Shown: piece after piece, positions 1 through 64,000 of the stretch | How positions within the stretch are numbered: the stretch's first letter is position 1 | Layout of the letters: each line of letters begins with the position of its first letter | DNA from: an uncultured Myxococcales bacterium | GTDB lineage: Bacteria; Myxococcota_A; UBA9042 | Reading direction: 5' to 3' | NCBI GenBank assembly: GCA_903896545.1 | Contig: CAITYF010000056.1 | Coordinates: forward strand, 1-64,000 | DNA length: 64,000 nucleotides | Notes under the pieces: model-generated | The model's input: the letters and a program-made list of their open reading frames with translations, nothing else | The model's database searches: none | What the model was told of the DNA's origin: nothing | Program-made: the position numbers and the translations under genes

Positions 1-1920
1 CGCCGCCGTGCCGCCCGCGAGCGTCCCGAGCGTGTCCGGAGCGACGAAGTTCACCAGCATCTTGCCCGAATCACCCGGCGTGAGCTGGAACAGGTTCGCT
101 GCCGGCGCGCCGGTCGAGAAGAACGTGCTCGCGCCCGACGTGCACTTCGTGCCGCCGCCGCCAAACGCGCCCGCCGCCTGATAGCAGCTGACGAGCGTCG
201 CGCCCTTGAAGACGCACGGGCCAGTGCCGCTATTCTTCACGATGAGCGACAGCAACTTGGACTTGCCGTAGGGCAGCAGACCGAAGTTCAGCGGCTGCGG
301 AACCAGATCCACTTTGCAAGTTGTACCATCGGCACGGTGGGCGATGAGCAGCACCTTGAAGTCCGGCGTGCCCTGATCTGCCGAGTGAATGTGCAACGTC
401 GCCGTCGCCACCTGACCCGAAGTTCCTTTGTTCTGGAAGCGCACGTTGAAGTCGACAAGATTCTGCGGGTCGATCGTGCTCGGATTCGGCGGAATGCCCG
501 CGGGCGGAATCGTCATCGCCGGATCGATCGAGAATTCGCTCAGCGCGTCATCCGTGATCGCGATTTCCGTGACTTCCAGCGGAGCTGAACCTTCGTTGTA
601 CAGCGTCACTTTGCGCTTGGCGTACAGGACGTTCGGCGGCGCGGCTTTGCCGACAAACGCGTAGTCCGCCACGCAATCCTGCGTCGGATCGGTGCACGGC
701 GCGTCGTTCACCGAGACGCGAATCTTCGGCGTGTCCGTGTGCGCGTACATCGGCACCGCAACTTCCGGATCGCTGCCATCGTTGGAGTCCACCAGAATCG
801 AGCCCACCGCGGTGTTCGCCGGCAGCGGCTTGCTCGCTGTCAACGTGACGGTCACTTTCTGACCTGCGCTATTGGGCTCCAGCGTGTACGGCGGCGGCGG
901 CGAAATCTTCACGTCCGCGGCAGGCACCGTCGAGAGCGACGACAACTTCAGATCCGTCACCTGCAACGTCGCCAAACCCTTGTTCGTGATCTGGAAAACG
1001 CCGTCCTTGACGTCGCCGATCTTCATCGAGTCGTAGTCGAGCTTGGTCGGGAAAATGCTGATGAGCGGCGCGATCTCGTTGCCCAACACCGGCGCGCTGA
1101 TCTTGCGCTTGTCGTCGGTCTCGACCTGCAGCGTCCCCGTGTCGCTGTTGCCCTTCGTCGGCTTGTACTCCACGGTCACGATCGCTGAGGCGCCCGCCTC
1201 GATCGGCGTCGTCGCGTCCGGCATCGCAAGGACCTTGAAGTCCTCCGATCCCGACGCCGCCAGCGCGACGTGCGTCACCTTCAGCGGCTTGGTCGAGTAG
1301 TTGATGAGCTTCACGTCGATCGTCGGCGCGTCGCCCGTCTTCACGTTGCCAAAGTCGACCGGGCTGGGCTGAATCGCGAGCGTGTTGCCGGAGGTCACGA
1401 CTTCGATCGGAATCTGCAGCAGCTTCTTCGTGCTGTCCGTCGCGTTCGTGTCCAGCTGCAGCGTGATGTTGCGCACACCCGGCGCTTCGGGGAGGTAGGT
1501 AATCTTGAAGTCGTAGTGGTCGCCAGGATTCGTGATGTCGATGAAGCTCGTCGCCGTCGGCATCGCCGCCGCGAGTTCCGTCGTCAGGCCCTTCAACAGC
1601 GCCGGCGTCGCCGCGGTCAGACGCGGGTTGTGCAAGCGCAGAATGCCCTTGTTGCCGATGTGCGTGATGCGAACCGTGTAGACCTGCGCCGGATCCGTCG
1701 GCAGCTTGTCGAGGAACGAGATCTTCGCCGGATCGACCTTGTAGCGCACATCAAAATCCACGCCGAGCTTGCCGTCCGTACCCTTGTTCGGGTCAAACGG
1801 ATCGCTGGCGCTGCTGGACGTCGTCGTGTTGGAGCAGCTGGCGAGCCCGCCCATAACGGCAGAAGCGGCCAAAACCACAGCGCACAGGCGAGCGGTCAGG
1901 GAGTGCGAAGCAAACTTCAT
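1..1920 (-). CDS. Choice-of-anchor D (ASH-like repeat) lipoprotein, C-terminus beyond the left window edge
   Basis: Open from ATG (revcomp of cat 1918-1920; MKFASHSLTARLCAVVLAASAVMGGLASCSN lipobox) through position 1 with no stop. Missing from the supplied ORF track because it lacks a stop. Contains repeats such as VDFGNVKTGD and LNFGLLPYGKSK. Confidence 0.85.
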   Translation of the reverse strand, partial: MKFASHSLTARLCAVVLAASAVMGGLASCSNTTTSSSASDPFDPNKGTDGKLGVDFDVRYKVDPAKISFLDKLPTDPAQVYTVRITHIGNKGILRLHNPRLTAATPALLKGLTTELAAAMPTATSFIDITNPGDHYDFKITYLPEAPGVRNITLQLDTNATDSTKKLLQIPIEVVTSGNTLAIQPSPVDFGNVKTGDAPTIDVKLINYSTKPLKVTHVALAASGSEDFKVLAMPDATTPIEAGASAIVTVEYKPTKGNSDTGTLQVETDDKRKISAPVLGNEIAPLISIFPTKLDYDSMKIGDVKDGVFQITNKGLATLQVTDLKLSSLSTVPAADVKISPPPPYTLEPNSAGQKVTVTLTASKPLPANTAVGSILVDSNDGSDPEVAVPMYAHTDTPKIRVSVNDAPCTDPTQDCVADYAFVGKAAPPNVLYAKRKVTLYNEGSAPLEVTEIAITDDALSEFSIDPAMTIPPAGIPPNPSTIDPQNLVDFNVRFQNKGTSGQVATATLHIHSADQGTPDFKVLLIAHRADGTTCKVDLVPQPLNFGLLPYGKSKLLSLIVKNSGTGPCVFKGATLVSCYQAAGAFGGGGTKCTSGASTFFSTGAPAANLFQLTPGDSGKMLVNFVAPDTLGTLAGGTAA

Positions 1921-2052
1921 CGTGGTCCTCGTCGAACGCGAACGTTCGCTTGCTGACGTTGCCTGTGGTCGTTGCGCTCCGCCCCCGCGCGAGCGCATCG
2001 CCCCCAAGCCTCATTCGTCAGGGCCGCACCTTTCGGCGGCAGCCCGTGGGGC

Positions 2053-4239
2053 CTAGTAGACCGGTGCCGGGAAATTCGGCGTCACAACCTTGGCCTTGGC
2101 CGCGGTCAGCTTGCCTTCAATGGTCGCCGACGGCCAATCGATGGTCGCCACGTACCACAAGTCTTTCTTCTTGATGTCGTACACGTCCTCGAACTGCTCC
2201 TGACCGTACACGTAGATACGCACCGTCGAAGTCGACACGCCGAATCCGTGGTCGTCGTAGTAGTGCACGCCAACCGAGTACAGCTTGCCATCTTCAGGGA
2301 GCGTCAGGTTCAAGTTCTCCGGACCGGCGCCGTCGGTGTCGTCGCGATCCAGGTGCGGATTGTCGTCGACGTTCGGGTCGTAGCTGCCCCATTCGAGGAC
2401 CTTGCCGCTGCCGCAGTTGAACCAGAAGCAGTCGTAGCCGTCTGCGAACCACGGATCCGGCGTGCCGTCACCGTCGAGGTCAATCGCCGTCGCCGCGTAG
2501 GGGTGGGCAAAGTGCAGGTCCAAGTCGGCGCCCGCGTTCGGGCCTTCGTTCGACTCATCCGTGTCGCCCGGCGTGTGCCAAATCAGCTCGACGTGAATCG
2601 CCTGGTCCGGCAGCACTTTGACGAGCTTCGCGGCAGGCGCGCAGCTTTCCTTGCCCTGGTCGTCCGACACAGTGAGGCGGAACGTGTAGTCACCCGCGAC
2701 GTTCGGCGTGAACGTGACGGTCTTGTTCGTGTCCGTCGGCGTGAACTTGGAGACCGAGCCTGCGGGCGGGGTCACTTCCCATTTGTACTTGGCGATGTTC
2801 GGGTAGCTCTGACTGGCATCCAGGTGCAGCACGGTCTGCGGCACCACGGCGTCGCCTTCCAGCACCTGAATCACCGCCGTCGGGCAGTCGCCGACCGAGC
2901 CAAAGCCGTTCACCGGCACGTTGACCGGCGTGTTCGGCGAATCCGGCGCAGAGACGACGACCACCGCGGTGTCGAGCACCGGCGAGCCATCCGCACCCTT
3001 TTCAGCCACAGCCGCCGGCGTGTACGTCACAACGAACGTCGCCTGACTATTCTTGTCAATCGTCAGCGGCGCCGCGTCCGACGGCGCTTTGCCGCCCGTC
3101 GCCTGAATCGACGCGAAGTCGATGGCGAAGTTGCCCGCACCCGGCGGATCTGCAAACGCCAGACTGGTCACCTTCACGGCTTCATCGCCGCAGGACTTCA
3201 GCGTCACGTTCTGCTTGGCCACCTGACCGACCTGCGAGCCGCCGAACACCACTTCACCCGGAATCACCTTCAGGCACGGACCGGTCGAGTTCACCTTCAC
3301 AGCGACGCGCTTCCAACCCGGACCGCCTTCCGCCGTGAGCGACGGATCGTTGGTGTGCAAGATGATGTCGCCGTTGCGCGGGTTGTCGTCCTTGCCCTTG
3401 TAGTTCACGACGACTTCCTTCGACGCGCCCGGCGCGAGGTCAATCGGCGGCGCGAGCTTGATGACCGCCGTCGTCTGGTATTCCGCGCCGTCGATGACCA
3501 ACGTGAACGAATCGTCCAGCGCCGTCGCATCGATTTCCTGGATGTTCAGATTCGCAGTGCCCTGGTTCTTGATGGTGAACGTCTGCGAGCTCGTCGCCGG
3601 CGCCTTCACAAAGCCCATGTCCACCTGGTCCGCCGTCACGATCTTCGGCACGCCCGACGCGGTCTTGATGTTGATGTTGAAGTCGGGAATCGGCGTCGGC
3701 GAGGTCGCGTCATTGGTCACAATGTGCAGGTGCGCGTTGCGCGTCTGGTCATCCGCCGGCTTGGTAAAGCGCACGGTGATCTTGACGCTGGTCGCACCCG
3801 TGCCGCCGGTCTGCGCGACGTTCGGCCACTTGGTCGATTCACACGGCGTCGTGCCGTCGGGACCAAAGCAGGTGAACGCGGGCGCATCCTCAGGCGCGGG
3901 CGAGGTGTACAGCAACTTCACACTAGTCAGCGCGAGCGGGCTGTTGCCGTTGTTCAACACCTGAAATTCCAGGGACGTGTCGCCGCCGCCGGTGTTCACG
4001 ATTTTGGTCGCGTTGTGCGAAACCGCGCCGTTCGAGTCCGTCACTTTGATGACCGGACGGCACTCGATCGAGAAGCCACCGCTGGTGCCGCAGTTGCCGC
4101 CCGTGGTGGTGCCGTTGCCCGTGCCATTGCCGGTACCGGTGTTGTTGCCGTTGTTGGTCGTGCCGCAGCCCACGGCAACGGTCAAAGCCATCAGGCTCAC
4201 GGTCAAGGTTCGCAGGGCGGAACGGAATCGAGGCGTCAT
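2053..4239 (-). CDS. Choice-of-anchor D / PKD-domain lipoprotein with conserved C-terminal DLDLH..DDTDGxGPEN module
   Basis: ORF 2053..4332; likely start at 4239 (MTPRFRSALRTLTVSLMALTVAVGCGTTNN lipobox). C-terminus GADLDLHFAHP...DPWF..DCFWFN...DDTDGAGPENLNL...VGVHYYDDHGFG. Confidence 0.85.
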   Translation of the reverse strand: MTPRFRSALRTLTVSLMALTVAVGCGTTNNGNNTGTGNGTGNGTTTGGNCGTSGGFSIECRPVIKVTDSNGAVSHNATKIVNTGGGDTSLEFQVLNNGNSPLALTSVKLLYTSPAPEDAPAFTCFGPDGTTPCESTKWPNVAQTGGTGATSVKITVRFTKPADDQTRNAHLHIVTNDATSPTPIPDFNINIKTASGVPKIVTADQVDMGFVKAPATSSQTFTIKNQGTANLNIQEIDATALDDSFTLVIDGAEYQTTAVIKLAPPIDLAPGASKEVVVNYKGKDDNPRNGDIILHTNDPSLTAEGGPGWKRVAVKVNSTGPCLKVIPGEVVFGGSQVGQVAKQNVTLKSCGDEAVKVTSLAFADPPGAGNFAIDFASIQATGGKAPSDAAPLTIDKNSQATFVVTYTPAAVAEKGADGSPVLDTAVVVVSAPDSPNTPVNVPVNGFGSVGDCPTAVIQVLEGDAVVPQTVLHLDASQSYPNIAKYKWEVTPPAGSVSKFTPTDTNKTVTFTPNVAGDYTFRLTVSDDQGKESCAPAAKLVKVLPDQAIHVELIWHTPGDTDESNEGPNAGADLDLHFAHPYAATAIDLDGDGTPDPWFADGYDCFWFNCGSGKVLEWGSYDPNVDDNPHLDRDDTDGAGPENLNLTLPEDGKLYSVGVHYYDDHGFGVSTSTVRIYVYGQEQFEDVYDIKKKDLWYVATIDWPSATIEGKLTAAKAKVVTPNFPAPVY

Positions 4240-4465
4240 CGTTTTGCCTTGTCGCAGGGCGCGTAGTCTTCCCGTCCAGCCAAGACCCACCCAAGGGTCG
4301 TGGCGTGAACACGTGTCAAACGTTCGAGTCACCGTCGGAGTACACCGACAGTCGAACGCTACACTCTAACGAAGATCTGCCCCAACCGGCAAGTGATTCT
4401 TGGAACCGGTCGCGGCGCCGTCCTTTCGTCGCTCCGTGGCTCATTTGTCGCCCGATGGGGGTCGT

Positions 4466-4702
4466 TCAACGCAGCGTCGGGTCCGACTGCGACGCCGTCA
4501 GTGCGTCGTGCATCGACTTCTTCAGCGACAAAAGTCGCTCAAAAATGGCGCGGTGACGGCTTTCCACCCACATCGCCGCGGGTCGCGCGACGTGCCCGTC
4601 AATCGTCGTGGCGGTGAAGTCGATGAACTTCGCGCTCTCGCGTTCGACGGCGAACCCGCTTGAAGCGACTAGCAACATGAATGCAACGCAACATTTCTTC
4701 AC
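4466..4702 (-). CDS. Small secreted protein, paralog of 4806..5060
   Basis: 78 aa with signal peptide; SAKFIDFTATTIDGHVARPAAMWVESRHRAIFERLLSLKKS aligns with the neighbouring ORF. Confidence 0.65.
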   Translation of the reverse strand: MKKCCVAFMLLVASSGFAVERESAKFIDFTATTIDGHVARPAAMWVESRHRAIFERLLSLKKSMHDALTASQSDPTLR

Positions 4703-4805
4703 GGTTTCCTCCTCAAGCGGGCGATTTTGGCCCAGAAGCTCAGGAGGTCAGACGATCGTGCGCGGCAAAGGATCTGCGCGGGCACAACAATCTGGCGAGA
4801 TCGCG

Positions 4806-5060
4806 CTATTTCAGCGTGCGTTCTTTCGCCGACTCAATCAGCGTCGGACGGAACGACTTCTTCAGCTTCAACAGCTTGTCAAAACGCGCCCGCTGGCGGC
4901 TCTCCATGTACAGGGTCGTCGGCTTCTTGATTTCGCCGTCGATGAGCTGGTCGCTGAAGTCGTAGAACTTCGCTTTGTCGTCGGCCAACGCGGTCGCGGC
5001 GGGCATCAACCCGGCGATGGCGAGGGACAAGGCGACGATCTTCAAGTTCTTCTTGGCCAT
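4806..5060 (-). CDS. Small secreted protein, paralog of 4466..4702
   Basis: 84 aa with signal peptide; KAKFYDFSDQLIDGEIKKPTTLYMESRQRARFDKLLKLKKS. Confidence 0.7.
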   Translation of the reverse strand: MAKKNLKIVALSLAIAGLMPAATALADDKAKFYDFSDQLIDGEIKKPTTLYMESRQRARFDKLLKLKKSFRPTLIESAKERTLK

Positions 5061-5150
5061 TTTGCTCTCCTCACGAACGGTCAGCGGGCGTCAGTGTAGC
5101 GGTCGCGCCAGCAAGTGCAACGGTTTTCACGGCTCGTTCAGCCGCGGCGG

Positions 5151-7133
5151 TTACTTGGGCGCCGGATCCTGCGGCTTGTTGTTGGGATCCTTCGCCTGCT
5201 GCTCCAGCATCATGCCCTGTTCAATGGCCTGCACGCGGCTTTCGATGGCGATCGAGTTCTTCCACTTCAGCGCGAGCGCCGCTTCGGTCGCCACCGCGGC
5301 AGCCTTCAGCTTCGCGTAGTCCGGCGTCATCTTCTTCGGCGCCTTTTCGTACTTCTTCAGTTCCACGCGCGCGGCGTCCAACTGCGGCTTGACCTCGTCG
5401 GCCTTGGGCAGATTCGCGTCCTGAATGTAGCGCTTCCAGTACACAATCGCCTTCTTGCCATCGTTGAACGGCTGGTTGTTGTAGATCAGCGCGAGGCGGA
5501 CAAGAATCGCCACGCGGGTCGCATCCTTCGCCAGCACTTTCTCATAGATCTCAGCGGCTTTCTTCGGCTCGCGCTTACCTTCCAACGCCAAGGCGTAGCC
5601 GGTGAGCGCTTCCAGGTTGTCCTGCTCGATGGCCAGCGCCAAGCGATACTGCTTCTCCGCATCGCGGTAGTTGAGGTATTCCAAGTAGATCGCGCCAAGG
5701 TTCATGCGCGCGCTCGCCGCATTCGGGTTCAGCTTCACGGCACGGTCAAACGCGACCACCGCCTTCGGCAGGTCGCCCAGACGGACGTACGCGAGGCCCA
5801 AGTTCGCCAGCGCTTCCGGGTTCGCCGGGTCGAGCGCGAGCACCTTGTCTTCCAGAATCCAGCGCGCGATGTCGTTGTTGCCCTGACGCAGCTTGATCAG
5901 ACCGCGAATGTTCAGCGCGATCGTGTCCTCGCGGTTGGCGCGCAACGCGGTGCGCACAAACTGTTCGGCGAGGTCCAGGTTGTCCTGATCCAGATAGTAA
6001 ATCGCCAGCGTCACGTTCGCGACCGTGTTGTCCGGATCCTGACCGCGGATCGACTCGCACACGCTCTTGGCTTGGTCTGCCAGCTGCGTCGCGCGCGCCT
6101 TGTCGCCCGCTTCCAACGCACGCCGCGACTCTGCGAGGCTCGCCCGCGCGATGTACGCCTGCGCTGAAAGCTGCAGGGACTTCTCGTGGTCGTCCTGCGG
6201 GGCGATCGCCTTGGCCTGCTCGTACGCGGCGACGGCTTCTTTCCACTTGCCCTGACGTTCCAGCGACATGCCCAGGTTGAAGTACGCTTCATAAAAGCGC
6301 TTATCCGCGTTCACGGCCTTCTGAAACTCAACCGCCGCGCCGGTGTAATCCGGACCGCACTTCGCGCAACGGCCGTCGGAGGTCGTGCAAATCGCCGGGC
6401 AGCTGTAGGTCGAGCACTGGCCAGTCGACGTGTTGATATACTCGCCGACTTTGCACGGACCCGCGCCTTCCGACCTGTTTTCAAGCAGTTCCTTGCCCGT
6501 GCACTCGCGTTCCTGCAGGAAGCAACCCGCCGAGCCAGCCTGGCAGCGCACGTACGTCTTCTCAACCGGAGCGGCCGGCGCGCCATCCGCGGGAGGAAGC
6601 GCCGCCAGTTCCTTCAGCCAGTCACCACACCAACGCGGCGGACCCGCCTTCAGCTCTTCGGGCTTGCACTCGTAGGTGTCCTGCTCGCAGGTCAGATCGC
6701 GCTTGCCGCCGACCCACGGCTCGCACGGCACGTCTTCGCTTTTCTTTTCCATCTTGCCGGGAATCGGCTGACCTGCGTCGTCCAACGCCGGCACTTCCTT
6801 TTCCACGGACCGCGAAAACCGCGCGCAACGCGTGATGGCGCACGATTCCGGCGCGTCAATCGCCACGCTCGCACACGCTGGCGGCGCGATGCGGACGCAT
6901 TCTTTGCCCAAGGACACAAATCCCGGATTGCAGCATTCGCCGTTCTCCAGCATTTGATACGGATTGCACTTGGGCAGTTTGCGCAGCGCCGCCGCCAAAC
7001 CTGCGCGCATCGACGCTTCGACTTCCGTCGACAGGCTGGGCAGGTGGTCCTCGCCGTTTGCCGCAAACGCCGGGGTGGCCAGCGGCAGGGCAAGCAGGGC
7101 AATCAAACTCGTGGTCGTCAAAGTCAGCTTCAT
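5151..7133 (-). CDS. Secreted TPR protein with Cys-rich N-terminal region (AglT/GltE-like candidate)
   Basis: 660 aa; signal peptide MKLTLTTTSLIALLALPLATPAFA; many Cys in the first ~265 aa; multiple TPRs (YEAYFNLGMSLERQGKWKEAVAAYEQAKAIAP...). Confidence 0.8.
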   Translation of the reverse strand: MKLTLTTTSLIALLALPLATPAFAANGEDHLPSLSTEVEASMRAGLAAALRKLPKCNPYQMLENGECCNPGFVSLGKECVRIAPPACASVAIDAPESCAITRCARFSRSVEKEVPALDDAGQPIPGKMEKKSEDVPCEPWVGGKRDLTCEQDTYECKPEELKAGPPRWCGDWLKELAALPPADGAPAAPVEKTYVRCQAGSAGCFLQERECTGKELLENRSEGAGPCKVGEYINTSTGQCSTYSCPAICTTSDGRCAKCGPDYTGAAVEFQKAVNADKRFYEAYFNLGMSLERQGKWKEAVAAYEQAKAIAPQDDHEKSLQLSAQAYIARASLAESRRALEAGDKARATQLADQAKSVCESIRGQDPDNTVANVTLAIYYLDQDNLDLAEQFVRTALRANREDTIALNIRGLIKLRQGNNDIARWILEDKVLALDPANPEALANLGLAYVRLGDLPKAVVAFDRAVKLNPNAASARMNLGAIYLEYLNYRDAEKQYRLALAIEQDNLEALTGYALALEGKREPKKAAEIYEKVLAKDATRVAILVRLALIYNNQPFNDGKKAIVYWKRYIQDANLPKADEVKPQLDAARVELKKYEKAPKKMTPDYAKLKAAAVATEAALALKWKNSIAIESRVQAIEQGMMLEQQAKDPNNKPQDPAPK

Positions 7134-7196
7134 CGGGTTCCTCGCGGTGCCGGCAAAACGCGGCTGCCGTTGTCTCAGGTACGATTGATCCTGGCG

Positions 7197-10100
7197 TTAC
7201 TTGGCCGCGGGCGCTTCCGCCTTGGGCTTGTAGGACGCCGTCAACTTGCCGCGCCGCACCGACGTCACAAACGCCGCCGAGGTCGCCGCATCCGTCGCTT
7301 TGTCCGACTTGACCGCCGTAATGGCCTTGGGCAGGTTCGGATCCTTCTCGATCGTCGGGAACGCGTTCGGATTCACTCGCGCCGCGTAGTCGCCCGCTTC
7401 TTTGGACCACTTGTTGTACACGCCTGCGTTGTGCGCCAGCGTGATCGCGAAGTTCAAGCCAGCGAGCGCCTGCTCTTCAATCGGAACCGCCAGTTTTTCG
7501 ATTTCCTGACGGTACTTGTCTTCCAGATCCGGGTTGGCCTTGACCTCCGGCGGAATGGGCGCGTTGAACAGGTCTTCCTTGAACTTGAAGTACAACAGAC
7601 CGATGCGGAACGCCGACGCCGCGGCCCACGAGCGACCGTTGGTCGGCAGCGTCGCGTCCATGACCTCGTGGTAGCCCTTTTCCGCTTTCTTCAGCAGTTC
7701 GGCCTTCTTCTGCAGCACGCCACCCAGCTGCGACATCTTCTTGACGGTCTTCAGCGTCACAACGTCGAAGTCGTCAAAGTCGTACTCGGCTTTGTGGAAC
7801 ACCGCTTGACCGTAGTAGAACGGTGCGCGGCCCTTGGCGCCATCTTTGGCCGCGAACGCCTTGACCGCCGCATCCGCCGTCTTCACGACGTCCTTGCGGT
7901 TCTTCGCCGGGTTGTCCAAGCGCAGCGCTTCCACGCGACGACCCAGCGATTCAACCGCGAGATCCGGACGCGCCGCGCCGTACTTCTTCTCGACCACGCC
8001 GTACTGCGCCGCCGCGAGCTTCGCGCCATCGGCGCCCAGCTTCTCCAGAACGTGGGCTTTCTCCATTTCGGCATCCGGAATCGAGGTCTTCAACTCCGTC
8101 GCCCGCGCCGCATCCTTGCCTTCCGGCTTCAAGGACGAGGCCACGCCGATGAACTTGTCATACGCCGCCGCCGATTCCTTGTAGTTCTGCAAGGCGTTCA
8201 GGATCGCGCCGGCGTTAATCAGCGCCTGCGCCGCGTCCGCGTTGTCACGCAGCTTGGCCATGTTCAAGAACGCGTCGGCCGCGTCGCGGAACTGCGTCAT
8301 CTGCTCGTACACCAGACCGATGGCAAACATGGCTTCCGGGGCAATCTTGGCCTTCGGGAAGTCCTTGATGACCGCCTCGTATTCCTTAATCGCCTTGATG
8401 TCTTCCTTCTGGTCTTCGTAGAGCACCGCTTTGTTGTACATCGCCGACGCCGCCAACTCCGGCTCATCCTTGCGGAACTCGCGGATCACCGTGTCGTACT
8501 TCGCGTGCGCGTTCTCGTAGTCCTTCTTCTCCGCCAGCTCGCGCGCCTGCTCGCCGACCGCGACCACGATGTACTTCCGCAGATCCGCCGTTTCCAGAAC
8601 GATGCGGCCCTTACGCACCAGCATTTTGCGCGACCACTCTTCGATCGCGACCCAGTTCTTCTGGCGCGCGTAGATGTCGATCAACGTCTTGACCGCGATT
8701 TCCGCCGTCTTGGACTCCGGCTTGAAGTCGTGGACCTGCACAAAGCGCTTCGTCGCCTCTTCATACTGACCGCGGTCGTAATACGTCGCCGCCGCCAGGT
8801 ACATGATTTCGGGCACCTTCGAACCGCGATTGCCGAGCTTGCCCTTGGACTTGAGCTGCTCCATCAGGTTCACGTAGGTATCCGCGCCCTTGATGTAGTC
8901 GACTTCCAGCGGGTGCAACGGCTCCGCCGCCTTCGGCGTGCCCGACTGACGAATCTCGTCCTCGGTCTTCGGCTCGCGCTTGACCTTCGTGACCTTCACG
9001 CCCTTGCCGTCATCCGCGCGGACGTTATCCGGCACGAGCGACGGGCACGTGGCCTTCTCGACCCACTTGCCGTTCTCCAGGCACACGTGCGTCTTGCGCA
9101 TCAGCTCTTCCACGGAATAGAGCAGGCCCAACGCCGCGTCCTCCACGTATTCGCCCGCCGTATCCAGCTCGATGACGCGCTTGTACTGCTGACGCGAACC
9201 CTCGTAGTCCTTCAACTGGTCAAACAAAATTTCCGCGTAGTAGAAGTTGACGATGTACGCCTTCTTGGAGTTCGGGTACCGGCGCACAAACTCGTTGTAG
9301 TCCTTCGCAGCGGCTGCGTACTCCGGCTTCGCCAGCGTCGATTCCTTCGACTCTTCCTCGATCTTCTGCGCCGCCTGGTGGTGGTGATTGGCCACGTACA
9401 GCAACAGGGTCTCGCCCATCTTCTGCGCCTTGTCCACGGACTCCGCGTTGCCCTTGTTAGCGGCAATCCACGGGCTCGTGCGGTCATCCGTAAACGCGAG
9501 GAAGTCGCGTACGGCCTTCTCGATGTCCGGGAAGTTGCCGATCTTCTTGCGCACGTCGATGATCTGCTCGTGCCAATCCACGCAGCGCTTGTCGCTCGGC
9601 TTGTTCTCGATGAAGTGGTGGAACAGCTCGATGGCGTTCTCGTCCTTGTCCGTGGCGATGTAGATTTCAGCCAGCTTTTCCAAGCGCAGCCACATGCCCT
9701 TCTCGCCTTCCACCTGAGCGAAGTAGTCCTTGGCTTCCGGCCAGCCGTGATCCAGCTCGCCAAACGCCTGGACCAGGTCCTTGAGCGCCTGATCGCGGAA
9801 CTCGATCTTGCCGCCGACCTTGTCGTCGCCAATTTCCTTCACGACCTGCTGGAACGTCTCGATCGTGCGACGGAATTCGCGCAAGTTGTAGTACACCCAG
9901 CCCAACTTGTAGAGGGCGTAGTTGAACATCGGCGCACCCTTGTAGTTCTGGGTGATCTTCTCGTAGTTCATCTTCGCGAGCGTCAGGTTGTTCGCCTCAA
10001 AGAAGTGTTCCGCGAGCGCCAAGTGCGTCTGCGCGATGTACTTCGACTGCTGAAAGTTCTGCACCAGCTTGTTCAGGTACTGCACGCCCTTGTTGGACAG

Positions 10101-10745
10101 CACCTTGTCGCCCAGCGCCTTACCCTGCTGCAACGACGCCTTGCCCAAGCGGTAGAGCACTTCGTCCATGCGCTTGTAGTTCGGCTGCTGCTGCAGAATC
10201 TTCTCGTACCACGTCAGCGACTGCTGGTAGTTCTCCACCGGCGGCACGGGACGCGGCCCGCGGTGCGCTTCCGGGAGTTTGTCCCACGATTCGAGCGCCT
10301 TGCTGTAGTCGGCCATCGACACCAGGTAGTTGTAGTGGCTGATTTCCCAGTACGACTCCGCCAAACGGAAGTACAGGTCGGCGACGTTGTCCTGACGCGG
10401 ATTGCGATCGATCATGTCATTGATCGTCTTGATCATTTTCTGCAGCGACTCGATCTTTTGGCGCTGCAGCTCGCGCTCCTTCGCCGTGAAGCCCAACGAC
10501 TCCATGCGCTCGTAGTCGAACTCGCCTTTCTTCAGCGAATCGTCCTCGGCCTTCTTTTTGGCCTGCTCCGGCGTCGGCTTCTCCTCTTCAATGAGCGCCT
10601 TCTTCTTCTCGACCTTCTTGCTGGCCGCGCCCGCCTCGGCTTCCAGCTGGCTTTCCTCTTCCTGCGCGAGCGCAAACGGCGCGGCGAACGCAAAAGCGGT
10701 CAAGACGGCCGTGTACCGCAGGACTTTTTTCTCAAGATTCAACAT
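7197..10745 (-). CDS. Large periplasmic TPR protein (AgmU/GltD-like candidate)
   Basis: 1182 aa with signal peptide (AFAFAAPFALAQ) and many TPR-like repeats. Confidence 0.8.
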   Translation of the reverse strand: MLNLEKKVLRYTAVLTAFAFAAPFALAQEEESQLEAEAGAASKKVEKKKALIEEEKPTPEQAKKKAEDDSLKKGEFDYERMESLGFTAKERELQRQKIESLQKMIKTINDMIDRNPRQDNVADLYFRLAESYWEISHYNYLVSMADYSKALESWDKLPEAHRGPRPVPPVENYQQSLTWYEKILQQQPNYKRMDEVLYRLGKASLQQGKALGDKVLSNKGVQYLNKLVQNFQQSKYIAQTHLALAEHFFEANNLTLAKMNYEKITQNYKGAPMFNYALYKLGWVYYNLREFRRTIETFQQVVKEIGDDKVGGKIEFRDQALKDLVQAFGELDHGWPEAKDYFAQVEGEKGMWLRLEKLAEIYIATDKDENAIELFHHFIENKPSDKRCVDWHEQIIDVRKKIGNFPDIEKAVRDFLAFTDDRTSPWIAANKGNAESVDKAQKMGETLLLYVANHHHQAAQKIEEESKESTLAKPEYAAAAKDYNEFVRRYPNSKKAYIVNFYYAEILFDQLKDYEGSRQQYKRVIELDTAGEYVEDAALGLLYSVEELMRKTHVCLENGKWVEKATCPSLVPDNVRADDGKGVKVTKVKREPKTEDEIRQSGTPKAAEPLHPLEVDYIKGADTYVNLMEQLKSKGKLGNRGSKVPEIMYLAAATYYDRGQYEEATKRFVQVHDFKPESKTAEIAVKTLIDIYARQKNWVAIEEWSRKMLVRKGRIVLETADLRKYIVVAVGEQARELAEKKDYENAHAKYDTVIREFRKDEPELAASAMYNKAVLYEDQKEDIKAIKEYEAVIKDFPKAKIAPEAMFAIGLVYEQMTQFRDAADAFLNMAKLRDNADAAQALINAGAILNALQNYKESAAAYDKFIGVASSLKPEGKDAARATELKTSIPDAEMEKAHVLEKLGADGAKLAAAQYGVVEKKYGAARPDLAVESLGRRVEALRLDNPAKNRKDVVKTADAAVKAFAAKDGAKGRAPFYYGQAVFHKAEYDFDDFDVVTLKTVKKMSQLGGVLQKKAELLKKAEKGYHEVMDATLPTNGRSWAAASAFRIGLLYFKFKEDLFNAPIPPEVKANPDLEDKYRQEIEKLAVPIEEQALAGLNFAITLAHNAGVYNKWSKEAGDYAARVNPNAFPTIEKDPNLPKAITAVKSDKATDAATSAAFVTSVRRGKLTASYKPKAEAPAAK

Positions 10746-10826
10746 CTGGTAACCTCTAGAGATTGCCGCGCTGATGGGCAGCCACAGGGCATCCGTGTGG
10801 TGCGCGCGAGGGTGGGCGGGAGCCGA

Positions 10827-12752
10827 CTAGCGGTCCATCGCCGAGCACTGCTCTTTCACAAACGCGCGATACGCGCCGATTTCATCCTTCCAGAACTCGC
10901 CTTCGAACGGCCACACCATCGCGTCAGAACCGGCGATCGCCAGATTGCCCTGCGTCGCGACGCTCTGATCCGCCGTGGTCGACTCGCCCGCGATCTTCTT
11001 TTCAATCACGACGAGCTTCAGTTCTTCCAAGTCGACGCGCAGCTGGTCCAGTTTGTCCTGATACGTGCCGATTTCCTTCTCCGTCTGACGCAGCGTCTTT
11101 TGGATGACGACACCCGCTTCCGAGATGCGCTCGTTCTTCAGCTGCCCCAGACGCGCCAGCAGGTCCTGGCCAAAGGCGCCCAGCGGCGTCAGGTTGGCCT
11201 TGATCAGCGCCTCTTCCTTGTCGATCTGCTGGATCGTCTTGTAAAGGTTGAAGAACTCAACGTTGCTCAGCACCGGCGACTGTAGCTTGCGCGGCAGGCT
11301 GTTGGCCGACTTCTTGTTCACGGACTCCAAGAACGACGAATAGAAGTCCTCCGGACGCTTGTTCTTCTTCAGGAAGTCACGCAGCGGCGGCGCCAGCACG
11401 AGCACTTCCTGAGCGAACATATTCATCGCGGCTTCGGCGTGTTCTGCCTGGCACAGGTTCACGAACGACGTGGCTTCCAACACCCACAGCTCCGGGTAGA
11501 ACTGGTGCGAGAACAGCGGCGAGTGCAGCGCGTGGAACGTGCCGAGCGCGCGCGACGTGTCGTTCTTCAGGAAGTAGGTCCAACCCGCTTCGTAGAACGC
11601 CGACGCCAGCTTCGGCGAGTTCTTGCTGATCTTCTTGTAGTAGTAGATCGCCGCGTCGAACTGCTCGAATTCGTAGGCAAGTCGCGCAAGCGCGAGGTAG
11701 GACAGATCGACGACCGGCTGGCCGGCCGAACCCTGCGCTTCACCGGCGACGACCGCCTGCTGGAACGCTTGGCTCGCGGCTTTGACCATTTCCGCCTTGC
11801 CGATCGACTCGTCTTCAAACGCGATCAGGCCCAGCAGGTACTGCGCGCGACCGTAGTCGTCCGCCTTCGCGGCGACCTTCTCCAGGTACGGCTTGGAATC
11901 CGCCGACAGACCGAAGTCATGCAGGAACTCGCCGACGAAGTAGTTGAAGCTGCTCTGGAATTTCTCATCCGAACCCGCAACGTTGAACTTGGTCAGGTCT
12001 TCCAACTCCGGCGGACGGTAGTTGATCTTGCGGCGCAGGTCGCGCAGCTGCTCAAACGCTTGCGTGAAGAACATCTTGTCCGAACCTGCGCGGACGACTT
12101 CCAACAGCAAGTTGGCCGCCGACTGCATCAGCCCGGCGCGGGCGAGCGCGTTGGCAATGCCGTACTTGGCGACGTACACCTCGTTGGAGTCCGGCGGGAA
12201 CGGCACGCCGCCCGGACCGTCTTCGATGAACTTGTTGAACACCTGAATCGCTTTGACGAACTCGCCGCTGTTGGCGTAGTCCTGACCGGTCTTCAGCACC
12301 TTCGACGCGAACGCCTTGCGGACGGCATCCTGACGCCGACGCTCTTCCTCAGCCAGCCGAACAGCCTCTTCCTTGATCTGCGCTTCCTCGGCCGCCTGCT
12401 CAGCCGCCGAAAGTTCGCGCTTCTCTTTTTCCTTCGCCTTGCCCGCCGCCGTCGTCGGCGCCGCATCCGCCTTGCCGTTTTGCAGCATCGCGCGAATGAC
12501 CTTCTCGGACACGCCTTTCTTCTTCAGATCGACGATGTCCGACGGCTTCAAGTTGAACGCCGCGCCGTCCTTCTGGATCTTCTTGATGATTTGCTCATCC
12601 GGAATATCCAAGCCAACCAGCGTGACCACGTCTTGCACCGTGATGGCAAACGCGTGGGCGGCCGGCAAAAGCAGCGCGATCGTGGTCGTACCGGTCACCA
12701 CCAAGCGGCGAACAGTGCGGTTCTGGAACATGGACTGGGCGAGTGGCTTCAC
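10827..12752 (-). CDS. Periplasmic TPR-type protein (GltC-like candidate)
   Basis: 641 aa; signal peptide ..VVTGTTTIALLLPAAHAFA; TPR-like helices; next to the two beta-barrel genes. Confidence 0.75.
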   Translation of the reverse strand: MKPLAQSMFQNRTVRRLVVTGTTTIALLLPAAHAFAITVQDVVTLVGLDIPDEQIIKKIQKDGAAFNLKPSDIVDLKKKGVSEKVIRAMLQNGKADAAPTTAAGKAKEKEKRELSAAEQAAEEAQIKEEAVRLAEEERRRQDAVRKAFASKVLKTGQDYANSGEFVKAIQVFNKFIEDGPGGVPFPPDSNEVYVAKYGIANALARAGLMQSAANLLLEVVRAGSDKMFFTQAFEQLRDLRRKINYRPPELEDLTKFNVAGSDEKFQSSFNYFVGEFLHDFGLSADSKPYLEKVAAKADDYGRAQYLLGLIAFEDESIGKAEMVKAASQAFQQAVVAGEAQGSAGQPVVDLSYLALARLAYEFEQFDAAIYYYKKISKNSPKLASAFYEAGWTYFLKNDTSRALGTFHALHSPLFSHQFYPELWVLEATSFVNLCQAEHAEAAMNMFAQEVLVLAPPLRDFLKKNKRPEDFYSSFLESVNKKSANSLPRKLQSPVLSNVEFFNLYKTIQQIDKEEALIKANLTPLGAFGQDLLARLGQLKNERISEAGVVIQKTLRQTEKEIGTYQDKLDQLRVDLEELKLVVIEKKIAGESTTADQSVATQGNLAIAGSDAMVWPFEGEFWKDEIGAYRAFVKEQCSAMDR

Positions 12753-12830
12753 GGCTCGGCTCCCTTTGCGTTGGCTGTCGCGAGGTGGACAGCTTCAGAA
12801 TCGTTGCGACGTTGCGTCGAGAAGATCGGT

Positions 12831-13754
12831 TTACTGCAGACCAGAGGTGAACCAGGTCAGCGAAATGGTCGCCGCCATCGGGTGCGACACACCGCCGGCG
12901 CCTGCGTGCGTTGCCGAACCGAACAGATCGCGCAGCTTCGGGTAGAACAGCTGGTTGTAGTCGATGCCCAGCGCGAGGCGCTCGGACACATACATCTGCA
13001 GGGTCGCGCCCACGCTACCTGCCGGGTCCGGCGCGTAGGTCGGGTGCAGCTCTTGGCCCTGATCGACGATTTTCGTCATCACGGCGCCGACGCCGAAGTT
13101 CAACGACAGGTCGAATTCCATCAAGCGCGTGGTGAAGAAGCCGAACTTGCCGTGCAAGAGGTTCCAGTCGACGCCCGCGAGCGCGAAGCCTTCCAGCGTT
13201 TGCGGCAGACGCACTTCCAAGCCAGGACCGTCGGGACGCGACAACGTGAGGCTGTTCTGCAGCGAAGTCTGCTGCGGCAGCGTGTAGTTCGCGCGGATGT
13301 GAAGCGCCAAGTCCTCAGAGAAGAAGTACTGGTAGCCGACGCCCATCGCCACGTACGCAAAGAAGTCGTCGTTCGGCACGACGCCTGCGTTGATGGACAG
13401 GCCGTGACGCCCTTCCTTCAAGATCGCGCGCTTCTGAATGACGCGGATCTCACGGCGCGCGGCCCAGTCCAAGCGGCTGCCCGGCGGAACGCTGTCGTCG
13501 TAGATGCCATAGGCACTTTCCGCGGCGCCGCCCACTTCGGGGACGGCCTCCTTGGTAGGCACCGCCTCCGCAGGGGCAGCTTCAGCCGGTTTGGCATCCG
13601 CGGGAGCGGCTTCAGCCGGCGCGGCTTCAACAGCCGGAGCGGGGTCAGCAGCCGGTGGATCAGAAGCGAATGCAGGCGCGGCAGTCGCAACTAGCGCGCA
13701 CGACGCGGCCAGAAGCGGGGACTGCCAGGACTTGAGAATCAGCGGGAGGCGCAT
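12831..13754 (-). CDS. Outer-membrane beta-barrel protein (GltA/GltB-like candidate)
   Basis: Start MRLPLILKSWQSPLLAASCALVATAAPAFA; Ala/Pro-rich linker; RREIRVIQKRAILKEGRHGLSINAGVVPNDDFFAYV followed by amphipathic strands. Confidence 0.75.
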   Translation of the reverse strand: MRLPLILKSWQSPLLAASCALVATAAPAFASDPPAADPAPAVEAAPAEAAPADAKPAEAAPAEAVPTKEAVPEVGGAAESAYGIYDDSVPPGSRLDWAARREIRVIQKRAILKEGRHGLSINAGVVPNDDFFAYVAMGVGYQYFFSEDLALHIRANYTLPQQTSLQNSLTLSRPDGPGLEVRLPQTLEGFALAGVDWNLLHGKFGFFTTRLMEFDLSLNFGVGAVMTKIVDQGQELHPTYAPDPAGSVGATLQMYVSERLALGIDYNQLFYPKLRDLFGSATHAGAGGVSHPMAATISLTWFTSGLQ

Positions 13755-13814
13755 CAGGACCTCTATCAGACAGGGTGCAAACGGGACGACGTGCGGTGGT
13801 TGCCGCAACGCCAA

Positions 13815-14609
13815 CTACTTCGTCAGGAACGCCAAGCCGAGCGTGAACTCGACGGGAGCCAGGAACGGCTTGCCTTGGTCGGGGAAATACAGGAACTGCC
13901 GGTAGTCCCAACGGACGTTCAGCCAGCGGGTCAGGTAGAAACGCATCGTCGCGCCCCAGTGACCGCCCACCTTGACCTTGGACTCGGGCACCGAGTCGCC
14001 ATCCGCGGACGTGTCGATGTTGGCACCAATGATGCCAACGCCGCCGACGAAGCCCAGATCGAAGTTCGAGAGCTTCGACGCGAAGATGCCGATCTTGCCG
14101 TGCAGCGGTGCCCACGCGAGGTCGACCGAGCTCAGCCATTTCATCTGCGGAACTTTCTTGGCGCCCTTGGTCAAGTCGGTTGGACCGTTCTTGCCGCCAG
14201 GTACCGCGATGAGGAACGCCTGCAGGTCGCTATTGCCGTTCAGCAGGTAGGAGAAGCCGCCTTCAACCGACAGCGTGTCCGTCAGGAAGTAGCCCAGCCG
14301 ACCGCCGACCGCCTTGGGAAAGTAGAACGAATCGTTGGGCACCACGCCGAAGTGCAGGGCGGCTTCAAAGCCACCTTTGCGCTCGTACATGGGATTCTGC
14401 AACGACGTCACTTTCTGCTCAGCGTTCCAGTACTTGTCGAGTTCGCCGTCAATCGGCTGACTGCCGTTGTAGGTCGGATCGCCCTTGACGTCTTCCGCCA
14501 GAGCGCTCCGCGGCGCGATCGCGGCCATCGCCAGCGCGGCGAGGCACAGGCCAAGCTTTCCGAGAACGCGGTGCTGCGCTCCTGCAAGCTGGCTGAGATT
14601 GAGGTTCAT
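13815..14609 (-). CDS. Outer-membrane beta-barrel protein (GltA/GltB-like candidate)
   Basis: Signal peptide; YERKGGFEAALHFGVVPNDSFYFPKAVGGRLGYFLTDTLSVEGGFSYLL; ends with an aromatic-rich beta strand. Confidence 0.75.
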   Translation of the reverse strand: MNLNLSQLAGAQHRVLGKLGLCLAALAMAAIAPRSALAEDVKGDPTYNGSQPIDGELDKYWNAEQKVTSLQNPMYERKGGFEAALHFGVVPNDSFYFPKAVGGRLGYFLTDTLSVEGGFSYLLNGNSDLQAFLIAVPGGKNGPTDLTKGAKKVPQMKWLSSVDLAWAPLHGKIGIFASKLSNFDLGFVGGVGIIGANIDTSADGDSVPESKVKVGGHWGATMRFYLTRWLNVRWDYRQFLYFPDQGKPFLAPVEFTLGLAFLTK

Positions 14610-14698
14610 CTTCTCCTCCATCCTATCTTTCCCAAACGAACGTTCCAGACACTGTCGTCTCGCGATCGACCAGGCCACGCGGCCGGTATCGCCTTGAA

Positions 14699-16675
14699 TT
14701 ACGGCTTGTTCGCGATCGCTTCAGCGCACTTCTGGCCGGCCGTGCACGCGCCATTGCGGCAGGTGCCGGTCGCGCCGCCCGACGCGCAGGGCTCGCCGTT
14801 GGGGGCCTGAATCGTCACGCAAACGCCGCCTTCCCCGCAGTGATTGGCGCCGCAGCTGTCCGCGCCACCGCAGTCAGCGTCCGCCGCGCACGGGATGCGC
14901 ACCATGACGCGGCGATCCTCTTGGCCGTTGACCGTGAAGCGCCACGACTGCGGGTCCAGATCGTGGACGGCTGGGTCGAGGCTGGCGAACTTGCTGTCGG
15001 TGAACACGAAGTCGCCGTCGATAGCGCGAATCGCGCCTTTGGGGAATTCCGATTCCGTGTTGATCGAAGCCCACTTGTAGCCGACTCGCCACGTGCCCGA
15101 CAGGCCGTTGCGGACGCGGTTGACGGCGCGCGCGAGCGCATCCGAGAACTCCTGCGACGACGACTTGTTGAAGTTCTCCGAGTTGATGAACTGGTACGTG
15201 CCATCGGTGCGGCAAGCCATTTCCATCATGCGCGGATCCGGTTCCTTGTAGCCCGGCGCCTGGAACTGCACGAAGTGCACGTGAATCGGATACGGTTGCG
15301 CGGTGCCGTCACCCTTGGTGAACTTGGCCATCCGAATCAGCGTATCCTTCCACTTCGCGTCCGCCGTCGAGCACTTCACGCGGCACTTGCCGTTGGTCGG
15401 ATCCTTGAGCGAGACGTAGCTGAACTCGTCGCTGTCGACGCAGGTGTCGGGGCCGTCGGTCACGACGACGATGTGCATCGCACCGAGCGGACCGAACGAG
15501 CCGTCCGGGCAGTTCGCGCCGCCGTTGGCGAGGAACTGGAACGCGTTGTCGACCGTTTTCCACAGTGAAGCGCGGCCCGTGGCGCCGTTGCGGCGCAGAT
15601 CCAGGCCGTTCTCCAGGTCCTTGCGCTGCGCGGTGCTCGAACCGAAAGCGAGGCATTCGGCGTTGGCGAGCGCGACGTTGTAGCTGTCGTTGGTCTGCGT
15701 GGGCTCCTGAATGCAAGAGCCCGGCGCGGGGCAACTTGACTCCACTTCAGGGCGGCACGCCGCGTTCTCAAAAGCCGGGTCAAAGCCCGGATCGCCGTTG
15801 CCGGTGCAGTAGAAGGAGTCCGACGACGCGATCTTCGGGCCGTTTTCGTCAAACACGTAACCGACGACGCGGTCCTTGGTGTTCAAGGCTTCGACAAAGT
15901 TCAGCGCGGTGTTGAAGCGCAGGCTGCTCCAGTCCGACGCCAAACCGGTCAGGTCCGTGCCTGCCTTGTAATAGCCCTCCGCCTCTTCTTTCAGCAGATC
16001 CTTGTCAACGTTGCCCTTCATCGAGCCGGAGTTGTCGAGAATCAGCGCCAAGTTGATGCGCGTCGCTTCATCCTGATTCGGATTGCAGCGATCGGCGATG
16101 TTCTTGTAGACCACCTGCGACGCGTCGATGGTCTGCGGCGCGGAACCACACGGCGACAGATCGGTCTGCGCACCGACGCAGCGCGCCGAGAACTGGAAGT
16201 TGCCGACCGACACCGTCGCGGGCACGTCCGTGCGCACGCGGGTCAGATTGATCAGCTCGCCTTCCTTGATCGAGTTGTCCTTGTCATCCGGGCAAGCTGG
16301 CTTGTTCAAGCTCGACGACATGAAATTCGCCGTGACTTCCAAGCCATTGGCCTCCGCCGGACCCGGTTCTGGCGGCAGGAGCGGATCCGACGCGTCGAGC
16401 GGCGCGCCGCACACGCGACCAATCACGTGCCCATTCGCGTCGATCTTGGCCGGGAAGGCCGTCACGGCTTCGATGGCGTAAAACTTGCGATCGGGCAGCG
16501 TGAACTTCGCCGTCGAGTCGCAGGAAGAAAGGCCACCAGTAATCGACCAGACGCTCGCCACGCTCAACGCGCTGGCGACGGTCGGCAACCACAAGGTCGC
16601 GAGCGATCGGCGCTGCACTTTCGGCTGGTTGGAGTCGGAGGAGGCTCGGGTGTTGCGGTCCAGATTCATCGACAT
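14699..16675 (-). CDS. VWA-domain, Cys-rich outer-membrane lipoprotein (CglB-like candidate)
   Basis: 658 aa; lipobox-like GGLSSC; MIDAS motif ALILDNSGSM; HIVVVTDGPDTC; many Cys. Confidence 0.8.
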   Translation of the reverse strand: MSMNLDRNTRASSDSNQPKVQRRSLATLWLPTVASALSVASVWSITGGLSSCDSTAKFTLPDRKFYAIEAVTAFPAKIDANGHVIGRVCGAPLDASDPLLPPEPGPAEANGLEVTANFMSSSLNKPACPDDKDNSIKEGELINLTRVRTDVPATVSVGNFQFSARCVGAQTDLSPCGSAPQTIDASQVVYKNIADRCNPNQDEATRINLALILDNSGSMKGNVDKDLLKEEAEGYYKAGTDLTGLASDWSSLRFNTALNFVEALNTKDRVVGYVFDENGPKIASSDSFYCTGNGDPGFDPAFENAACRPEVESSCPAPGSCIQEPTQTNDSYNVALANAECLAFGSSTAQRKDLENGLDLRRNGATGRASLWKTVDNAFQFLANGGANCPDGSFGPLGAMHIVVVTDGPDTCVDSDEFSYVSLKDPTNGKCRVKCSTADAKWKDTLIRMAKFTKGDGTAQPYPIHVHFVQFQAPGYKEPDPRMMEMACRTDGTYQFINSENFNKSSSQEFSDALARAVNRVRNGLSGTWRVGYKWASINTESEFPKGAIRAIDGDFVFTDSKFASLDPAVHDLDPQSWRFTVNGQEDRRVMVRIPCAADADCGGADSCGANHCGEGGVCVTIQAPNGEPCASGGATGTCRNGACTAGQKCAEAIANKP

Positions 16676-16948
16676 GACGCTCCTGAGGAACAGCGCGAAG
16701 CGGGGTGTACGAGGTCCTCGGGCTGTTTTGGGCCCAGAACAGAGTCACCCTCGCAACGCGGGCGTGCCCGGAAAACCGTTGCGGCATCGCGCGTTGGCTG
16801 CATCGAGGGACAAAATCCCCCTTCAGCAGGGCGTTGATAGTTCCCCGCCTCGGCCCGCTAGTCAAGTCCAGTATCACGTTAGCTTGTGTGTGTTACGCCG
16901 CTGTTGCTTGCAGAACGGGTTGCGTCGGGTGGCCGGGGCATTTGCAAG

Positions 16949-16977
16949 TTGACGCGTTGCGGCAAGAACCCTACAGT
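16949..16977 (+). promoter_or_regulatory. sigma70-like promoter
   Basis: TTGACG-N17-TACAGT about 90 bp upstream of the 17068 CDS. Confidence 0.4.
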
Positions 16978-17067
16978 CAAAGGTTGGTGTGCGTATAGGT
17001 AACCCGCCTTTCGCTCCCCGGTTGGTCCTGCCGAATCAGGATCCACGCGAACTGAGGACTTGCTGCC

Positions 17068-19470
17068 ATGCTCTCACATACCCCGCCTCGAACCGCCGTC
17101 GTGCTGCCTTTTGCCCAATGGACGGCGCTTTTCACGACAGCGATCGCGATCGCCGCGTGCAGCAACACGACCACCGGAACCGGCAACACGAACCAGAACA
17201 CCGGCGCGATCCAGTGCATCATCAACAGCAATCTGGACTGCAGCGCGATCGCCAAAGTTTTTGATGTCAGCACGAACACGAGTGTCTCCAACGGCAGCAC
17301 GATTTCCGTCCAGGTCGGCGGCGCAGCGACCGGAACTGCGGGCGACGACACCGAATTCTCGATCACGAACGCCGGTTCATCGACCGCGGCCGCTGAGTTG
17401 CGCATCGCGAAGATGGAGCTGCAGTACGAGCCCGCGAGTCCGGACGAAGACAAGTCGACCGGCGATCTGGCGTTCACGTGCTGGGACTCGGAAAAGAAGG
17501 AAGGCTGCGACAAGCACGCGTTCAAGGCGGTCGTTCCGTCCGGCTTTGAAGACGGGACCGCGCGGGTGACCTCGGAGCGTTTCTTCATTCGCTTCAAGAA
17601 GTTCGATGGCAACGATCGCAAGGCGAAGCTGAAGATCACGTTCGTGAACGACCTCGGCCTGAACTCGAAGTACGCCGGCGTCTATACCGTCAACTTGGCG
17701 ACCAAACTGGGCGTCGCGAAGATCGTCATCGACCCGACGGAAGTCGCGTGGGGCTACGTGAAGCCGGACACGCAGGAAAAGAAGCAGTTCACGATCCGCA
17801 ATCAGGGCGACGGCGTCCTGACGATCAAGTCGTTCCTGTTCACGGCCAGCGCGCCGGTCTTCACGATCGACGAACTGGGCGGCCTGTCCAACATCCCGTC
17901 GTCGTCGAACAAGGTGGACCTGCCGACGCCGCTGTCGATTCCCGTGGGTGGATCGCACGATGTGGGCGTGACGGTCTCGCCAACCGACGACAAGCTCAAG
18001 ACGGCGACGCTGGCGCTCTTCAGCAACGATCCGACCGAGCTGCCCATTGGTACGCAGGTGCCGATCAAGGCGAATTCGGAAGTGCCCTGCCTGAAGATGA
18101 ACCCGACGACGCTGAATTTTGGCGGCGTGCTGGCAGCCGGCGGAGAAGACACCAAAAACGTTACGGTCACGAGCTGCGGCGGCACGGAACTCTGCTTGAA
18201 CGGCTTTGACTTCGCGGACGGAACGGCCTCACCGGGTGAGTTCGTCATGGACTTCACCGCGATGAAGACCGTGTGCCCCGCGATCGACGCCGCGACGGGT
18301 CCGACGAAGGATACGCCGTGCTGCCTTGGTGCGGGCGGCAAGAACACGACCTTCACGGTGAAGTACACGCCGGGCGACGTCAGCCCAGCCGATCCGAACA
18401 ATCCGGGTCAGCAGCTGGCCGATACCGTCAACATCCAGGTCAGCTCCAACGCGTTTGCCAACCCGCCGCCGTCAGTCGCCGTCTCCGGCACGGGCGTGTT
18501 GCAGACCTGCCCGATCGCGAAGATCGACGTCACCGAAGGCGACGAAGTCGTGCCGCAGACGACCTTGCACTTGAAGGGCGACGGCTCCAAGGGCACCGGC
18601 GGTCAGGCGATCAAGAAGTACAAGTGGAGCGCGAAGCAGCCGCCAGGCTCGAACAAGGGCTTCCAGCCGAGCAGCACCTTCCCGAATCCGACCTTCGTGC
18701 CGGACGCCGCGGGCGAGTACGAGTTCTGCTTGGAAGTGACCGACGCCAACGATGTGAAGTCGTGCTCGCTGACGTGCCAGAAAGTGCTCGTCGTGCCGAA
18801 CAACGCGGTGCACGTGGAACTGCTGTGGGACACGCCCTCGGACCCGGATCAGACGGACGTCGGCCCGGCCGCGGGCGCGGACATGGACTTGCACTTTGCC
18901 AATTACTTGGCGTCGGGTCCGGACCTGGACTGCGACGGCACGGGCGACCCGTGGTTCAACAACCCGTTTGACTGCTTCTGGTTCAACAACTCGCCCGAAT
19001 GGGGCTCGGCCAACAAGGCGATCAAAGACGATCCGACCTTGGACCTGGACGACACCGACGGCGCCGGTCCTGAGAACTTGAACCTGGAGCACCCGGAGGG
19101 CACGCCGGATCTGACGCGTTGGTACGCGATCGGCGTCCACTACTGGAACGACCACGGTTACGGCGTTTCGTTCACGACGATCACGGTCTACCTGTTTGGC
19201 GCGGTTGCGCTGAAGATCGACAAGATCTCCATGAACCCGCTGGACATGTGGTACGTCGGCAAGCTGAACTGGCCGAACCAGCTGACGGGCACGAGCACGC
19301 CGCCGTTGACGGTCTGCTATCAGACGCCGGGAAGCAAGCCGGGCGACGTCTGTACGGGCACCGCCAAGATGTGGCAGCCCAAGGGCGAGTGGTGCCTCAC
19401 GCCGTGTTACGTGAACCCGACGTTTGCCGCGACAACGGGCGGCGCAACGCCGACCAACTGCAAATTCTAA
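17068..19470 (+). CDS. Choice-of-anchor D / PKD-domain lipoprotein
   Basis: 800 aa; FTTAIAIAACSNTTTG lipobox; VAWGYVKPDTQEKKQFTIRNQGDGVL; C-terminal GADMDLHFANY..DCFWFN..DDTDGAGPENLNL. Confidence 0.85.
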   Translation: MLSHTPPRTAVVLPFAQWTALFTTAIAIAACSNTTTGTGNTNQNTGAIQCIINSNLDCSAIAKVFDVSTNTSVSNGSTISVQVGGAATGTAGDDTEFSITNAGSSTAAAELRIAKMELQYEPASPDEDKSTGDLAFTCWDSEKKEGCDKHAFKAVVPSGFEDGTARVTSERFFIRFKKFDGNDRKAKLKITFVNDLGLNSKYAGVYTVNLATKLGVAKIVIDPTEVAWGYVKPDTQEKKQFTIRNQGDGVLTIKSFLFTASAPVFTIDELGGLSNIPSSSNKVDLPTPLSIPVGGSHDVGVTVSPTDDKLKTATLALFSNDPTELPIGTQVPIKANSEVPCLKMNPTTLNFGGVLAAGGEDTKNVTVTSCGGTELCLNGFDFADGTASPGEFVMDFTAMKTVCPAIDAATGPTKDTPCCLGAGGKNTTFTVKYTPGDVSPADPNNPGQQLADTVNIQVSSNAFANPPPSVAVSGTGVLQTCPIAKIDVTEGDEVVPQTTLHLKGDGSKGTGGQAIKKYKWSAKQPPGSNKGFQPSSTFPNPTFVPDAAGEYEFCLEVTDANDVKSCSLTCQKVLVVPNNAVHVELLWDTPSDPDQTDVGPAAGADMDLHFANYLASGPDLDCDGTGDPWFNNPFDCFWFNNSPEWGSANKAIKDDPTLDLDDTDGAGPENLNLEHPEGTPDLTRWYAIGVHYWNDHGYGVSFTTITVYLFGAVALKIDKISMNPLDMWYVGKLNWPNQLTGTSTPPLTVCYQTPGSKPGDVCTGTAKMWQPKGEWCLTPCYVNPTFAATTGGATPTNCKF

Positions 19471-19477
19471 AGCGCTC

Positions 19478-19537
19478 CCTAAACATGCCTGCCGACGTCG
19501 GAGGTCAAATTCTGTGCACTGGTTGGGCATGTTTAGG
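19478..19537. repeat. Perfect 12-bp inverted repeat CCTAAACATGCC / GGCATGTTTAGG
   Basis: 19478-19489 and 19526-19537, 36-nt loop containing the 10-bp palindrome CCGACGTCGG; starts 7 bp after the stop of the 17068 CDS. Confidence 0.8.
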
Positions 19538-19690
19538 CTACTGGCTGGGTCGCCAGGCTCGCGTCCCTTCGGGCCGACTCGCGGCGACACAAGGTCGTTG
19601 GCTGAGAGTCAATTCAGGATGTATGGTTGCGCCTTGCGCTCCGCGCGGCTGATGGCCAGAACACGCGGCCAAGGCAAGAGGCGAGATCCG

Positions 19691-22003
19691 ATGAACCAGC
19701 GCACTTTCTCCTCCCTTCGCACCTGCCGCACCGCGCTGCTCGCGCTTGGCTTGGCGGCGATCGCCGCGTGCAGCGGCGGCAGCAGCACGACGGACGCTGA
19801 CGCGACCACGGGGCCGAGCAACAACTGTTCGGGCGCATCGGGCAGCTTGGGCGCAGACCGCGTCGGCGTTTTTGCAGCGGCGGTCGGGTCCAAACAGCTG
19901 AAGTCCGAAGACAGCGTCACGGTCACGGGCGATACAGCGATCGTCTTGAGCAACATCGCGGGCGGCGTGAGCGCGCTTGAGATCGCGCTGGCGTCGGTGA
20001 AGTTCGACTACGCGGTCCCGCTGAATGGCAAGGACGCGGCGCTTCCGGCTTTTGAGTGCCAAACCGACGACGGGACCGGCGCTGCAGGCGCGCCCAACTG
20101 GGTTCCCTGCAAGGGCGCGACGTGGCCGACGCTGATCCCGAACGACACCTCGTTTGACGAGTCCTGCGCGAGCGCCAAGCACGCGACGAAGCAGACCATT
20201 CGCATCCTCTACCACAAGCCGGCCGACAACGGTTCGCGCGGCGCGGCGTTGACGATCAACCACATCGACACCGTGACGCCAGCGGGCGGCTCGCCCAAAG
20301 TGACGCCGTTCGTGCTGCATCTGGTTGCCAAAGTGGGCACGCCGACCATCAAGGTGGATCCGCCGGAGCTGGATTTTGAGACCGTGCCCCTGGGTCAGGA
20401 CGTCACGCGCACCGTGACGATCAGCAACCAGGGCGACGGCGATCTCAACATCACCACGCTGACGGTGGCCAAGATCGCGCCGAAATTCTTCACGCTGCAG
20501 ACCGACGACGGCACGAAGTACGAGGGCAACACCGCGCCGATCACGCTGCCTGAGCCGTGGGTGCTGGCGCCGGGCGCGTCCAAGACGGTGACGGTGATAT
20601 TCCACGGGCTGGATACCGTGGGTCACGGCGCGAACCTGACGTTTGGCAGCAATGACACGAAGACGCCCGAAGCAACTGTGACGATGAAGGCGAACCAGAA
20701 GGTCGCGTGTATCAAGGTGGTGCCGGACAAGGAGCTGAATTGGGGTTCGGTGCTGGTCGGTCAGGCGTCGCTGAAGTCGGTGACGCTGAAGAATTGCGGT
20801 ACGGAGGATCTGATCCTGGACAAGTTCGCGCTGGCCAATGACACCGACTCGGCGTTTCTGATGGACGTGGCCACGTTCCTGTTGGGTCCGAACAAGGCTG
20901 GATCGACGCCGATCACGGTCGCGTCCAACCAAATGGTGACGGTTCCGGTGACCTGTACGCCGCCCGCGGCGCAGACCGACCCGTTCACGGCGAACCTGAC
21001 GTTTACGGACAACACGCTGACGCCGAACAAGTCGATCGCGCTTTCCTGCAAGGGCGCGACGACCAACTGCGCGACGCCGATCATCACGTGTCTCGAAGGC
21101 GAAGAAGTGCCGCCGCAGTCCGTGATTCACCTGGACGCGACGATGTCCTTGGTCGCGCCGGGCAAGACGCTGAAGTACAAGTGGACGGTGGTGAAGCAGC
21201 CGCCGGGAACGCAGGGCTACACGTTCTCGCCATCCGATACCGCGGCGAAAGTGAACTTTGGCACGTCGACCAACACGCCGAATGGTCCGCAGATTCAAGT
21301 GAACGTTGTCGGCGTCTACGTGTTCCACCTGGAAGTGACGGACAGCGACGGCAAGGTCGGCTGCGGACCGGTCGAATACACAGTGCAGGTCATCCCGGAC
21401 GCCGGTTTGCACGTGGAATTGCTGTGGGACACGCCGCAGGACGCCGATCCGAACGACAAGGACGGCGCGGATCTGGACTTGCACTTCGCGCACCCAGAAG
21501 CCGAGAAAGCGAATATCTGCACGGACCCGCTGACGCTGTGCGCCGGCAAGCCTTGCGTGTGCCAGATGGACGGCGACAAGGACGGAACGCCGGATCCGTG
21601 GTTCGCCTCGACGTTTGACTGCTACTGGTTCAACCCGCAGCCGTTCTGGGGCAGCGCGACGGCACCAGAGGACGATCCGTTCCTCGCGCTCGACGATACC
21701 GACGGTTATGGACCGGAGAATCTGAACATGGCGGCGCCGGAGAACGCGCTCTATCGCGTCGGCGTGCACTATTGGGACGCTCACGACTATGGCGACTCGT
21801 CAGCGACGGTGACGATCTGGATCGATCAGGTTCAGGTTGGTCAGTTCAAGCAGAAGCTGGCGGAATGCGACATGTGGTGGGTCAAACGGGTCGACTACGC
21901 GAACAAGGCGCTCACGGATTTCCCCAACGCGGGCGCGAACGGTAAAGTGACTCCGGCGTACAAGGCCTTTCAGTTCGCCGGCCTCAGCGCCAAGTGCAAG
22001 TAG
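19691..22003 (+). CDS. Choice-of-anchor D / PKD-domain lipoprotein
   Basis: ORF 19424..22003; likely start MNQRTFSSLRTCRTALLALGLAAIAACSGG at 19691; LDFETVPLGQDVTRTVTISNQGDGDLNI; same C-terminal module. Confidence 0.85.
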   Translation: MNQRTFSSLRTCRTALLALGLAAIAACSGGSSTTDADATTGPSNNCSGASGSLGADRVGVFAAAVGSKQLKSEDSVTVTGDTAIVLSNIAGGVSALEIALASVKFDYAVPLNGKDAALPAFECQTDDGTGAAGAPNWVPCKGATWPTLIPNDTSFDESCASAKHATKQTIRILYHKPADNGSRGAALTINHIDTVTPAGGSPKVTPFVLHLVAKVGTPTIKVDPPELDFETVPLGQDVTRTVTISNQGDGDLNITTLTVAKIAPKFFTLQTDDGTKYEGNTAPITLPEPWVLAPGASKTVTVIFHGLDTVGHGANLTFGSNDTKTPEATVTMKANQKVACIKVVPDKELNWGSVLVGQASLKSVTLKNCGTEDLILDKFALANDTDSAFLMDVATFLLGPNKAGSTPITVASNQMVTVPVTCTPPAAQTDPFTANLTFTDNTLTPNKSIALSCKGATTNCATPIITCLEGEEVPPQSVIHLDATMSLVAPGKTLKYKWTVVKQPPGTQGYTFSPSDTAAKVNFGTSTNTPNGPQIQVNVVGVYVFHLEVTDSDGKVGCGPVEYTVQVIPDAGLHVELLWDTPQDADPNDKDGADLDLHFAHPEAEKANICTDPLTLCAGKPCVCQMDGDKDGTPDPWFASTFDCYWFNPQPFWGSATAPEDDPFLALDDTDGYGPENLNMAAPENALYRVGVHYWDAHDYGDSSATVTIWIDQVQVGQFKQKLAECDMWWVKRVDYANKALTDFPNAGANGKVTPAYKAFQFAGLSAKCK

Positions 22004-22036
22004 CGCAAGTGCGCGTCCAGTTCCGGGGAGAGCATC

Positions 22037-24259
22037 ATGAAGAAGCAGGCTTTTTTGACCGCGGCGTTTCTGCTCGTGGCCAGCGTGAGCGCGTGCGGGA
22101 CCGATACCGCGACGGACACGGCCGGTGCGACGTGTAGCCAGAAGAATCTGGTCGACACGCGCGGCAAGCTGGACGTGCGCGATCCGACCAAACAGGACGC
22201 CAAGGCGACGCCGTACCTGCTGGACGTGTCGGCGCTGACGTCGGGCAAGACCAAGGATCTCATCTTTACGCTCGCGAACGTGGCGGAGGCGAGCCTGGCC
22301 AAGCCGATCGCGATTACGGGCGTGGACGTGGTCGAGACCGATGACGCGGGCGTTGCGGTGACGTCGCCGCAATTCCAGTGCGTGGGTCCGGACGGTCAGG
22401 ACTGCGCGATCGCCGCGTTTCCAGTGATGGTGCCTGAAGGTTTTGACGCGGCATGCGCGCCCAGCGGCTCGGTCAACGTGCTGCAGAGTCTCACGCTGCG
22501 CTACACGCGGCCGCCGTCCGCGAAAGCACGGCATTTGAAGGTCTCGCTCCACCTGACAGGTGATCCGGACTACGCGAACAAAACGCGCGACATCTTCGTG
22601 GACACGTCTTTTGGCGCGCCGAAGCTCTCATGCACGCCGAGCGTCGTCGATTTTGGCGTGGTTGCAGAAGGCGCGGCGCCGGCGCCGCTCGCGTTGACGT
22701 GCAAAAATCTGGGTACGGCACCGGTGCTGATCTACGAACTCGATCTTGCAGGCACGTGGTACGGCGCGATCGATGTGGCGAGTCAGAAGCTCGTTGTCGG
22801 AACGCCGGTCGCGTGGAAGGCTGGGCAGTCCGTGGAAGCGGGCGGCAATCTGGTGATGTCGGTTTCTCTGGATGCGGACAAGGCGACGCTGAAGCAGGCC
22901 GCGACACTCTCGATCACCAGCAACGATCCGACGGCGGGAACGCTGAAAATTCCGGTGCGGGCGAACTCCACGGGGCCTTGCCTGCAGCTCGCGCCGACGT
23001 CGGCGGACCTGGGACCCGTCGGACTCGGCCAAAAAGGCGTCCAGCAAGTGACCTTGACGAACTGTGGTCAGGAGCCGCTGACGATTACCGGCGCGACGTT
23101 TCAGGAGAACGCAAGTCCGGGGCTGACGGTGACGGCGCCGGGCGGTCTGTGCGGAACGGCGCTCCCCAACGCGACGACGCCGTGGGTGCTGCAGCCGAAG
23201 ACCGCGTGCGCCGTGCAGGTGGAATACGCGCCGGCGGGCGCGGGTGTGACGGCGGCGGGCACGCTGCAGATCGACAGCGATGCGGGCGTGACGACGGTGC
23301 CGGTGAGCGCGACGGGCGTAGCGGTGAGCTGCGGATCGGCGTGCTTTACGATGAAGGTGAACAATCAGTTGGTCGGCAACAGCGTCGTGCCGCAGCAGAC
23401 GATTCAGTTGGACGGCAGCTGCTCGACCGCGGCGCCAGGGCAAACGGTCGCGACGTGGAGCTGGACGCTGCAGAACAAGCCCGCGGGCTTCTACGGATCG
23501 TTCGCACCTGCGGCGTCAGGCAAAGTGGTGACGTTCGTGCCGAAGCTTGCCGGCACCTACACGATCAAGCTGGACACGGCGGATAGCGCGGGCGCGCCGG
23601 GTTGCCAGTCCAAAAGCGTCGATCTGATCGTGGTGCCAGACGACAAGCTGCACGTGGAGCTGACTTGGACAACGGCAGGCGACAAGGATCCGACGGACAC
23701 GCTGGGCACAGATCTGGATCTGCACCTCGCGCACCAGGACGCGTACAAAGCGAAGATGCCGGACGCAGACGGCAATGGCGAGCCCGATCCGTGGGGCAAT
23801 CTCTGCGACTGCTTCGTGACCAACGCGGTCACGGACTGGGGCGACGCGTCTGATTCCGCGGACAACGCGGTTCTGGCGCTGGACGATCACGACGGCTGGG
23901 GTCCCGAGAACATCAACATCAACGTGCCGCAGGTGGGATACACGTACGCGATCGGCGTGCGCTACTGGTACGACAAGCCAACGGACGAGAAAGGCCTCGT
24001 GCCAATCGACCCGTCGACAGGCAAAAAATACACGAGCATGGGCCCTTCCGTCCCGCGCGTCCTGGTCTACCTCGATGCGTCCGCGACGCCGCAGTACAAG
24101 CTCGACGGCCCGGCGATGAGCAGCGGCGACATGTGGTGCGTGGGCGAGGTGACGTGGCACACGAACGCCTACGTTCCCTGCAAAGGTGCGGACGCCAAGG
24201 GCGTTTTGCTGACCCCGTACTACCCGATCTACCCATCCTCCTTGGCGGGTTGCAAGTGA
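22037..24259 (+). CDS. Choice-of-anchor D-type lipoprotein with conserved C-terminal module
   Basis: 740 aa; MKKQAFLTAAFLLVASVSACGTD; GTDLDLHLAHQ...DDHDGWGPENINI...IGVRYWYD. Confidence 0.85.
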   Translation: MKKQAFLTAAFLLVASVSACGTDTATDTAGATCSQKNLVDTRGKLDVRDPTKQDAKATPYLLDVSALTSGKTKDLIFTLANVAEASLAKPIAITGVDVVETDDAGVAVTSPQFQCVGPDGQDCAIAAFPVMVPEGFDAACAPSGSVNVLQSLTLRYTRPPSAKARHLKVSLHLTGDPDYANKTRDIFVDTSFGAPKLSCTPSVVDFGVVAEGAAPAPLALTCKNLGTAPVLIYELDLAGTWYGAIDVASQKLVVGTPVAWKAGQSVEAGGNLVMSVSLDADKATLKQAATLSITSNDPTAGTLKIPVRANSTGPCLQLAPTSADLGPVGLGQKGVQQVTLTNCGQEPLTITGATFQENASPGLTVTAPGGLCGTALPNATTPWVLQPKTACAVQVEYAPAGAGVTAAGTLQIDSDAGVTTVPVSATGVAVSCGSACFTMKVNNQLVGNSVVPQQTIQLDGSCSTAAPGQTVATWSWTLQNKPAGFYGSFAPAASGKVVTFVPKLAGTYTIKLDTADSAGAPGCQSKSVDLIVVPDDKLHVELTWTTAGDKDPTDTLGTDLDLHLAHQDAYKAKMPDADGNGEPDPWGNLCDCFVTNAVTDWGDASDSADNAVLALDDHDGWGPENININVPQVGYTYAIGVRYWYDKPTDEKGLVPIDPSTGKKYTSMGPSVPRVLVYLDASATPQYKLDGPAMSSGDMWCVGEVTWHTNAYVPCKGADAKGVLLTPYYPIYPSSLAGCK

Positions 24260-24309
24260 CCTCCTGACAGCCTTCTTGAAAATTCCACACGGTCGCAACG
24301 ACTAAGCTC

Positions 24310-24338
24310 TTGACCACGAATGGGAAGTCGGTTAGATT
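24310..24338 (+). promoter_or_regulatory. sigma70-like promoter
   Basis: TTGACC-N17-TAGATT, about 285 bp upstream of the HU gene. Confidence 0.35.
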
Positions 24339-24541
24339 CCGCGGCGCTGTCGCACCCCGCATTGGTCGCGGTGGCTTGCGCTCCGAACCAGTTTTCTCAC
24401 CCAGGCCTGTGTCTCAGGCCGTGTAACGAAAAGGCCATCCAGTGCCAAAAGTCATCGTCAGTGTTTCCCGCACCATTGCGTGAGACAGTGGCCTTGGAAT
24501 GAACGCTCTGGAGAAAGTCGAACCCGCGCCACGGCACCTTA

Positions 24542-24578
24542 GTCAGTACGGAAAGCACGTTGTCAGTACGGAAAGCAC
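24542..24578. repeat. Two 17-bp direct repeats GTCAGTACGGAAAGCAC with 20-bp period
   Basis: Identical copies at 24542-24558 and 24562-24578, just upstream of the HU gene. Confidence 0.9.
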
Positions 24579-24622
24579 ACAGACCCCCAACGCCCATCAG
24601 GCAGTAGTAAGAGGCATAAGTC

Positions 24623-24901
24623 ATGACCAAGTCCGACCTGATCGAAGCAGTCGCCGCCAAAGGCTCCTTGACCAAGGACAAGGCCAGCATCGTCGTCAAT
24701 TCGATTTTCGACCTGATGGTCGAAGCGCTCAAAAAGGGCGATCGTATTGAAATCCGTAACTTCGGCAACTTCACCGTCCGCAAGTACCCCGCGTACACCG
24801 GTCGCAACCCGAAGACGGGCAAGCCGGTCAAGGTCGGCGAGAAGAGCATGCCGTTCTTCAAGGTTGGCCTCGGCTTGAAGGCGAAGGTCGACAAGAAGTA
24901 A
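24623..24901 (+). CDS. HU/IHF-family nucleoid protein
   Basis: 92 aa; MTKSDLIEAVA...GDRIEIRNFGNFTVRKYPAYTGRNPKTGKPVKV signature. Confidence 0.95.
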   Translation: MTKSDLIEAVAAKGSLTKDKASIVVNSIFDLMVEALKKGDRIEIRNFGNFTVRKYPAYTGRNPKTGKPVKVGEKSMPFFKVGLGLKAKVDKK

Positions 24902-25068
24902 GCCGTGGGCAGCCCACCGTGGCTTCGCCTAACGATTTTGCGTTCGTGACATGGCCGTTCGAGGCGCTCTTGCAGCGTTTCGGGCGGCCGTGCCATTTGA
25001 CGGCCAGAAGCGTCTAGTTCCGGATCGTTTGCTGGAAAACGCCGCTTCCGCGCGGCAGTGAGGGTCCC

Positions 25069-26439
25069 ATGTCCAGTCCGCACCTCCCCATCGCCCTGCC
25101 CGACCTCCCCGTCGCCACAGTTGCCGCGATCGCGCCGTTTGACGGCCAGCGCGTGCAAATCCGCGGTTGGCTTTACGGTCGTCGGTCCAAGGGCAAGCTC
25201 CACTTCCTGCAAGTCCGCGATGGCACTGGCATTATCCAAGCGGTGATGTTCAAGGGAGACGTGGATGAAGAAACGTTTAGCCGCGCCGACCACCTGAGTC
25301 AGGAAACGTCGATCATCGTTTCGGGCACCGTGCGCCGCGATGAGCGCGCGCCGATCGGCTATGAACTCGCCGCGGACGGCTTGGTCGTGGTCAAGGAATC
25401 GGCGGCGGACTACCCGATCTCGCCCAAGGAGCACGGCGTCGCGTTCCTGATGGACCACCGTCACTTGTGGCTGCGCTCCCGTCGTCAACACGCGATTCTG
25501 CGGGTGCGCGCGCGCATCGTGAAGTCGATCCGCGACTTCTTTGACAGCAACGGCTACCTGCTCCTGGACACCCCGATCTTCACGCCGGCGGCTTGCGAAG
25601 GCACGTCGACGCTGTTTGAAACGGAGTACCACGGGCAGAAGGCGTACTTGTCGCAGTCCGGCCAGCTCTACAACGAAGCGAACGCGATGGCGTTTGGCAA
25701 GGTGTACACCTTTGGCCCGACGTTCCGCGCCGAGAAGTCCAAGACCCGCCGGCACTTGACGGAGTTCTGGATGGTGGAGCCCGAAGCGGCGTACCTCGAT
25801 CTGAACGGCGTGATGGATCTGGCGGAAGGTCTGGTCACGACGATCGCCGCGGACGTGCTGCGCGATTGCGGTCACGAGCTCGACACGATCGACGCGATCC
25901 GCAGCGAAGTCGAAGAGCAAAAGCAGCTGAAGCCGCGGCGTGAAGCGCTGGCGCTGATCAAGGCGCCGTTCCCGCGGATCGATTACGCGGACGCGGTGGC
26001 GATGCTCCACAAGCTGGGCAGCGACATGCCGTTTGGCGACGATTTGGGTGCCGACGACGAGACGATCCTGACGCAGCAGTTCGATACGCCGATCTTTGTG
26101 AATCGCTATCCGGCAGAGGTGAAGGCGTTCTACATGAAGCGTGACCCCGATCGCCTCGATCGCGCGCTTTGCGTCGACATGTTGGCGCCGGAAGGCTACG
26201 GCGAAGTCATCGGCGGCGGTCAGCGTGAGGACGACCACGACACGCTGCTCGCGGCGATCAACAAGCACCAGTTGCCCGTCGAAGCCTTTGATTGGTATCT
26301 GGATTTGCGCAAGTATGGGTCGGTGCCGCACGGTGGCTTCGGTCTGGGTCTGGAGCGGACCGTGGCGTGGGTCTGTGGCCTGCCACACGTGCGCGAAACG
26401 ATCCCGTTTGCGCGCCTGATGGACCGTTTGCGGCCGTAA
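25069..26439 (+). CDS. asnS: Asparagine--tRNA ligase
   Basis: 456 aa; class II aaRS with OB fold; [57 protein letters not shown]. Confidence 0.95.
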
Positions 26440-26463
26440 GATCGCGCAGGTCGGCACTGACGT

Positions 26464-26492
26464 TTGACACACTGGTCCGGTCAAGCTAGCTT
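26464..26492 (+). promoter_or_regulatory. sigma70-like promoter with a palindrome over the -10 region
   Basis: TTGACA-N17-TAGCTT; palindrome AAGCTAGCTT at 26483-26492. Confidence 0.35.
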
Positions 26493-26542
26493 CGCCTGCA
26501 AGGCCAAGTGCGGGGTCTAACTGCGGCTGTGAGATCAGCCAC

Positions 26543-27508
26543 ATGTACCCAGCCCGCCAACAGGATCTGATGCCGAAGAAGGCAGCGCCAACCGAGCCCG
26601 CCGCGATGCTCGACTCCGAGTCGTCTGTGCCCGCGCGTCCCGTACGGGAAGTGATGACGCGTGAGGTTTTTGGCCTCACCGACGTCGGCTTGGTCCGCGA
26701 CGGCAATGAAGACGCGCTGTTGCTGCTGGACGAGCACAGCCTGTACGTCGTCGCTGACGGGATGGGCGGCCATAGCGCTGGTGAAGTGGCCTCGGCGTAC
26801 ACGATTGAAGCCCTCCGCGATTTCTACGAAAACGCCGAATTCACCGCACGGATCAAGCGGTATTGGCGCCGCTTGAAGCGCAAAGGCGAGACCGGTCCGG
26901 ACCGCAGCTCCCACAGCCTGCGTCTGCGTAAGGCCTCTGAGCGTGCGAACTTGACGGTGTTCACGATGGCGCAGACGCACGAACAGCTGCGCGACATGGG
27001 CACGACCCTCGTCGCCGCGAGCTTCGTGGGCAATCGCGTGTACGTGGCGAACGTCGGTGATAGCCGCGTCTACCGGCTGCGCGGCACCAAGCTGACGCAG
27101 CTCACGGAAGATCATTCGCTCCTGAACGAATACATCCGCATGAACCTGCTGCAGCCGGAGGAGATCGAGAATTTCCCCTACCGCAACGTCATCGTGCGCG
27201 CGCTGGGTCTGCAGGAGTCGGTTGTCGCCGACATCACCGTGGCGAGCGCGCGGGTAGGCGATCTGTTCCTATTGGCGAGCGACGGTCTGACCGACTTGGT
27301 GCGTGACAACGACATCCGCGACATCCTCGTCGCGGCGCCCTCTGCGGAAGCCGCGTGCTACCGCCTGGTGGAAGCCGCGAAGCTGCGCGGCGGTCACGAC
27401 AACATCACGACGGTCATCATCCGGATGCACGAGGCGAATTGGCAGCCGAAACGCTCCGCGCCACCGCCGCCGCCGCCGCCCGATTTTCCGCCGCCGCTGC
27501 CGCTCTGA
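26543..27508 (+). CDS. PP2C-family serine/threonine phosphatase with poly-Pro C-terminus
   Basis: VTDVGLVRDGNEDALLL..VVADGMGGHSAGEVAS..VANVGDSRVYRLR..LLASDGLTDLV. Confidence 0.93.
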   Translation: MYPARQQDLMPKKAAPTEPAAMLDSESSVPARPVREVMTREVFGLTDVGLVRDGNEDALLLLDEHSLYVVADGMGGHSAGEVASAYTIEALRDFYENAEFTARIKRYWRRLKRKGETGPDRSSHSLRLRKASERANLTVFTMAQTHEQLRDMGTTLVAASFVGNRVYVANVGDSRVYRLRGTKLTQLTEDHSLLNEYIRMNLLQPEEIENFPYRNVIVRALGLQESVVADITVASARVGDLFLLASDGLTDLVRDNDIRDILVAAPSAEAACYRLVEAAKLRGGHDNITTVIIRMHEANWQPKRSAPPPPPPPDFPPPLPL

Positions 27509-27568
27509 TTGCCGATTCTGGATCGCAGTGCGCCCCTTTTTTTCCAATCACATCGTCTTGAGGGTCTG

Positions 27569-28600
27569 ATGACGCGTCGTTACAAAGTCGCCGTTTTGGG
27601 TGCCACAGGTGCCGTGGGTCGTGAAATGCTCGCCGTTCTGGATGAGCTGCGTTTTCCCGTGAGCGAGGTCATCGCACTCGCTTCGTCGCGTTCCGTCGGC
27701 GAGGAAGTGGAATTCGGCAACCGCACGCTGAAAGTTCGCTTGGCGGAACCAGCAGCGTTTGACGGCGTCGACATCGTGCTGGCATCCGCGGGTTCGGGCG
27801 TTTCCAAGCAACTCCTGCCGGAAGCGGCGCGGCGCGGTTCGTTGTGCATCGACAACTCGTCGGCGTTTCGCATGGATCCGGACGTGCCGCTCATCGTGCC
27901 CGAAGTGAACCCGGACGCGCTGGGCGCGCACAAGGGCATCGTCGCGAATCCGAATTGCTCAACGATCCAAATGGTCGTGGCGTTGAAGCCGCTGCACGAC
28001 GCGGCGCAGATTGAGCGCATCGTGGTGTCGACCTACCAGTCGGTGTCGGGCGCCGGCAAGAAAGGCATCGACGAACTGTCCAACCAGACGATCTCCATGC
28101 TGAACCAGCGGCCGTTTGACGTGACGGTGCACCATGCCCGCATCGCGTTCAACACAGTGCCGCACATCGGCACGTTCATGGACAACGGCTACACGGACGA
28201 AGAATGGAAGCTCGTGCGTGAAACGCGCAAGATCCTCGGCGAACCCGAACTGCGCGTCTGCCCGACCTGCGTGCGTGTGCCCGTGTTTGCCGGCCATTCG
28301 GAGTCGATCGCCTTGGAATTCGCCAAGCCGATCTCGGCGACTCAGGCGCGCGCGCTGCTGGAACAGGCGCCGGGCGTGACGGTGGTGGACGATCCCGCCG
28401 AGAAGCGCTACCCGATGCCGATGGACTGCGCGGAGAAGAATGACGTGTTCGTGGGGCGCATTCGCGAAGATCACAGCGTGCCCAACGGCATCGCGCTGTG
28501 GGTCGTCTCGGACAACCTGCGCAAGGGCGCTGCGACGAACGCTGTGCAGATCGCGCAGCTCGCTGTCGCACGTGGCTGGGTACACGGCGCGCCGGATTGA
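27569..28600 (+). CDS. asd: Aspartate-semialdehyde dehydrogenase
   Basis: MTRRYKVAVLGATGAVGREML..IVANPNCSTIQMVVALKPL..VSTYQSVSGAGKKG; start taken at 27569. Confidence 0.95.
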   Translation: MTRRYKVAVLGATGAVGREMLAVLDELRFPVSEVIALASSRSVGEEVEFGNRTLKVRLAEPAAFDGVDIVLASAGSGVSKQLLPEAARRGSLCIDNSSAFRMDPDVPLIVPEVNPDALGAHKGIVANPNCSTIQMVVALKPLHDAAQIERIVVSTYQSVSGAGKKGIDELSNQTISMLNQRPFDVTVHHARIAFNTVPHIGTFMDNGYTDEEWKLVRETRKILGEPELRVCPTCVRVPVFAGHSESIALEFAKPISATQARALLEQAPGVTVVDDPAEKRYPMPMDCAEKNDVFVGRIREDHSVPNGIALWVVSDNLRKGAATNAVQIAQLAVARGWVHGAPD

Positions 28601-28652
28601 GCGCATCGGAAACAAATGCGGACGCGCGGCTGTTGGAGTGAAGTTCGACGGA

Positions 28653-28708
28653 TTTGCCAGAATGGCACGCTGTTGGGCAAAGTAGCTCGCTTGTGTGCCG
28701 TGACGGCA
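28653..28708 (+). promoter_or_regulatory. Two candidate enhancer (UAS) palindromes
   Basis: TGCCA-GAA-TGGCA (28655-28667) and TGCCG-TGA-CGGCA (28696-28708), centres 41 bp apart. Confidence 0.6.
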
Positions 28709-28770
28709 GCGTCGCGGACCGGGTCGCGCGGGCAACTTCAAGTGTCTACACGGTAAAGCCGCGTGGCGAG

Positions 28771-28788
28771 TTGGCACGGACTGTGCAT
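28771..28788 (+). promoter_or_regulatory. sigma54 (-24/-12) promoter
   Basis: TTGGCACGGACTGTGCAT: GG-N10-GC spacing, one mismatch to TTGGCACG-N4-TTGCWT; 50 bp upstream of the 28838 CDS. Confidence 0.65.
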
Positions 28789-28837
28789 GGTAGACAAGAC
28801 GGTGCAGAGGACCGCGCACCCGGCGAGAAGCGAGACA

Positions 28838-30628
28838 ATGAAACGGCCGACCCACAAACTTCTGGTTTCCCTCTCCACGGCGGTCGCGCTCGTGAGCGCG
28901 TTTGCCCAACCGGCGCTGGCGGCTGTGGTGCGCATCGACTCGGTCGAAGCAACGCCGAAGAACGACTTCACGCCTAGCGTCGATCGTTTTGGCCAGCCGC
29001 CGTATCAGGCCGCCGATTCGCTCGTACCGCACAACCTGAACATTGAAGATTGCAAAGCGATCTCCGCCGTTCAAACCGGCGCGCGCGTCCGCTTCACGTG
29101 GACCTGGCAGGACAAGGCGCCGCTGAACCTCACGCCGGTTTATGGCGTCAAGCTCGCGCCCCCAAGCATCAACTGCGACGCCAACAGCATGACGGAAAGC
29201 GTCACGGCGAACGGCTGCATCGTCTTGTGGTCGGACCGCAGCTTCAGCAATCCGCTGACGGCGTACGGTGAAATTGTCGACGTGGACTTCAAGACGCTAT
29301 TGGGCACCTACGCTGCCGATCCGAGCGGGATCAACTGCAACGCAAACACCGAGACGGACGTCCGGATCTACTTTGTGCTGCCGGCAACGACGATGGTGGC
29401 TGGTTCGGCGACGACCTACACCGGCACCGCGATGGCGATCCACCTCGATCTCGCGCCGCCGCCGACGCCAACGGCGGACACGCCAGCGCCCGGCAACGCG
29501 AACCTGCGGGTGACCTGGACTCAGGCGGACTCGACGGACACAACGGTTTCGGCCCGCGTGTACTGGTCCGATCAGCCGTTCACCGCGACGAACGCGACGA
29601 CGCAAACCAGCCACTCGTCGACGCTGACCGGCACGAGCTACCAGATTACAGGGCTGGAGAACGGCAAGACGTACTACGTTTCCGTGACCGCGGTGGACAA
29701 CCACGGCAATGAGAGCGCCGGTTCGCCCGTGATGACGGGCACGCCGGTCATCACCTACGACCTGTGGAGCAAGTACCAAGAAGATGGCGGCCAGGAGCAA
29801 GGCGGTTACTCGCCCTGCAGCGCCCAGCCGCGTGGCAACGCCGGACCGATGGCGCTCCTCGGCGCTTTGGGTCTCATCGTGCTGTTTCTGGCGCGTCGAC
29901 GTTCGCGCGTCCACGCTGCAAAGGCGCTGCTGCTGTTTTTCATTGCGGTGCCGCTGGCGATTCCGGTTCAGGCGCAAGCCGCTTCACCGCAGACCGCGAG
30001 CGTCGACTTTCGCGTCAGCAATTACACGCCCAGCGTCGACAAGTCGTTTCCCAGCCGCACGCCATACGCGGACGTGATGAAGGACGGCGACTTTGGCGTA
30101 GGCCTGAACATCGATTGGCGTATTTGGCACGCCTTTGGTGAATTCGCGGTCGGCATCGGCGCAGGTCGCTGGTCACATCAAGGCACGGCGCTTCTGGGCG
30201 ACGGCTCCGCCTCCAACGACAAGACGCGCATGACGATCATTCCGCTCACGCTCGACGCGACCTACCGCTTCGATGTGCTCGCTGAGCGCTACGAGTTCCC
30301 CGTCGTTCCGTACGCACGCATCGGCGCCGTCTACGGCCTCTGGTGGATGCTCGACGGCGTGGAGAACATCAGCGTCTACACCAACAAAGCCGGCAAGTCT
30401 GTGCGCGCGATCGGCGGCACCGGCGGTTTACAGGGGACGATCGGCTTGCGCCTCCTTCTGGATGTGTTCGAACCGGGCGCCGCGCGCAGCTTCGACATCG
30501 AAATGGGCGTGAACCACTCGTACCTCTTCGCGGAAGTGCAGAAGCTGTGGCTGAACGATTTTGGCAGCTCCAAGTCGATCGACCTCTCTGACACCGTTCT
30601 CGCGTTTGGCCTGGCGTTCGATCTGTGA
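28838..30628 (+). CDS. FnIII-domain protein with internal MYXO-CTERM-like signal fused to a C-terminal outer-membrane beta-barrel (MXAN_2561/MXAN_2562-like composite)
   Basis: MKRPTHKLLVSLSTAVALVSAFAQPALA; FnIII-like segment; internal CSAQPRGNAGPMALLGALGLIVLFLARRRSR; second signal-like helix; barrel ending LSDTVLAFGLAFDL. Confidence 0.75.
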   Translation: MKRPTHKLLVSLSTAVALVSAFAQPALAAVVRIDSVEATPKNDFTPSVDRFGQPPYQAADSLVPHNLNIEDCKAISAVQTGARVRFTWTWQDKAPLNLTPVYGVKLAPPSINCDANSMTESVTANGCIVLWSDRSFSNPLTAYGEIVDVDFKTLLGTYAADPSGINCNANTETDVRIYFVLPATTMVAGSATTYTGTAMAIHLDLAPPPTPTADTPAPGNANLRVTWTQADSTDTTVSARVYWSDQPFTATNATTQTSHSSTLTGTSYQITGLENGKTYYVSVTAVDNHGNESAGSPVMTGTPVITYDLWSKYQEDGGQEQGGYSPCSAQPRGNAGPMALLGALGLIVLFLARRRSRVHAAKALLLFFIAVPLAIPVQAQAASPQTASVDFRVSNYTPSVDKSFPSRTPYADVMKDGDFGVGLNIDWRIWHAFGEFAVGIGAGRWSHQGTALLGDGSASNDKTRMTIIPLTLDATYRFDVLAERYEFPVVPYARIGAVYGLWWMLDGVENISVYTNKAGKSVRAIGGTGGLQGTIGLRLLLDVFEPGAARSFDIEMGVNHSYLFAEVQKLWLNDFGSSKSIDLSDTVLAFGLAFDL

Positions 30629-31455
30629 GCGAAGTGTCCAATCCGGAAGCCGCGCGTCAGGTGCTCCTGTGGGTGCAGTTTGACGGCAGCGACTTTTGTG
30701 GGTTCCAAAAACAACTTCAGGATCGCACTGTCGCGGGTACGCTGGAAGGCGCCTGGCTGAAGATGCTGGGCGAGACCGTCGTCGCGCGCTCGTCGAGCCG
30801 AACGGATTCCGGCGTTCACGCGCGGCGCATGCCGGTGCTGATCCGCACGCAAAAGGACGTCCAACCGCGTGGCCTGATGCTTGGGCTGAACAGCTTTCTG
30901 CCCGCCGATCTCGCCGTCCAGGAAGCCGTCGACGTTCCGGCAGATTTTGACGTACGCAACGACGCGGTTGGCAAGCGCTACGTGTATCGGCTCTGGGTGT
31001 CCGAGAGCCGAGCGCCTCTGTGGCGGCGCTTTGCCTGGCAAGTGCGCGGTCCGCTGGACATTGCGGCGATGGAAGAGGCCGCACACCACTTGCAGGGCGT
31101 CCACGATTTCAGCGCATTTCGCGGCGCAGGCTGCGTCGCCAAATCGACCGTACGGCACATTCGCCGCGTGCACGTCGACGCAAGTCAGTTCCCACTGGTG
31201 CAGATCGAGGTCGATGGCAACGCGTTTCTGCTCAACATGGTGCGGATTTTCTCCGGCACGCTGGTCGACATCGGCCGCGGTCGCTTCAAGCCCGACGACA
31301 TTCCGGCGATTCTCGCGTCGCACGAGCGCACGCGCGCGGGACAAACCGCGCCGTCACACGGCCTGACGCTGGACGAAGTTTTCTACGGTCCGGCAGGCGC
31401 GCGCCAAGGGCTGGACTACAAGAATCTGCTCGCGCACATGGAAAGCGCGCGCTAG
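30625..31455 (+). CDS. truA: tRNA pseudouridine(38-40) synthase
   Basis: GTG start overlapping the upstream stop (GTGA); FQKQLQDRTVAGTLEGA..SSRTDSGVHARRMPV..FLLNMVRIFSGTLVDIG. Confidence 0.95.
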   Translation: MSEVSNPEAARQVLLWVQFDGSDFCGFQKQLQDRTVAGTLEGAWLKMLGETVVARSSSRTDSGVHARRMPVLIRTQKDVQPRGLMLGLNSFLPADLAVQEAVDVPADFDVRNDAVGKRYVYRLWVSESRAPLWRRFAWQVRGPLDIAAMEEAAHHLQGVHDFSAFRGAGCVAKSTVRHIRRVHVDASQFPLVQIEVDGNAFLLNMVRIFSGTLVDIGRGRFKPDDIPAILASHERTRAGQTAPSHGLTLDEVFYGPAGARQGLDYKNLLAHMESAR

Positions 31456-31460
31456 CCGAT

Positions 31461-32537
31461 TCACGGGATGCAGGCGAAACTACCTGAATTCCACTGACAT
31501 TTGTCCGGCGTGCAGTCCAACATCGCGATTTTGCCATTTTGGCAATACACCCAGGTGTTGGCATCGCACTTGCCTGTCGTCGTAATGAGCCCACCGCAAG
31601 CGGCGCCAACTACGGGCTTGCACTCGCCCGCGGGGCAGCCCCAGCCGGTTGGACAGGACCCGCACTGACCGCCGCAACCGTCGTCGCCGCATTTCTTGAG
31701 CGTGCCGTTGGGCAACTTGCAGCTGGGCTTGCAGATCTTTTGGATGCAGCCGTTCTTCTGGGTCGGGATGTCAAAGCCGCAGGTCTTGGTGTCGACTGGC
31801 AGGACCGCCGCGCAGTCCTTGGCGATCTTCTTGGCCAGCGCGCCTTCGCCTTCACAGGTCACGAGCACGTCGCCCTCACAGTTTCCCTTGGCCAGATCGA
31901 GACCGGCACACGCGGACGTCTTGCAAGCGCCCGCGTCGGTGCAGTACTCGGTCGACGCGCACACGCCGCAGTTCTTGCCGCAGCCGTCATCGCCGCAGAC
32001 TTTGCCGGTGCAGTTCGGTTTGCAATCGTTGGGATGGCACAAAAAGTCGATGCCGCAGTTGAACCCGGTGTCGCAGAGCCCGCATTGCCCTTGGCAACCG
32101 TCGTCGCCACACGCTTTGGTCTTACCCGCCGGTGTGGTGCAGATTTTTTGGCAGAAATCGTCGCACTTCGTTTGGTCTTTGCTGCAGAACTTGCTGCTGG
32201 GGCAAAAGCCGCAGACAGACCCGCAGCCGTCCGGTCCGCAGATCTTCGGGATTCCGGTGGCGGTATTTTTGCAGGTCTTCTGGCAGCCATCGGGAATGTC
32301 GAGGAGCGTTGCGTCGGTTACAGGTTGGTCTGTATCGCCGTCCACGACGTCGGTGCCCTGGTCGACGTCGTCGGTGCTCGCGTCGGTCAGGTCAGTCGCA
32401 TCTTCGGAAACGGAATCCGCCGCGGTGTCGCCTGCGGCATCAACGGCCACGTCATCGGGCGTCGTCGACGTCTTTGAACTCCCGCATGCGGCGACGGTAC
32501 AGGCAAAAAGGACGGCCAATGTCAGGCGAATCTTCAC
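31461..32537 (-). CDS. Cys-rich lipoprotein with repeated CGxDGC[GQ]xxCGxC modules
   Basis: GTG start at 32537 (VKIRLTLAVLFACTVAACGSS); Asp/Thr-rich linker; four Cys modules. Confidence 0.75.
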   Translation of the reverse strand: MKIRLTLAVLFACTVAACGSSKTSTTPDDVAVDAAGDTAADSVSEDATDLTDASTDDVDQGTDVVDGDTDQPVTDATLLDIPDGCQKTCKNTATGIPKICGPDGCGSVCGFCPSSKFCSKDQTKCDDFCQKICTTPAGKTKACGDDGCQGQCGLCDTGFNCGIDFLCHPNDCKPNCTGKVCGDDGCGKNCGVCASTEYCTDAGACKTSACAGLDLAKGNCEGDVLVTCEGEGALAKKIAKDCAAVLPVDTKTCGFDIPTQKNGCIQKICKPSCKLPNGTLKKCGDDGCGGQCGSCPTGWGCPAGECKPVVGAACGGLITTTGKCDANTWVYCQNGKIAMLDCTPDKCQWNSGSFACIP

Positions 32538-32579
32538 GGAATCCTCGACGCGCGTGCCGGACACAACCGACGCTCGCTC

Positions 32580-32608
32580 AGCATAGCGGTCGCGGCGCGG
32601 ATCGCCAA
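32580..32608 (-). promoter_or_regulatory. sigma70-like promoter (minus strand)
   Basis: Minus strand TTGGCG-N17-TATGCT, about 45 bp upstream of the 32537 GTG. Confidence 0.35.
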
Positions 32609-32621
32609 GATCAAGGCTGTT

Positions 32622-32675
32622 TGCCAAAATGGCACAGCGAATCGCTGCAAGCGAGCCAGACGTGCCAGCACGGCG
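32622..32675 (+). promoter_or_regulatory. Two candidate enhancer (UAS) sites
   Basis: Perfect TGCCA-AAA-TGGCA (32622-32634) and imperfect TGCCA-GCA-CGGCG (32663-32675), centres 41 bp apart. Confidence 0.6.
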
Positions 32676-32738
32676 CGCGCTTTGCGCTAGCGAGTTGGGC
32701 AAACCGGCGGATCAATGACGATCTTTTTTTACACAAGC

Positions 32739-32755
32739 TGGCACGAAGCTTGCTT
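32739..32755 (+). promoter_or_regulatory. sigma54 (-24/-12) promoter of the gsp operon
   Basis: TGGCACGAAGCTTGCTT matches TGGCACG-N4-TTGCWT; GG-N10-GC; 66 bp upstream of gspC. Confidence 0.85.
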
Positions 32756-32820
32756 CTACAACGTACGGGCCACTGCGCCCGCAACCCAAAGCCGCCGAGC
32801 GGCACGCGGAAGTTGAACGG

Positions 32821-33870
32821 ATGGAGACCCTTATCAAACGGCATTTCTGGGTGATCAACCTGCTGGGGCTGGGCATCATTGCTTGGCTGGCGGCGGGTTC
32901 GGTCAACGCCGGCGTCGGTGTGCTGCTGGCCAAAGCCGGTCGCGGTGAAGACAAGGTCAACATCGCAGCGGCGACGGGCGACACGCGCGTGCAAAAGCGT
33001 CTGACGGACGGCCGCGTGCACGAAACATCGGGTGCGGAAATGTATGGCCGCAGCATCTTCCTGATCGAAGAACCGCCAGAGCCCGAGGAAGCGGAAGAGA
33101 CGGATCAAAACGGCGAAGAAGGTGCGGACGGCGTAGGCGCCGAGAAGCCGCTGGAAGCGACCTACGAACCGACGACGCTGCCGATCAAGCTTCTGGGTAC
33201 GATGGTGGTGAAACCCGCGGCGTTCTCATCGGGCTCGGTGGAAATCGACAAGAAAGAGCAGAAAGTGGTGTCGGTGGGCACCGTGCTGCTCGATGGTAAG
33301 GCGGAAGTCGTGCTGATCGCGCGCAATTTCCTCGTGCTGAAGGAAGACAACAAGCTCACCGTGGCGCTCATGTTCACCGGCAAAGAAGGCGAAGCGGCGG
33401 CTACACCCGCGGTGCCAGGTCAGCCAGGTCAGCCGACGCCGCCCCCGATGCCCACGCCGCCGATCGATCGATCGCCGCCGCGGCCCGCGGTGCCCACGCC
33501 CGCGACCAGCAGCAAAGCGGGCGACGTGCCGGGCGTGAAGAAGACCGGGCAGTATTCGTACGAACTGGAACGCAAGCACGTGCAGGACAAGATCAAGGAC
33601 GTCACCAAGTTGGGCAGCGAAGTGCGCCCGGTGCCGAACTACCGCAACGGCAAGTACGACGGCGTCAAGATGCTGGGCATGAACGACTCCAGCCTCTTTA
33701 AGGAAATCGGCTTTGAAAACGGCGACATCTTGCAGTCGGTGAACGGCGAAAAGATGGACAGCGCCAACAAGTCGCTGGCGCTTTACGAGGCGCTGAAGAG
33801 CAAATCGCGGTTGACCATCCTGATTGAGCGGGACGGGATCGCCAAGACGTTGCGCTACACGATTCAGTGA
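32821..33870 (+). CDS. gspC: Type II secretion protein GspC (HR + PDZ-like region)
   Basis: N-terminal TM (FWVINLLGLGIIAWLAAGSV); LPIKLLGTMVVKPA; C-terminal PDZ-like FENGDILQSVNGEKM; first gene of the gsp operon. Confidence 0.9.
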   Translation: METLIKRHFWVINLLGLGIIAWLAAGSVNAGVGVLLAKAGRGEDKVNIAAATGDTRVQKRLTDGRVHETSGAEMYGRSIFLIEEPPEPEEAEETDQNGEEGADGVGAEKPLEATYEPTTLPIKLLGTMVVKPAAFSSGSVEIDKKEQKVVSVGTVLLDGKAEVVLIARNFLVLKEDNKLTVALMFTGKEGEAAATPAVPGQPGQPTPPPMPTPPIDRSPPRPAVPTPATSSKAGDVPGVKKTGQYSYELERKHVQDKIKDVTKLGSEVRPVPNYRNGKYDGVKMLGMNDSSLFKEIGFENGDILQSVNGEKMDSANKSLALYEALKSKSRLTILIERDGIAKTLRYTIQ

Positions 33871-33937
33871 GCGGGCAAACTTTGTGTGAGTTTTCGCGTC
33901 GTTAGACGCACACCTGGTCGGCCAACGGCTGGGCGAG

Positions 33938-36883
33938 ATGAAAGGCAACAGGCTGGACATGCTGAGTCAAAATATGAAGTTGAAGTTGTTGACCGCCGCG
34001 ACGGTGTTGCTTTCGGCCCAACGGGTGCTGGCGCAAGCGGCCGGTGGTGCCGCCAAGCCTGAGCCAGCGAAGGCGGAAGCGCCGGGCGATCGGACGATTC
34101 CGGTTCGCACCGGCACGGGCACGCTGAACAAGACCGGCAAGCCCGGCGAGTTGAAGGCGGGTGGCGGCACCGGCGTGCTGAAGCGCGGCAAGGGCTCGCT
34201 CGATCCGAACTACGATCCGGCGGATACGACCAAGAAGGTCGGGCCCCGCGATGACGATCCCCCGGCGGCGCGCGGTGGCAGCGGTGCGGACAAGTCCCTG
34301 CCGAGCGTGCTGGGCGGCGGCGTGGACGCGGCGGACAAGAAGCTGCCCGAGGACATCATCAAGTTCACGGCGAACTTTGGTGCAGACATCCGCTGCAAGA
34401 AGATTCCGCAGTCGGCGCGCGTGACGATGGACTTCCAGGACGCGCCCATTGAAGCGGTGACCAAGCTGCTCTCGTGTTGGACCAACCGCAACATCATGAT
34501 CGACACGCAGAAGAAGGGCGGCAAGATCACGATCCTCTCGCCGCAGCCGGTGAGCGTGTACGAGGCGTATCGCGCGTTCCTGTCCGCTTTGGCCGCGAAC
34601 GGCCTGACGATGACGCAGAAGGGGTCGTTCTACCACATCGTCGACAACACCGACGCGCGTTCGGGCGGCGCCAACGTGCTGGGGCCCAAGGCGAGCGTGC
34701 CGTCGGACGACAACATCGTGACGCGGTTGATCAAGCTCAAAAACATCGACGCCAAGGACGTGGAGCAGCTCGCGGGCAAGTTCAAGTCCAAGGCCGGCGA
34801 CGTGTTTGTGTACCCGCCGAACAACACGCTCATCGTGACGGACACGGGCACGAACATTCAGCGGATGATGAAGCTGCTGGCAGACGTCGATCTGCCTTTG
34901 GGTGCGGAGAAGATCTGGATTCGTCCCGTGCAACACATGGACGCGGGCGAGTTGGTGGAAAAAGTCACCGCGATCTTTGACGCGGGCGGCAAGGGTGCGT
35001 CGGCTCCGGCGGCTGGCAAAGATGCAGCGCCAGCGGGCGCGGTTCCGTCGACGGCGAACAAAGTCGTGCTGTCCAAGGTCATCGCGGACGATCGCTCAAA
35101 CCAGATCATCATCATCGCAACACGGACGAACTACCTGAAGGCGGACGCGCTGATTCGCAAGTTGGACGTGCCGATCCCCGGCGAAGGCGGCATGCACATC
35201 TACCATCTGGAGAATGCGGATGCGGAAGATGTGTCGCAGGCGCTCTCTGGTCTGACCGGCGGTGGCGGCGGTGGCGCCAAAAAGCCCGCAGGCGGAGCGG
35301 GCGGTGGCGCCGCGCCCAAGAGCGGTGGCGCGTCCAAGGGACCGAGCGGTCCGGCGTCGCTGTTTGAAGGCGACGTGAAGATCACCTCCTACAAGCAGTC
35401 CAACTCGCTCATCATCGAGAGCTCGCTCAAGGATTACCTGTCCTTGCAGAAGATCATCGGTGAGCTCGATCGGCGTCGCAAGCAGGTCTACGTCGAAGCG
35501 GTCATCATGGAAATCTCGACGTCCAAGAACCGCAAGACGCAGCTCGCGGGTTCGGCTGGCACGACGTTCGACATTGGCGGCTCGTCCGTGCCGCTGCTCT
35601 TTGGTCTGGGCGGCTTGGGCATGAGCGGCGTGAGCTTGCAGCAGCTGAACCAGGGCGGTTTCGCCGCCGGCATGCAGGGTCCGCTTTTGAACGTGAACAC
35701 GGGCAACACCGGCACGAGCTCGGTTTCGTCCGCGGCGACGCTCTCGATTCCGGCGTTCGGCTTCTTGATTCAGGCGATTCAGGAAAACAGCGACGTGAAC
35801 GTGCTGTCCACGCCGTCGATCCTGACCTTGAACAACGAAGACGCGGAGATCACGGTCGGTCGCAAAGTGCCCTACCGCTCGCAGTCCATGGGTAACATGG
35901 GCGGTCTCTCCAGCATGATGGGCGGCTTGGGCGGCATGATGGGCGGCGCAAGCTCCGCGCTCGGCAGCTTGGGCGGCATGGGCGGTCTCGGCGGCATGAT
36001 GGGCGGCATGATGGGCGGCGGCACGGTGCAGTTCCTGGACGTCGACTTGACGCTGAAGATCACGCCGCAGATCAACGAATCGGACTTCATCAAGCTGAAG
36101 ATCGACGAGTCGCTGAACGAAGTCGAAGGCATCGACCCCAACCTCGGGCCGACGACGTCCAAGCGCAAAGTCTCCAACACGGTCGTCGTGCGCGATCAGC
36201 AGCCGGTCGTCATCGGCGGCTTGGTGACGGATCGCGAGACGACGGGCGTGGCGAAGGTGCCGATCCTCGGCGACTTGCCGCTGCTTGGGTTGCTCTTCCG
36301 CAAGACGACCAAGCTCATTGAGAAGAAGAACCTGATGCTCATCATCGTGCCGCACATCATCAAGGATCCGAGCGATCTGGAGCGGATGCACGAGACGAAG
36401 ATGGCGCAGATTCGCGAGTTTGCCGACGAACTGGCGACCAAGCGCAAGGAGTACGACGGCAAGATCGACTTCCGCAAGAAGAAAGGCTTCCTGGAATCGC
36501 TCTTCCTGACCGTGGACAAAGCGGCGACGGAGCGCAAGCAGGCAGAGAAGGCGTACTTCGACAACATGGACGTGGACATGGTCGGTTCGCCGGATTCGCA
36601 CAATCTGGAGCACGACGACTTCGCGGACAAGAAGGACGACGAAGCGCCGGAGAGCAGTGAGCCGGACGTGATCGAGTTGCCCGCGGGCGACGCGAAGCCG
36701 ACGGCGGAAAAACCTGCGGACGAGGCGGACAGGAAGCCCGCGGAGAGCAAAGAAGCCGCGGCGAAGGCGCTGAAGGCGGCCAAGGCCAAAGTGAAGGCGA
36801 AGCCGGGCAAGGCGGGGACGACGAAGGTCATCGCGCCGAACCCGGAGAGCAAGCCGGAGCCGGTGAAGCCGGGTCAGGAGTAA
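33938..36883 (+). CDS. gspD: Type II secretion secretin GspD
   Basis: 981 aa; N-domains, RRKQVYVEAVIMEI, VLSTPSILTLNNEDAEITVG, VVIGGLVTDRE secretin signatures. Confidence 0.95.
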   Translation: MKGNRLDMLSQNMKLKLLTAATVLLSAQRVLAQAAGGAAKPEPAKAEAPGDRTIPVRTGTGTLNKTGKPGELKAGGGTGVLKRGKGSLDPNYDPADTTKKVGPRDDDPPAARGGSGADKSLPSVLGGGVDAADKKLPEDIIKFTANFGADIRCKKIPQSARVTMDFQDAPIEAVTKLLSCWTNRNIMIDTQKKGGKITILSPQPVSVYEAYRAFLSALAANGLTMTQKGSFYHIVDNTDARSGGANVLGPKASVPSDDNIVTRLIKLKNIDAKDVEQLAGKFKSKAGDVFVYPPNNTLIVTDTGTNIQRMMKLLADVDLPLGAEKIWIRPVQHMDAGELVEKVTAIFDAGGKGASAPAAGKDAAPAGAVPSTANKVVLSKVIADDRSNQIIIIATRTNYLKADALIRKLDVPIPGEGGMHIYHLENADAEDVSQALSGLTGGGGGGAKKPAGGAGGGAAPKSGGASKGPSGPASLFEGDVKITSYKQSNSLIIESSLKDYLSLQKIIGELDRRRKQVYVEAVIMEISTSKNRKTQLAGSAGTTFDIGGSSVPLLFGLGGLGMSGVSLQQLNQGGFAAGMQGPLLNVNTGNTGTSSVSSAATLSIPAFGFLIQAIQENSDVNVLSTPSILTLNNEDAEITVGRKVPYRSQSMGNMGGLSSMMGGLGGMMGGASSALGSLGGMGGLGGMMGGMMGGGTVQFLDVDLTLKITPQINESDFIKLKIDESLNEVEGIDPNLGPTTSKRKVSNTVVVRDQQPVVIGGLVTDRETTGVAKVPILGDLPLLGLLFRKTTKLIEKKNLMLIIVPHIIKDPSDLERMHETKMAQIREFADELATKRKEYDGKIDFRKKKGFLESLFLTVDKAATERKQAEKAYFDNMDVDMVGSPDSHNLEHDDFADKKDDEAPESSEPDVIELPAGDAKPTAEKPADEADRKPAESKEAAAKALKAAKAKVKAKPGKAGTTKVIAPNPESKPEPVKPGQE

Positions 36884-36967
36884 GGGCGCGGGAATTGGCA
36901 GGTGCCCACAGGGGCGCGCGACAGCAGTGAGCGGCACGGCGACGTGCAGGCGGAGTGAGCGGACAGC

Positions 36968-38692
36968 ATGGTAGACCCACGCACAATTGGCGAGATTCTG
37001 GTGGACGCCGGCGCGTGCTCGGCGGAGGCCGTGGAATCGGCGCTGAAGACGCAAGACGAGCGCGGCGGGCTGTCGGGGGAAATCCTCGTTCAGCAGGGCT
37101 CGGTTTCGCGGATGCAGCTGATCAAGGGCCTCGGCCAGCAGTTTGGCCTCACGGTGCAGGAGAAGATCGACGACACGACGCTCGACGCTTCTTTGGTCGC
37201 CAACATCACGATGGGCTGGGCGCGTGAGGCCGAGGTGCTGCCGATTCGCAAGACCGGGCCAGTGCTGGAAGTGGCGGTGGCCAACCCGCTGGCGCTCGAC
37301 GCGCTGGACGATCTGCGCGTGATGTTTGGCGGCATGCGCGTGCTGCCGCTCCTGGTGTCGACCGACGTGCTGCACGCCGCGATCAACACGGCGTTTGACC
37401 GACGCGCGCGCGCCGATCAGGTCGTCGACGACATGGAAAAAGGCGATGACGGCGTGGCCGACATCGCGATGGAATTGGAAGACGCGGCCAAGGACATCCT
37501 CGATGAGGACGACGAAGCACCGATCATCCGCCTCGTGAACTCCGTGCTGAACCAAGCGGCCAAAGAGCGCGTGTCCGACGTGCACATTGAGCCGATGGAA
37601 AAGTACGTGCTCGTGCGGTTCCGCCGCGACGGCGTGCTGAAAGAAGTCGTGCGGACGTCCAAGAAGTTCCAGGCGTCGATCACCAGCCGCGTGAAGATCA
37701 TGGGCGGTCTGAACATCGCCGAGAAGCGCTTGCCGCAAGATGGTCGCATTCGCATCAAAGTGGCCGGTCGCGACATCGACTTGCGTCTTTCGACGATTCC
37801 GACGGCGCACGGCGAGCGCATCGTGATGCGTCTTTTGGACAAAGGCTCGACGACGCTGGACCTGAAGACGCTGGGCATGCGCGACGACGTCGTGACGGCG
37901 ATTCAGGAGCTGGTGCACAAGCCGAATGGAATCTTGCTCTGCACCGGTCCGACGGGCTCCGGCAAGACGACGACGCTGTATTCGGCGCTCATGTCGATCA
38001 ATAAGCCGGACATCAACATTTTGACGATTGAAGATCCGGTGGAATACCAGCTGGAAGGCATCGGCCAGATGCAGGTGAACCCGAAGATCGGCTTTACGTT
38101 CGCGAGCGGTCTGCGCGCGACGTTGCGTCAGGATCCGGACGTTGTGCTCGTCGGCGAAATTCGCGATCTGGAAACGGCGGAAATTGCGGTGCAAGCGGCG
38201 CTGACCGGTCACTTGGTGCTGTCGACGGTGCACACGAACGACGCGGCGTCGACGTTTACGCGTCTTGTCGACATGGGTGTGGAGCCGTTCCTGTTGTCGT
38301 CGTCGATTGCCGGCATCCTGGCGCAGCGGCTTTGCCGCGTGCTCTGCCGCGACTGCAAAGTGCCGCACACGCCGACCAAGCTGGAGATCGAGCAGCTGGG
38401 CATGCAGCCCGACGATCCGCGGCTGAAGACCGCGACGTTCTTTGCGGCGAAAGGCTGCCCGCAGTGCTCGATGTCCGGTTACGCCGGGCGAATGGGCTTG
38501 CACGAGCTTTTGGTGCCGAACGAAGACGTGAAGCGGCTGGTCGTGAGCAAGAACGACGCCGGCGCGATCAAGCGCTGCGCTGTCGCCAACGGAATGCTGA
38601 CGCTGCTCCACGACGGCGCCTACAAGTGCATGTTGGGCAAGACGACGGTCGAAGAAGTAATGCGCATTGCGAATGCGGATGTCGAAGAATGA
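36968..38692 (+). CDS. gspE: Type II secretion ATPase GspE
   Basis: 574 aa; Walker A GPTGSGKTTTLYSAL; GEIRDLETAEIAVQAALTGHLVLSTVHTNDA; tetra-Cys CRDC..CPQC. Confidence 0.97.
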   Translation: MVDPRTIGEILVDAGACSAEAVESALKTQDERGGLSGEILVQQGSVSRMQLIKGLGQQFGLTVQEKIDDTTLDASLVANITMGWAREAEVLPIRKTGPVLEVAVANPLALDALDDLRVMFGGMRVLPLLVSTDVLHAAINTAFDRRARADQVVDDMEKGDDGVADIAMELEDAAKDILDEDDEAPIIRLVNSVLNQAAKERVSDVHIEPMEKYVLVRFRRDGVLKEVVRTSKKFQASITSRVKIMGGLNIAEKRLPQDGRIRIKVAGRDIDLRLSTIPTAHGERIVMRLLDKGSTTLDLKTLGMRDDVVTAIQELVHKPNGILLCTGPTGSGKTTTLYSALMSINKPDINILTIEDPVEYQLEGIGQMQVNPKIGFTFASGLRATLRQDPDVVLVGEIRDLETAEIAVQAALTGHLVLSTVHTNDAASTFTRLVDMGVEPFLLSSSIAGILAQRLCRVLCRDCKVPHTPTKLEIEQLGMQPDDPRLKTATFFAAKGCPQCSMSGYAGRMGLHELLVPNEDVKRLVVSKNDAGAIKRCAVANGMLTLLHDGAYKCMLGKTTVEEVMRIANADVEE

Positions 38693-38787
38693 AAAACAAC
38701 GCGGAACACTGAATCCGCGTTGACCCAACCGTAGGGCGAGGGCTCGTCCCCCGCCGGTGCAGAGAAGACTGAGGACCCCAAAGAACC

Positions 38788-40053
38788 ATGGCTGTCTACG
38801 AGTACACAGGCAAAGACGCGAGCGGCAAGACGATCAAAGGCGTCTTGGACGTGGACGGCGTGCGTGCGCTCAAAAACACGTTGCGCCGCGACCGCATCTT
38901 CCTCATCGAGTACCACGAGTCCAGCGCACGCGGCAAAAGCAAAGGCAAAGTCGGCGTCGGCGGTGCCAAGAAGCAAGGTTCGCGCGAGCTCGATCTGGAA
39001 GACCTGCTCACGCGCATCACGCCGCAGGACGTCAGCGAGATGACCCGGCAGCTTGCGACGCTGATCAAGGCGGGCGTGCCGCTGGTGGACAGCCTCGCGG
39101 CCATCGTCGAGCAGGTCGAGAATCCGAAGTTGAAGCGCATTCTGGCGCGCGTGCGCACCGACGTGAATGAAGGTGCGCCGTTCTGGCGGGCGCTCGCGGT
39201 GCACGACAAGGTTTTTGAGACGACCTACTACAACATGGCGCGTGCCGGCGAGTCGTCGGGCAATCTGGACACCGTGCTCGCGCGTTTGGCGGACTTCACC
39301 GAGTCGCAGGTCCGCTTGCGCAACAAAATCATCGGCGCGATGACGTACCCGGTCATCATGCTCTGCATCTCGTTTGCCATCGTGACCGGCATGATGGTCT
39401 TCGTCGTGCCGCAAATCACGGTGATGTTCGAGGACCTCGGCGCGGATCTGCCGATTCTGACCAAGGTGCTGATCGGCATGTCACACGCGATGACCAGCTA
39501 CTGGTGGCTGCTTCTGGGCTGCATCGGCGGTGTGGTTTACCTATTTCGCCGTTGGAAAGCCACGGAAACGGGCGCGGATCGCTGGGACACGTTGCTCTTG
39601 AAAGTGCCCATCCTCGGCGACCTCATCCGCAAGATCGCGATTTCGCGCTTCTCACGCACGCTCGCGACGCTGCTTTCGTCAGGCGTGCCGCTGCTGACGG
39701 CGATGGAGATCGTCGAAAACGTCGTCGCCAATCGCGTGCTGGCCAAGGTGCTGGCGGAAGCGCGCAACGCGATCCGCGAGGGCGACAGCATCGCGGGGCC
39801 GTTGAAGCGCTCCAACCAGTTCCCGCCGATGGTCGTCCACATGATCTCGATCGGCGAGCGCTCAGGCGAGCTGGAGAACATGCTGAAGAACGTGTCAGAG
39901 AGCTACGAGAACCAGGTCGACACGCGCGTCAACGCGCTGACGAGCCTGCTCGAGCCGCTGATGATCGTATTCATGGGCATCGTGGTGGCGTTTCTGGTGG
40001 CGGCGATCCTGCTGCCGATGATGCAGCTGACCAAGGCTGTGCAAGCGGGCTAG
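38788..40053 (+). CDS. gspF: Type II secretion inner-membrane protein GspF
   Basis: 421 aa; two T2SSF domains (TRQLATLIKAGVPLVDSL; RTLATLLSSGVPLLTAMEIV). Confidence 0.96.
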   Translation: MAVYEYTGKDASGKTIKGVLDVDGVRALKNTLRRDRIFLIEYHESSARGKSKGKVGVGGAKKQGSRELDLEDLLTRITPQDVSEMTRQLATLIKAGVPLVDSLAAIVEQVENPKLKRILARVRTDVNEGAPFWRALAVHDKVFETTYYNMARAGESSGNLDTVLARLADFTESQVRLRNKIIGAMTYPVIMLCISFAIVTGMMVFVVPQITVMFEDLGADLPILTKVLIGMSHAMTSYWWLLLGCIGGVVYLFRRWKATETGADRWDTLLLKVPILGDLIRKIAISRFSRTLATLLSSGVPLLTAMEIVENVVANRVLAKVLAEARNAIREGDSIAGPLKRSNQFPPMVVHMISIGERSGELENMLKNVSESYENQVDTRVNALTSLLEPLMIVFMGIVVAFLVAAILLPMMQLTKAVQAG

Positions 40054-40073
40054 ACGACTTTTGGAGGTGTGAG

Positions 40074-40502
40074 ATGGTGGACAAGAAGCAGTTGGAACAA
40101 GTTCTGGCGGAAGTGCGCAAAGGCGAGCGCGGCATGACGCTCATTGAAATCATGGTCGTGATCGTGATCATCGGCGTGCTTGGTTCGGCGCTCGCGTACG
40201 GCGTGTTCGGCATGCTCGGCGACGCGAAGATCGACGCGGCGCGCGCGCAGGTGCAGACCGTCGGTGGCGTCGTTGAGGCGTATCAAGCGCGCAATGGCGA
40301 CTACCCGTCCTCGCTCGCGGCGCTCACCGAGGGCAAGCGCGCCAAGCTGAAGCAGGGCAACCTGAAGGATCCGTGGAAGCAGGATCTGCAGTTCTCGGTG
40401 CAAGGCGATGACGGCTTCTCGCTGTGCTCCAACGGTGAAGACAAGCGGCCGGGCAGCCCGGATGACATCTGCTACGGCCAGCCGGACAACAACAAGCAGT
40501 AG
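40074..40502 (+). CDS. gspG: Type II secretion major pseudopilin GspG
   Basis: RGMTLIEIMVVIVIIGVLGS; DAARAQVQTVGGVVEAYQARNGDYPSS; start reassigned from the over-extended ORF 39504..40502. Confidence 0.95.
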   Translation: MVDKKQLEQVLAEVRKGERGMTLIEIMVVIVIIGVLGSALAYGVFGMLGDAKIDAARAQVQTVGGVVEAYQARNGDYPSSLAALTEGKRAKLKQGNLKDPWKQDLQFSVQGDDGFSLCSNGEDKRPGSPDDICYGQPDNNKQ

Positions 40503-40523
40503 GCCCAAGGTGGGCTGAGGAAG

Positions 40524-41225
40524 TTGCAACAGGTGCGGAATCAACGTGGCTTTACGCTTATCGAACTGATCGTTGTGGTCGCCGTCATGGCGGTGATCAC
40601 TGCGGCGGTTGTGACAGGCGTGGGCAACGTGCGCGGCGCGTCGGTGCAGTCGGAGACCGGCAAGATCGGCGTCGCGGTGCGGTACCTGTACAACCTGACG
40701 GTGTTGTCGGGCAAAGTGCATCGGCTGGTCTTTGATCTGGACAAGCGGATGTACTGGGGTGAAGAGCAGACGTCCGACGATCCGTGCCAGCAGTTTCTGC
40801 TGCCCGGTGAAGGCGATGACGAGGAAGCGAAGAAGGCCGCCAAAAAGAAGCCGAAGAAGAGCAAAAGCGGCAAAGGCGGCAAGGTCGTTGAGGACGAACC
40901 GGCGAAGATGGACGCCGGCTTCACCGAGACCAAGTCGCGGCTGCTGGCCAAGTACACGATGGACGCAGGCATTTCGATCGCGGGCGTGATGACGTCACAC
41001 CAGAACGAACCGCTGAAGAAAGGCACGGCGTACTTGTACTTCTTCCCCAACGGCACGACGGAAAACGCGCTGATCTGGGTCAAGGGCGACGGCGCAGCGG
41101 AAGACGACGACGCGGACGTCATGACGGTCGAGGTCAAGGCACTGCAAGGCGCGGCGAAGCTGCACAACGAGAAAGTGCCGCTTGAGAAGATCGACAAGAG
41201 CGACAACGAGAAGGGGGAGAGATGA
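40524..41225 (+). CDS. gspH: Type II secretion pseudopilin GspH with Lys-rich insert
   Basis: TTG start; NQRGFTLIELIVVVAVMAVIT prepilin signal; position in the operon. Confidence 0.8.
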   Translation: MQQVRNQRGFTLIELIVVVAVMAVITAAVVTGVGNVRGASVQSETGKIGVAVRYLYNLTVLSGKVHRLVFDLDKRMYWGEEQTSDDPCQQFLLPGEGDDEEAKKAAKKKPKKSKSGKGGKVVEDEPAKMDAGFTETKSRLLAKYTMDAGISIAGVMTSHQNEPLKKGTAYLYFFPNGTTENALIWVKGDGAAEDDDADVMTVEVKALQGAAKLHNEKVPLEKIDKSDNEKGER

Positions 41226-42142
41226 GAATCCCCCGCGGCTTCACGCTCCTCGAAGTGCTCATCGCCATGGCGGTTCTGGCGTTCGCGCTGACCATCATCA
41301 CGGCGGGCGCGTCCTCGTCCGCTGTCTTTTCCAAACGCGTGTACCGCTCGACCGCGGCCGCCCTGCTTTTGCGCGGCGCCGTGTTGGACATCGAGGAGAA
41401 GTACCGCAAGGACGGCTTCCCGACCAACGACGTCAACGGCAAGGACTGCGAGCTGCCCAAGGTCTACGCGCGGCAGTTCAAGTGCACGTACGACCTGATC
41501 GGCTTGAACCTCGACGACGGCATGATCAGCGACATCACGGGGCGCGCGCAGCAGTCGCTGACGCAGGCGCAAGAAGGGCTGGCGGCGACGGGCGCGCTGG
41601 ACAAGCTGAGCAATCCGGGCGCGAACGGTGCGCCCAAGGACAAGCCGGCGAATTTGTCGCAGTCCGCGGGCAACGCGCAAGAGACGGGCTTGGACCTGAC
41701 GCAGATCGCCAAAGGCGGCGACTTGATGGGGCTGCTGGGCGTGCTCCTGATGTCGGGCGAGCAAGGCATGGGGCTCTTGAGCCTGTGCGACATCAACATT
41801 TCCGTGCTGCAGATGTCGATGGGGCTGATGGTCGCGGAGCTCCTGCCGCGCGTCCTGAAGCGTGCCTCGGACCGGACGCGCAAGATTATTCTGCACTTGA
41901 GCTGGAAGGACGACGAATTCGGCGTCGATCCGGAGGCCAAGAAGCGCAAAACGCTCGTCGTGGAGAGCTTTACAACGGCCGTGAGCGAAGAAGAGTCGCG
42001 GCAGATTCAGCAGATGAAGATGATGGACAAGGTCCAGAACGCGATGAACCCGAACGGCGGACAGATGCCGGGGCAGGCCAATCCGTTGAGCGGTCCGGGC
42101 GTCGGCGTTGGCGGCAACCGCCGCATGGGAGGTCCGAACTAA
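41222..42142 (+). CDS. gspI: Type II secretion pseudopilin GspI
   Basis: PRGFTLLEVLIAMAVLAFALTII prepilin signal; position in the operon. Confidence 0.8.
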   Translation: MRIPRGFTLLEVLIAMAVLAFALTIITAGASSSAVFSKRVYRSTAAALLLRGAVLDIEEKYRKDGFPTNDVNGKDCELPKVYARQFKCTYDLIGLNLDDGMISDITGRAQQSLTQAQEGLAATGALDKLSNPGANGAPKDKPANLSQSAGNAQETGLDLTQIAKGGDLMGLLGVLLMSGEQGMGLLSLCDINISVLQMSMGLMVAELLPRVLKRASDRTRKIILHLSWKDDEFGVDPEAKKRKTLVVESFTTAVSEEESRQIQQMKMMDKVQNAMNPNGGQMPGQANPLSGPGVGVGGNRRMGGPN

Positions 42143-43044
42143 TGCAGAACTCCCGCGGCTTTACGCTTATCGAAATTCTCGTCGCCGTCGCGCTTTTGGC
42201 GATGATGGGCGTGATTTTGACGACCGCGACGGGCTCGATCTTGGGCGCGATCAAGGACACGCGGGAAAGTCAGGAGCAGTACCACGCCGCGCGCGTCGCG
42301 CTGGGTCGGATGGAACGCGAAATCGCGATGGCGTACCTGTCCAAGCACCAGAGCGAGTTCAAAACGACCAAGACGGCGTTCATCGGCAAGGGCAACAGCC
42401 TGACGTTCAGCTACATGGGCCACCGCCGCATGACGCGCAACGCGCCGGAGAGCGACGAAGGTTTTGTCACGTACCGCCTGGAAAAAGATCGCAGCACTGG
42501 CCAGAGCATTTTGGTGCGACGCGAGAAGCCGGTCATCGACGATCAGCCGGAAAAAGGCGGTCAGAAGCTGGTGTTGGCGACGGGCGTGAGCAAGCTGAGT
42601 TTCTCGTACTGGGATTTTGACAAGGAAAGTTGGCAGTCGGACTGGAAAGTGGAGATCGACAACGCCAAGGAACTGGAGATGAAGAAGTCGATGGCGGCGA
42701 CGGCGATCGGCGCGGCGACGGGCAACAACGATCTGGGCAAGGCGATGGTGCAGGCACAAACGCAAGCGCAGGAGAACAACCACGGTCCGGACGATCTGTG
42801 GCTGCCGGCGCGCGTGCGGATTTCCCTGACGCTGGAGACCGATGACAGCGAGCTCGCTTTTGAGACGCAGACGCGCGTGCGCGTGATGCAGCCGATTGAG
42901 TTTGCCGGGATTCAGACGCCCAAGCCGTTTGAGAACACACTGAATCCGTATGCGGCGATGCCGGCGACGACGCCGAACGGCTTTGGTGCATCGCCCATGG
43001 GCGGCACCGGCGGTATCAACCCGCTGACGGGGAAGCCGAACTGA
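42142..43044 (+). CDS. gspJ: Type II secretion pseudopilin GspJ
   Basis: MQNSRGFTLIEILVAVALLAMMGVI..ALGRMEREIAMAYL; start reassigned from the over-extended ORF 41182..43044; TAATG junction with gspI. Confidence 0.88.
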   Translation: MQNSRGFTLIEILVAVALLAMMGVILTTATGSILGAIKDTRESQEQYHAARVALGRMEREIAMAYLSKHQSEFKTTKTAFIGKGNSLTFSYMGHRRMTRNAPESDEGFVTYRLEKDRSTGQSILVRREKPVIDDQPEKGGQKLVLATGVSKLSFSYWDFDKESWQSDWKVEIDNAKELEMKKSMAATAIGAATGNNDLGKAMVQAQTQAQENNHGPDDLWLPARVRISLTLETDDSELAFETQTRVRVMQPIEFAGIQTPKPFENTLNPYAAMPATTPNGFGASPMGGTGGINPLTGKPN

Positions 43045-44309
43045 TGACGCGACGTTGGACCACCGCTGTGGCAGAAGCGTTCGCCGCCGGAAGGCGTGCG
43101 GTGGGCGATGGCGCGCCCGGTCCCAGCGATCGGCAGCGCGGCATTGCACTCATTTTGGCGCTGGCGGCCATCGCGATCCTGTCGATCTTTTCTCTGGAAT
43201 TCACCTACACATCGCGCGTGGCGGTCAAGACCTCCAACTACGTCGAAGCCGAAGTCGAGGCGCACCTGCACGCGCGTGCGGCCGTCGAACTGGCGGCGCT
43301 GGTCATCGGTTCAACCGACATCATCGAGAGCATCATCGGCAAATACGCCACCATGATGGGCGGGCAAAAGCCGCAGATCAACACGGGCGCGTACGCCTGC
43401 GAGTTCGTCAACGCGTTCTGCAAGGGCGAGATGAACTTGATGGGCATTCAGTTGGTCGACCTGAAGGGCAACCCCGGCGCCAGCTTGCAGCGCGGCAGTT
43501 GCGGCTGCACGAGCACCGACGAAGACGGCCGCGTGAACGTGAACCGCGTCAAGACGTTGGGCGAAAAGCAGGCAGTTTTCGACACGCTGTACAAAGTGCT
43601 GGAGCGCAATGAAGGCGTCACGCACGTCGGCGAGTTGGACAAAGAGATGGCGCAGCTGGCGCTGAACATCATCGACTGGTCGGACCACGATCAGCTGAAA
43701 ACGGACGTCGATCCGGCAACGCGCAAGCTGCTGGAGTCGCAAGGCGCGGAAGGTTCGCCGTACGCGCGACGCGGCGGCAAGGTCAAGGACGCGGCGTACG
43801 ACACGACGGAAGAAGTGCGGATGGTCGACGGCATGACGGACGCGATTTGGTGCAAGTTGCGCAAACAGCTGACCGTCTACCAGACCGAGAAGCTGAACGT
43901 GAATACGGCGAACATCGAGGTCATCAAGGCGCTGATCTGCAAGAATCTGGCGAATCCCGCAAACGAAAACATCGCGTGCGCCCGCGGATTCCAGCAAAAC
44001 GCGTTTGTGCCGGTGAACATCGCGGGGCAGTACATTGAAGTCTGCCGGACGCTCAAGAAGATGGTGTTTTCACCGCCTTTTGCCAACCCGCAGCGCTTTG
44101 TGCAGTTCTTCAGCCGCCTGGGCATGGTGCTGCCGGTGGACTACACGCAGGTGCTGCAGATCAACCAGCAGCGGATGCTGGACGACATCGGCACGACCGG
44201 CAAAATCGTGCGCATCGACGCGTACGGCACGTCGGGCAAAGTGGAAAAGAAGATCACGGCGCTGCTCGATACGTCGACGCAGAAGTACGTGTACTGGAAT
44301 GAGGATTGA
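43044..44309 (+). CDS. gspK: Type II secretion minor pseudopilin GspK
   Basis: RQRGIALILALAAIAILSIFSLEF..; KLNVNTANIEVIKAL; TGATG junction with gspJ. Confidence 0.9.
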   Translation: MTRRWTTAVAEAFAAGRRAVGDGAPGPSDRQRGIALILALAAIAILSIFSLEFTYTSRVAVKTSNYVEAEVEAHLHARAAVELAALVIGSTDIIESIIGKYATMMGGQKPQINTGAYACEFVNAFCKGEMNLMGIQLVDLKGNPGASLQRGSCGCTSTDEDGRVNVNRVKTLGEKQAVFDTLYKVLERNEGVTHVGELDKEMAQLALNIIDWSDHDQLKTDVDPATRKLLESQGAEGSPYARRGGKVKDAAYDTTEEVRMVDGMTDAIWCKLRKQLTVYQTEKLNVNTANIEVIKALICKNLANPANENIACARGFQQNAFVPVNIAGQYIEVCRTLKKMVFSPPFANPQRFVQFFSRLGMVLPVDYTQVLQINQQRMLDDIGTTGKIVRIDAYGTSGKVEKKITALLDTSTQKYVYWNED

Positions 44310-44321
44310 GGTAACGACGCT

Positions 44322-46403
44322 ATGGCACACCGGATTTTAGGCCTGGACATCGGCCGAAGCGCGCTGAAGCTGGCGATCGTCGACAAGACGCTCCGCCAAT
44401 CTTCACTGACGGGCTGGGATGAAGAGCCGCTGCCGCATGACGCGACGGATGACGTGCGCTCGGCAGCGCTGAAGCGCCTGATGGACCGCAATTTGCGGCC
44501 TGACGACATGCTGGCGGTGAGCTTGCCGACCGAAGCGGTGATGCACCGCGTGCTGGCGTTCCCGTTTCGCGATGACAAGAGCATCCAGGAAGCCGTGGGC
44601 TTTGAGCTGGAAAACCACATTCCGGTGGCGGTCTCTGAATTGTGCGTGGACTACACGCGGCTGGGCGAGAAAGACGGTCAAACCGAAGTGTTGGCGATCG
44701 CGGCGAACCGCGACACTGTGCAAAAGGAGCTGGATTGGCTGCGTTCGGCCGGCATTGAGCCGCGGCGCTTGGGGCTGACCGCGCTGGCGTACGCGAGTTT
44801 GGTGCGGAAGCTGCCCGACATGACGGCGGGCTGGACGATGGTCTGCGACATCGGCACGCGGTCGACCGACGTGGTGCTACTGAACAACGGCAAGACCGAA
44901 GTCGTGCGCAGTTTGTCGGTGGGTAGCCACGCTGTGGCGGAAATTTTTGCCAGTCAGTTCAAGTCGGACAAGCCGGTGCAGGACGTGCTCGCTGAACACG
45001 CTTGGCTGCTGCCCGGCGGCGCGAACGCGGAGAACAGCGACGAACGGCGGCTGGACGCGGCCACGCGCGAGGCGCTCGAACCTTTGACCCGCGAGCTGCG
45101 GCAGACGCTGGCGTACGCAATGCGGCGGTCTCGGCAGCGCCCGGATCGGCTGATCGTGACCGGCGGACTGTGTCGGCTGGCGGGGTTGGACGAATATCTG
45201 GAGCGCGCGCTGGGTGTGCAGGTGCTGGGCGTGCGTCTGAACGAACTGCCCGACCAGAAGCTGAGCGAGTCGCCCACGCTGGGCGATCGTGGCGCGCTGG
45301 CGGTGGCATTGGCGCTGGCGGCGGCGGATCCGGCGGCGGCAGACGATGACGTCAACTTCCGTCAGGGTGAGCTCGCGTACGAGGGCGACTTCAAGGTGCT
45401 GCGGGCGCGGCTGCCGATGCTGGTGGCGTTCGCTGTCATCGTCGTGCTGCTGCTCGGCGTGCGTACAGGGCTGACATGGAAGGCACTCGCCACGGAGCAG
45501 GACGCACAAGTTGCGCACCTGGAGGCCCTGTCGAAGGCGCTGATCGGCAAGGCGTCTGGCGACTTTGATGCCGTTCAGAAGGAACTGAACCGGGAGCCAG
45601 CGCTGGACGTCGCCGCGCTGTACCCCGACATGTCGGCGTTCAAGGTGCTGGAGGAAGTTTCCCAAGTCATCGACAAGGTGACTGAACCGCCGGATGTGCC
45701 GTCAGAAGCGGTGGGCGGTCCCGGTGAGCCGAGCGCGCCGAATCCGGAATCACGCTCGCCGGTGGTACCGATGGGGCCCATCGTGGACCCGTCGATGCGA
45801 GCGCCGGCGATGATTCGACCGCAGACGGTGAACGCGGATGAAGAAGGCGTCGAGCCCCCGCCCGACCCCAAGGCCGAACGCAGCAATCGCTTTGCACCCC
45901 ACCGTTTACCTGGCGTTGGAATGCCGACGAGCGGACCTGCAATGATCGGCGGCGCGTCGCCGGGCCCCGCTGCATCGGATAAAAAGGCTTTTGCCGCGGA
46001 CAGCACGAGCAAGAAGGAGAGCGAGCCGAAGAAAGACAGCGAGGACGGCGAAAAGTCGGACAAGCCGTTCAGCGGCCACAAGATCGAGCTCGCTGCGATG
46101 CAGATCGAGCGCTCCGGCGTCACGATGCGCGGCGAGGCGGACACACAGGACGCGCTGTTGGCGCTGCAGCAGGCGTTGGACAGCCACAAGTGCTTCAGCA
46201 AAGTGAAGTCGTCGTCCGATCGCGTGACGCTGGAACGGCACCGCGACTGGTTCAAGTTCACCATGCAGTTTGAAGTGGCCTGTCCGCAGGCTGCCGAAAA
46301 GAAGGCGAAGAAGGCGGCGGTCAAGCCGGACGCGAGCGACGCCAAAGACACCAACAAGAAAGACGGCAAAGGCAAAAGCGACCAGGCCGAGGAGGAACCC
46401 TGA
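44322..46403 (+). CDS. gspL: GspL/PilM-like actin-fold T2SS protein
   Basis: 693 aa; LGLDIGRSALKLAIVD; TM PMLVAFAVIVVLLLGVRTGL; position in the operon. Confidence 0.85.
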   Translation: MAHRILGLDIGRSALKLAIVDKTLRQSSLTGWDEEPLPHDATDDVRSAALKRLMDRNLRPDDMLAVSLPTEAVMHRVLAFPFRDDKSIQEAVGFELENHIPVAVSELCVDYTRLGEKDGQTEVLAIAANRDTVQKELDWLRSAGIEPRRLGLTALAYASLVRKLPDMTAGWTMVCDIGTRSTDVVLLNNGKTEVVRSLSVGSHAVAEIFASQFKSDKPVQDVLAEHAWLLPGGANAENSDERRLDAATREALEPLTRELRQTLAYAMRRSRQRPDRLIVTGGLCRLAGLDEYLERALGVQVLGVRLNELPDQKLSESPTLGDRGALAVALALAAADPAAADDDVNFRQGELAYEGDFKVLRARLPMLVAFAVIVVLLLGVRTGLTWKALATEQDAQVAHLEALSKALIGKASGDFDAVQKELNREPALDVAALYPDMSAFKVLEEVSQVIDKVTEPPDVPSEAVGGPGEPSAPNPESRSPVVPMGPIVDPSMRAPAMIRPQTVNADEEGVEPPPDPKAERSNRFAPHRLPGVGMPTSGPAMIGGASPGPAASDKKAFAADSTSKKESEPKKDSEDGEKSDKPFSGHKIELAAMQIERSGVTMRGEADTQDALLALQQALDSHKCFSKVKSSSDRVTLERHRDWFKFTMQFEVACPQAAEKKAKKAAVKPDASDAKDTNKKDGKGKSDQAEEEP

Positions 46404-47071
46404 TGGCGGCGTCGATGGGTAGATTGGGCAGCATGCTGGAGCGGATGAGCGATCGCGAGCGCAACCTCGTGCTTGGCGGCGTCGCGGTGACGGCAGTTGT
46501 GGCAGTTGTGTTGGCGGGCGTCCTCCTGACGCGCAAGGTCAACGCGTTGGACGAAGAAGTTGCCGCCGGTGAGGCGTCATTGCGCGAGATCGAGAAGCAG
46601 GGGCCGGTCTATCTGGCCAACCGCGCCGAAGAAAAAGCGACAGACGAACAACTGGAGCGCGCGGGCAAGGAGCAGTTGCAGGCGACGGTGCTCAATATCG
46701 CCAAGACGATCGAGTTTGAACGCAAAGAAGACGACGGCACGACAACCGGCAAGGAAAAGCTGAGCGAGCTGATCAAGTTCGCCAACGCAACCGACGTGCT
46801 GGCGGAGCTGACCCAACGCAAGAAGGGAACGCCGGCTAAAAAGCAGAAGAAAGCCAAGAAGGGCCAGAAGGAAGTGTTCTTGTCGACGATCGACGCGGTG
46901 TTCACCAACGTGCCGGAAGAAGCGCTGATGCGGTTCTTGGCGAAGTTGGAGTCGCACCCGGATCCGCTCTTCGGCATTTCCCTCGACTTCAACCGCACAG
47001 GCACGACGCGCGAGCAGTTTGCCGCGACGATCAAGATCGGCCAGTTTCGCTACGGCGTGATGGAAGAATAA
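46403..47071 (+). CDS. gspM: Type II secretion protein GspM
   Basis: 222 aa; MSDRERNLVLGGVAVTAVVAVVLAGVLL; position in the operon. Confidence 0.8.
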   Translation: MAASMGRLGSMLERMSDRERNLVLGGVAVTAVVAVVLAGVLLTRKVNALDEEVAAGEASLREIEKQGPVYLANRAEEKATDEQLERAGKEQLQATVLNIAKTIEFERKEDDGTTTGKEKLSELIKFANATDVLAELTQRKKGTPAKKQKKAKKGQKEVFLSTIDAVFTNVPEEALMRFLAKLESHPDPLFGISLDFNRTGTTREQFAATIKIGQFRYGVMEE

Positions 47072-47107
47072 GGCCTCACGGCCGACCACGACGACCAAGA
47101 GACGCGC

Positions 47108-48697
47108 ATGTTTAGACTATTTTCCAATCCGCGCTTGCTGACCGCCGTTCAACTGGTGGGCTACGCGCTGTTTTTCTGCCTGATCGCGGCGATCGCGCTG
47201 CCGTTCACGTTTCCCACCCGCCAGCTGCGGTCGTTCGTGACGCGCCAAGCGCGCGCACAGGGCTACCCGATTGAGATCGAAGATCTCAAGTTGCACGGTT
47301 TGGGTGGCATTGAACTGCTTGGCGTCCATCTGGTGCTACCGGCGAAGCCGGGCGAACCGGGGGAGAACGGGCAGCTGTCGCCGGGCGTGCCCGAGACAGA
47401 ATTGCGGATCGAACGGCTGAGCGCTCGGCTCGCGCTGTGGCCGGCGCTGATGGGCAAAGCGATCGACGTCCAGTTCGACGTGGAAGCGGGCGGCGGCAAG
47501 CTGGAGGACGGCCGGATCGTCAAAAGAGGCGAAGATTTTGATTTTGAGATCGGCAAGCTGAGCGACATCGCGCTGGGTGAAATGGGCATTGGCAACCGGC
47601 TTCTTGCCGGCAACAAGAGCCTGAACGCGGGCATCGACGGCGATTTGAACGGCAGCGCGAAGGTTCACTACGGCAACGGTGGCGAGGACATGACCGGGGA
47701 CGTCGACCTGGAGCTGGCCGACGCGATCCTGAAGTCGCCGGAACTGGAAGGCGGCCTGCGAATGACCGATCTGGGTCTGGGCACCGTGACGCTGAAGGTG
47801 AAGATCGGGCTGAAGTCCAATATCGCGGCGCTGGCGGCGGCGCGCGGCAGTGACAAGGCGACGATCATCCACATCGAGACGATGGCGGCAGGCGGGGAAG
47901 GCGCGGACGTTGAGATTCTGACGGACGAGACAGCGCACATCCTGATTCCGCCGGGCAAGGGCATGTTCAAGCAGGCCACGCTGCAACTGCACTTTGCGAT
48001 CAACCTGAACGAGAAAGAAAAGAAGGACGCGAAGAAGCCCAAGGACGGCGAGAAGGCGGCCAAGAAGGATGACGCGGCGGCGGATGACGAAGAAGCCGTG
48101 GACGAGGAGAAGGCCGACAAGCCGGCCGACGATCGCGTGAAGTGGTCGAAGATTCTGACGCTTTTTGGGGCGAAGCTGCAGCCGTTCCAACGCGCTGGGT
48201 ACATCGGCATTGGGTGTACGGGGCCGCTGTTGCGCCCGCAGTGCAAACCGGAGCTGCCCGTGGTCAGCGTAGGCACGCGTGGAAAAGCGCCAGTGGGTGG
48301 AACGGGGCCAGAAGGGCAGAATCCGGGGACGCCAACGCAACCGACGACGCCAGGACCCGCGCAACCGGCGGTCTCACCGGTCGTGGCCACGCCGATGCAG
48401 ACGCCGCCGCCGAATTTCAACCCGGTGCCACAGCCTACGCCCACGCCGACGCCCCCACCCGCGCCGCCGGAGCCCCCGAAGCCGGAAGAAAAGAAGCCGG
48501 AACCGCCGAAACCGGAGCCGGTCGTGGAAGACAAGAAGCCTGCGGACGACGAGGCGGTCGGACGGCGCGGTCGGCGCGGTCGCAACGTGGATGAAGAAGA
48601 CCCGGCGCCCAACCCCCGCGAACGCGGCAACAACGACGGCGACGAGGAAAAGCGACCAGACGAGGGTGGAGAGCCACCGGCCGACGAGCGTCCGTGA
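47108..48697 (+). CDS. gspN: Type II secretion protein GspN with Pro-rich C-terminal tail
   Basis: 529 aa; N-terminal TM; LKLHGLGGIELLGVHLVLP; position in the operon; Pro/Glu/Lys-rich tail. Confidence 0.8.
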   Translation: MFRLFSNPRLLTAVQLVGYALFFCLIAAIALPFTFPTRQLRSFVTRQARAQGYPIEIEDLKLHGLGGIELLGVHLVLPAKPGEPGENGQLSPGVPETELRIERLSARLALWPALMGKAIDVQFDVEAGGGKLEDGRIVKRGEDFDFEIGKLSDIALGEMGIGNRLLAGNKSLNAGIDGDLNGSAKVHYGNGGEDMTGDVDLELADAILKSPELEGGLRMTDLGLGTVTLKVKIGLKSNIAALAAARGSDKATIIHIETMAAGGEGADVEILTDETAHILIPPGKGMFKQATLQLHFAINLNEKEKKDAKKPKDGEKAAKKDDAAADDEEAVDEEKADKPADDRVKWSKILTLFGAKLQPFQRAGYIGIGCTGPLLRPQCKPELPVVSVGTRGKAPVGGTGPEGQNPGTPTQPTTPGPAQPAVSPVVATPMQTPPPNFNPVPQPTPTPTPPPAPPEPPKPEEKKPEPPKPEPVVEDKKPADDEAVGRRGRRGRNVDEEDPAPNPRERGNNDGDEEKRPDEGGEPPADERP

Positions 48698-48747
48698 CGA
48701 CGCGACGTGTGAATTTGTGTTGTGACGGCAAAATGACAGGAGATGCG

Positions 48748-48776
48748 TTCACACGCAGCGGGGAGCGCGCTATGCT
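48748..48776 (+). promoter_or_regulatory. sigma70-like promoter
   Basis: TTCACA-N17-TATGCT, 64 bp upstream of the 48840 CDS. Confidence 0.5.
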
Positions 48777-48839
48777 AGGCGAGGGCTTGTCGCAAGTTGG
48801 CCAGTCCATTCGGATACCCCATCCGTCGCAGCGTGCCCG

Positions 48840-49415
48840 ATGTGGATAGCAATCGCAGTCGTGGTGTTGATTGCCGCTGGCGTAAGTGCCTTCTTGGTTT
48901 TTCGCGCGCGTCAGGGCGGCGAACCACCGACTCCGCAAAAATCTGCGCCATCAGTCCAGATTCCCGTTGCGCCAGCCAAACCAGCGCTCGCCGCTGCGCC
49001 GCGTCCGGCAACAGCGCGAACACGTGCGCCGGTTGCAGCAACGCCGCTGAACGCCGCAGAAGACTTGAAAATGATTTGCTGTCAGGTGCACGGCGCCATG
49101 CACGGGGCGATGCCGCCCTTTGGCAAGTTGCACTTGACGGAGTCGGGGCTGACCTTTGAGGCGACTTCGCGCGTCACCTCCAAGGCGGGCGACGCGTTGG
49201 ACAGCAGCGACGGCGCGACGACGATGCAATCGCTGGGTTCAATGGAAATGGGCCAGTACCGGTTTGAGATTCCGCGCTCGGCAACCCAAAAAGTGCAGTT
49301 TCAAGGCGCCAAAGCCACGCTCTACGTCGACGACGTGGTTTTCACGCTGGAAGGCCTCGGCCCGTCCGCAGGCACGCTCGCTGGCTGGCTCCAGGCCAAC
49401 GGCTTCGACTCCTAG
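48840..49415 (+). CDS. Membrane-anchored protein of unknown function
   Basis: 191 aa; N-terminal TM MWIAIAVVVLIAAGVSAFLVF, Ala/Pro linker, small C-terminal beta-rich domain. Confidence 0.65.
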   Translation: MWIAIAVVVLIAAGVSAFLVFRARQGGEPPTPQKSAPSVQIPVAPAKPALAAAPRPATARTRAPVAATPLNAAEDLKMICCQVHGAMHGAMPPFGKLHLTESGLTFEATSRVTSKAGDALDSSDGATTMQSLGSMEMGQYRFEIPRSATQKVQFQGAKATLYVDDVVFTLEGLGPSAGTLAGWLQANGFDS

Positions 49416-49494
49416 CAGGGCGCTGAAGAAGTCCGCAAGCGGCCTCCAGCGCAGGGGACCGCCGCGCCCAGGCTGCTTTGCAGCAGCCTGCTAG
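49412..49494. repeat. ~83-bp MITE/REP-like element with CTAGCAGG terminal inverted repeats
   Basis: CTAGCAGG (49412-49419) / CCTGCTAG (49487-49494); internal hairpin AGGCTGCT-TTGC-AGCAGCCT (49470-49489); lies between convergent genes and includes both stop codons. Confidence 0.5.
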
Positions 49495-50789
49495 ACAACT
49501 TTTCGCAGCTCCACCAGCCACTTCGCCGCAACGTCCGCGGATTCCGTCGGCACGTACAGGCGCTCCAGCACCGTCGCGTCGGCGTAGCGGTCGTACAGCC
49601 GCGTCGCGTCGGCCAGTGGTAGCAAGTACGGGTCGCCGACGGCTGGCTGCTTGCGCACGTAAATCGCCCGCGCCGCGTCGTCCGGCTTGTACTTGGAAAG
49701 GGCACCCTGCGACGTCACGTGCAGGTACGCGATGTTTTCCGCGTCCAGACGTGCCAGCAGCGCCGCGACCGGTTCTGGCCGATCCGTCGGCGTCCCTTCA
49801 ATCAGCACGCTCAGCGGTTTGCGCCGCATGATGCCCGCCGCCCACGGCGATTCGTTTTCCATCGTCCGCAACGCCTGCCAGACGCTGTGGTCGTCGAGTT
49901 CCAGATACGCTTCCGGATCCGCCGGCGCACGGCAGAGATCGGGAAACTGCTCGTAGAAACGCTTGAGCATGTGGTCGTAACACACTGACTTTTTGTGAAA
50001 ATACACCATCAGGAACATGTGGTGGCGGCTTAAGAGAAAGTCGTCAAACGTGAAGATCGCGCGATCGTCGAGCGTCAGATGCAGCGGCCCCTGCGTCGCG
50101 TCGTCGTGGCTCAGGTGGCGGATCAGCCAGTCGCAGTCAAACTGGCCATAGCTCACGCCGGTGAAATAGCTGTCGCGCAGCAGGTAGTCCATGCGATCGA
50201 CGTCCAGCTCTGACGAAGCCAGCGTCGCCAGAATTCCGTGCACGTTGCGTCCAGCGACCTCGAATACCCCCGGATCGCACTGGACGTCGTCGGAAAGCAG
50301 CGCTGCCACATGCCGCGCCTCGATCCCCAGATCCGCGCCGACGTCCGCGATGAGGTCCGTCAGCCCGGAATCCAGCAGAATCTTTAGGGTCATGTGCTCG
50401 TGATTGGCCTGCTCAAGCGGATCGCCGACGCGTACGCCCGGCAAGTTCAGTTCACCCACGCGCGGCAGCAGGACCTCTGAACTGTGCGAGAGCGGCGGAT
50501 GACCCAGATCGTGGCACAGCGTCGCCAAGCGGATCGTCTGCCGCAAACGCGCCCGCTCGCGAATGCCCAGCCACGGCGAGTGACGAAACACGGCGTCGAA
50601 CGCCTGCCCCGCGAGTTGCATCGCACCCAGCGAGTGCAAGAACCGACTGTGACTCGCGCCCGGAAACGTCAGTTCGGAGAAACCCAGCTGCTTGATCGCG
50701 CGCAAACGCTGCAGGTACGGGCTATCGGTCAGCGCGTGTTCCGCATGGGAGAGTGCAATCGAGCCGTGAATCGGGTCGCGAATGTCCAT
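49491..50789 (-). CDS. HD-domain phosphohydrolase (dNTPase/YwfO-like)
   Basis: MDIRDPIHGSIALS..SRFLHSLGAMQLAG..TLCHDLGHPPLSH..DRMDYLLRDS. Confidence 0.9.
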   Translation of the reverse strand: MDIRDPIHGSIALSHAEHALTDSPYLQRLRAIKQLGFSELTFPGASHSRFLHSLGAMQLAGQAFDAVFRHSPWLGIRERARLRQTIRLATLCHDLGHPPLSHSSEVLLPRVGELNLPGVRVGDPLEQANHEHMTLKILLDSGLTDLIADVGADLGIEARHVAALLSDDVQCDPGVFEVAGRNVHGILATLASSELDVDRMDYLLRDSYFTGVSYGQFDCDWLIRHLSHDDATQGPLHLTLDDRAIFTFDDFLLSRHHMFLMVYFHKKSVCYDHMLKRFYEQFPDLCRAPADPEAYLELDDHSVWQALRTMENESPWAAGIMRRKPLSVLIEGTPTDRPEPVAALLARLDAENIAYLHVTSQGALSKYKPDDAARAIYVRKQPAVGDPYLLPLADATRLYDRYADATVLERLYVPTESADVAAKWLVELRKVV

Positions 50790-50798
50790 GTGGCTCTC

Positions 50799-52739
50799 CT
50801 ACTCCTGTCCTGGCCAGGTCGCCCGCAGAAGCGCAAGCATCGCCGACGCGTCGGGGTCCTGTCGATGGCGTTCCACCAATGCGTGCGCCGCTTGCCGCAG
50901 ATCGGCGATTTCCGGGTGCGTGCGCGCCAAGTCCGCCAGGTGCTGCAGCGCTGCGAGCGGACGTCCGCCCTGCTCTGCCGCCGCGATCCCGTTCAGCGCC
51001 CACCGCGGCGAGTGCCACGGATCCGCTTGCACGAGCTGCGCCCACGCGAGCGCTTCCGGTTCGGCATCAGCAGCGACGCCCAGCGCGAAGCCGTCGACGC
51101 GCTGACGCTCCGCCAACCGCTTGGGTGACAAGACACGCACCGCCGCCCAGCCTTCAGGCCACTTGTGGCACGCCGTCGCCCAGTTCACCGCCAGCGTACG
51201 CGCCTGTACCGCGGCCTTCCGCACCGTCGCGAGCGTGCGCGCCAATGGCAGACCATCCTCACAACGACGCTCCGCTTGCGCCAACTGAAATCCCAGCGCG
51301 AGGGCGTCCAGATCCGTCGGCCGAATGGTCAGCGCTTGATTCAGAAAATAACGTGCTTCTGGCAACTGCCCGCGCCGCATGAGCGTGTACGCCAGATTGT
51401 GGTTCATGCGCAGCGACTGCGGCTGCAGCCGAACGCCGCGGGTGTACAGCGAGAGGTCGTTTGTCCACGCAGCAGCGTTCGCGGGCGTCTCGATCAGGCA
51501 AACCGCGAGCAGCACCAACGCCGGCAACGCCGCGACAACGGCGCGCAGTTTGGCGAACGGGAAACGCGGCAAGTGCAAGGCCATGAACAACGGCACTCCC
51601 AGACACAGCGACACCGACGGTGCAAAGAGCAGGCGATCGGCAAAAAGCGTCGTCGACGCAAAGAACAGGTTGGACACCGGCAGCCACGTCAGCACCGCCC
51701 ACGCAAGCGCCAGCATTCCCAGTTCACGCGGCGCCAGATCGTGTTCGTTCGCTGGCGGATTTTGCCGCGCAAGGTGCCACAAGAAAATCGCGGAGAGACA
51801 GATCGTCAGGAGCACGAGGGCGCCCGCCAGCACTTCCCCAGTCAGTTGCGTCACGGGGGGCCACGCGTTGAACGCGTAGTCGGGCGCCAGATCGGTCGGC
51901 CACAGCAGGTGGGAGACGGCACGCACGACGATCGCCAGCGCGCTCATCACGCGCACCGTCGCGGTCACGACGGCAAGCGGATTGTCGGCTTCAGAAATCG
52001 GCAGCGCGGACATCGGGCCAAATAGCCAATGACGCCAAGCCAGCCACGCGACGCCAACAAACGTCCACGCCACCAGAAGCGGGGCAAAACGTCGCAGCAG
52101 CCCAGGACGCGCAAGCGCCCACAGGAACGCGATGGGCAAGAGCATCAGCGGTTGTTCCTTGCTCCAAAGCGCGGCGGCAAACGCGAGCGTACCGAGAATC
52201 AGGCGAAGCGGCGTCGCGCGCTGAAGGCGGACAGCCAGCAGCACCTCGAACGCGGCGAGCTCAAAAAGCAGGGCCAGCAGTTCGGGGCGATACGCCACCT
52301 GAATGACGACTTCGGCGTGCGCTGGGTGCAGTGCGAACCACAGGCCACTCGCCAACGCGGTCAAACGTGCGGCCAGGTCGAGGTGCCAGAGCGCTGCCAG
52401 CCGGTAGACCAGCGTCGTCAGCCAAGCACAGGCAAGCGCGTAGAGCAGCAGGTCAGTCAGGTGGCGGGCGCGGCTTGAGTCCAGACCTGCGCCTTTTTCC
52501 ACCGCAAAAGTGAGCGTCGCGAGCGGACGGGAGAGGCGAATGTAGGCGTGGTCGGCGTCACCAAAATACGGCGCGCGCACGATCGCACCGAGGTCGAGCG
52601 GCCACTTCACCGCGGGGTGCTGCAAAAAGGCGGGCACGTCGTCCTGCACGAATTCCGCGCGCTGCGCCGCCGGACCGTAGACCGCGAGCACCGTCAGCGT
52701 CACGAGCAGCGGCGCGAGCCACGCGCGAAGGTCGCTCAT
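50799..52739 (-). CDS. Polytopic membrane protein with C-terminal TPR-like region (TMTC/DUF1736-like)
   Basis: Start MSDLRAWLAPLLVTLTVLAVYGPAAQRAEFVQDDVPAF at 52739; ~10 hydrophobic segments; C-terminal MNHNLAYTLMRRGQLPEARYFLNQAL; overlaps rodA by 4 bp. Confidence 0.8.
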   Translation of the reverse strand: MSDLRAWLAPLLVTLTVLAVYGPAAQRAEFVQDDVPAFLQHPAVKWPLDLGAIVRAPYFGDADHAYIRLSRPLATLTFAVEKGAGLDSSRARHLTDLLLYALACAWLTTLVYRLAALWHLDLAARLTALASGLWFALHPAHAEVVIQVAYRPELLALLFELAAFEVLLAVRLQRATPLRLILGTLAFAAALWSKEQPLMLLPIAFLWALARPGLLRRFAPLLVAWTFVGVAWLAWRHWLFGPMSALPISEADNPLAVVTATVRVMSALAIVVRAVSHLLWPTDLAPDYAFNAWPPVTQLTGEVLAGALVLLTICLSAIFLWHLARQNPPANEHDLAPRELGMLALAWAVLTWLPVSNLFFASTTLFADRLLFAPSVSLCLGVPLFMALHLPRFPFAKLRAVVAALPALVLLAVCLIETPANAAAWTNDLSLYTRGVRLQPQSLRMNHNLAYTLMRRGQLPEARYFLNQALTIRPTDLDALALGFQLAQAERRCEDGLPLARTLATVRKAAVQARTLAVNWATACHKWPEGWAAVRVLSPKRLAERQRVDGFALGVAADAEPEALAWAQLVQADPWHSPRWALNGIAAAEQGGRPLAALQHLADLARTHPEIADLRQAAHALVERHRQDPDASAMLALLRATWPGQE

Positions 52740-53866
52740 CGGCCCTTGCGCCGCGTGGCGATGTTGAGGAGGAAGCCCGCGCCCAAGAGGACGGTCAGCG
52801 CGGACGATCCGCCGTAGCTCAGGAGGGGCAACGTCACGCCGACAACCGGCAAGAGGCCGATCACCATGCCGGCATTGACGAAGAACTGCCAAAAGACCAA
52901 GCCGGCGACGCCGACCGCAAGGAGCGCGTCAAACCGTTCCTGCGCGTGGTCGGCTAAGTAGAGCGCCCACCAGACGAGACCCAGGTAGAGGCCAAAGAGG
53001 AAGATGCAACCGATGAGACCCCAGCGCTCGGCAAAACACGCCAGCGCAAAATCGGTGTGCACAAAAGGCACGTGGCGCAGCACGGAGACGCGGGCTTCAT
53101 CGTCGGATCGACCGGCGACGCGCCCGGAGCCGACCGCCCACAGGGCTTTTTCCGCCTGCCAGTTGTCACGGTTCGCGCCGCCTTGGCCCGTGTCCGGCGT
53201 CTTGTCGTCGTCCTGCATGGCGTGCCACCAGGTCTCGGCGCGGCCTTTTTGGTAGTCGCGGATGATGTCAAACTTCCAAGCGAGGCCAATCGCTACGAGG
53301 CTGATGCAAAACGCCAGCACGAGCGTGCGCCTTTGCACGCCGTCGTAGAGCAGTTGGCCAATCGCGATCGCCGCAACGCAGACCGATGTGCCCAGATCCG
53401 GCTCGCGGTTGATGAGCGCAACCGGTGCGCCCATGAGGAACACGGGGATGACGAGCTGCCGCAGCTTCCACGGCTCTTTGCTGCGCTTGGTATCGAACCA
53501 GTCGGCCAGCATCAGCGCGATCGATATCTTCATGAATTCACTGGGCTGAATGTTCGCCGGACCAAGCTCCAGCCAACGCTTGGAGTAGTTGATCTCGCGG
53601 CCAAAGAAGAGCACGGCCACCAGCAACACAACGAGCACGCCATACACCGACGGACTGACGCGGCGCACGAACTGCATGTCCAACCGCGACGTGACGCCAA
53701 GACCAATCAAGCCGATCACGATCCAGATCGTCTGCGAACGGTGGTAGGTCGTGCCGAGCATGGAGTCGGCAAAATGGAGGTTCTCAATCGCGATCGCTGA
53801 AAGCCCCAGCACGCAGAACAGCCCGATAAGCGTCGACGGCTGGCGAATGCGGGCGAGGACTGACAT
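52736..53866 (-). CDS. rodA: Rod-shape-determining glycosyltransferase RodA (SEDS family)
   Basis: 376 aa; RWLELGPANIQPSEFMKI; NREPDLGTSV; FVNAGMVIGLLPVVGVTLPLLSYGGSS. Confidence 0.95.
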   Translation of the reverse strand: MSVLARIRQPSTLIGLFCVLGLSAIAIENLHFADSMLGTTYHRSQTIWIVIGLIGLGVTSRLDMQFVRRVSPSVYGVLVVLLVAVLFFGREINYSKRWLELGPANIQPSEFMKISIALMLADWFDTKRSKEPWKLRQLVIPVFLMGAPVALINREPDLGTSVCVAAIAIGQLLYDGVQRRTLVLAFCISLVAIGLAWKFDIIRDYQKGRAETWWHAMQDDDKTPDTGQGGANRDNWQAEKALWAVGSGRVAGRSDDEARVSVLRHVPFVHTDFALACFAERWGLIGCIFLFGLYLGLVWWALYLADHAQERFDALLAVGVAGLVFWQFFVNAGMVIGLLPVVGVTLPLLSYGGSSALTVLLGAGFLLNIATRRKGR

Positions 53867-53878
53867 GAAACAGGGACC

Positions 53879-54637
53879 TCACGTCGCGGAGAGGAAGAAC
53901 TTGATGGTCATCACGACACCCGTCGCGATCACCAGCTGCCGCACGCGACTCGCATCGACGCGCTTGGCCAGCCGCGCGCCAAAATACCCGCCTGCGAGCG
54001 ATCCCGCCACCATGAGAAGCGCGGGACGCCACTCGACGATGCCCGCGAAGATGAACGTGACGACCGCGGCGGCATTGATGGCGGCGCCGAGGAGCGACTT
54101 CAGGCCGTTCATCGCGTGGATGTCGGTCAGCCCCGCGAGTGCGTACGTGGCGAGCATGAGGATGCCCATCCCGCCGCCAAAATAGCCGCCGTAGACGGAG
54201 ATCAAAAATTGGCCGGTGAGGAGCACACCCGGATGCAAAGTGCCGGTGTTGTGCGCGCGGAAATAGGCGACGGCGCGACCGGAGATGGCAAAAAGCGTCG
54301 TCGCGGTGAGCAGGAGCCAAGGGACGATGTGGGCAAAGGTTTCGTTGCGGGTCCAGAGCAGCAGGCGCGCGCCGAGAAAGCCGCCCACCACGCTGACCAC
54401 CGCCAGCTGGATGAGCTGCCGCCGCATGTGGTTCACGTCGTTGCGGTACGCCCACGTGCTCGCGAGGCTGCCCGGCCAGAGCGCGACTGTGCTGGTGGCG
54501 TTGGCGGCGATCGGCGCCAGGCCGCCCATGACCAGCGCCGGAAACGTGAAGAAGCTGCCGCCGCCCGCGACGCTGTTCAATGCCCCACCGATGACCGCCG
54601 CGCCGACGATCAACGTGTCTTGAGCGATTCCTGTCAC
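53879..54637 (-). CDS. TauE/SafE-family membrane permease
   Basis: 252 aa, GTG start overlapping the mrdA stop (GTGA); AAVIGGALNSVAGGGSFFTFPAL; GGYFGGGMGILMLATYAL. Confidence 0.88.
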   Translation of the reverse strand: MTGIAQDTLIVGAAVIGGALNSVAGGGSFFTFPALVMGGLAPIAANATSTVALWPGSLASTWAYRNDVNHMRRQLIQLAVVSVVGGFLGARLLLWTRNETFAHIVPWLLLTATTLFAISGRAVAYFRAHNTGTLHPGVLLTGQFLISVYGGYFGGGMGILMLATYALAGLTDIHAMNGLKSLLGAAINAAAVVTFIFAGIVEWRPALLMVAGSLAGGYFGARLAKRVDASRVRQLVIATGVVMTIKFFLSAT

Positions 54638-56997
54638 GGCAACACCTCGTCACCGGGCTCGTCGGGACCCTCGCGCGGCTCACCCGCCGGCCGATTCGCG
54701 GGGTCCTCTTCGTGCGGCACGGTCGGCGTCGACTCTGGATCGGTGATCGGCGTTTCGTCGAGTTCTTCTTGCGCGTTTGCAGCTTTCTTGCGGCCTTTGG
54801 CCGTCAGCGCCTCGCTCGGCTTTGTGTGCGGATGGCGCGCGAACCACGACTCGACGATCTTCACCGCAATCGGCGCCGCGTTGTGACCACCTGAACCGCC
54901 ATGCTCCACGAACACCGCGACGGTAATCTCCGGATCTTCCGCCGGCGCGTAGCCGACAAACCACGCGTGGTCGTTTTGCATCCACGTCGTCAGCCGCCCC
55001 AGCGCCAGCGGATCCGCCTTCAAGCGCTCGACCATCTCCGCGCGCGGGCGTTGCGCCGCCTGCGCCGTCCCTGTCTTGCCCGCCATCATCACGTTGGTCG
55101 GCTGGCTGCTGTACGCCGTGCCGCCTTCATCGTTCACGACCGCCAGCAGCGCGTTGCGAATGAACCGCAGCGTGGACGACTTCACCGGCAGATCGCGGCC
55201 TTCCGGACGCGGCAGTCGCGGCAACATTTTGCCATCGGGCCCTTCAAAGCCCTGCACCAGCGTAATGTTGGGCAGGATGCCGTCGCGACCCAGCGCCGAG
55301 TACACGCGCGCCACCTGTAGCGGCGTCGCCGTCACGTCTTTTTGCCCAACGGCCGTCGACAGCGCAAAACCGGGGTAGTAGCCGCCCTTGACGTGCTGCG
55401 CGTACCACTCGCGCGTCGGCAAGCGGCCCAGCGCCTCGTGGATCTCGATGCCAGTCGGTTCGCCGTAGCCCAGCTTGCGCGCCCACGCTTCGAGGCGATC
55501 CAGGCCGAGCAATTCGCCCAAGTGGTAGAAGTACACGTCACAGGATGAACGGATCGCCTCGCGCAAGTTGACGTCGCCGTGGCCGCGCTTGGAGTGGCAG
55601 TGAAAGCGCCGGCCGCCAAAGTCGTAGTAGCCGGGACAGTGAAACGTTGTCGTCGCGTTGACGATGTTCTCTTCCAAAGCGGCGATCGCCGCGACGATTT
55701 TGAACGTCGACGCTGGCGGAAACGCGTGGACGGCTTTGTCCAAGAGCGGCGCGTACGCGGCGGTGTCGGTCGACGTCTTGCCGTGCGGCGCGCGCTTACC
55801 GGACATCGTGTTCGGGTCGAAACTCGGCTTGGAATAGAGCGCCAGGACTTCCCCAGTGCGCGCGTCGATCACCACAGCCGAGCCGGAAAACACGTCCTTC
55901 ATTGCCACTTTTGCCGCACGCTGTAGCTCCAGATCCAGCGTCAGCCGCATCGTCAGCCCCGGCACCGTCGGGCGCGGCTCCAGTCCGGCGATCAGATCGT
56001 CCATCCCCTTCGCGCTTTCCTCATTGCCAGACCGCCGCACAACCACTTGCTCACCGTCGATGCCGCGCAGCGCCTGATCAAACGCGCGTTCCAGCCCCGT
56101 CTTGCCCACGCGATCGGTCAGCGCATAGCGCGACGGCAGCCACGGCAGGAGCGGCGCGCGGTCGGCGTCCGTCACGTAGCCGACGTAGCCCAGCAGGTGA
56201 CTGGCCAGGAACCGAAACGGGTACTCGCGCTGAATTTCTGACTGCAACCGCGCTTCGGGCAACAGGTGCAAATTCGCACGCAGCACCGCGACTTCGTCGT
56301 TGAACGTGCGCTGGCACAGCGGGCACTTCAGGTTGTGGTGGCCATGGTGGAGTGCGTGGTGGTCGTAAGGGCACTGCTCCGCCGTCGAGAATTCCCGCTC
56401 GCAGGACGAGCAGCGCAGTCCATCACCGGTGGAAATCGGCTGCAGCTTGCGCTGGTCAAACGGACACGCCTTCTTCGCGGGCACGGGCTCGAAATTGCGA
56501 CCGCAGACCGGGCAGAAACGGTATTCGACCTCGGACGTCAGTTCCAGCTGGCTCGAATCGTACGGACAGTGCGTCGACACGAGATCGCGGCGCACCACCA
56601 GCGGCTGGCGTTTGCGCGGATCGGCGTCCTTGAGCAACTCGGCGCGCAGCGACTCGACCTCGGCGTCGGTCATGTCCAGCAGTTCACGCAAGTGCGCCAC
56701 GATCGTCGCGATGCGGTCCGGTTTCACTTTCGCTGGCAAAAGTTCGAGCGAGTGGCTCTCCAGATTGCGCGCCAAAATCGTGCCGTCCGAGCCTTTGATT
56801 TGCCCACGCGGCGCTTGCGAACGGATCTTGCCGACGCGTTCAATCGTCGCGATCTTCTCGTAATTGGCGCCCATCACGCCCTGAACGATCACCAGACGCG
56901 CGATCAGCACCAGAACGGCGACAAAAACGGCAGCCATCGCCAAGCGATTGCGGGCGTGAAAGCGTTGCGCGTCATGGGAAGGGCCAAGGACTGTCAT
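54634..56997 (-). CDS. mrdA: Penicillin-binding protein 2 with Cys-rich zinc-ribbon-like insert
   Basis: 787 aa from MTVLGPSHDAQRF; active-site motifs FPPASTFKI (SxxK), SSCDVYFY, MMAGKTGTAQ; insert at aa ~144-235 (about 56293-56568). Confidence 0.93.
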   Translation of the reverse strand: MTVLGPSHDAQRFHARNRLAMAAVFVAVLVLIARLVIVQGVMGANYEKIATIERVGKIRSQAPRGQIKGSDGTILARNLESHSLELLPAKVKPDRIATIVAHLRELLDMTDAEVESLRAELLKDADPRKRQPLVVRRDLVSTHCPYDSSQLELTSEVEYRFCPVCGRNFEPVPAKKACPFDQRKLQPISTGDGLRCSSCEREFSTAEQCPYDHHALHHGHHNLKCPLCQRTFNDEVAVLRANLHLLPEARLQSEIQREYPFRFLASHLLGYVGYVTDADRAPLLPWLPSRYALTDRVGKTGLERAFDQALRGIDGEQVVVRRSGNEESAKGMDDLIAGLEPRPTVPGLTMRLTLDLELQRAAKVAMKDVFSGSAVVIDARTGEVLALYSKPSFDPNTMSGKRAPHGKTSTDTAAYAPLLDKAVHAFPPASTFKIVAAIAALEENIVNATTTFHCPGYYDFGGRRFHCHSKRGHGDVNLREAIRSSCDVYFYHLGELLGLDRLEAWARKLGYGEPTGIEIHEALGRLPTREWYAQHVKGGYYPGFALSTAVGQKDVTATPLQVARVYSALGRDGILPNITLVQGFEGPDGKMLPRLPRPEGRDLPVKSSTLRFIRNALLAVVNDEGGTAYSSQPTNVMMAGKTGTAQAAQRPRAEMVERLKADPLALGRLTTWMQNDHAWFVGYAPAEDPEITVAVFVEHGGSGGHNAAPIAVKIVESWFARHPHTKPSEALTAKGRKKAANAQEELDETPITDPESTPTVPHEEDPANRPAGEPREGPDEPGDEVLP

Positions 56998-57099
56998 CGT
57001 TTGTCGCGCCGTTTGCGGCGGCAGAGTGTCCAACGCGAGCGGCGACCGGTCAACCGCACGGCGCATTCGTGCAAATTTGCGTGTCGCGCCGCGCGCATA

Positions 57100-57133
57100 C
57101 TGACGACGCGCATGTGGCCGTGTAGGATACACG
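57100..57133 (+). promoter_or_regulatory. sigma70-like promoter with an overlapping inverted repeat
   Basis: CTGACG-N17-TAGGAT (57100-57128); CGTGTA-GGA-TACACG (57119-57133) covers the -10. Confidence 0.45.
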
Positions 57134-57171
57134 CGGGTGGCGGCGTTGGTAGCCGTTCGAGGGGATTGAGT

Positions 57172-58284
57172 ATGCGCCAAGTCATTGTTTCCGTTCTGGC
57201 TTCTTTGGGTCTCGTCGCTTGCGGTGCCAGCACCGGCGGCGGTGGCAGCGGCAACCCTTACGGCGTGACGCCAACGGATACCGTGGGTGGCATCTTGGAC
57301 GTCGCCTCGGACACAGGCTCGGTAGACGACACAGGCAAAGTCAGCGACACACCCACGGTCACAGACACCGTCCAGCCCGGTTCGCTCAAGACGTGTATCG
57401 CGTCGTCGCAGTGCGCCATCGACGCGTGCAAAGCCGCGTGGTCCGCAACGTGTGGTCAGACGTGCGCCAACGCGACCGCCAAGGAAGCCGCGCCGACCGC
57501 GTCCGCGCTGCTCGACTGCACGACCAAAAAGTGCCTCCAAGGCAAGTGCGCTGGCACCAGCCCGCCGACGCAGAAGTGCATGGACGACTGCACCGCTTCC
57601 GACTGCCCCAATGAACTCGTCGCCTGCTGGGAACAGGGCGGCACGCCCGGCACGCAGGGCTGCAGCACGATCCTCAACTGCCTCACCGGCTGCGACAGCA
57701 ATCCGCAGCGCTTCACCTGCCAGGCCGCCTGCTACAACGCCGTCAACAAGACCGGCGAGACGCAGTTCAAGACGCTCAGCACCTGCGTGAATGCCAACGG
57801 CGGCAAGGCAGACAAGTGCGTGAAGGAATCGCTCTTGTGCTTGTCGGATGGCAAGACCGGCAGCGGATCGTGCTACGACGTTCAGGCGTGCTTGGCCAAG
57901 TGCGCGACGGGTGACACGCAGTGCCAGGGCACTTGCTACGGCAACGGCAGCGCGACCAGCCAAACTCAACTCCTCACGCTGATGAACTGCGTCAATACCA
58001 GCGGCGCGGACAAGTGCCTCGGCGAGACGGTCACGTGCGCCACGCCAACGGGCAGCGTGGGTTGCGTCGACACGGCCACCTGCGTGACCGGCTGCGGCAC
58101 CGGCGCGACGCAAGCCGCGTGCGTGATGGACTGCTTGCACAAAGCATCGAGCGGCGGCGCCAGCGCGTTTGCGAAGCTCGCCCCGTGCGTGCAGAAGAAC
58201 TGCCCCGGCTGCACCGGCAGCGCGTGTCAGAACTGCGCCGCGAGCAAGTGCCTGAGCGACGCGCTGAACTGCAACAGCAACTGA
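57172..58284 (+). CDS. Cys-rich repeat lipoprotein
   Basis: Start MRQVIVSVLASLGLVACGAS (lipobox); Asp/Thr-rich linker; repeated Cys modules to the C-terminus. Confidence 0.8.
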   Translation: MRQVIVSVLASLGLVACGASTGGGGSGNPYGVTPTDTVGGILDVASDTGSVDDTGKVSDTPTVTDTVQPGSLKTCIASSQCAIDACKAAWSATCGQTCANATAKEAAPTASALLDCTTKKCLQGKCAGTSPPTQKCMDDCTASDCPNELVACWEQGGTPGTQGCSTILNCLTGCDSNPQRFTCQAACYNAVNKTGETQFKTLSTCVNANGGKADKCVKESLLCLSDGKTGSGSCYDVQACLAKCATGDTQCQGTCYGNGSATSQTQLLTLMNCVNTSGADKCLGETVTCATPTGSVGCVDTATCVTGCGTGATQAACVMDCLHKASSGGASAFAKLAPCVQKNCPGCTGSACQNCAASKCLSDALNCNSN

Positions 58285-58331
58285 CCGCTTTCTGTCGGCT
58301 GCCGCAAGGACTACACTGACGCCGCGATCGT

Positions 58332-60689
58332 GTGGATCGCGCAGGTCGTGTCGTGAAGTTGTGCGCGTTTGCGATTCTTCTGACTTCTACGCTCACCGCG
58401 TGTACGTCGCGCGTCGATGCACCGCCCGCCACGCACGTCGGCGTCGCGGGTGCGACTGAATTTCTCGCGATCGCTGCATTTTCCCCGCGTGACGTCGTCG
58501 TGCTCGCCTGTCCAGCCACGACTTCTGCCGATGCACGCTTGGCGTGTGGTGGTTCAGGTCTGGACTTCGCCGCGGACGTTTCGTCCGTCGATCTGCTGGT
58601 CAAGGCGCGTGAGCACCTGTTTGTGCGACAAAACGTGACGGGCGCGGTGGACTTGGATCTTCCCGCCTTGGCCGCCGCAGCAAGCACACCGGACTATGCG
58701 CGTGGCTTTGCCGCAACGGGTGAATCCGCATTTCTCGACTTTGCCTATCGCGCGGACACGGAGCTGGGCACGTCGTGGTCGGTCAAGTTCTACATTGCCG
58801 ACGTGCAAACCACGCCCAAGGTCTACTTTCAGAACACGCGCAAGCACCCGCTGCACTACACGTTTGCCCACGACGTGCTGGGCGTGCCGGGGAACGTCTC
58901 GGCTTTTGAGGCGGCGACCTACCACGGCGCGGATCGTCAGGCGATGGCCGGCACGCTGGTGTACTACCCGGATCTGCATCCACACGCTGCGGCGTTGCCA
59001 GGTGACGCGTCGGGCGTCGTGGCGCTGACGTTCTTTCCCAGCGATGACGCCACGCCAGCGCAGGTCGCACGCGCGCACGGAGCGATCGAAGAAGTGCTGG
59101 GCTTTGTGCCGCTGACGGGTGGACACAAGCGTCTGGTGTACGTGCCGGCGGGTTCAACGCAAGAAGCGCAAGCCGTGAGCGCGCCCGAACCGCTGCTGCG
59201 CCAAGGCGTGCCCGTGCTGACGCGCACGGAACTTTACGGCGGGCTGAAACAGCAGTTGCTCAATCCCGGCGTGGCTTTTGGCAAGCTGCAGCGGATCGAT
59301 CCGGACACGCTCGCGCACACGCCGGTTTCGCGCGGCGATGTGCTGGTGCTGACGCGGCTGCCGAATCAGGCGCCTCTTGTGGGCGGGACGATCACCGAAG
59401 AACTGCAGACGCCGCTGGCGCACGTCAACGTGGCGGCCCACACGCGTGGCGCGCCGAACATGGCGCTGTTGAACGCGGGCAGCGACCCGCGGATCGCGCC
59501 GCTTCTCGGCAAGTTTGTGCGCTTTGAAGTGGGCAAAGGCGTGTTCACGCTGCGCGAAGCGACGCTGGAGGAAGCGCAGGCGTACTGGACAAGCCAAGCG
59601 CGACCGCTCTATGTGCCGCCGCACGACGATGACACGAGCGATTTGCGCGATTTTGCCCAGCTTGGCTTTGCCGATTCGATCCGCGTCGGCGTCAAGGCAG
59701 CGAACTTGGCGGAGATGACGCACGTCCTGCCAGACAACACGCCGAAGGGCTTTGCCGTGCCGTTTCACTATTACGCGCAGTTCATGGCGACTGGGCAGGC
59801 AACGACGGCCACTTGTGATGCGGCGCGGACGAATTGCACCGACGAAGGACGGACTGCCGCCATTTGCGATGCCGCACGCGCACTGTGTCTACCCGCAGGC
59901 GTGACAGCGGAAGTGCTGACGGATCACGTCGGACGACTGCTCGCGGACGAGACCTTTGCGACGGACACCGCGTTGCGCGAAGCGGCGCTGGACAACTTGA
60001 ACGCGATCATGGCCGCGACGGCGATTGACCCGCAGCTCGCGACTGATCTCGATGCACGGGTCACGGGTTTGGCAGGGACGGCGAACGTGAAGCTTCGCTC
60101 GTCGACCAACAGCGAGGACCTACCCGATTTCAGCGGCGCGGGCCTCTATGAGTCGTACACCGCAACGGGCGCGGGGAGCAAAGCGGCGCACCTGCGGATC
60201 CGACTCGTGTGGGCTTCCGTCTGGACGTTTCGCGCTTTTGAGGAGCGTGAGTTCTGGCACATCGATCACAAGGCCGTGCGCATGGGCGTCCTCGTCCAGC
60301 CATCCTTCCCCGATGAACAGGCCAACGGCGTCCTAATCACCCAGAACCTCGCGGATCCGAACACCGTGGGCTACTACGTCAACGTGCAAAAGGGCGAAGA
60401 GTCCGTGACCAATCCGACGGGCGGCGAGCTCGCGGAGATCTTCAGTATTCTGCCGTCGCCCACTGGCCTGCAGGTCGCGCGATCGCGGTTCTCATCCCTT
60501 TCACCCGACGTGCCGCTGCTCACGCTGCCCGAAGTGACCGCGCTATTTGCCGCCGCGTACAAAGTGCAGCAACATTTTGCGCCGCTGTACGGCAAGGATC
60601 CGAGCCTGATGGCGCTCGACATGGAGTTCAAGTTTCACGGCCCGGAGCGCAAGTTGTTCTTGAAGCAGGTTCGACCATATCACCAGTAG
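58332..60689 (+). CDS. Lipoprotein with PEP synthase/PPDK-like domains
   Basis: CAFAILLTSTLTACTS lipobox; TPLAHVNVAAHTRGAPNMAL; VKAANLAEM..PKGFAVPFHYY; LRSSTNSEDLPDFSGAGLYES; start GTG 58332 or 58353. Confidence 0.8.
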   Translation: MDRAGRVVKLCAFAILLTSTLTACTSRVDAPPATHVGVAGATEFLAIAAFSPRDVVVLACPATTSADARLACGGSGLDFAADVSSVDLLVKAREHLFVRQNVTGAVDLDLPALAAAASTPDYARGFAATGESAFLDFAYRADTELGTSWSVKFYIADVQTTPKVYFQNTRKHPLHYTFAHDVLGVPGNVSAFEAATYHGADRQAMAGTLVYYPDLHPHAAALPGDASGVVALTFFPSDDATPAQVARAHGAIEEVLGFVPLTGGHKRLVYVPAGSTQEAQAVSAPEPLLRQGVPVLTRTELYGGLKQQLLNPGVAFGKLQRIDPDTLAHTPVSRGDVLVLTRLPNQAPLVGGTITEELQTPLAHVNVAAHTRGAPNMALLNAGSDPRIAPLLGKFVRFEVGKGVFTLREATLEEAQAYWTSQARPLYVPPHDDDTSDLRDFAQLGFADSIRVGVKAANLAEMTHVLPDNTPKGFAVPFHYYAQFMATGQATTATCDAARTNCTDEGRTAAICDAARALCLPAGVTAEVLTDHVGRLLADETFATDTALREAALDNLNAIMAATAIDPQLATDLDARVTGLAGTANVKLRSSTNSEDLPDFSGAGLYESYTATGAGSKAAHLRIRLVWASVWTFRAFEEREFWHIDHKAVRMGVLVQPSFPDEQANGVLITQNLADPNTVGYYVNVQKGEESVTNPTGGELAEIFSILPSPTGLQVARSRFSSLSPDVPLLTLPEVTALFAAAYKVQQHFAPLYGKDPSLMALDMEFKFHGPERKLFLKQVRPYHQ

Positions 60690-60699
60690 GAGACGTTTC

Positions 60700-61491
60700 A
60701 TGCGTAAGTTCAGCCTGATTTTGATGACGTGCGGACTTGCCGCATGTTCCAACAGCACCACCAGCAGCGGCAGCGATCCGGTGGACGCGACCATCGATGC
60801 CGCGACGGACGCCAGCGATGTGGCCGCGGACGTCACGGGGACCGACGCAGTGAGCGACGTCGCCGCCGATGTCGCGCCGGACGTGGCTCCCGATGTTGCG
60901 CCAGACGTCGCGCCAGACGTCGCGCCGATCGACGCAGCGGAAACGAGCAGCGGCGGCGAATACGGCTTTCCCGCCTACCGCAAATCCGTCGACACGAAGG
61001 TGACGTGCTCGCAGCCCGGACCGATGGCGACCGACGGCACGTTTCCGTACACCGACTGGCTCTGCACGTTCGAGGCAAGCGGCACCAAAGGCTACCTCTA
61101 CCTCGAGAACACGCCCAAGGACTGCGTTTGCATGATGAGCTGCTCGCCTGTGTTCACGACCAAGGGCTGGATCTCGGTGGGCGGCAAGGTCACCGAACTC
61201 AACCCGGTCAGCTACGACGGGGGTGGCAACCACAACAACGATAGCGTCGAGTTCGCTTACGGCGGCAAGGCCTACAAGGCGTATCACTCTTCATTCGGCT
61301 TTGGCTGGCGCAAGTGCCAGCCGATGGACTGTCTGCAGGTGGAAGACAAAATCGCCGGCACGGTGAGCGACGACGGCTGCACGAAAGAGCGCACGCTGCC
61401 GATCGCGTGTGTGCCGATCGATCCCGATGGTACGCACGCGCTGCTGAACGACACGTTCAAGCCGTGCGCGGGCGATCCGAACTACCCGTAG
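60700..61491 (+). CDS. Lipoprotein with (DVAP)n linker
   Basis: MRKFSLILMTCGLAACSNS lipobox; (DVAP)x5; Cys-containing globular C-terminus. Confidence 0.75.
   Translation: MRKFSLILMTCGLAACSNSTTSSGSDPVDATIDAATDASDVAADVTGTDAVSDVAADVAPDVAPDVAPDVAPDVAPIDAAETSSGGEYGFPAYRKSVDTKVTCSQPGPMATDGTFPYTDWLCTFEASGTKGYLYLENTPKDCVCMMSCSPVFTTKGWISVGGKVTELNPVSYDGGGNHNNDSVEFAYGGKAYKAYHSSFGFGWRKCQPMDCLQVEDKIAGTVSDDGCTKERTLPIACVPIDPDGTHALLNDTFKPCAGDPNYP
60868..60927 (+). repeat. In-frame 12-bp tandem repeat GAYGTNGCNCCN x5 (DVAP)
   Basis: Five consecutive 12-bp units inside the 60700 CDS. Confidence 0.9.
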
Positions 61492-61494
61492 CCG

Positions 61495-62013
61495 CTACTT
61501 CCGGCCGAGCAGTCCGGACCGATGCGGGTGCTCAAAGCGGCCAGTCACGCGATCCAGAAGACCAAACCACGGCGGCGCGACGAGCATCGTGATGAGCGCG
61601 AGTGGGAGCGCCATGCGCAGAACGTCGCCGTAGGCGTCAAAAGCGCGGTGGAAAACGGCTTCGAGGAGCAGAAAGACGACCGTCGCGGCGAGACTCAACG
61701 CCGCCGAAGTTGCCATCACGGGCACAGCGCTGCGGAGATCCACGCGCGGCTCCAGGAAACGACCGAGCAGCGCCGCGAGCACGCCGACCTCCGTGTAGAG
61801 CCCCACGGGCACGGACAGCGACAGACCGTCTTTCAAAAGACCAACCGTGAAGCCGACGAGCACCGCTGTGGGCGTGGAAGTCCGGCTGCCGGCGTAGAGC
61901 GCTGTGAGCAGCGCGACGTCGGGCGCAAAGAACTGGCTGTCGAAATGCCCCAGAAGCGGTGACAGCAAAGCCAGCGCGAGAAAGGCGAGAAGGATCCAGG
62001 CAAACGGCTTCAT
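61495..62013 (-). CDS. mreD: Rod shape-determining protein MreD
   Basis: Start MKPFAWILLAFLALALLSPL at 62013; small polytopic protein directly downstream of mreC. Confidence 0.85.
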   Translation of the reverse strand: MKPFAWILLAFLALALLSPLLGHFDSQFFAPDVALLTALYAGSRTSTPTAVLVGFTVGLLKDGLSLSVPVGLYTEVGVLAALLGRFLEPRVDLRSAVPVMATSAALSLAATVVFLLLEAVFHRAFDAYGDVLRMALPLALITMLVAPPWFGLLDRVTGRFEHPHRSGLLGRK

Positions 62014-62020
62014 CGGCTCC

Positions 62021-62983
62021 TCATGGCGGCGAATCCGGCGTGTTCGCTGGGTCGACTGTGCGTCGCGGTTTCCCAGGATCTGCTGGCGCTGCGGGTGCGA
62101 CGGGAGCAACGCCCGGTGCGGCTTCGGTGTCTGGACCGTGGTAGCCGGTCACGATCAACACTTCTTCGAGGGTCGCGTAGGACACCGCCGCCGCGAGGAC
62201 AAATTCCTGGTACGGACCGCTTTGCGTCGGTGCTGCATCGGCAATGTGGCCAATTTCCAGCCCCGCCGGAAATACGCGATCGTGGCCCGTCGTCAGCACA
62301 GCGTCGCCCGCTGCCAACGGCGTGCCGCGATCGAGCTTGTCCAAATGCACAAACTGCGCCGTAAATTCGTTGCGCTTGCCGTTGCCCTTCACCGAGCCAA
62401 TGACGCCTTTGCCCGGCACCGTCGCGTGCACCTGACTGCGTGCGTCCGTCACGAGCATCACGTCGGCGAAACCTTGGGACACGCGATCGATGCGCCCAAC
62501 GACGCCATCGTCCGTGATGACCGCCATGCCTTCCTTGATGCCAATCAGGCCGTCCGTGTCGATTTTGATCCGCATCACCTGAAAGAACTGCGACACGTCG
62601 CGCCCCAGCACGCGCGCGGGAACGGTCGTGAAGTCGCGGTGCTCCGCCTTGAACTCGCACAGCTCTTTGACGCGCTGCAGTTCCTCGCCGATCGCACGGG
62701 ACTTCAGCGCTTCACCGAGGAGCACGCGATTCTCGCGTTCCAGCACTTCCGCTCGCTCTTCGACTTTGGTCAAGAACACGTAGCGCGAAGCCGACTTGCG
62801 CATCGCTTCGATCGCGTCGTGGTTCAACTGCGTAAACGGCGACGTGATGGCCAAGAGCGCGCGCTCGACGAACGTCGACTCTGTCCGCGTCTTGCCGTGC
62901 CAGTACATCGACGCGATCGGCAGCACAAGCGCGAGCGTGAGCAGGATCGACTGGCGATAGCGGTTGAAAAGGTCGCGGATCAT
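62021..62983 (-). CDS. mreC: Rod shape-determining protein MreC
   Basis: 320 aa; N-terminal TM, coiled coil (LEREN..LLGEALKSR), beta domain GIKEGMAVITDDGVVGRIDRVSQGFADVMLVTD. Confidence 0.93.
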   Translation of the reverse strand: MIRDLFNRYRQSILLTLALVLPIASMYWHGKTRTESTFVERALLAITSPFTQLNHDAIEAMRKSASRYVFLTKVEERAEVLERENRVLLGEALKSRAIGEELQRVKELCEFKAEHRDFTTVPARVLGRDVSQFFQVMRIKIDTDGLIGIKEGMAVITDDGVVGRIDRVSQGFADVMLVTDARSQVHATVPGKGVIGSVKGNGKRNEFTAQFVHLDKLDRGTPLAAGDAVLTTGHDRVFPAGLEIGHIADAAPTQSGPYQEFVLAAAVSYATLEEVLIVTGYHGPDTEAAPGVAPVAPAAPADPGKPRRTVDPANTPDSPP

Positions 62984-62986
62984 CGC

Positions 62987-63586
62987 TTACGCATGGCCTC
63001 GCGTGCGGTTCTTGTGGTGAACGCGGCGCAAGCGATAGTGCGGCGCAACGATGCCGTGGACAACCAAAAAGCCTGCGGTCAGGATCAAGAGCACGACCGG
63101 CAGCCAAAACCACGGCGAGGCGTCGGGCGCCAGCATTTGCCGCGGACGACTGGAAGTGTGCCAGTTGCCCGTGCGTGCGCGGTCAAACAGGAGGAGCGTC
63201 CACACCGTGTTGACCACGAGCGCGGCGATCGTCGTCCACGCGCGATGAAACCAGCCGGCGGAAGGTCCCCAGCGCATGAAGTTGCCGATGAGAACGGCCA
63301 GCAAGAGCCCGGACCACGCGTAGATCTGCCAGTCGGCAAAATTCTCACGCAAGGCGATGAGGGTCGCGGACAACGTCGCCAACAGGTGCGAAACGAGGGC
63401 CCAGCGCAGCCAAAACGCGTGACCGAGCACCTCTTCCACCGGCGCAAGCGCAACGTCCGCGATCGCGTGAACGGCGTCCTGCACGGCGTGCTGGAGCGGC
63501 GCGTCGTCGGCCGGCGGTGCTGCTGCCTCGGCTTGGGCAACTTGCGGTGTCTTGTCCTCGTCGATCACGGTCCGTCCTGCGGCCAT
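62987..63586 (-). CDS. Membrane protein of unknown function
   Basis: Probable start MAAGRTVIDEDKTPQ at 63586; four hydrophobic segments; next to mreC. Confidence 0.65.
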   Translation of the reverse strand: MAAGRTVIDEDKTPQVAQAEAAAPPADDAPLQHAVQDAVHAIADVALAPVEEVLGHAFWLRWALVSHLLATLSATLIALRENFADWQIYAWSGLLLAVLIGNFMRWGPSAGWFHRAWTTIAALVVNTVWTLLLFDRARTGNWHTSSRPRQMLAPDASPWFWLPVVLLILTAGFLVVHGIVAPHYRLRRVHHKNRTRGHA

Positions 63587-63672
63587 CCGGTGACGGCCGT
63601 CGTCGCATGATCGATGCGGTTGGCCGCGTTGGCAAATCTCCGACGTGGTATTCTGCGCAACAGGAGGCACGC

Positions 63673-64000
63673 GTGACAACTGAGGCGGAACAAAAAACGA
63701 CGGTCGTGCTGTGGGGCGGCCTGGATCCCGGCGGTCAAGCGGGCTTGGCGGCTGATCTGCAGGCGGCGCAGGCGCTGGGCGCGGAGACGCGGATCGTCGT
63801 GACGGCGCTGACGGTGCAGACCAGCGCGACGTGGCTGGGCGGCTGGCCGGTGGCCAATGATCTGCGCAACCACGTGGTGAAGAACCTCGATATTCCCCAG
63901 AAAAACGTCGCGATCAAGTCGGGCATGCTGGCGACGCGGCATCACGCCAAGGCGCTGGCGCGGTTTGCAGAGGCACATCCGGAAGCGCCGCTGGTTGTTG
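63673..64000 (+). CDS. thiD: Hydroxymethylpyrimidine/phosphomethylpyrimidine kinase (ThiD-like), cut by the right edge
   Basis: aggaggca RBS then GTG; MTTEAEQKTTVVLWGGLDPGGQAGLAADLQAAQALGAETRIVVTALTVQ; open to 64000. Confidence 0.8.
   Translation, partial: MTTEAEQKTTVVLWGGLDPGGQAGLAADLQAAQALGAETRIVVTALTVQTSATWLGGWPVANDLRNHVVKNLDIPQKNVAIKSGMLATRHHAKALARFAEAHPEAPLVV

Follow-up and report, generated by a model that had tools for sequence, protein, structure and literature searches.

The penicillin-binding protein PBP2 encoded in the window, the 64,000-nt stretch of DNA analyzed here, carries in the head of its pedestal a 91-residue insert with three CPxD and three CxxC knuckles. Comparison of PBP2 sequences indicates that this insert is real, old, specific to the class of Myxococcota to which the window belongs, and inherited vertically within that class. 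We favor, with moderate confidence, the overall explanation that it is a metal-stabilized β-arm on the pedestal head, with a structural role in docking or gating the elongasome.

The pbp2 gene and its neighborhood

Coordinates are positions of the window, and residues follow PBP2 numbering. The gene and its relevant neighbors are as follows.

54634–56997, minus strand: PBP2 (mrdA/pbpA), class B penicillin-binding protein of the elongasome, 787 amino acids (TIGR03423, PBP_dimer and Transpeptidase)
56878–56958, minus strand: single N-terminal transmembrane (TM) helix, residues 14–40 (hydropathy; AlphaFold2 helix 14–40)
62021–62983, minus strand: mreC, upstream elongasome gene (PF04085, E 7.9e-29)
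61495–62109, minus strand: mreD-like open reading frame after mreC (PF04093, E 0.006, below cut-off; position)
52736–53866, minus strand: rodA, partner glycosyltransferase, downstream of pbp2 (PF01098, E 3.2e-83)

The pbp2 reading frame runs on the minus strand from an ATG at 56997 to a stop codon at 54634–54636. Its product passed the curated PBP2 model TIGR03423 with 518.6 bits (cut-off 455), contains the PBP_dimer and Transpeptidase domains, and has the catalytic motifs STFK (430–433), SCD (485–487) and KTG (641–643). Hydropathy revealed only one TM segment, with a peak for scanning windows starting at residues 14–28 (next best, 1.36). Because PBP2 has this one N-terminal TM helix only, the insert should lie on the side of the active site, and its periplasmic location is a well-supported deduction from the sequence. 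An earlier, sequence-only reading of this DNA had likewise described a catalytic PBP2 with a single N-terminal TM helix and a periplasmic insert; the reversed topology that it named as a possible refutation finds no hint in the hydropathy.

The gene is linked to mreC and rodA, both over their cut-offs, and to the mreD-like open reading frame in the expected place, and mreC and pbp2 lie close by on one contig in most of the class. In the window genome, three plus-strand genes (57172–61491), encoding a Cys-rich lipoprotein-like protein, a PPDK_N-domain protein and a small lipoprotein-like protein, separate mreC/mreD from pbp2. A TauE/SafE sulfite-exporter-like gene (53879–54637, minus strand; PF01925, E 2.4e-41) is placed between the pbp2 and rodA genes and shares a few bases with the end of pbp2. 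A partner domain was also sought in MreC; the protein encoded here contains a single Cys and lacks an insert.

Sequence and position of the insert

The insert and its parts, with the pairing of the knuckles discussed below, are the following.

56299–56571, minus strand: putative zinc-ribbon insert, residues 143–233, pedestal head (sequence; conserved in the class, absent outside)
56557–56568, minus strand: knuckle 1, CPYD 144–147, predicted base rung with knuckle 6 (alignment, AlphaFold2 secondary structure, Cys-loss test)
56503–56514, minus strand: knuckle 2, CPVC 162–165, predicted middle rung with knuckle 5 (alignment, AlphaFold2, Cys-loss test)
56455–56466, minus strand: knuckle 3, CPFD 178–181, predicted tip rung with knuckle 4 (ligand search, AlphaFold2, Cys-loss test)
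56401–56412, minus strand: knuckle 4, CSSC 196–199 (ligand search, AlphaFold2, Cys-loss test)
56362–56373, minus strand: knuckle 5, CPYD 209–212 (ligand search, AlphaFold2, Cys-loss test)
56314–56325, minus strand: knuckle 6, CPLC 225–228 (ligand search, AlphaFold2, Cys-loss test)
56260–56295, minus strand: head segment EVAVLRANLHLL, residues 235–246, directly after the insert (alignments to solved PBP2s)

The 91 residues, with the knuckles CPYD, CPVC, CPFD, CSSC, CPYD and CPLC in this order, follow the head strand LVVRRDL and precede the head helix EVAVLRAN. The TIGR03423 model does not span them, and once they are removed, alignments to solved PBP2s cross the site unbroken. The description given in the sequence-only reading was accurate: its interval of 56293–56568 on the minus strand corresponds to residues 144–235 and the stretch it quoted, HCPYD...RTFN, to residues 143–233; there are exactly nine Cys (144, 162, 165, 178, 196, 199, 209, 225 and 228); and CPxD-x3-L and CxxC-x3-F hold for all three repeats. 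At an assumed Cys content of 1.2%, the chance of nine or more Cys in 91 residues is ~2e-6, and chance is ruled out more strongly because about 40 orthologs, each assembled independently, have the knuckles conserved.

Between knuckles 5 and 6, the segment HHALHHGHH (residues 213–221; 56335–56361, minus strand) contains six His, and a cluster this rich is found only in the genus of the window (L005–L009).

Metal ligands and redox setting

Ligands were counted in 27 distinct intact three-ribbon and 13 one-ribbon sequences, with the last position of CPxD left free in the search. The fourth ligand of the 94 intact CPxD knuckles was Asp in 91 and His in three, with no other residue, and the His cases are all knuckle 3 (CPVH), in L020, L022 and L023. 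Each rung, that is, each pair of knuckles, has three Cys, an odd number, and one Asp or His, which is the signature of a metal site rather than of disulfides; the exchange of Asp for His is likewise sensible for a metal ligand and not for disulfides. The ligand sequences thus strongly suggest that the insert binds metal. Its zinc-ribbon nature is well supported at this level, and the metal is probably zinc.

VKOR is encoded in 51 of the 52 class genomes, and DsbB in none of the 52. Given the presence of VKOR in the class, the periplasm is probably oxidizing, a compartment in which a bound metal would shield the thiols of the insert.

Members of the zinc ribbon fold group have two facing CPxC-type knuckles per metal; the six conserved knuckles of the insert, each CPxD or CxxC, are predicted to face each other in this way. 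Among the curated ribbon families, Zn_ribbon_6 reached 17.8 bits (cut-off 25) and the others also remained below their cut-offs. Rad50_zn_hook was the only family to exceed its own cut-off, with the window insert alone and around the CPxC motifs. The Rad50 zinc hook is dimeric and has one CxxC only, at a coiled-coil tip; the insert has six knuckles, is β-rich and has no predicted coiled coil, and we rejected this match as a local CxxC similarity. Matches to C2H2 fingers and HypA were set aside in the same way, being local to CxxC, as were the zinc fingers returned with weak E-values by a sequence search of solved structures, which were driven by composition.

The transpeptidase domain contains a second, separate candidate.

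55540–55638, minus strand: zinc-site candidate C454, C467, H473 and C486 (of SCD), transpeptidase domain (conservation)

These residues are conserved across the class and in outgroup Myxococcota (L098–L101), and they present the combination typical of zinc class B PBPs, namely a Cys in SxN/D, a His, and two Asp/Cys in a β-hairpin. They appear to constitute a candidate zinc site that is ordinary for the group: zinc sites of this kind are on record for A. baumannii PBP2 (PMC9974482) and for the class B PBPs PBP2, PBP3 and SpoVD of C. difficile (PMC9334274). The zinc class B PBPs of these two species resemble the window PBP2 in their periplasmic zinc, but theirs is a single site in the transpeptidase domain, whereas the window protein has three more predicted sites on a separate pedestal arm.

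Arrangement of the knuckles

Two AlphaFold2 runs, one on the whole protein and one on the insert alone, used 18 fairly similar sequences as input and no zinc, and were read as secondary structure and pLDDT. Both gave the same secondary structure, with a pLDDT of ~80–92 in the insert. Unbroken strands extend from knuckle 1 to 2 (152–161) and from knuckle 5 to 6 (217–224), and the sole clear turn, at 188–193, falls between knuckles 3 and 4. The strands and the single turn would place knuckle 1 beside 6, 2 beside 5, and 3 beside 4.

Four relatives with eroded inserts (L030, L033, L032 and L096), which have kept the flanks and the length and lost ligands, bear on this pairing. With nested pairing, each of their decayed rungs either lacks Cys or retains a single Cys in each of its two knuckles. 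Decay of rungs as units should leave every rung intact, empty, or with one Cys in each knuckle, and 1.6/2.5/3.4 is the only one of 15 possible pairings under which all four sequences are free of orphan Cys. The chance of an orphan-free outcome, calculated with one of the sisters L030 and L033, is 0.008 for the pairing preset by AlphaFold2 and 0.11 for any pairing. Because we fixed the criterion with the alignment already in view, and because L030 and L033 are sisters, we regard this test as support and not as proof. From the models and the Cys losses together, we infer a probable ladder with knuckles paired 1.6/2.5/3.4.

The same motifs could instead form tandem zinc ribbons paired 1.2/3.4/5.6, produced by simple triplication of a Trm112-like ribbon and serving the same structural role. 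The one-ribbon form found in related families, CPxD-x13/14-CPxC, resembles each of the units CPxD-x14-CPVC, CPFD-x12/15-CSSC and CPYD-x12-CPLC, and weak matches to Trm112p occur in 10 of 20 members. In addition, L027 and L080 have insertions (+5 and +14, respectively) between knuckles 1 and 2, which count against a plain strand there and would also fit a hairpin turn. However, AlphaFold2 places no turn between knuckles 1 and 2 or 5 and 6, and the tandem pairing leaves seven sites with an orphan Cys in the four eroded sequences. We therefore consider tandem ribbons unlikely: of the three repeats noted earlier, the motifs stand, while the predicted fold and the Cys losses favor nested rungs over three separate ribbons. 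The insertion in L080 is rich in His and Lys (HDNHRHKHKKKRSDAG).

A Foldseek search with the insert model gave the zinc region of PriA as the best neighbor, at a non-significant level (E 0.027, TM 0.26), and the 50 matches listed for the full model were all PBP structures, with nothing on the arm. The Cys-rich region of the PriA helicase holds two nested zincs. Its knuckles are nested, as is predicted for those of the insert, but PriA is a cytoplasmic replication protein with two sites, all Cys.

Distribution and inheritance

Within the family of the window, the full insert is present in every relative with a recovered gene (20 genomes including the window's own, L005–L024). Across the 52 genomes of the class, the three-ribbon form, intact or eroded, occurs in families f1, f2, f3, f6, f7, f8, f9 and f11, and the one-ribbon form CPxD-x13/14-CPxC occupies the same site in families f5 and f10. 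Insert identity among lineages is 28–77%. In a PBP2 tree built without the insert residues, the one-ribbon group is a clade (support 100/99) and the eroded forms have at least three separate origins. One class member, L031 (f4), has no insert, so the insert has been dispensable at least once. As L031 branches among three-ribbon members, secondary loss is likely, on a tree that gives this genome a long branch and resolves the base of the class poorly.

Among 327 genomes sampled from elsewhere in the phylum, the knuckles were covered by none of the PBP2 matches listed. The one-ribbon profile matched 110 outside genomes, where the listed PBP2 matches begin no earlier than the end of the last knuckle. 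An insert general to distant PBP2s, which the sequence-only reading had named as evidence against itself, is therefore not what we found: it is absent from more than 100 PBP2s elsewhere in the phylum, and none of the solved PBP2 structures that we aligned contains it. A scan of 85,462 species representatives yielded 17 loci, almost all of them labeled as uncultured Myxococcales, Deltaproteobacteria or Proteobacteria; it relied on two peptide patterns, near the insert end and just after it, and so covers other phyla incompletely. One record, L039 (CAMDBH010000014.1), is titled as a Klebsiella pneumoniae MAG and has a clearly myxobacterial pbp2; it is probably mislabeled.

Comparison with known proteins and possible origin

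The PBP2/MrdA proteins of E. coli, A. baumannii, H. pylori and T. thermophilus resemble that of the window in the single TM helix, the pedestal of anchor, head and linker, and the transpeptidase motifs, and have in common with it the mre operon and the RodA partner. The difference from solved PBP2s is the insert, which in the window protein sits between a head strand and the next helix and is absent there. In the open-access papers searched, we found no relevant account of zinc ribbons in PBPs.

The likeness to myxobacterial Ser/Thr kinases drawn in the sequence-only reading is borne out by L130, a kinase from the same family with CRSCGRHY...CPHDHNRL at its N-terminus. Membrane-tethered proteins of other Myxococcota (L122–L129) have C-terminal arrays of CPxCGRxF...CPxDGxxL units. 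The arrays of L122–L130 are built from the same types of knuckle, those with Asp as the fourth residue among them, but they are cytoplasmic or C-terminal to a TM helix, consist of CxxC-x10-CPxD units with long linkers, and do not belong to PBPs. Their spacing is x10, compared with x12–13 and x9, or x13–14, in the PBP2 inserts. Recruitment from such kinase or membrane-protein arrays is plausible, because the same knuckle types occur in them; among the L122–L130 arrays, no direct ancestor was found.

Proposed role and alternatives

MreC of H. pylori engages the head of PBP2 by way of a zipper that includes Tyr127 and Tyr134, and the anchor swings open (PMC5626683). Opening of RodA–PBP2 activates polymerization and crosslinking (PMC10257715), and MreC defects can be bypassed by pedestal changes (PMC6207328). 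By an approximate mapping based on numbering, the segment EVAVLRANLHLL corresponds to the H. pylori PBP2 region holding Tyr127 and Tyr134, and the insertion point lies at most ~15 residues from the zipper residues. This proximity to the MreC zipper led us to propose a rigid docking arm that extends the head. The vertical inheritance of the insert in the class and the mreC–mreD–pbp2–rodA setting of the gene also speak for such a role. The six knuckles would form three nested C3D zinc sites, at the base (1+6), middle (2+5) and tip (3+4), and the one-ribbon form of the sister families would correspond to the base site only. The arm would lengthen and stiffen the head beside the face that MreC binds in other bacteria. 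There it would most likely dock or gate MreC, RodA or an elongasome partner peculiar to the clade, and so bias the closed-to-open switch of RodA–PBP2; contact with MreC or RodA, and an effect on activity, are what we infer from this position. Zinc would be mainly a staple of the arm. Replacement of zinc by disulfides is suggested by the repeated decay of the ligands while the insert is kept, with Cys left in facing pairs, and some lineages seemingly made this exchange.

The eroded relatives also help to weigh the docking arm against other explanations. A zinc or redox sensor would bind zinc weakly, and zinc loss or thiol oxidation would alter the arm and throttle RodA–PBP2. We leave it a small but real chance, given that the C3D sites would be exposed outside the membrane in a compartment that the near-universal VKOR (51/52) makes probably oxidizing, and that control by zinc or redox state has been suggested for zinc PBPs of other bacteria (PMC9334274, PMC9974482). 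A sensor should, however, keep its sites, whereas at least three lineages have lost ligands and yet retain the insert, and the number of rungs varies; nor was a linked regulatory gene found. Retention of the insert by ligand-depleted relatives argues for a structural role over obligatory zinc or redox sensing. We consider it unlikely that the insert is a periplasmic zinc-dependent elongasome switch, in which rung-by-rung zinc loss or oxidation would alter the length or stiffness of the arm and thereby set RodA–PBP2 activity, and the one- and three-rung forms would differ in set point. The metal- or redox-responsive control of the elongasome put forward in the sequence-only reading is supported by none of our results. 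Its other proposal, a docking module, is the better of the two, since the insert is kept after ligand loss.

A metal-free module held together by disulfides would suit the periplasmic location, the presence of VKOR and the pairable Cys of the eroded relatives, but it leaves unexplained an odd number of Cys (nine) and rungs that combine three Cys with an invariant Asp or His, and we judge it very unlikely. Highly improbable, in our view, is a neutral ornament of the clade that has persisted through inertia: the erosion seen in several lineages and the loss in L031 would agree with it, but in the other lineages the ligands are almost invariant across a deep divergence (28–77% insert identity).

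Significance

PBP2 is an essential drug target under intense study, and it is through MreC that its pedestal controls RodA. The docking arm that we favor would be a class-wide, inherited addition at this control point, found without rungs, with one or with three, and also in naturally ligand-depleted forms. The insert would be an unusual multi-site zinc-ribbon domain outside the cytoplasm, in which disulfides seem to have replaced zinc naturally, and should interest specialists in both the elongasome and metalloproteins. Its rung variants offer a ready-made experiment on how pedestal geometry relates to elongasome activity.
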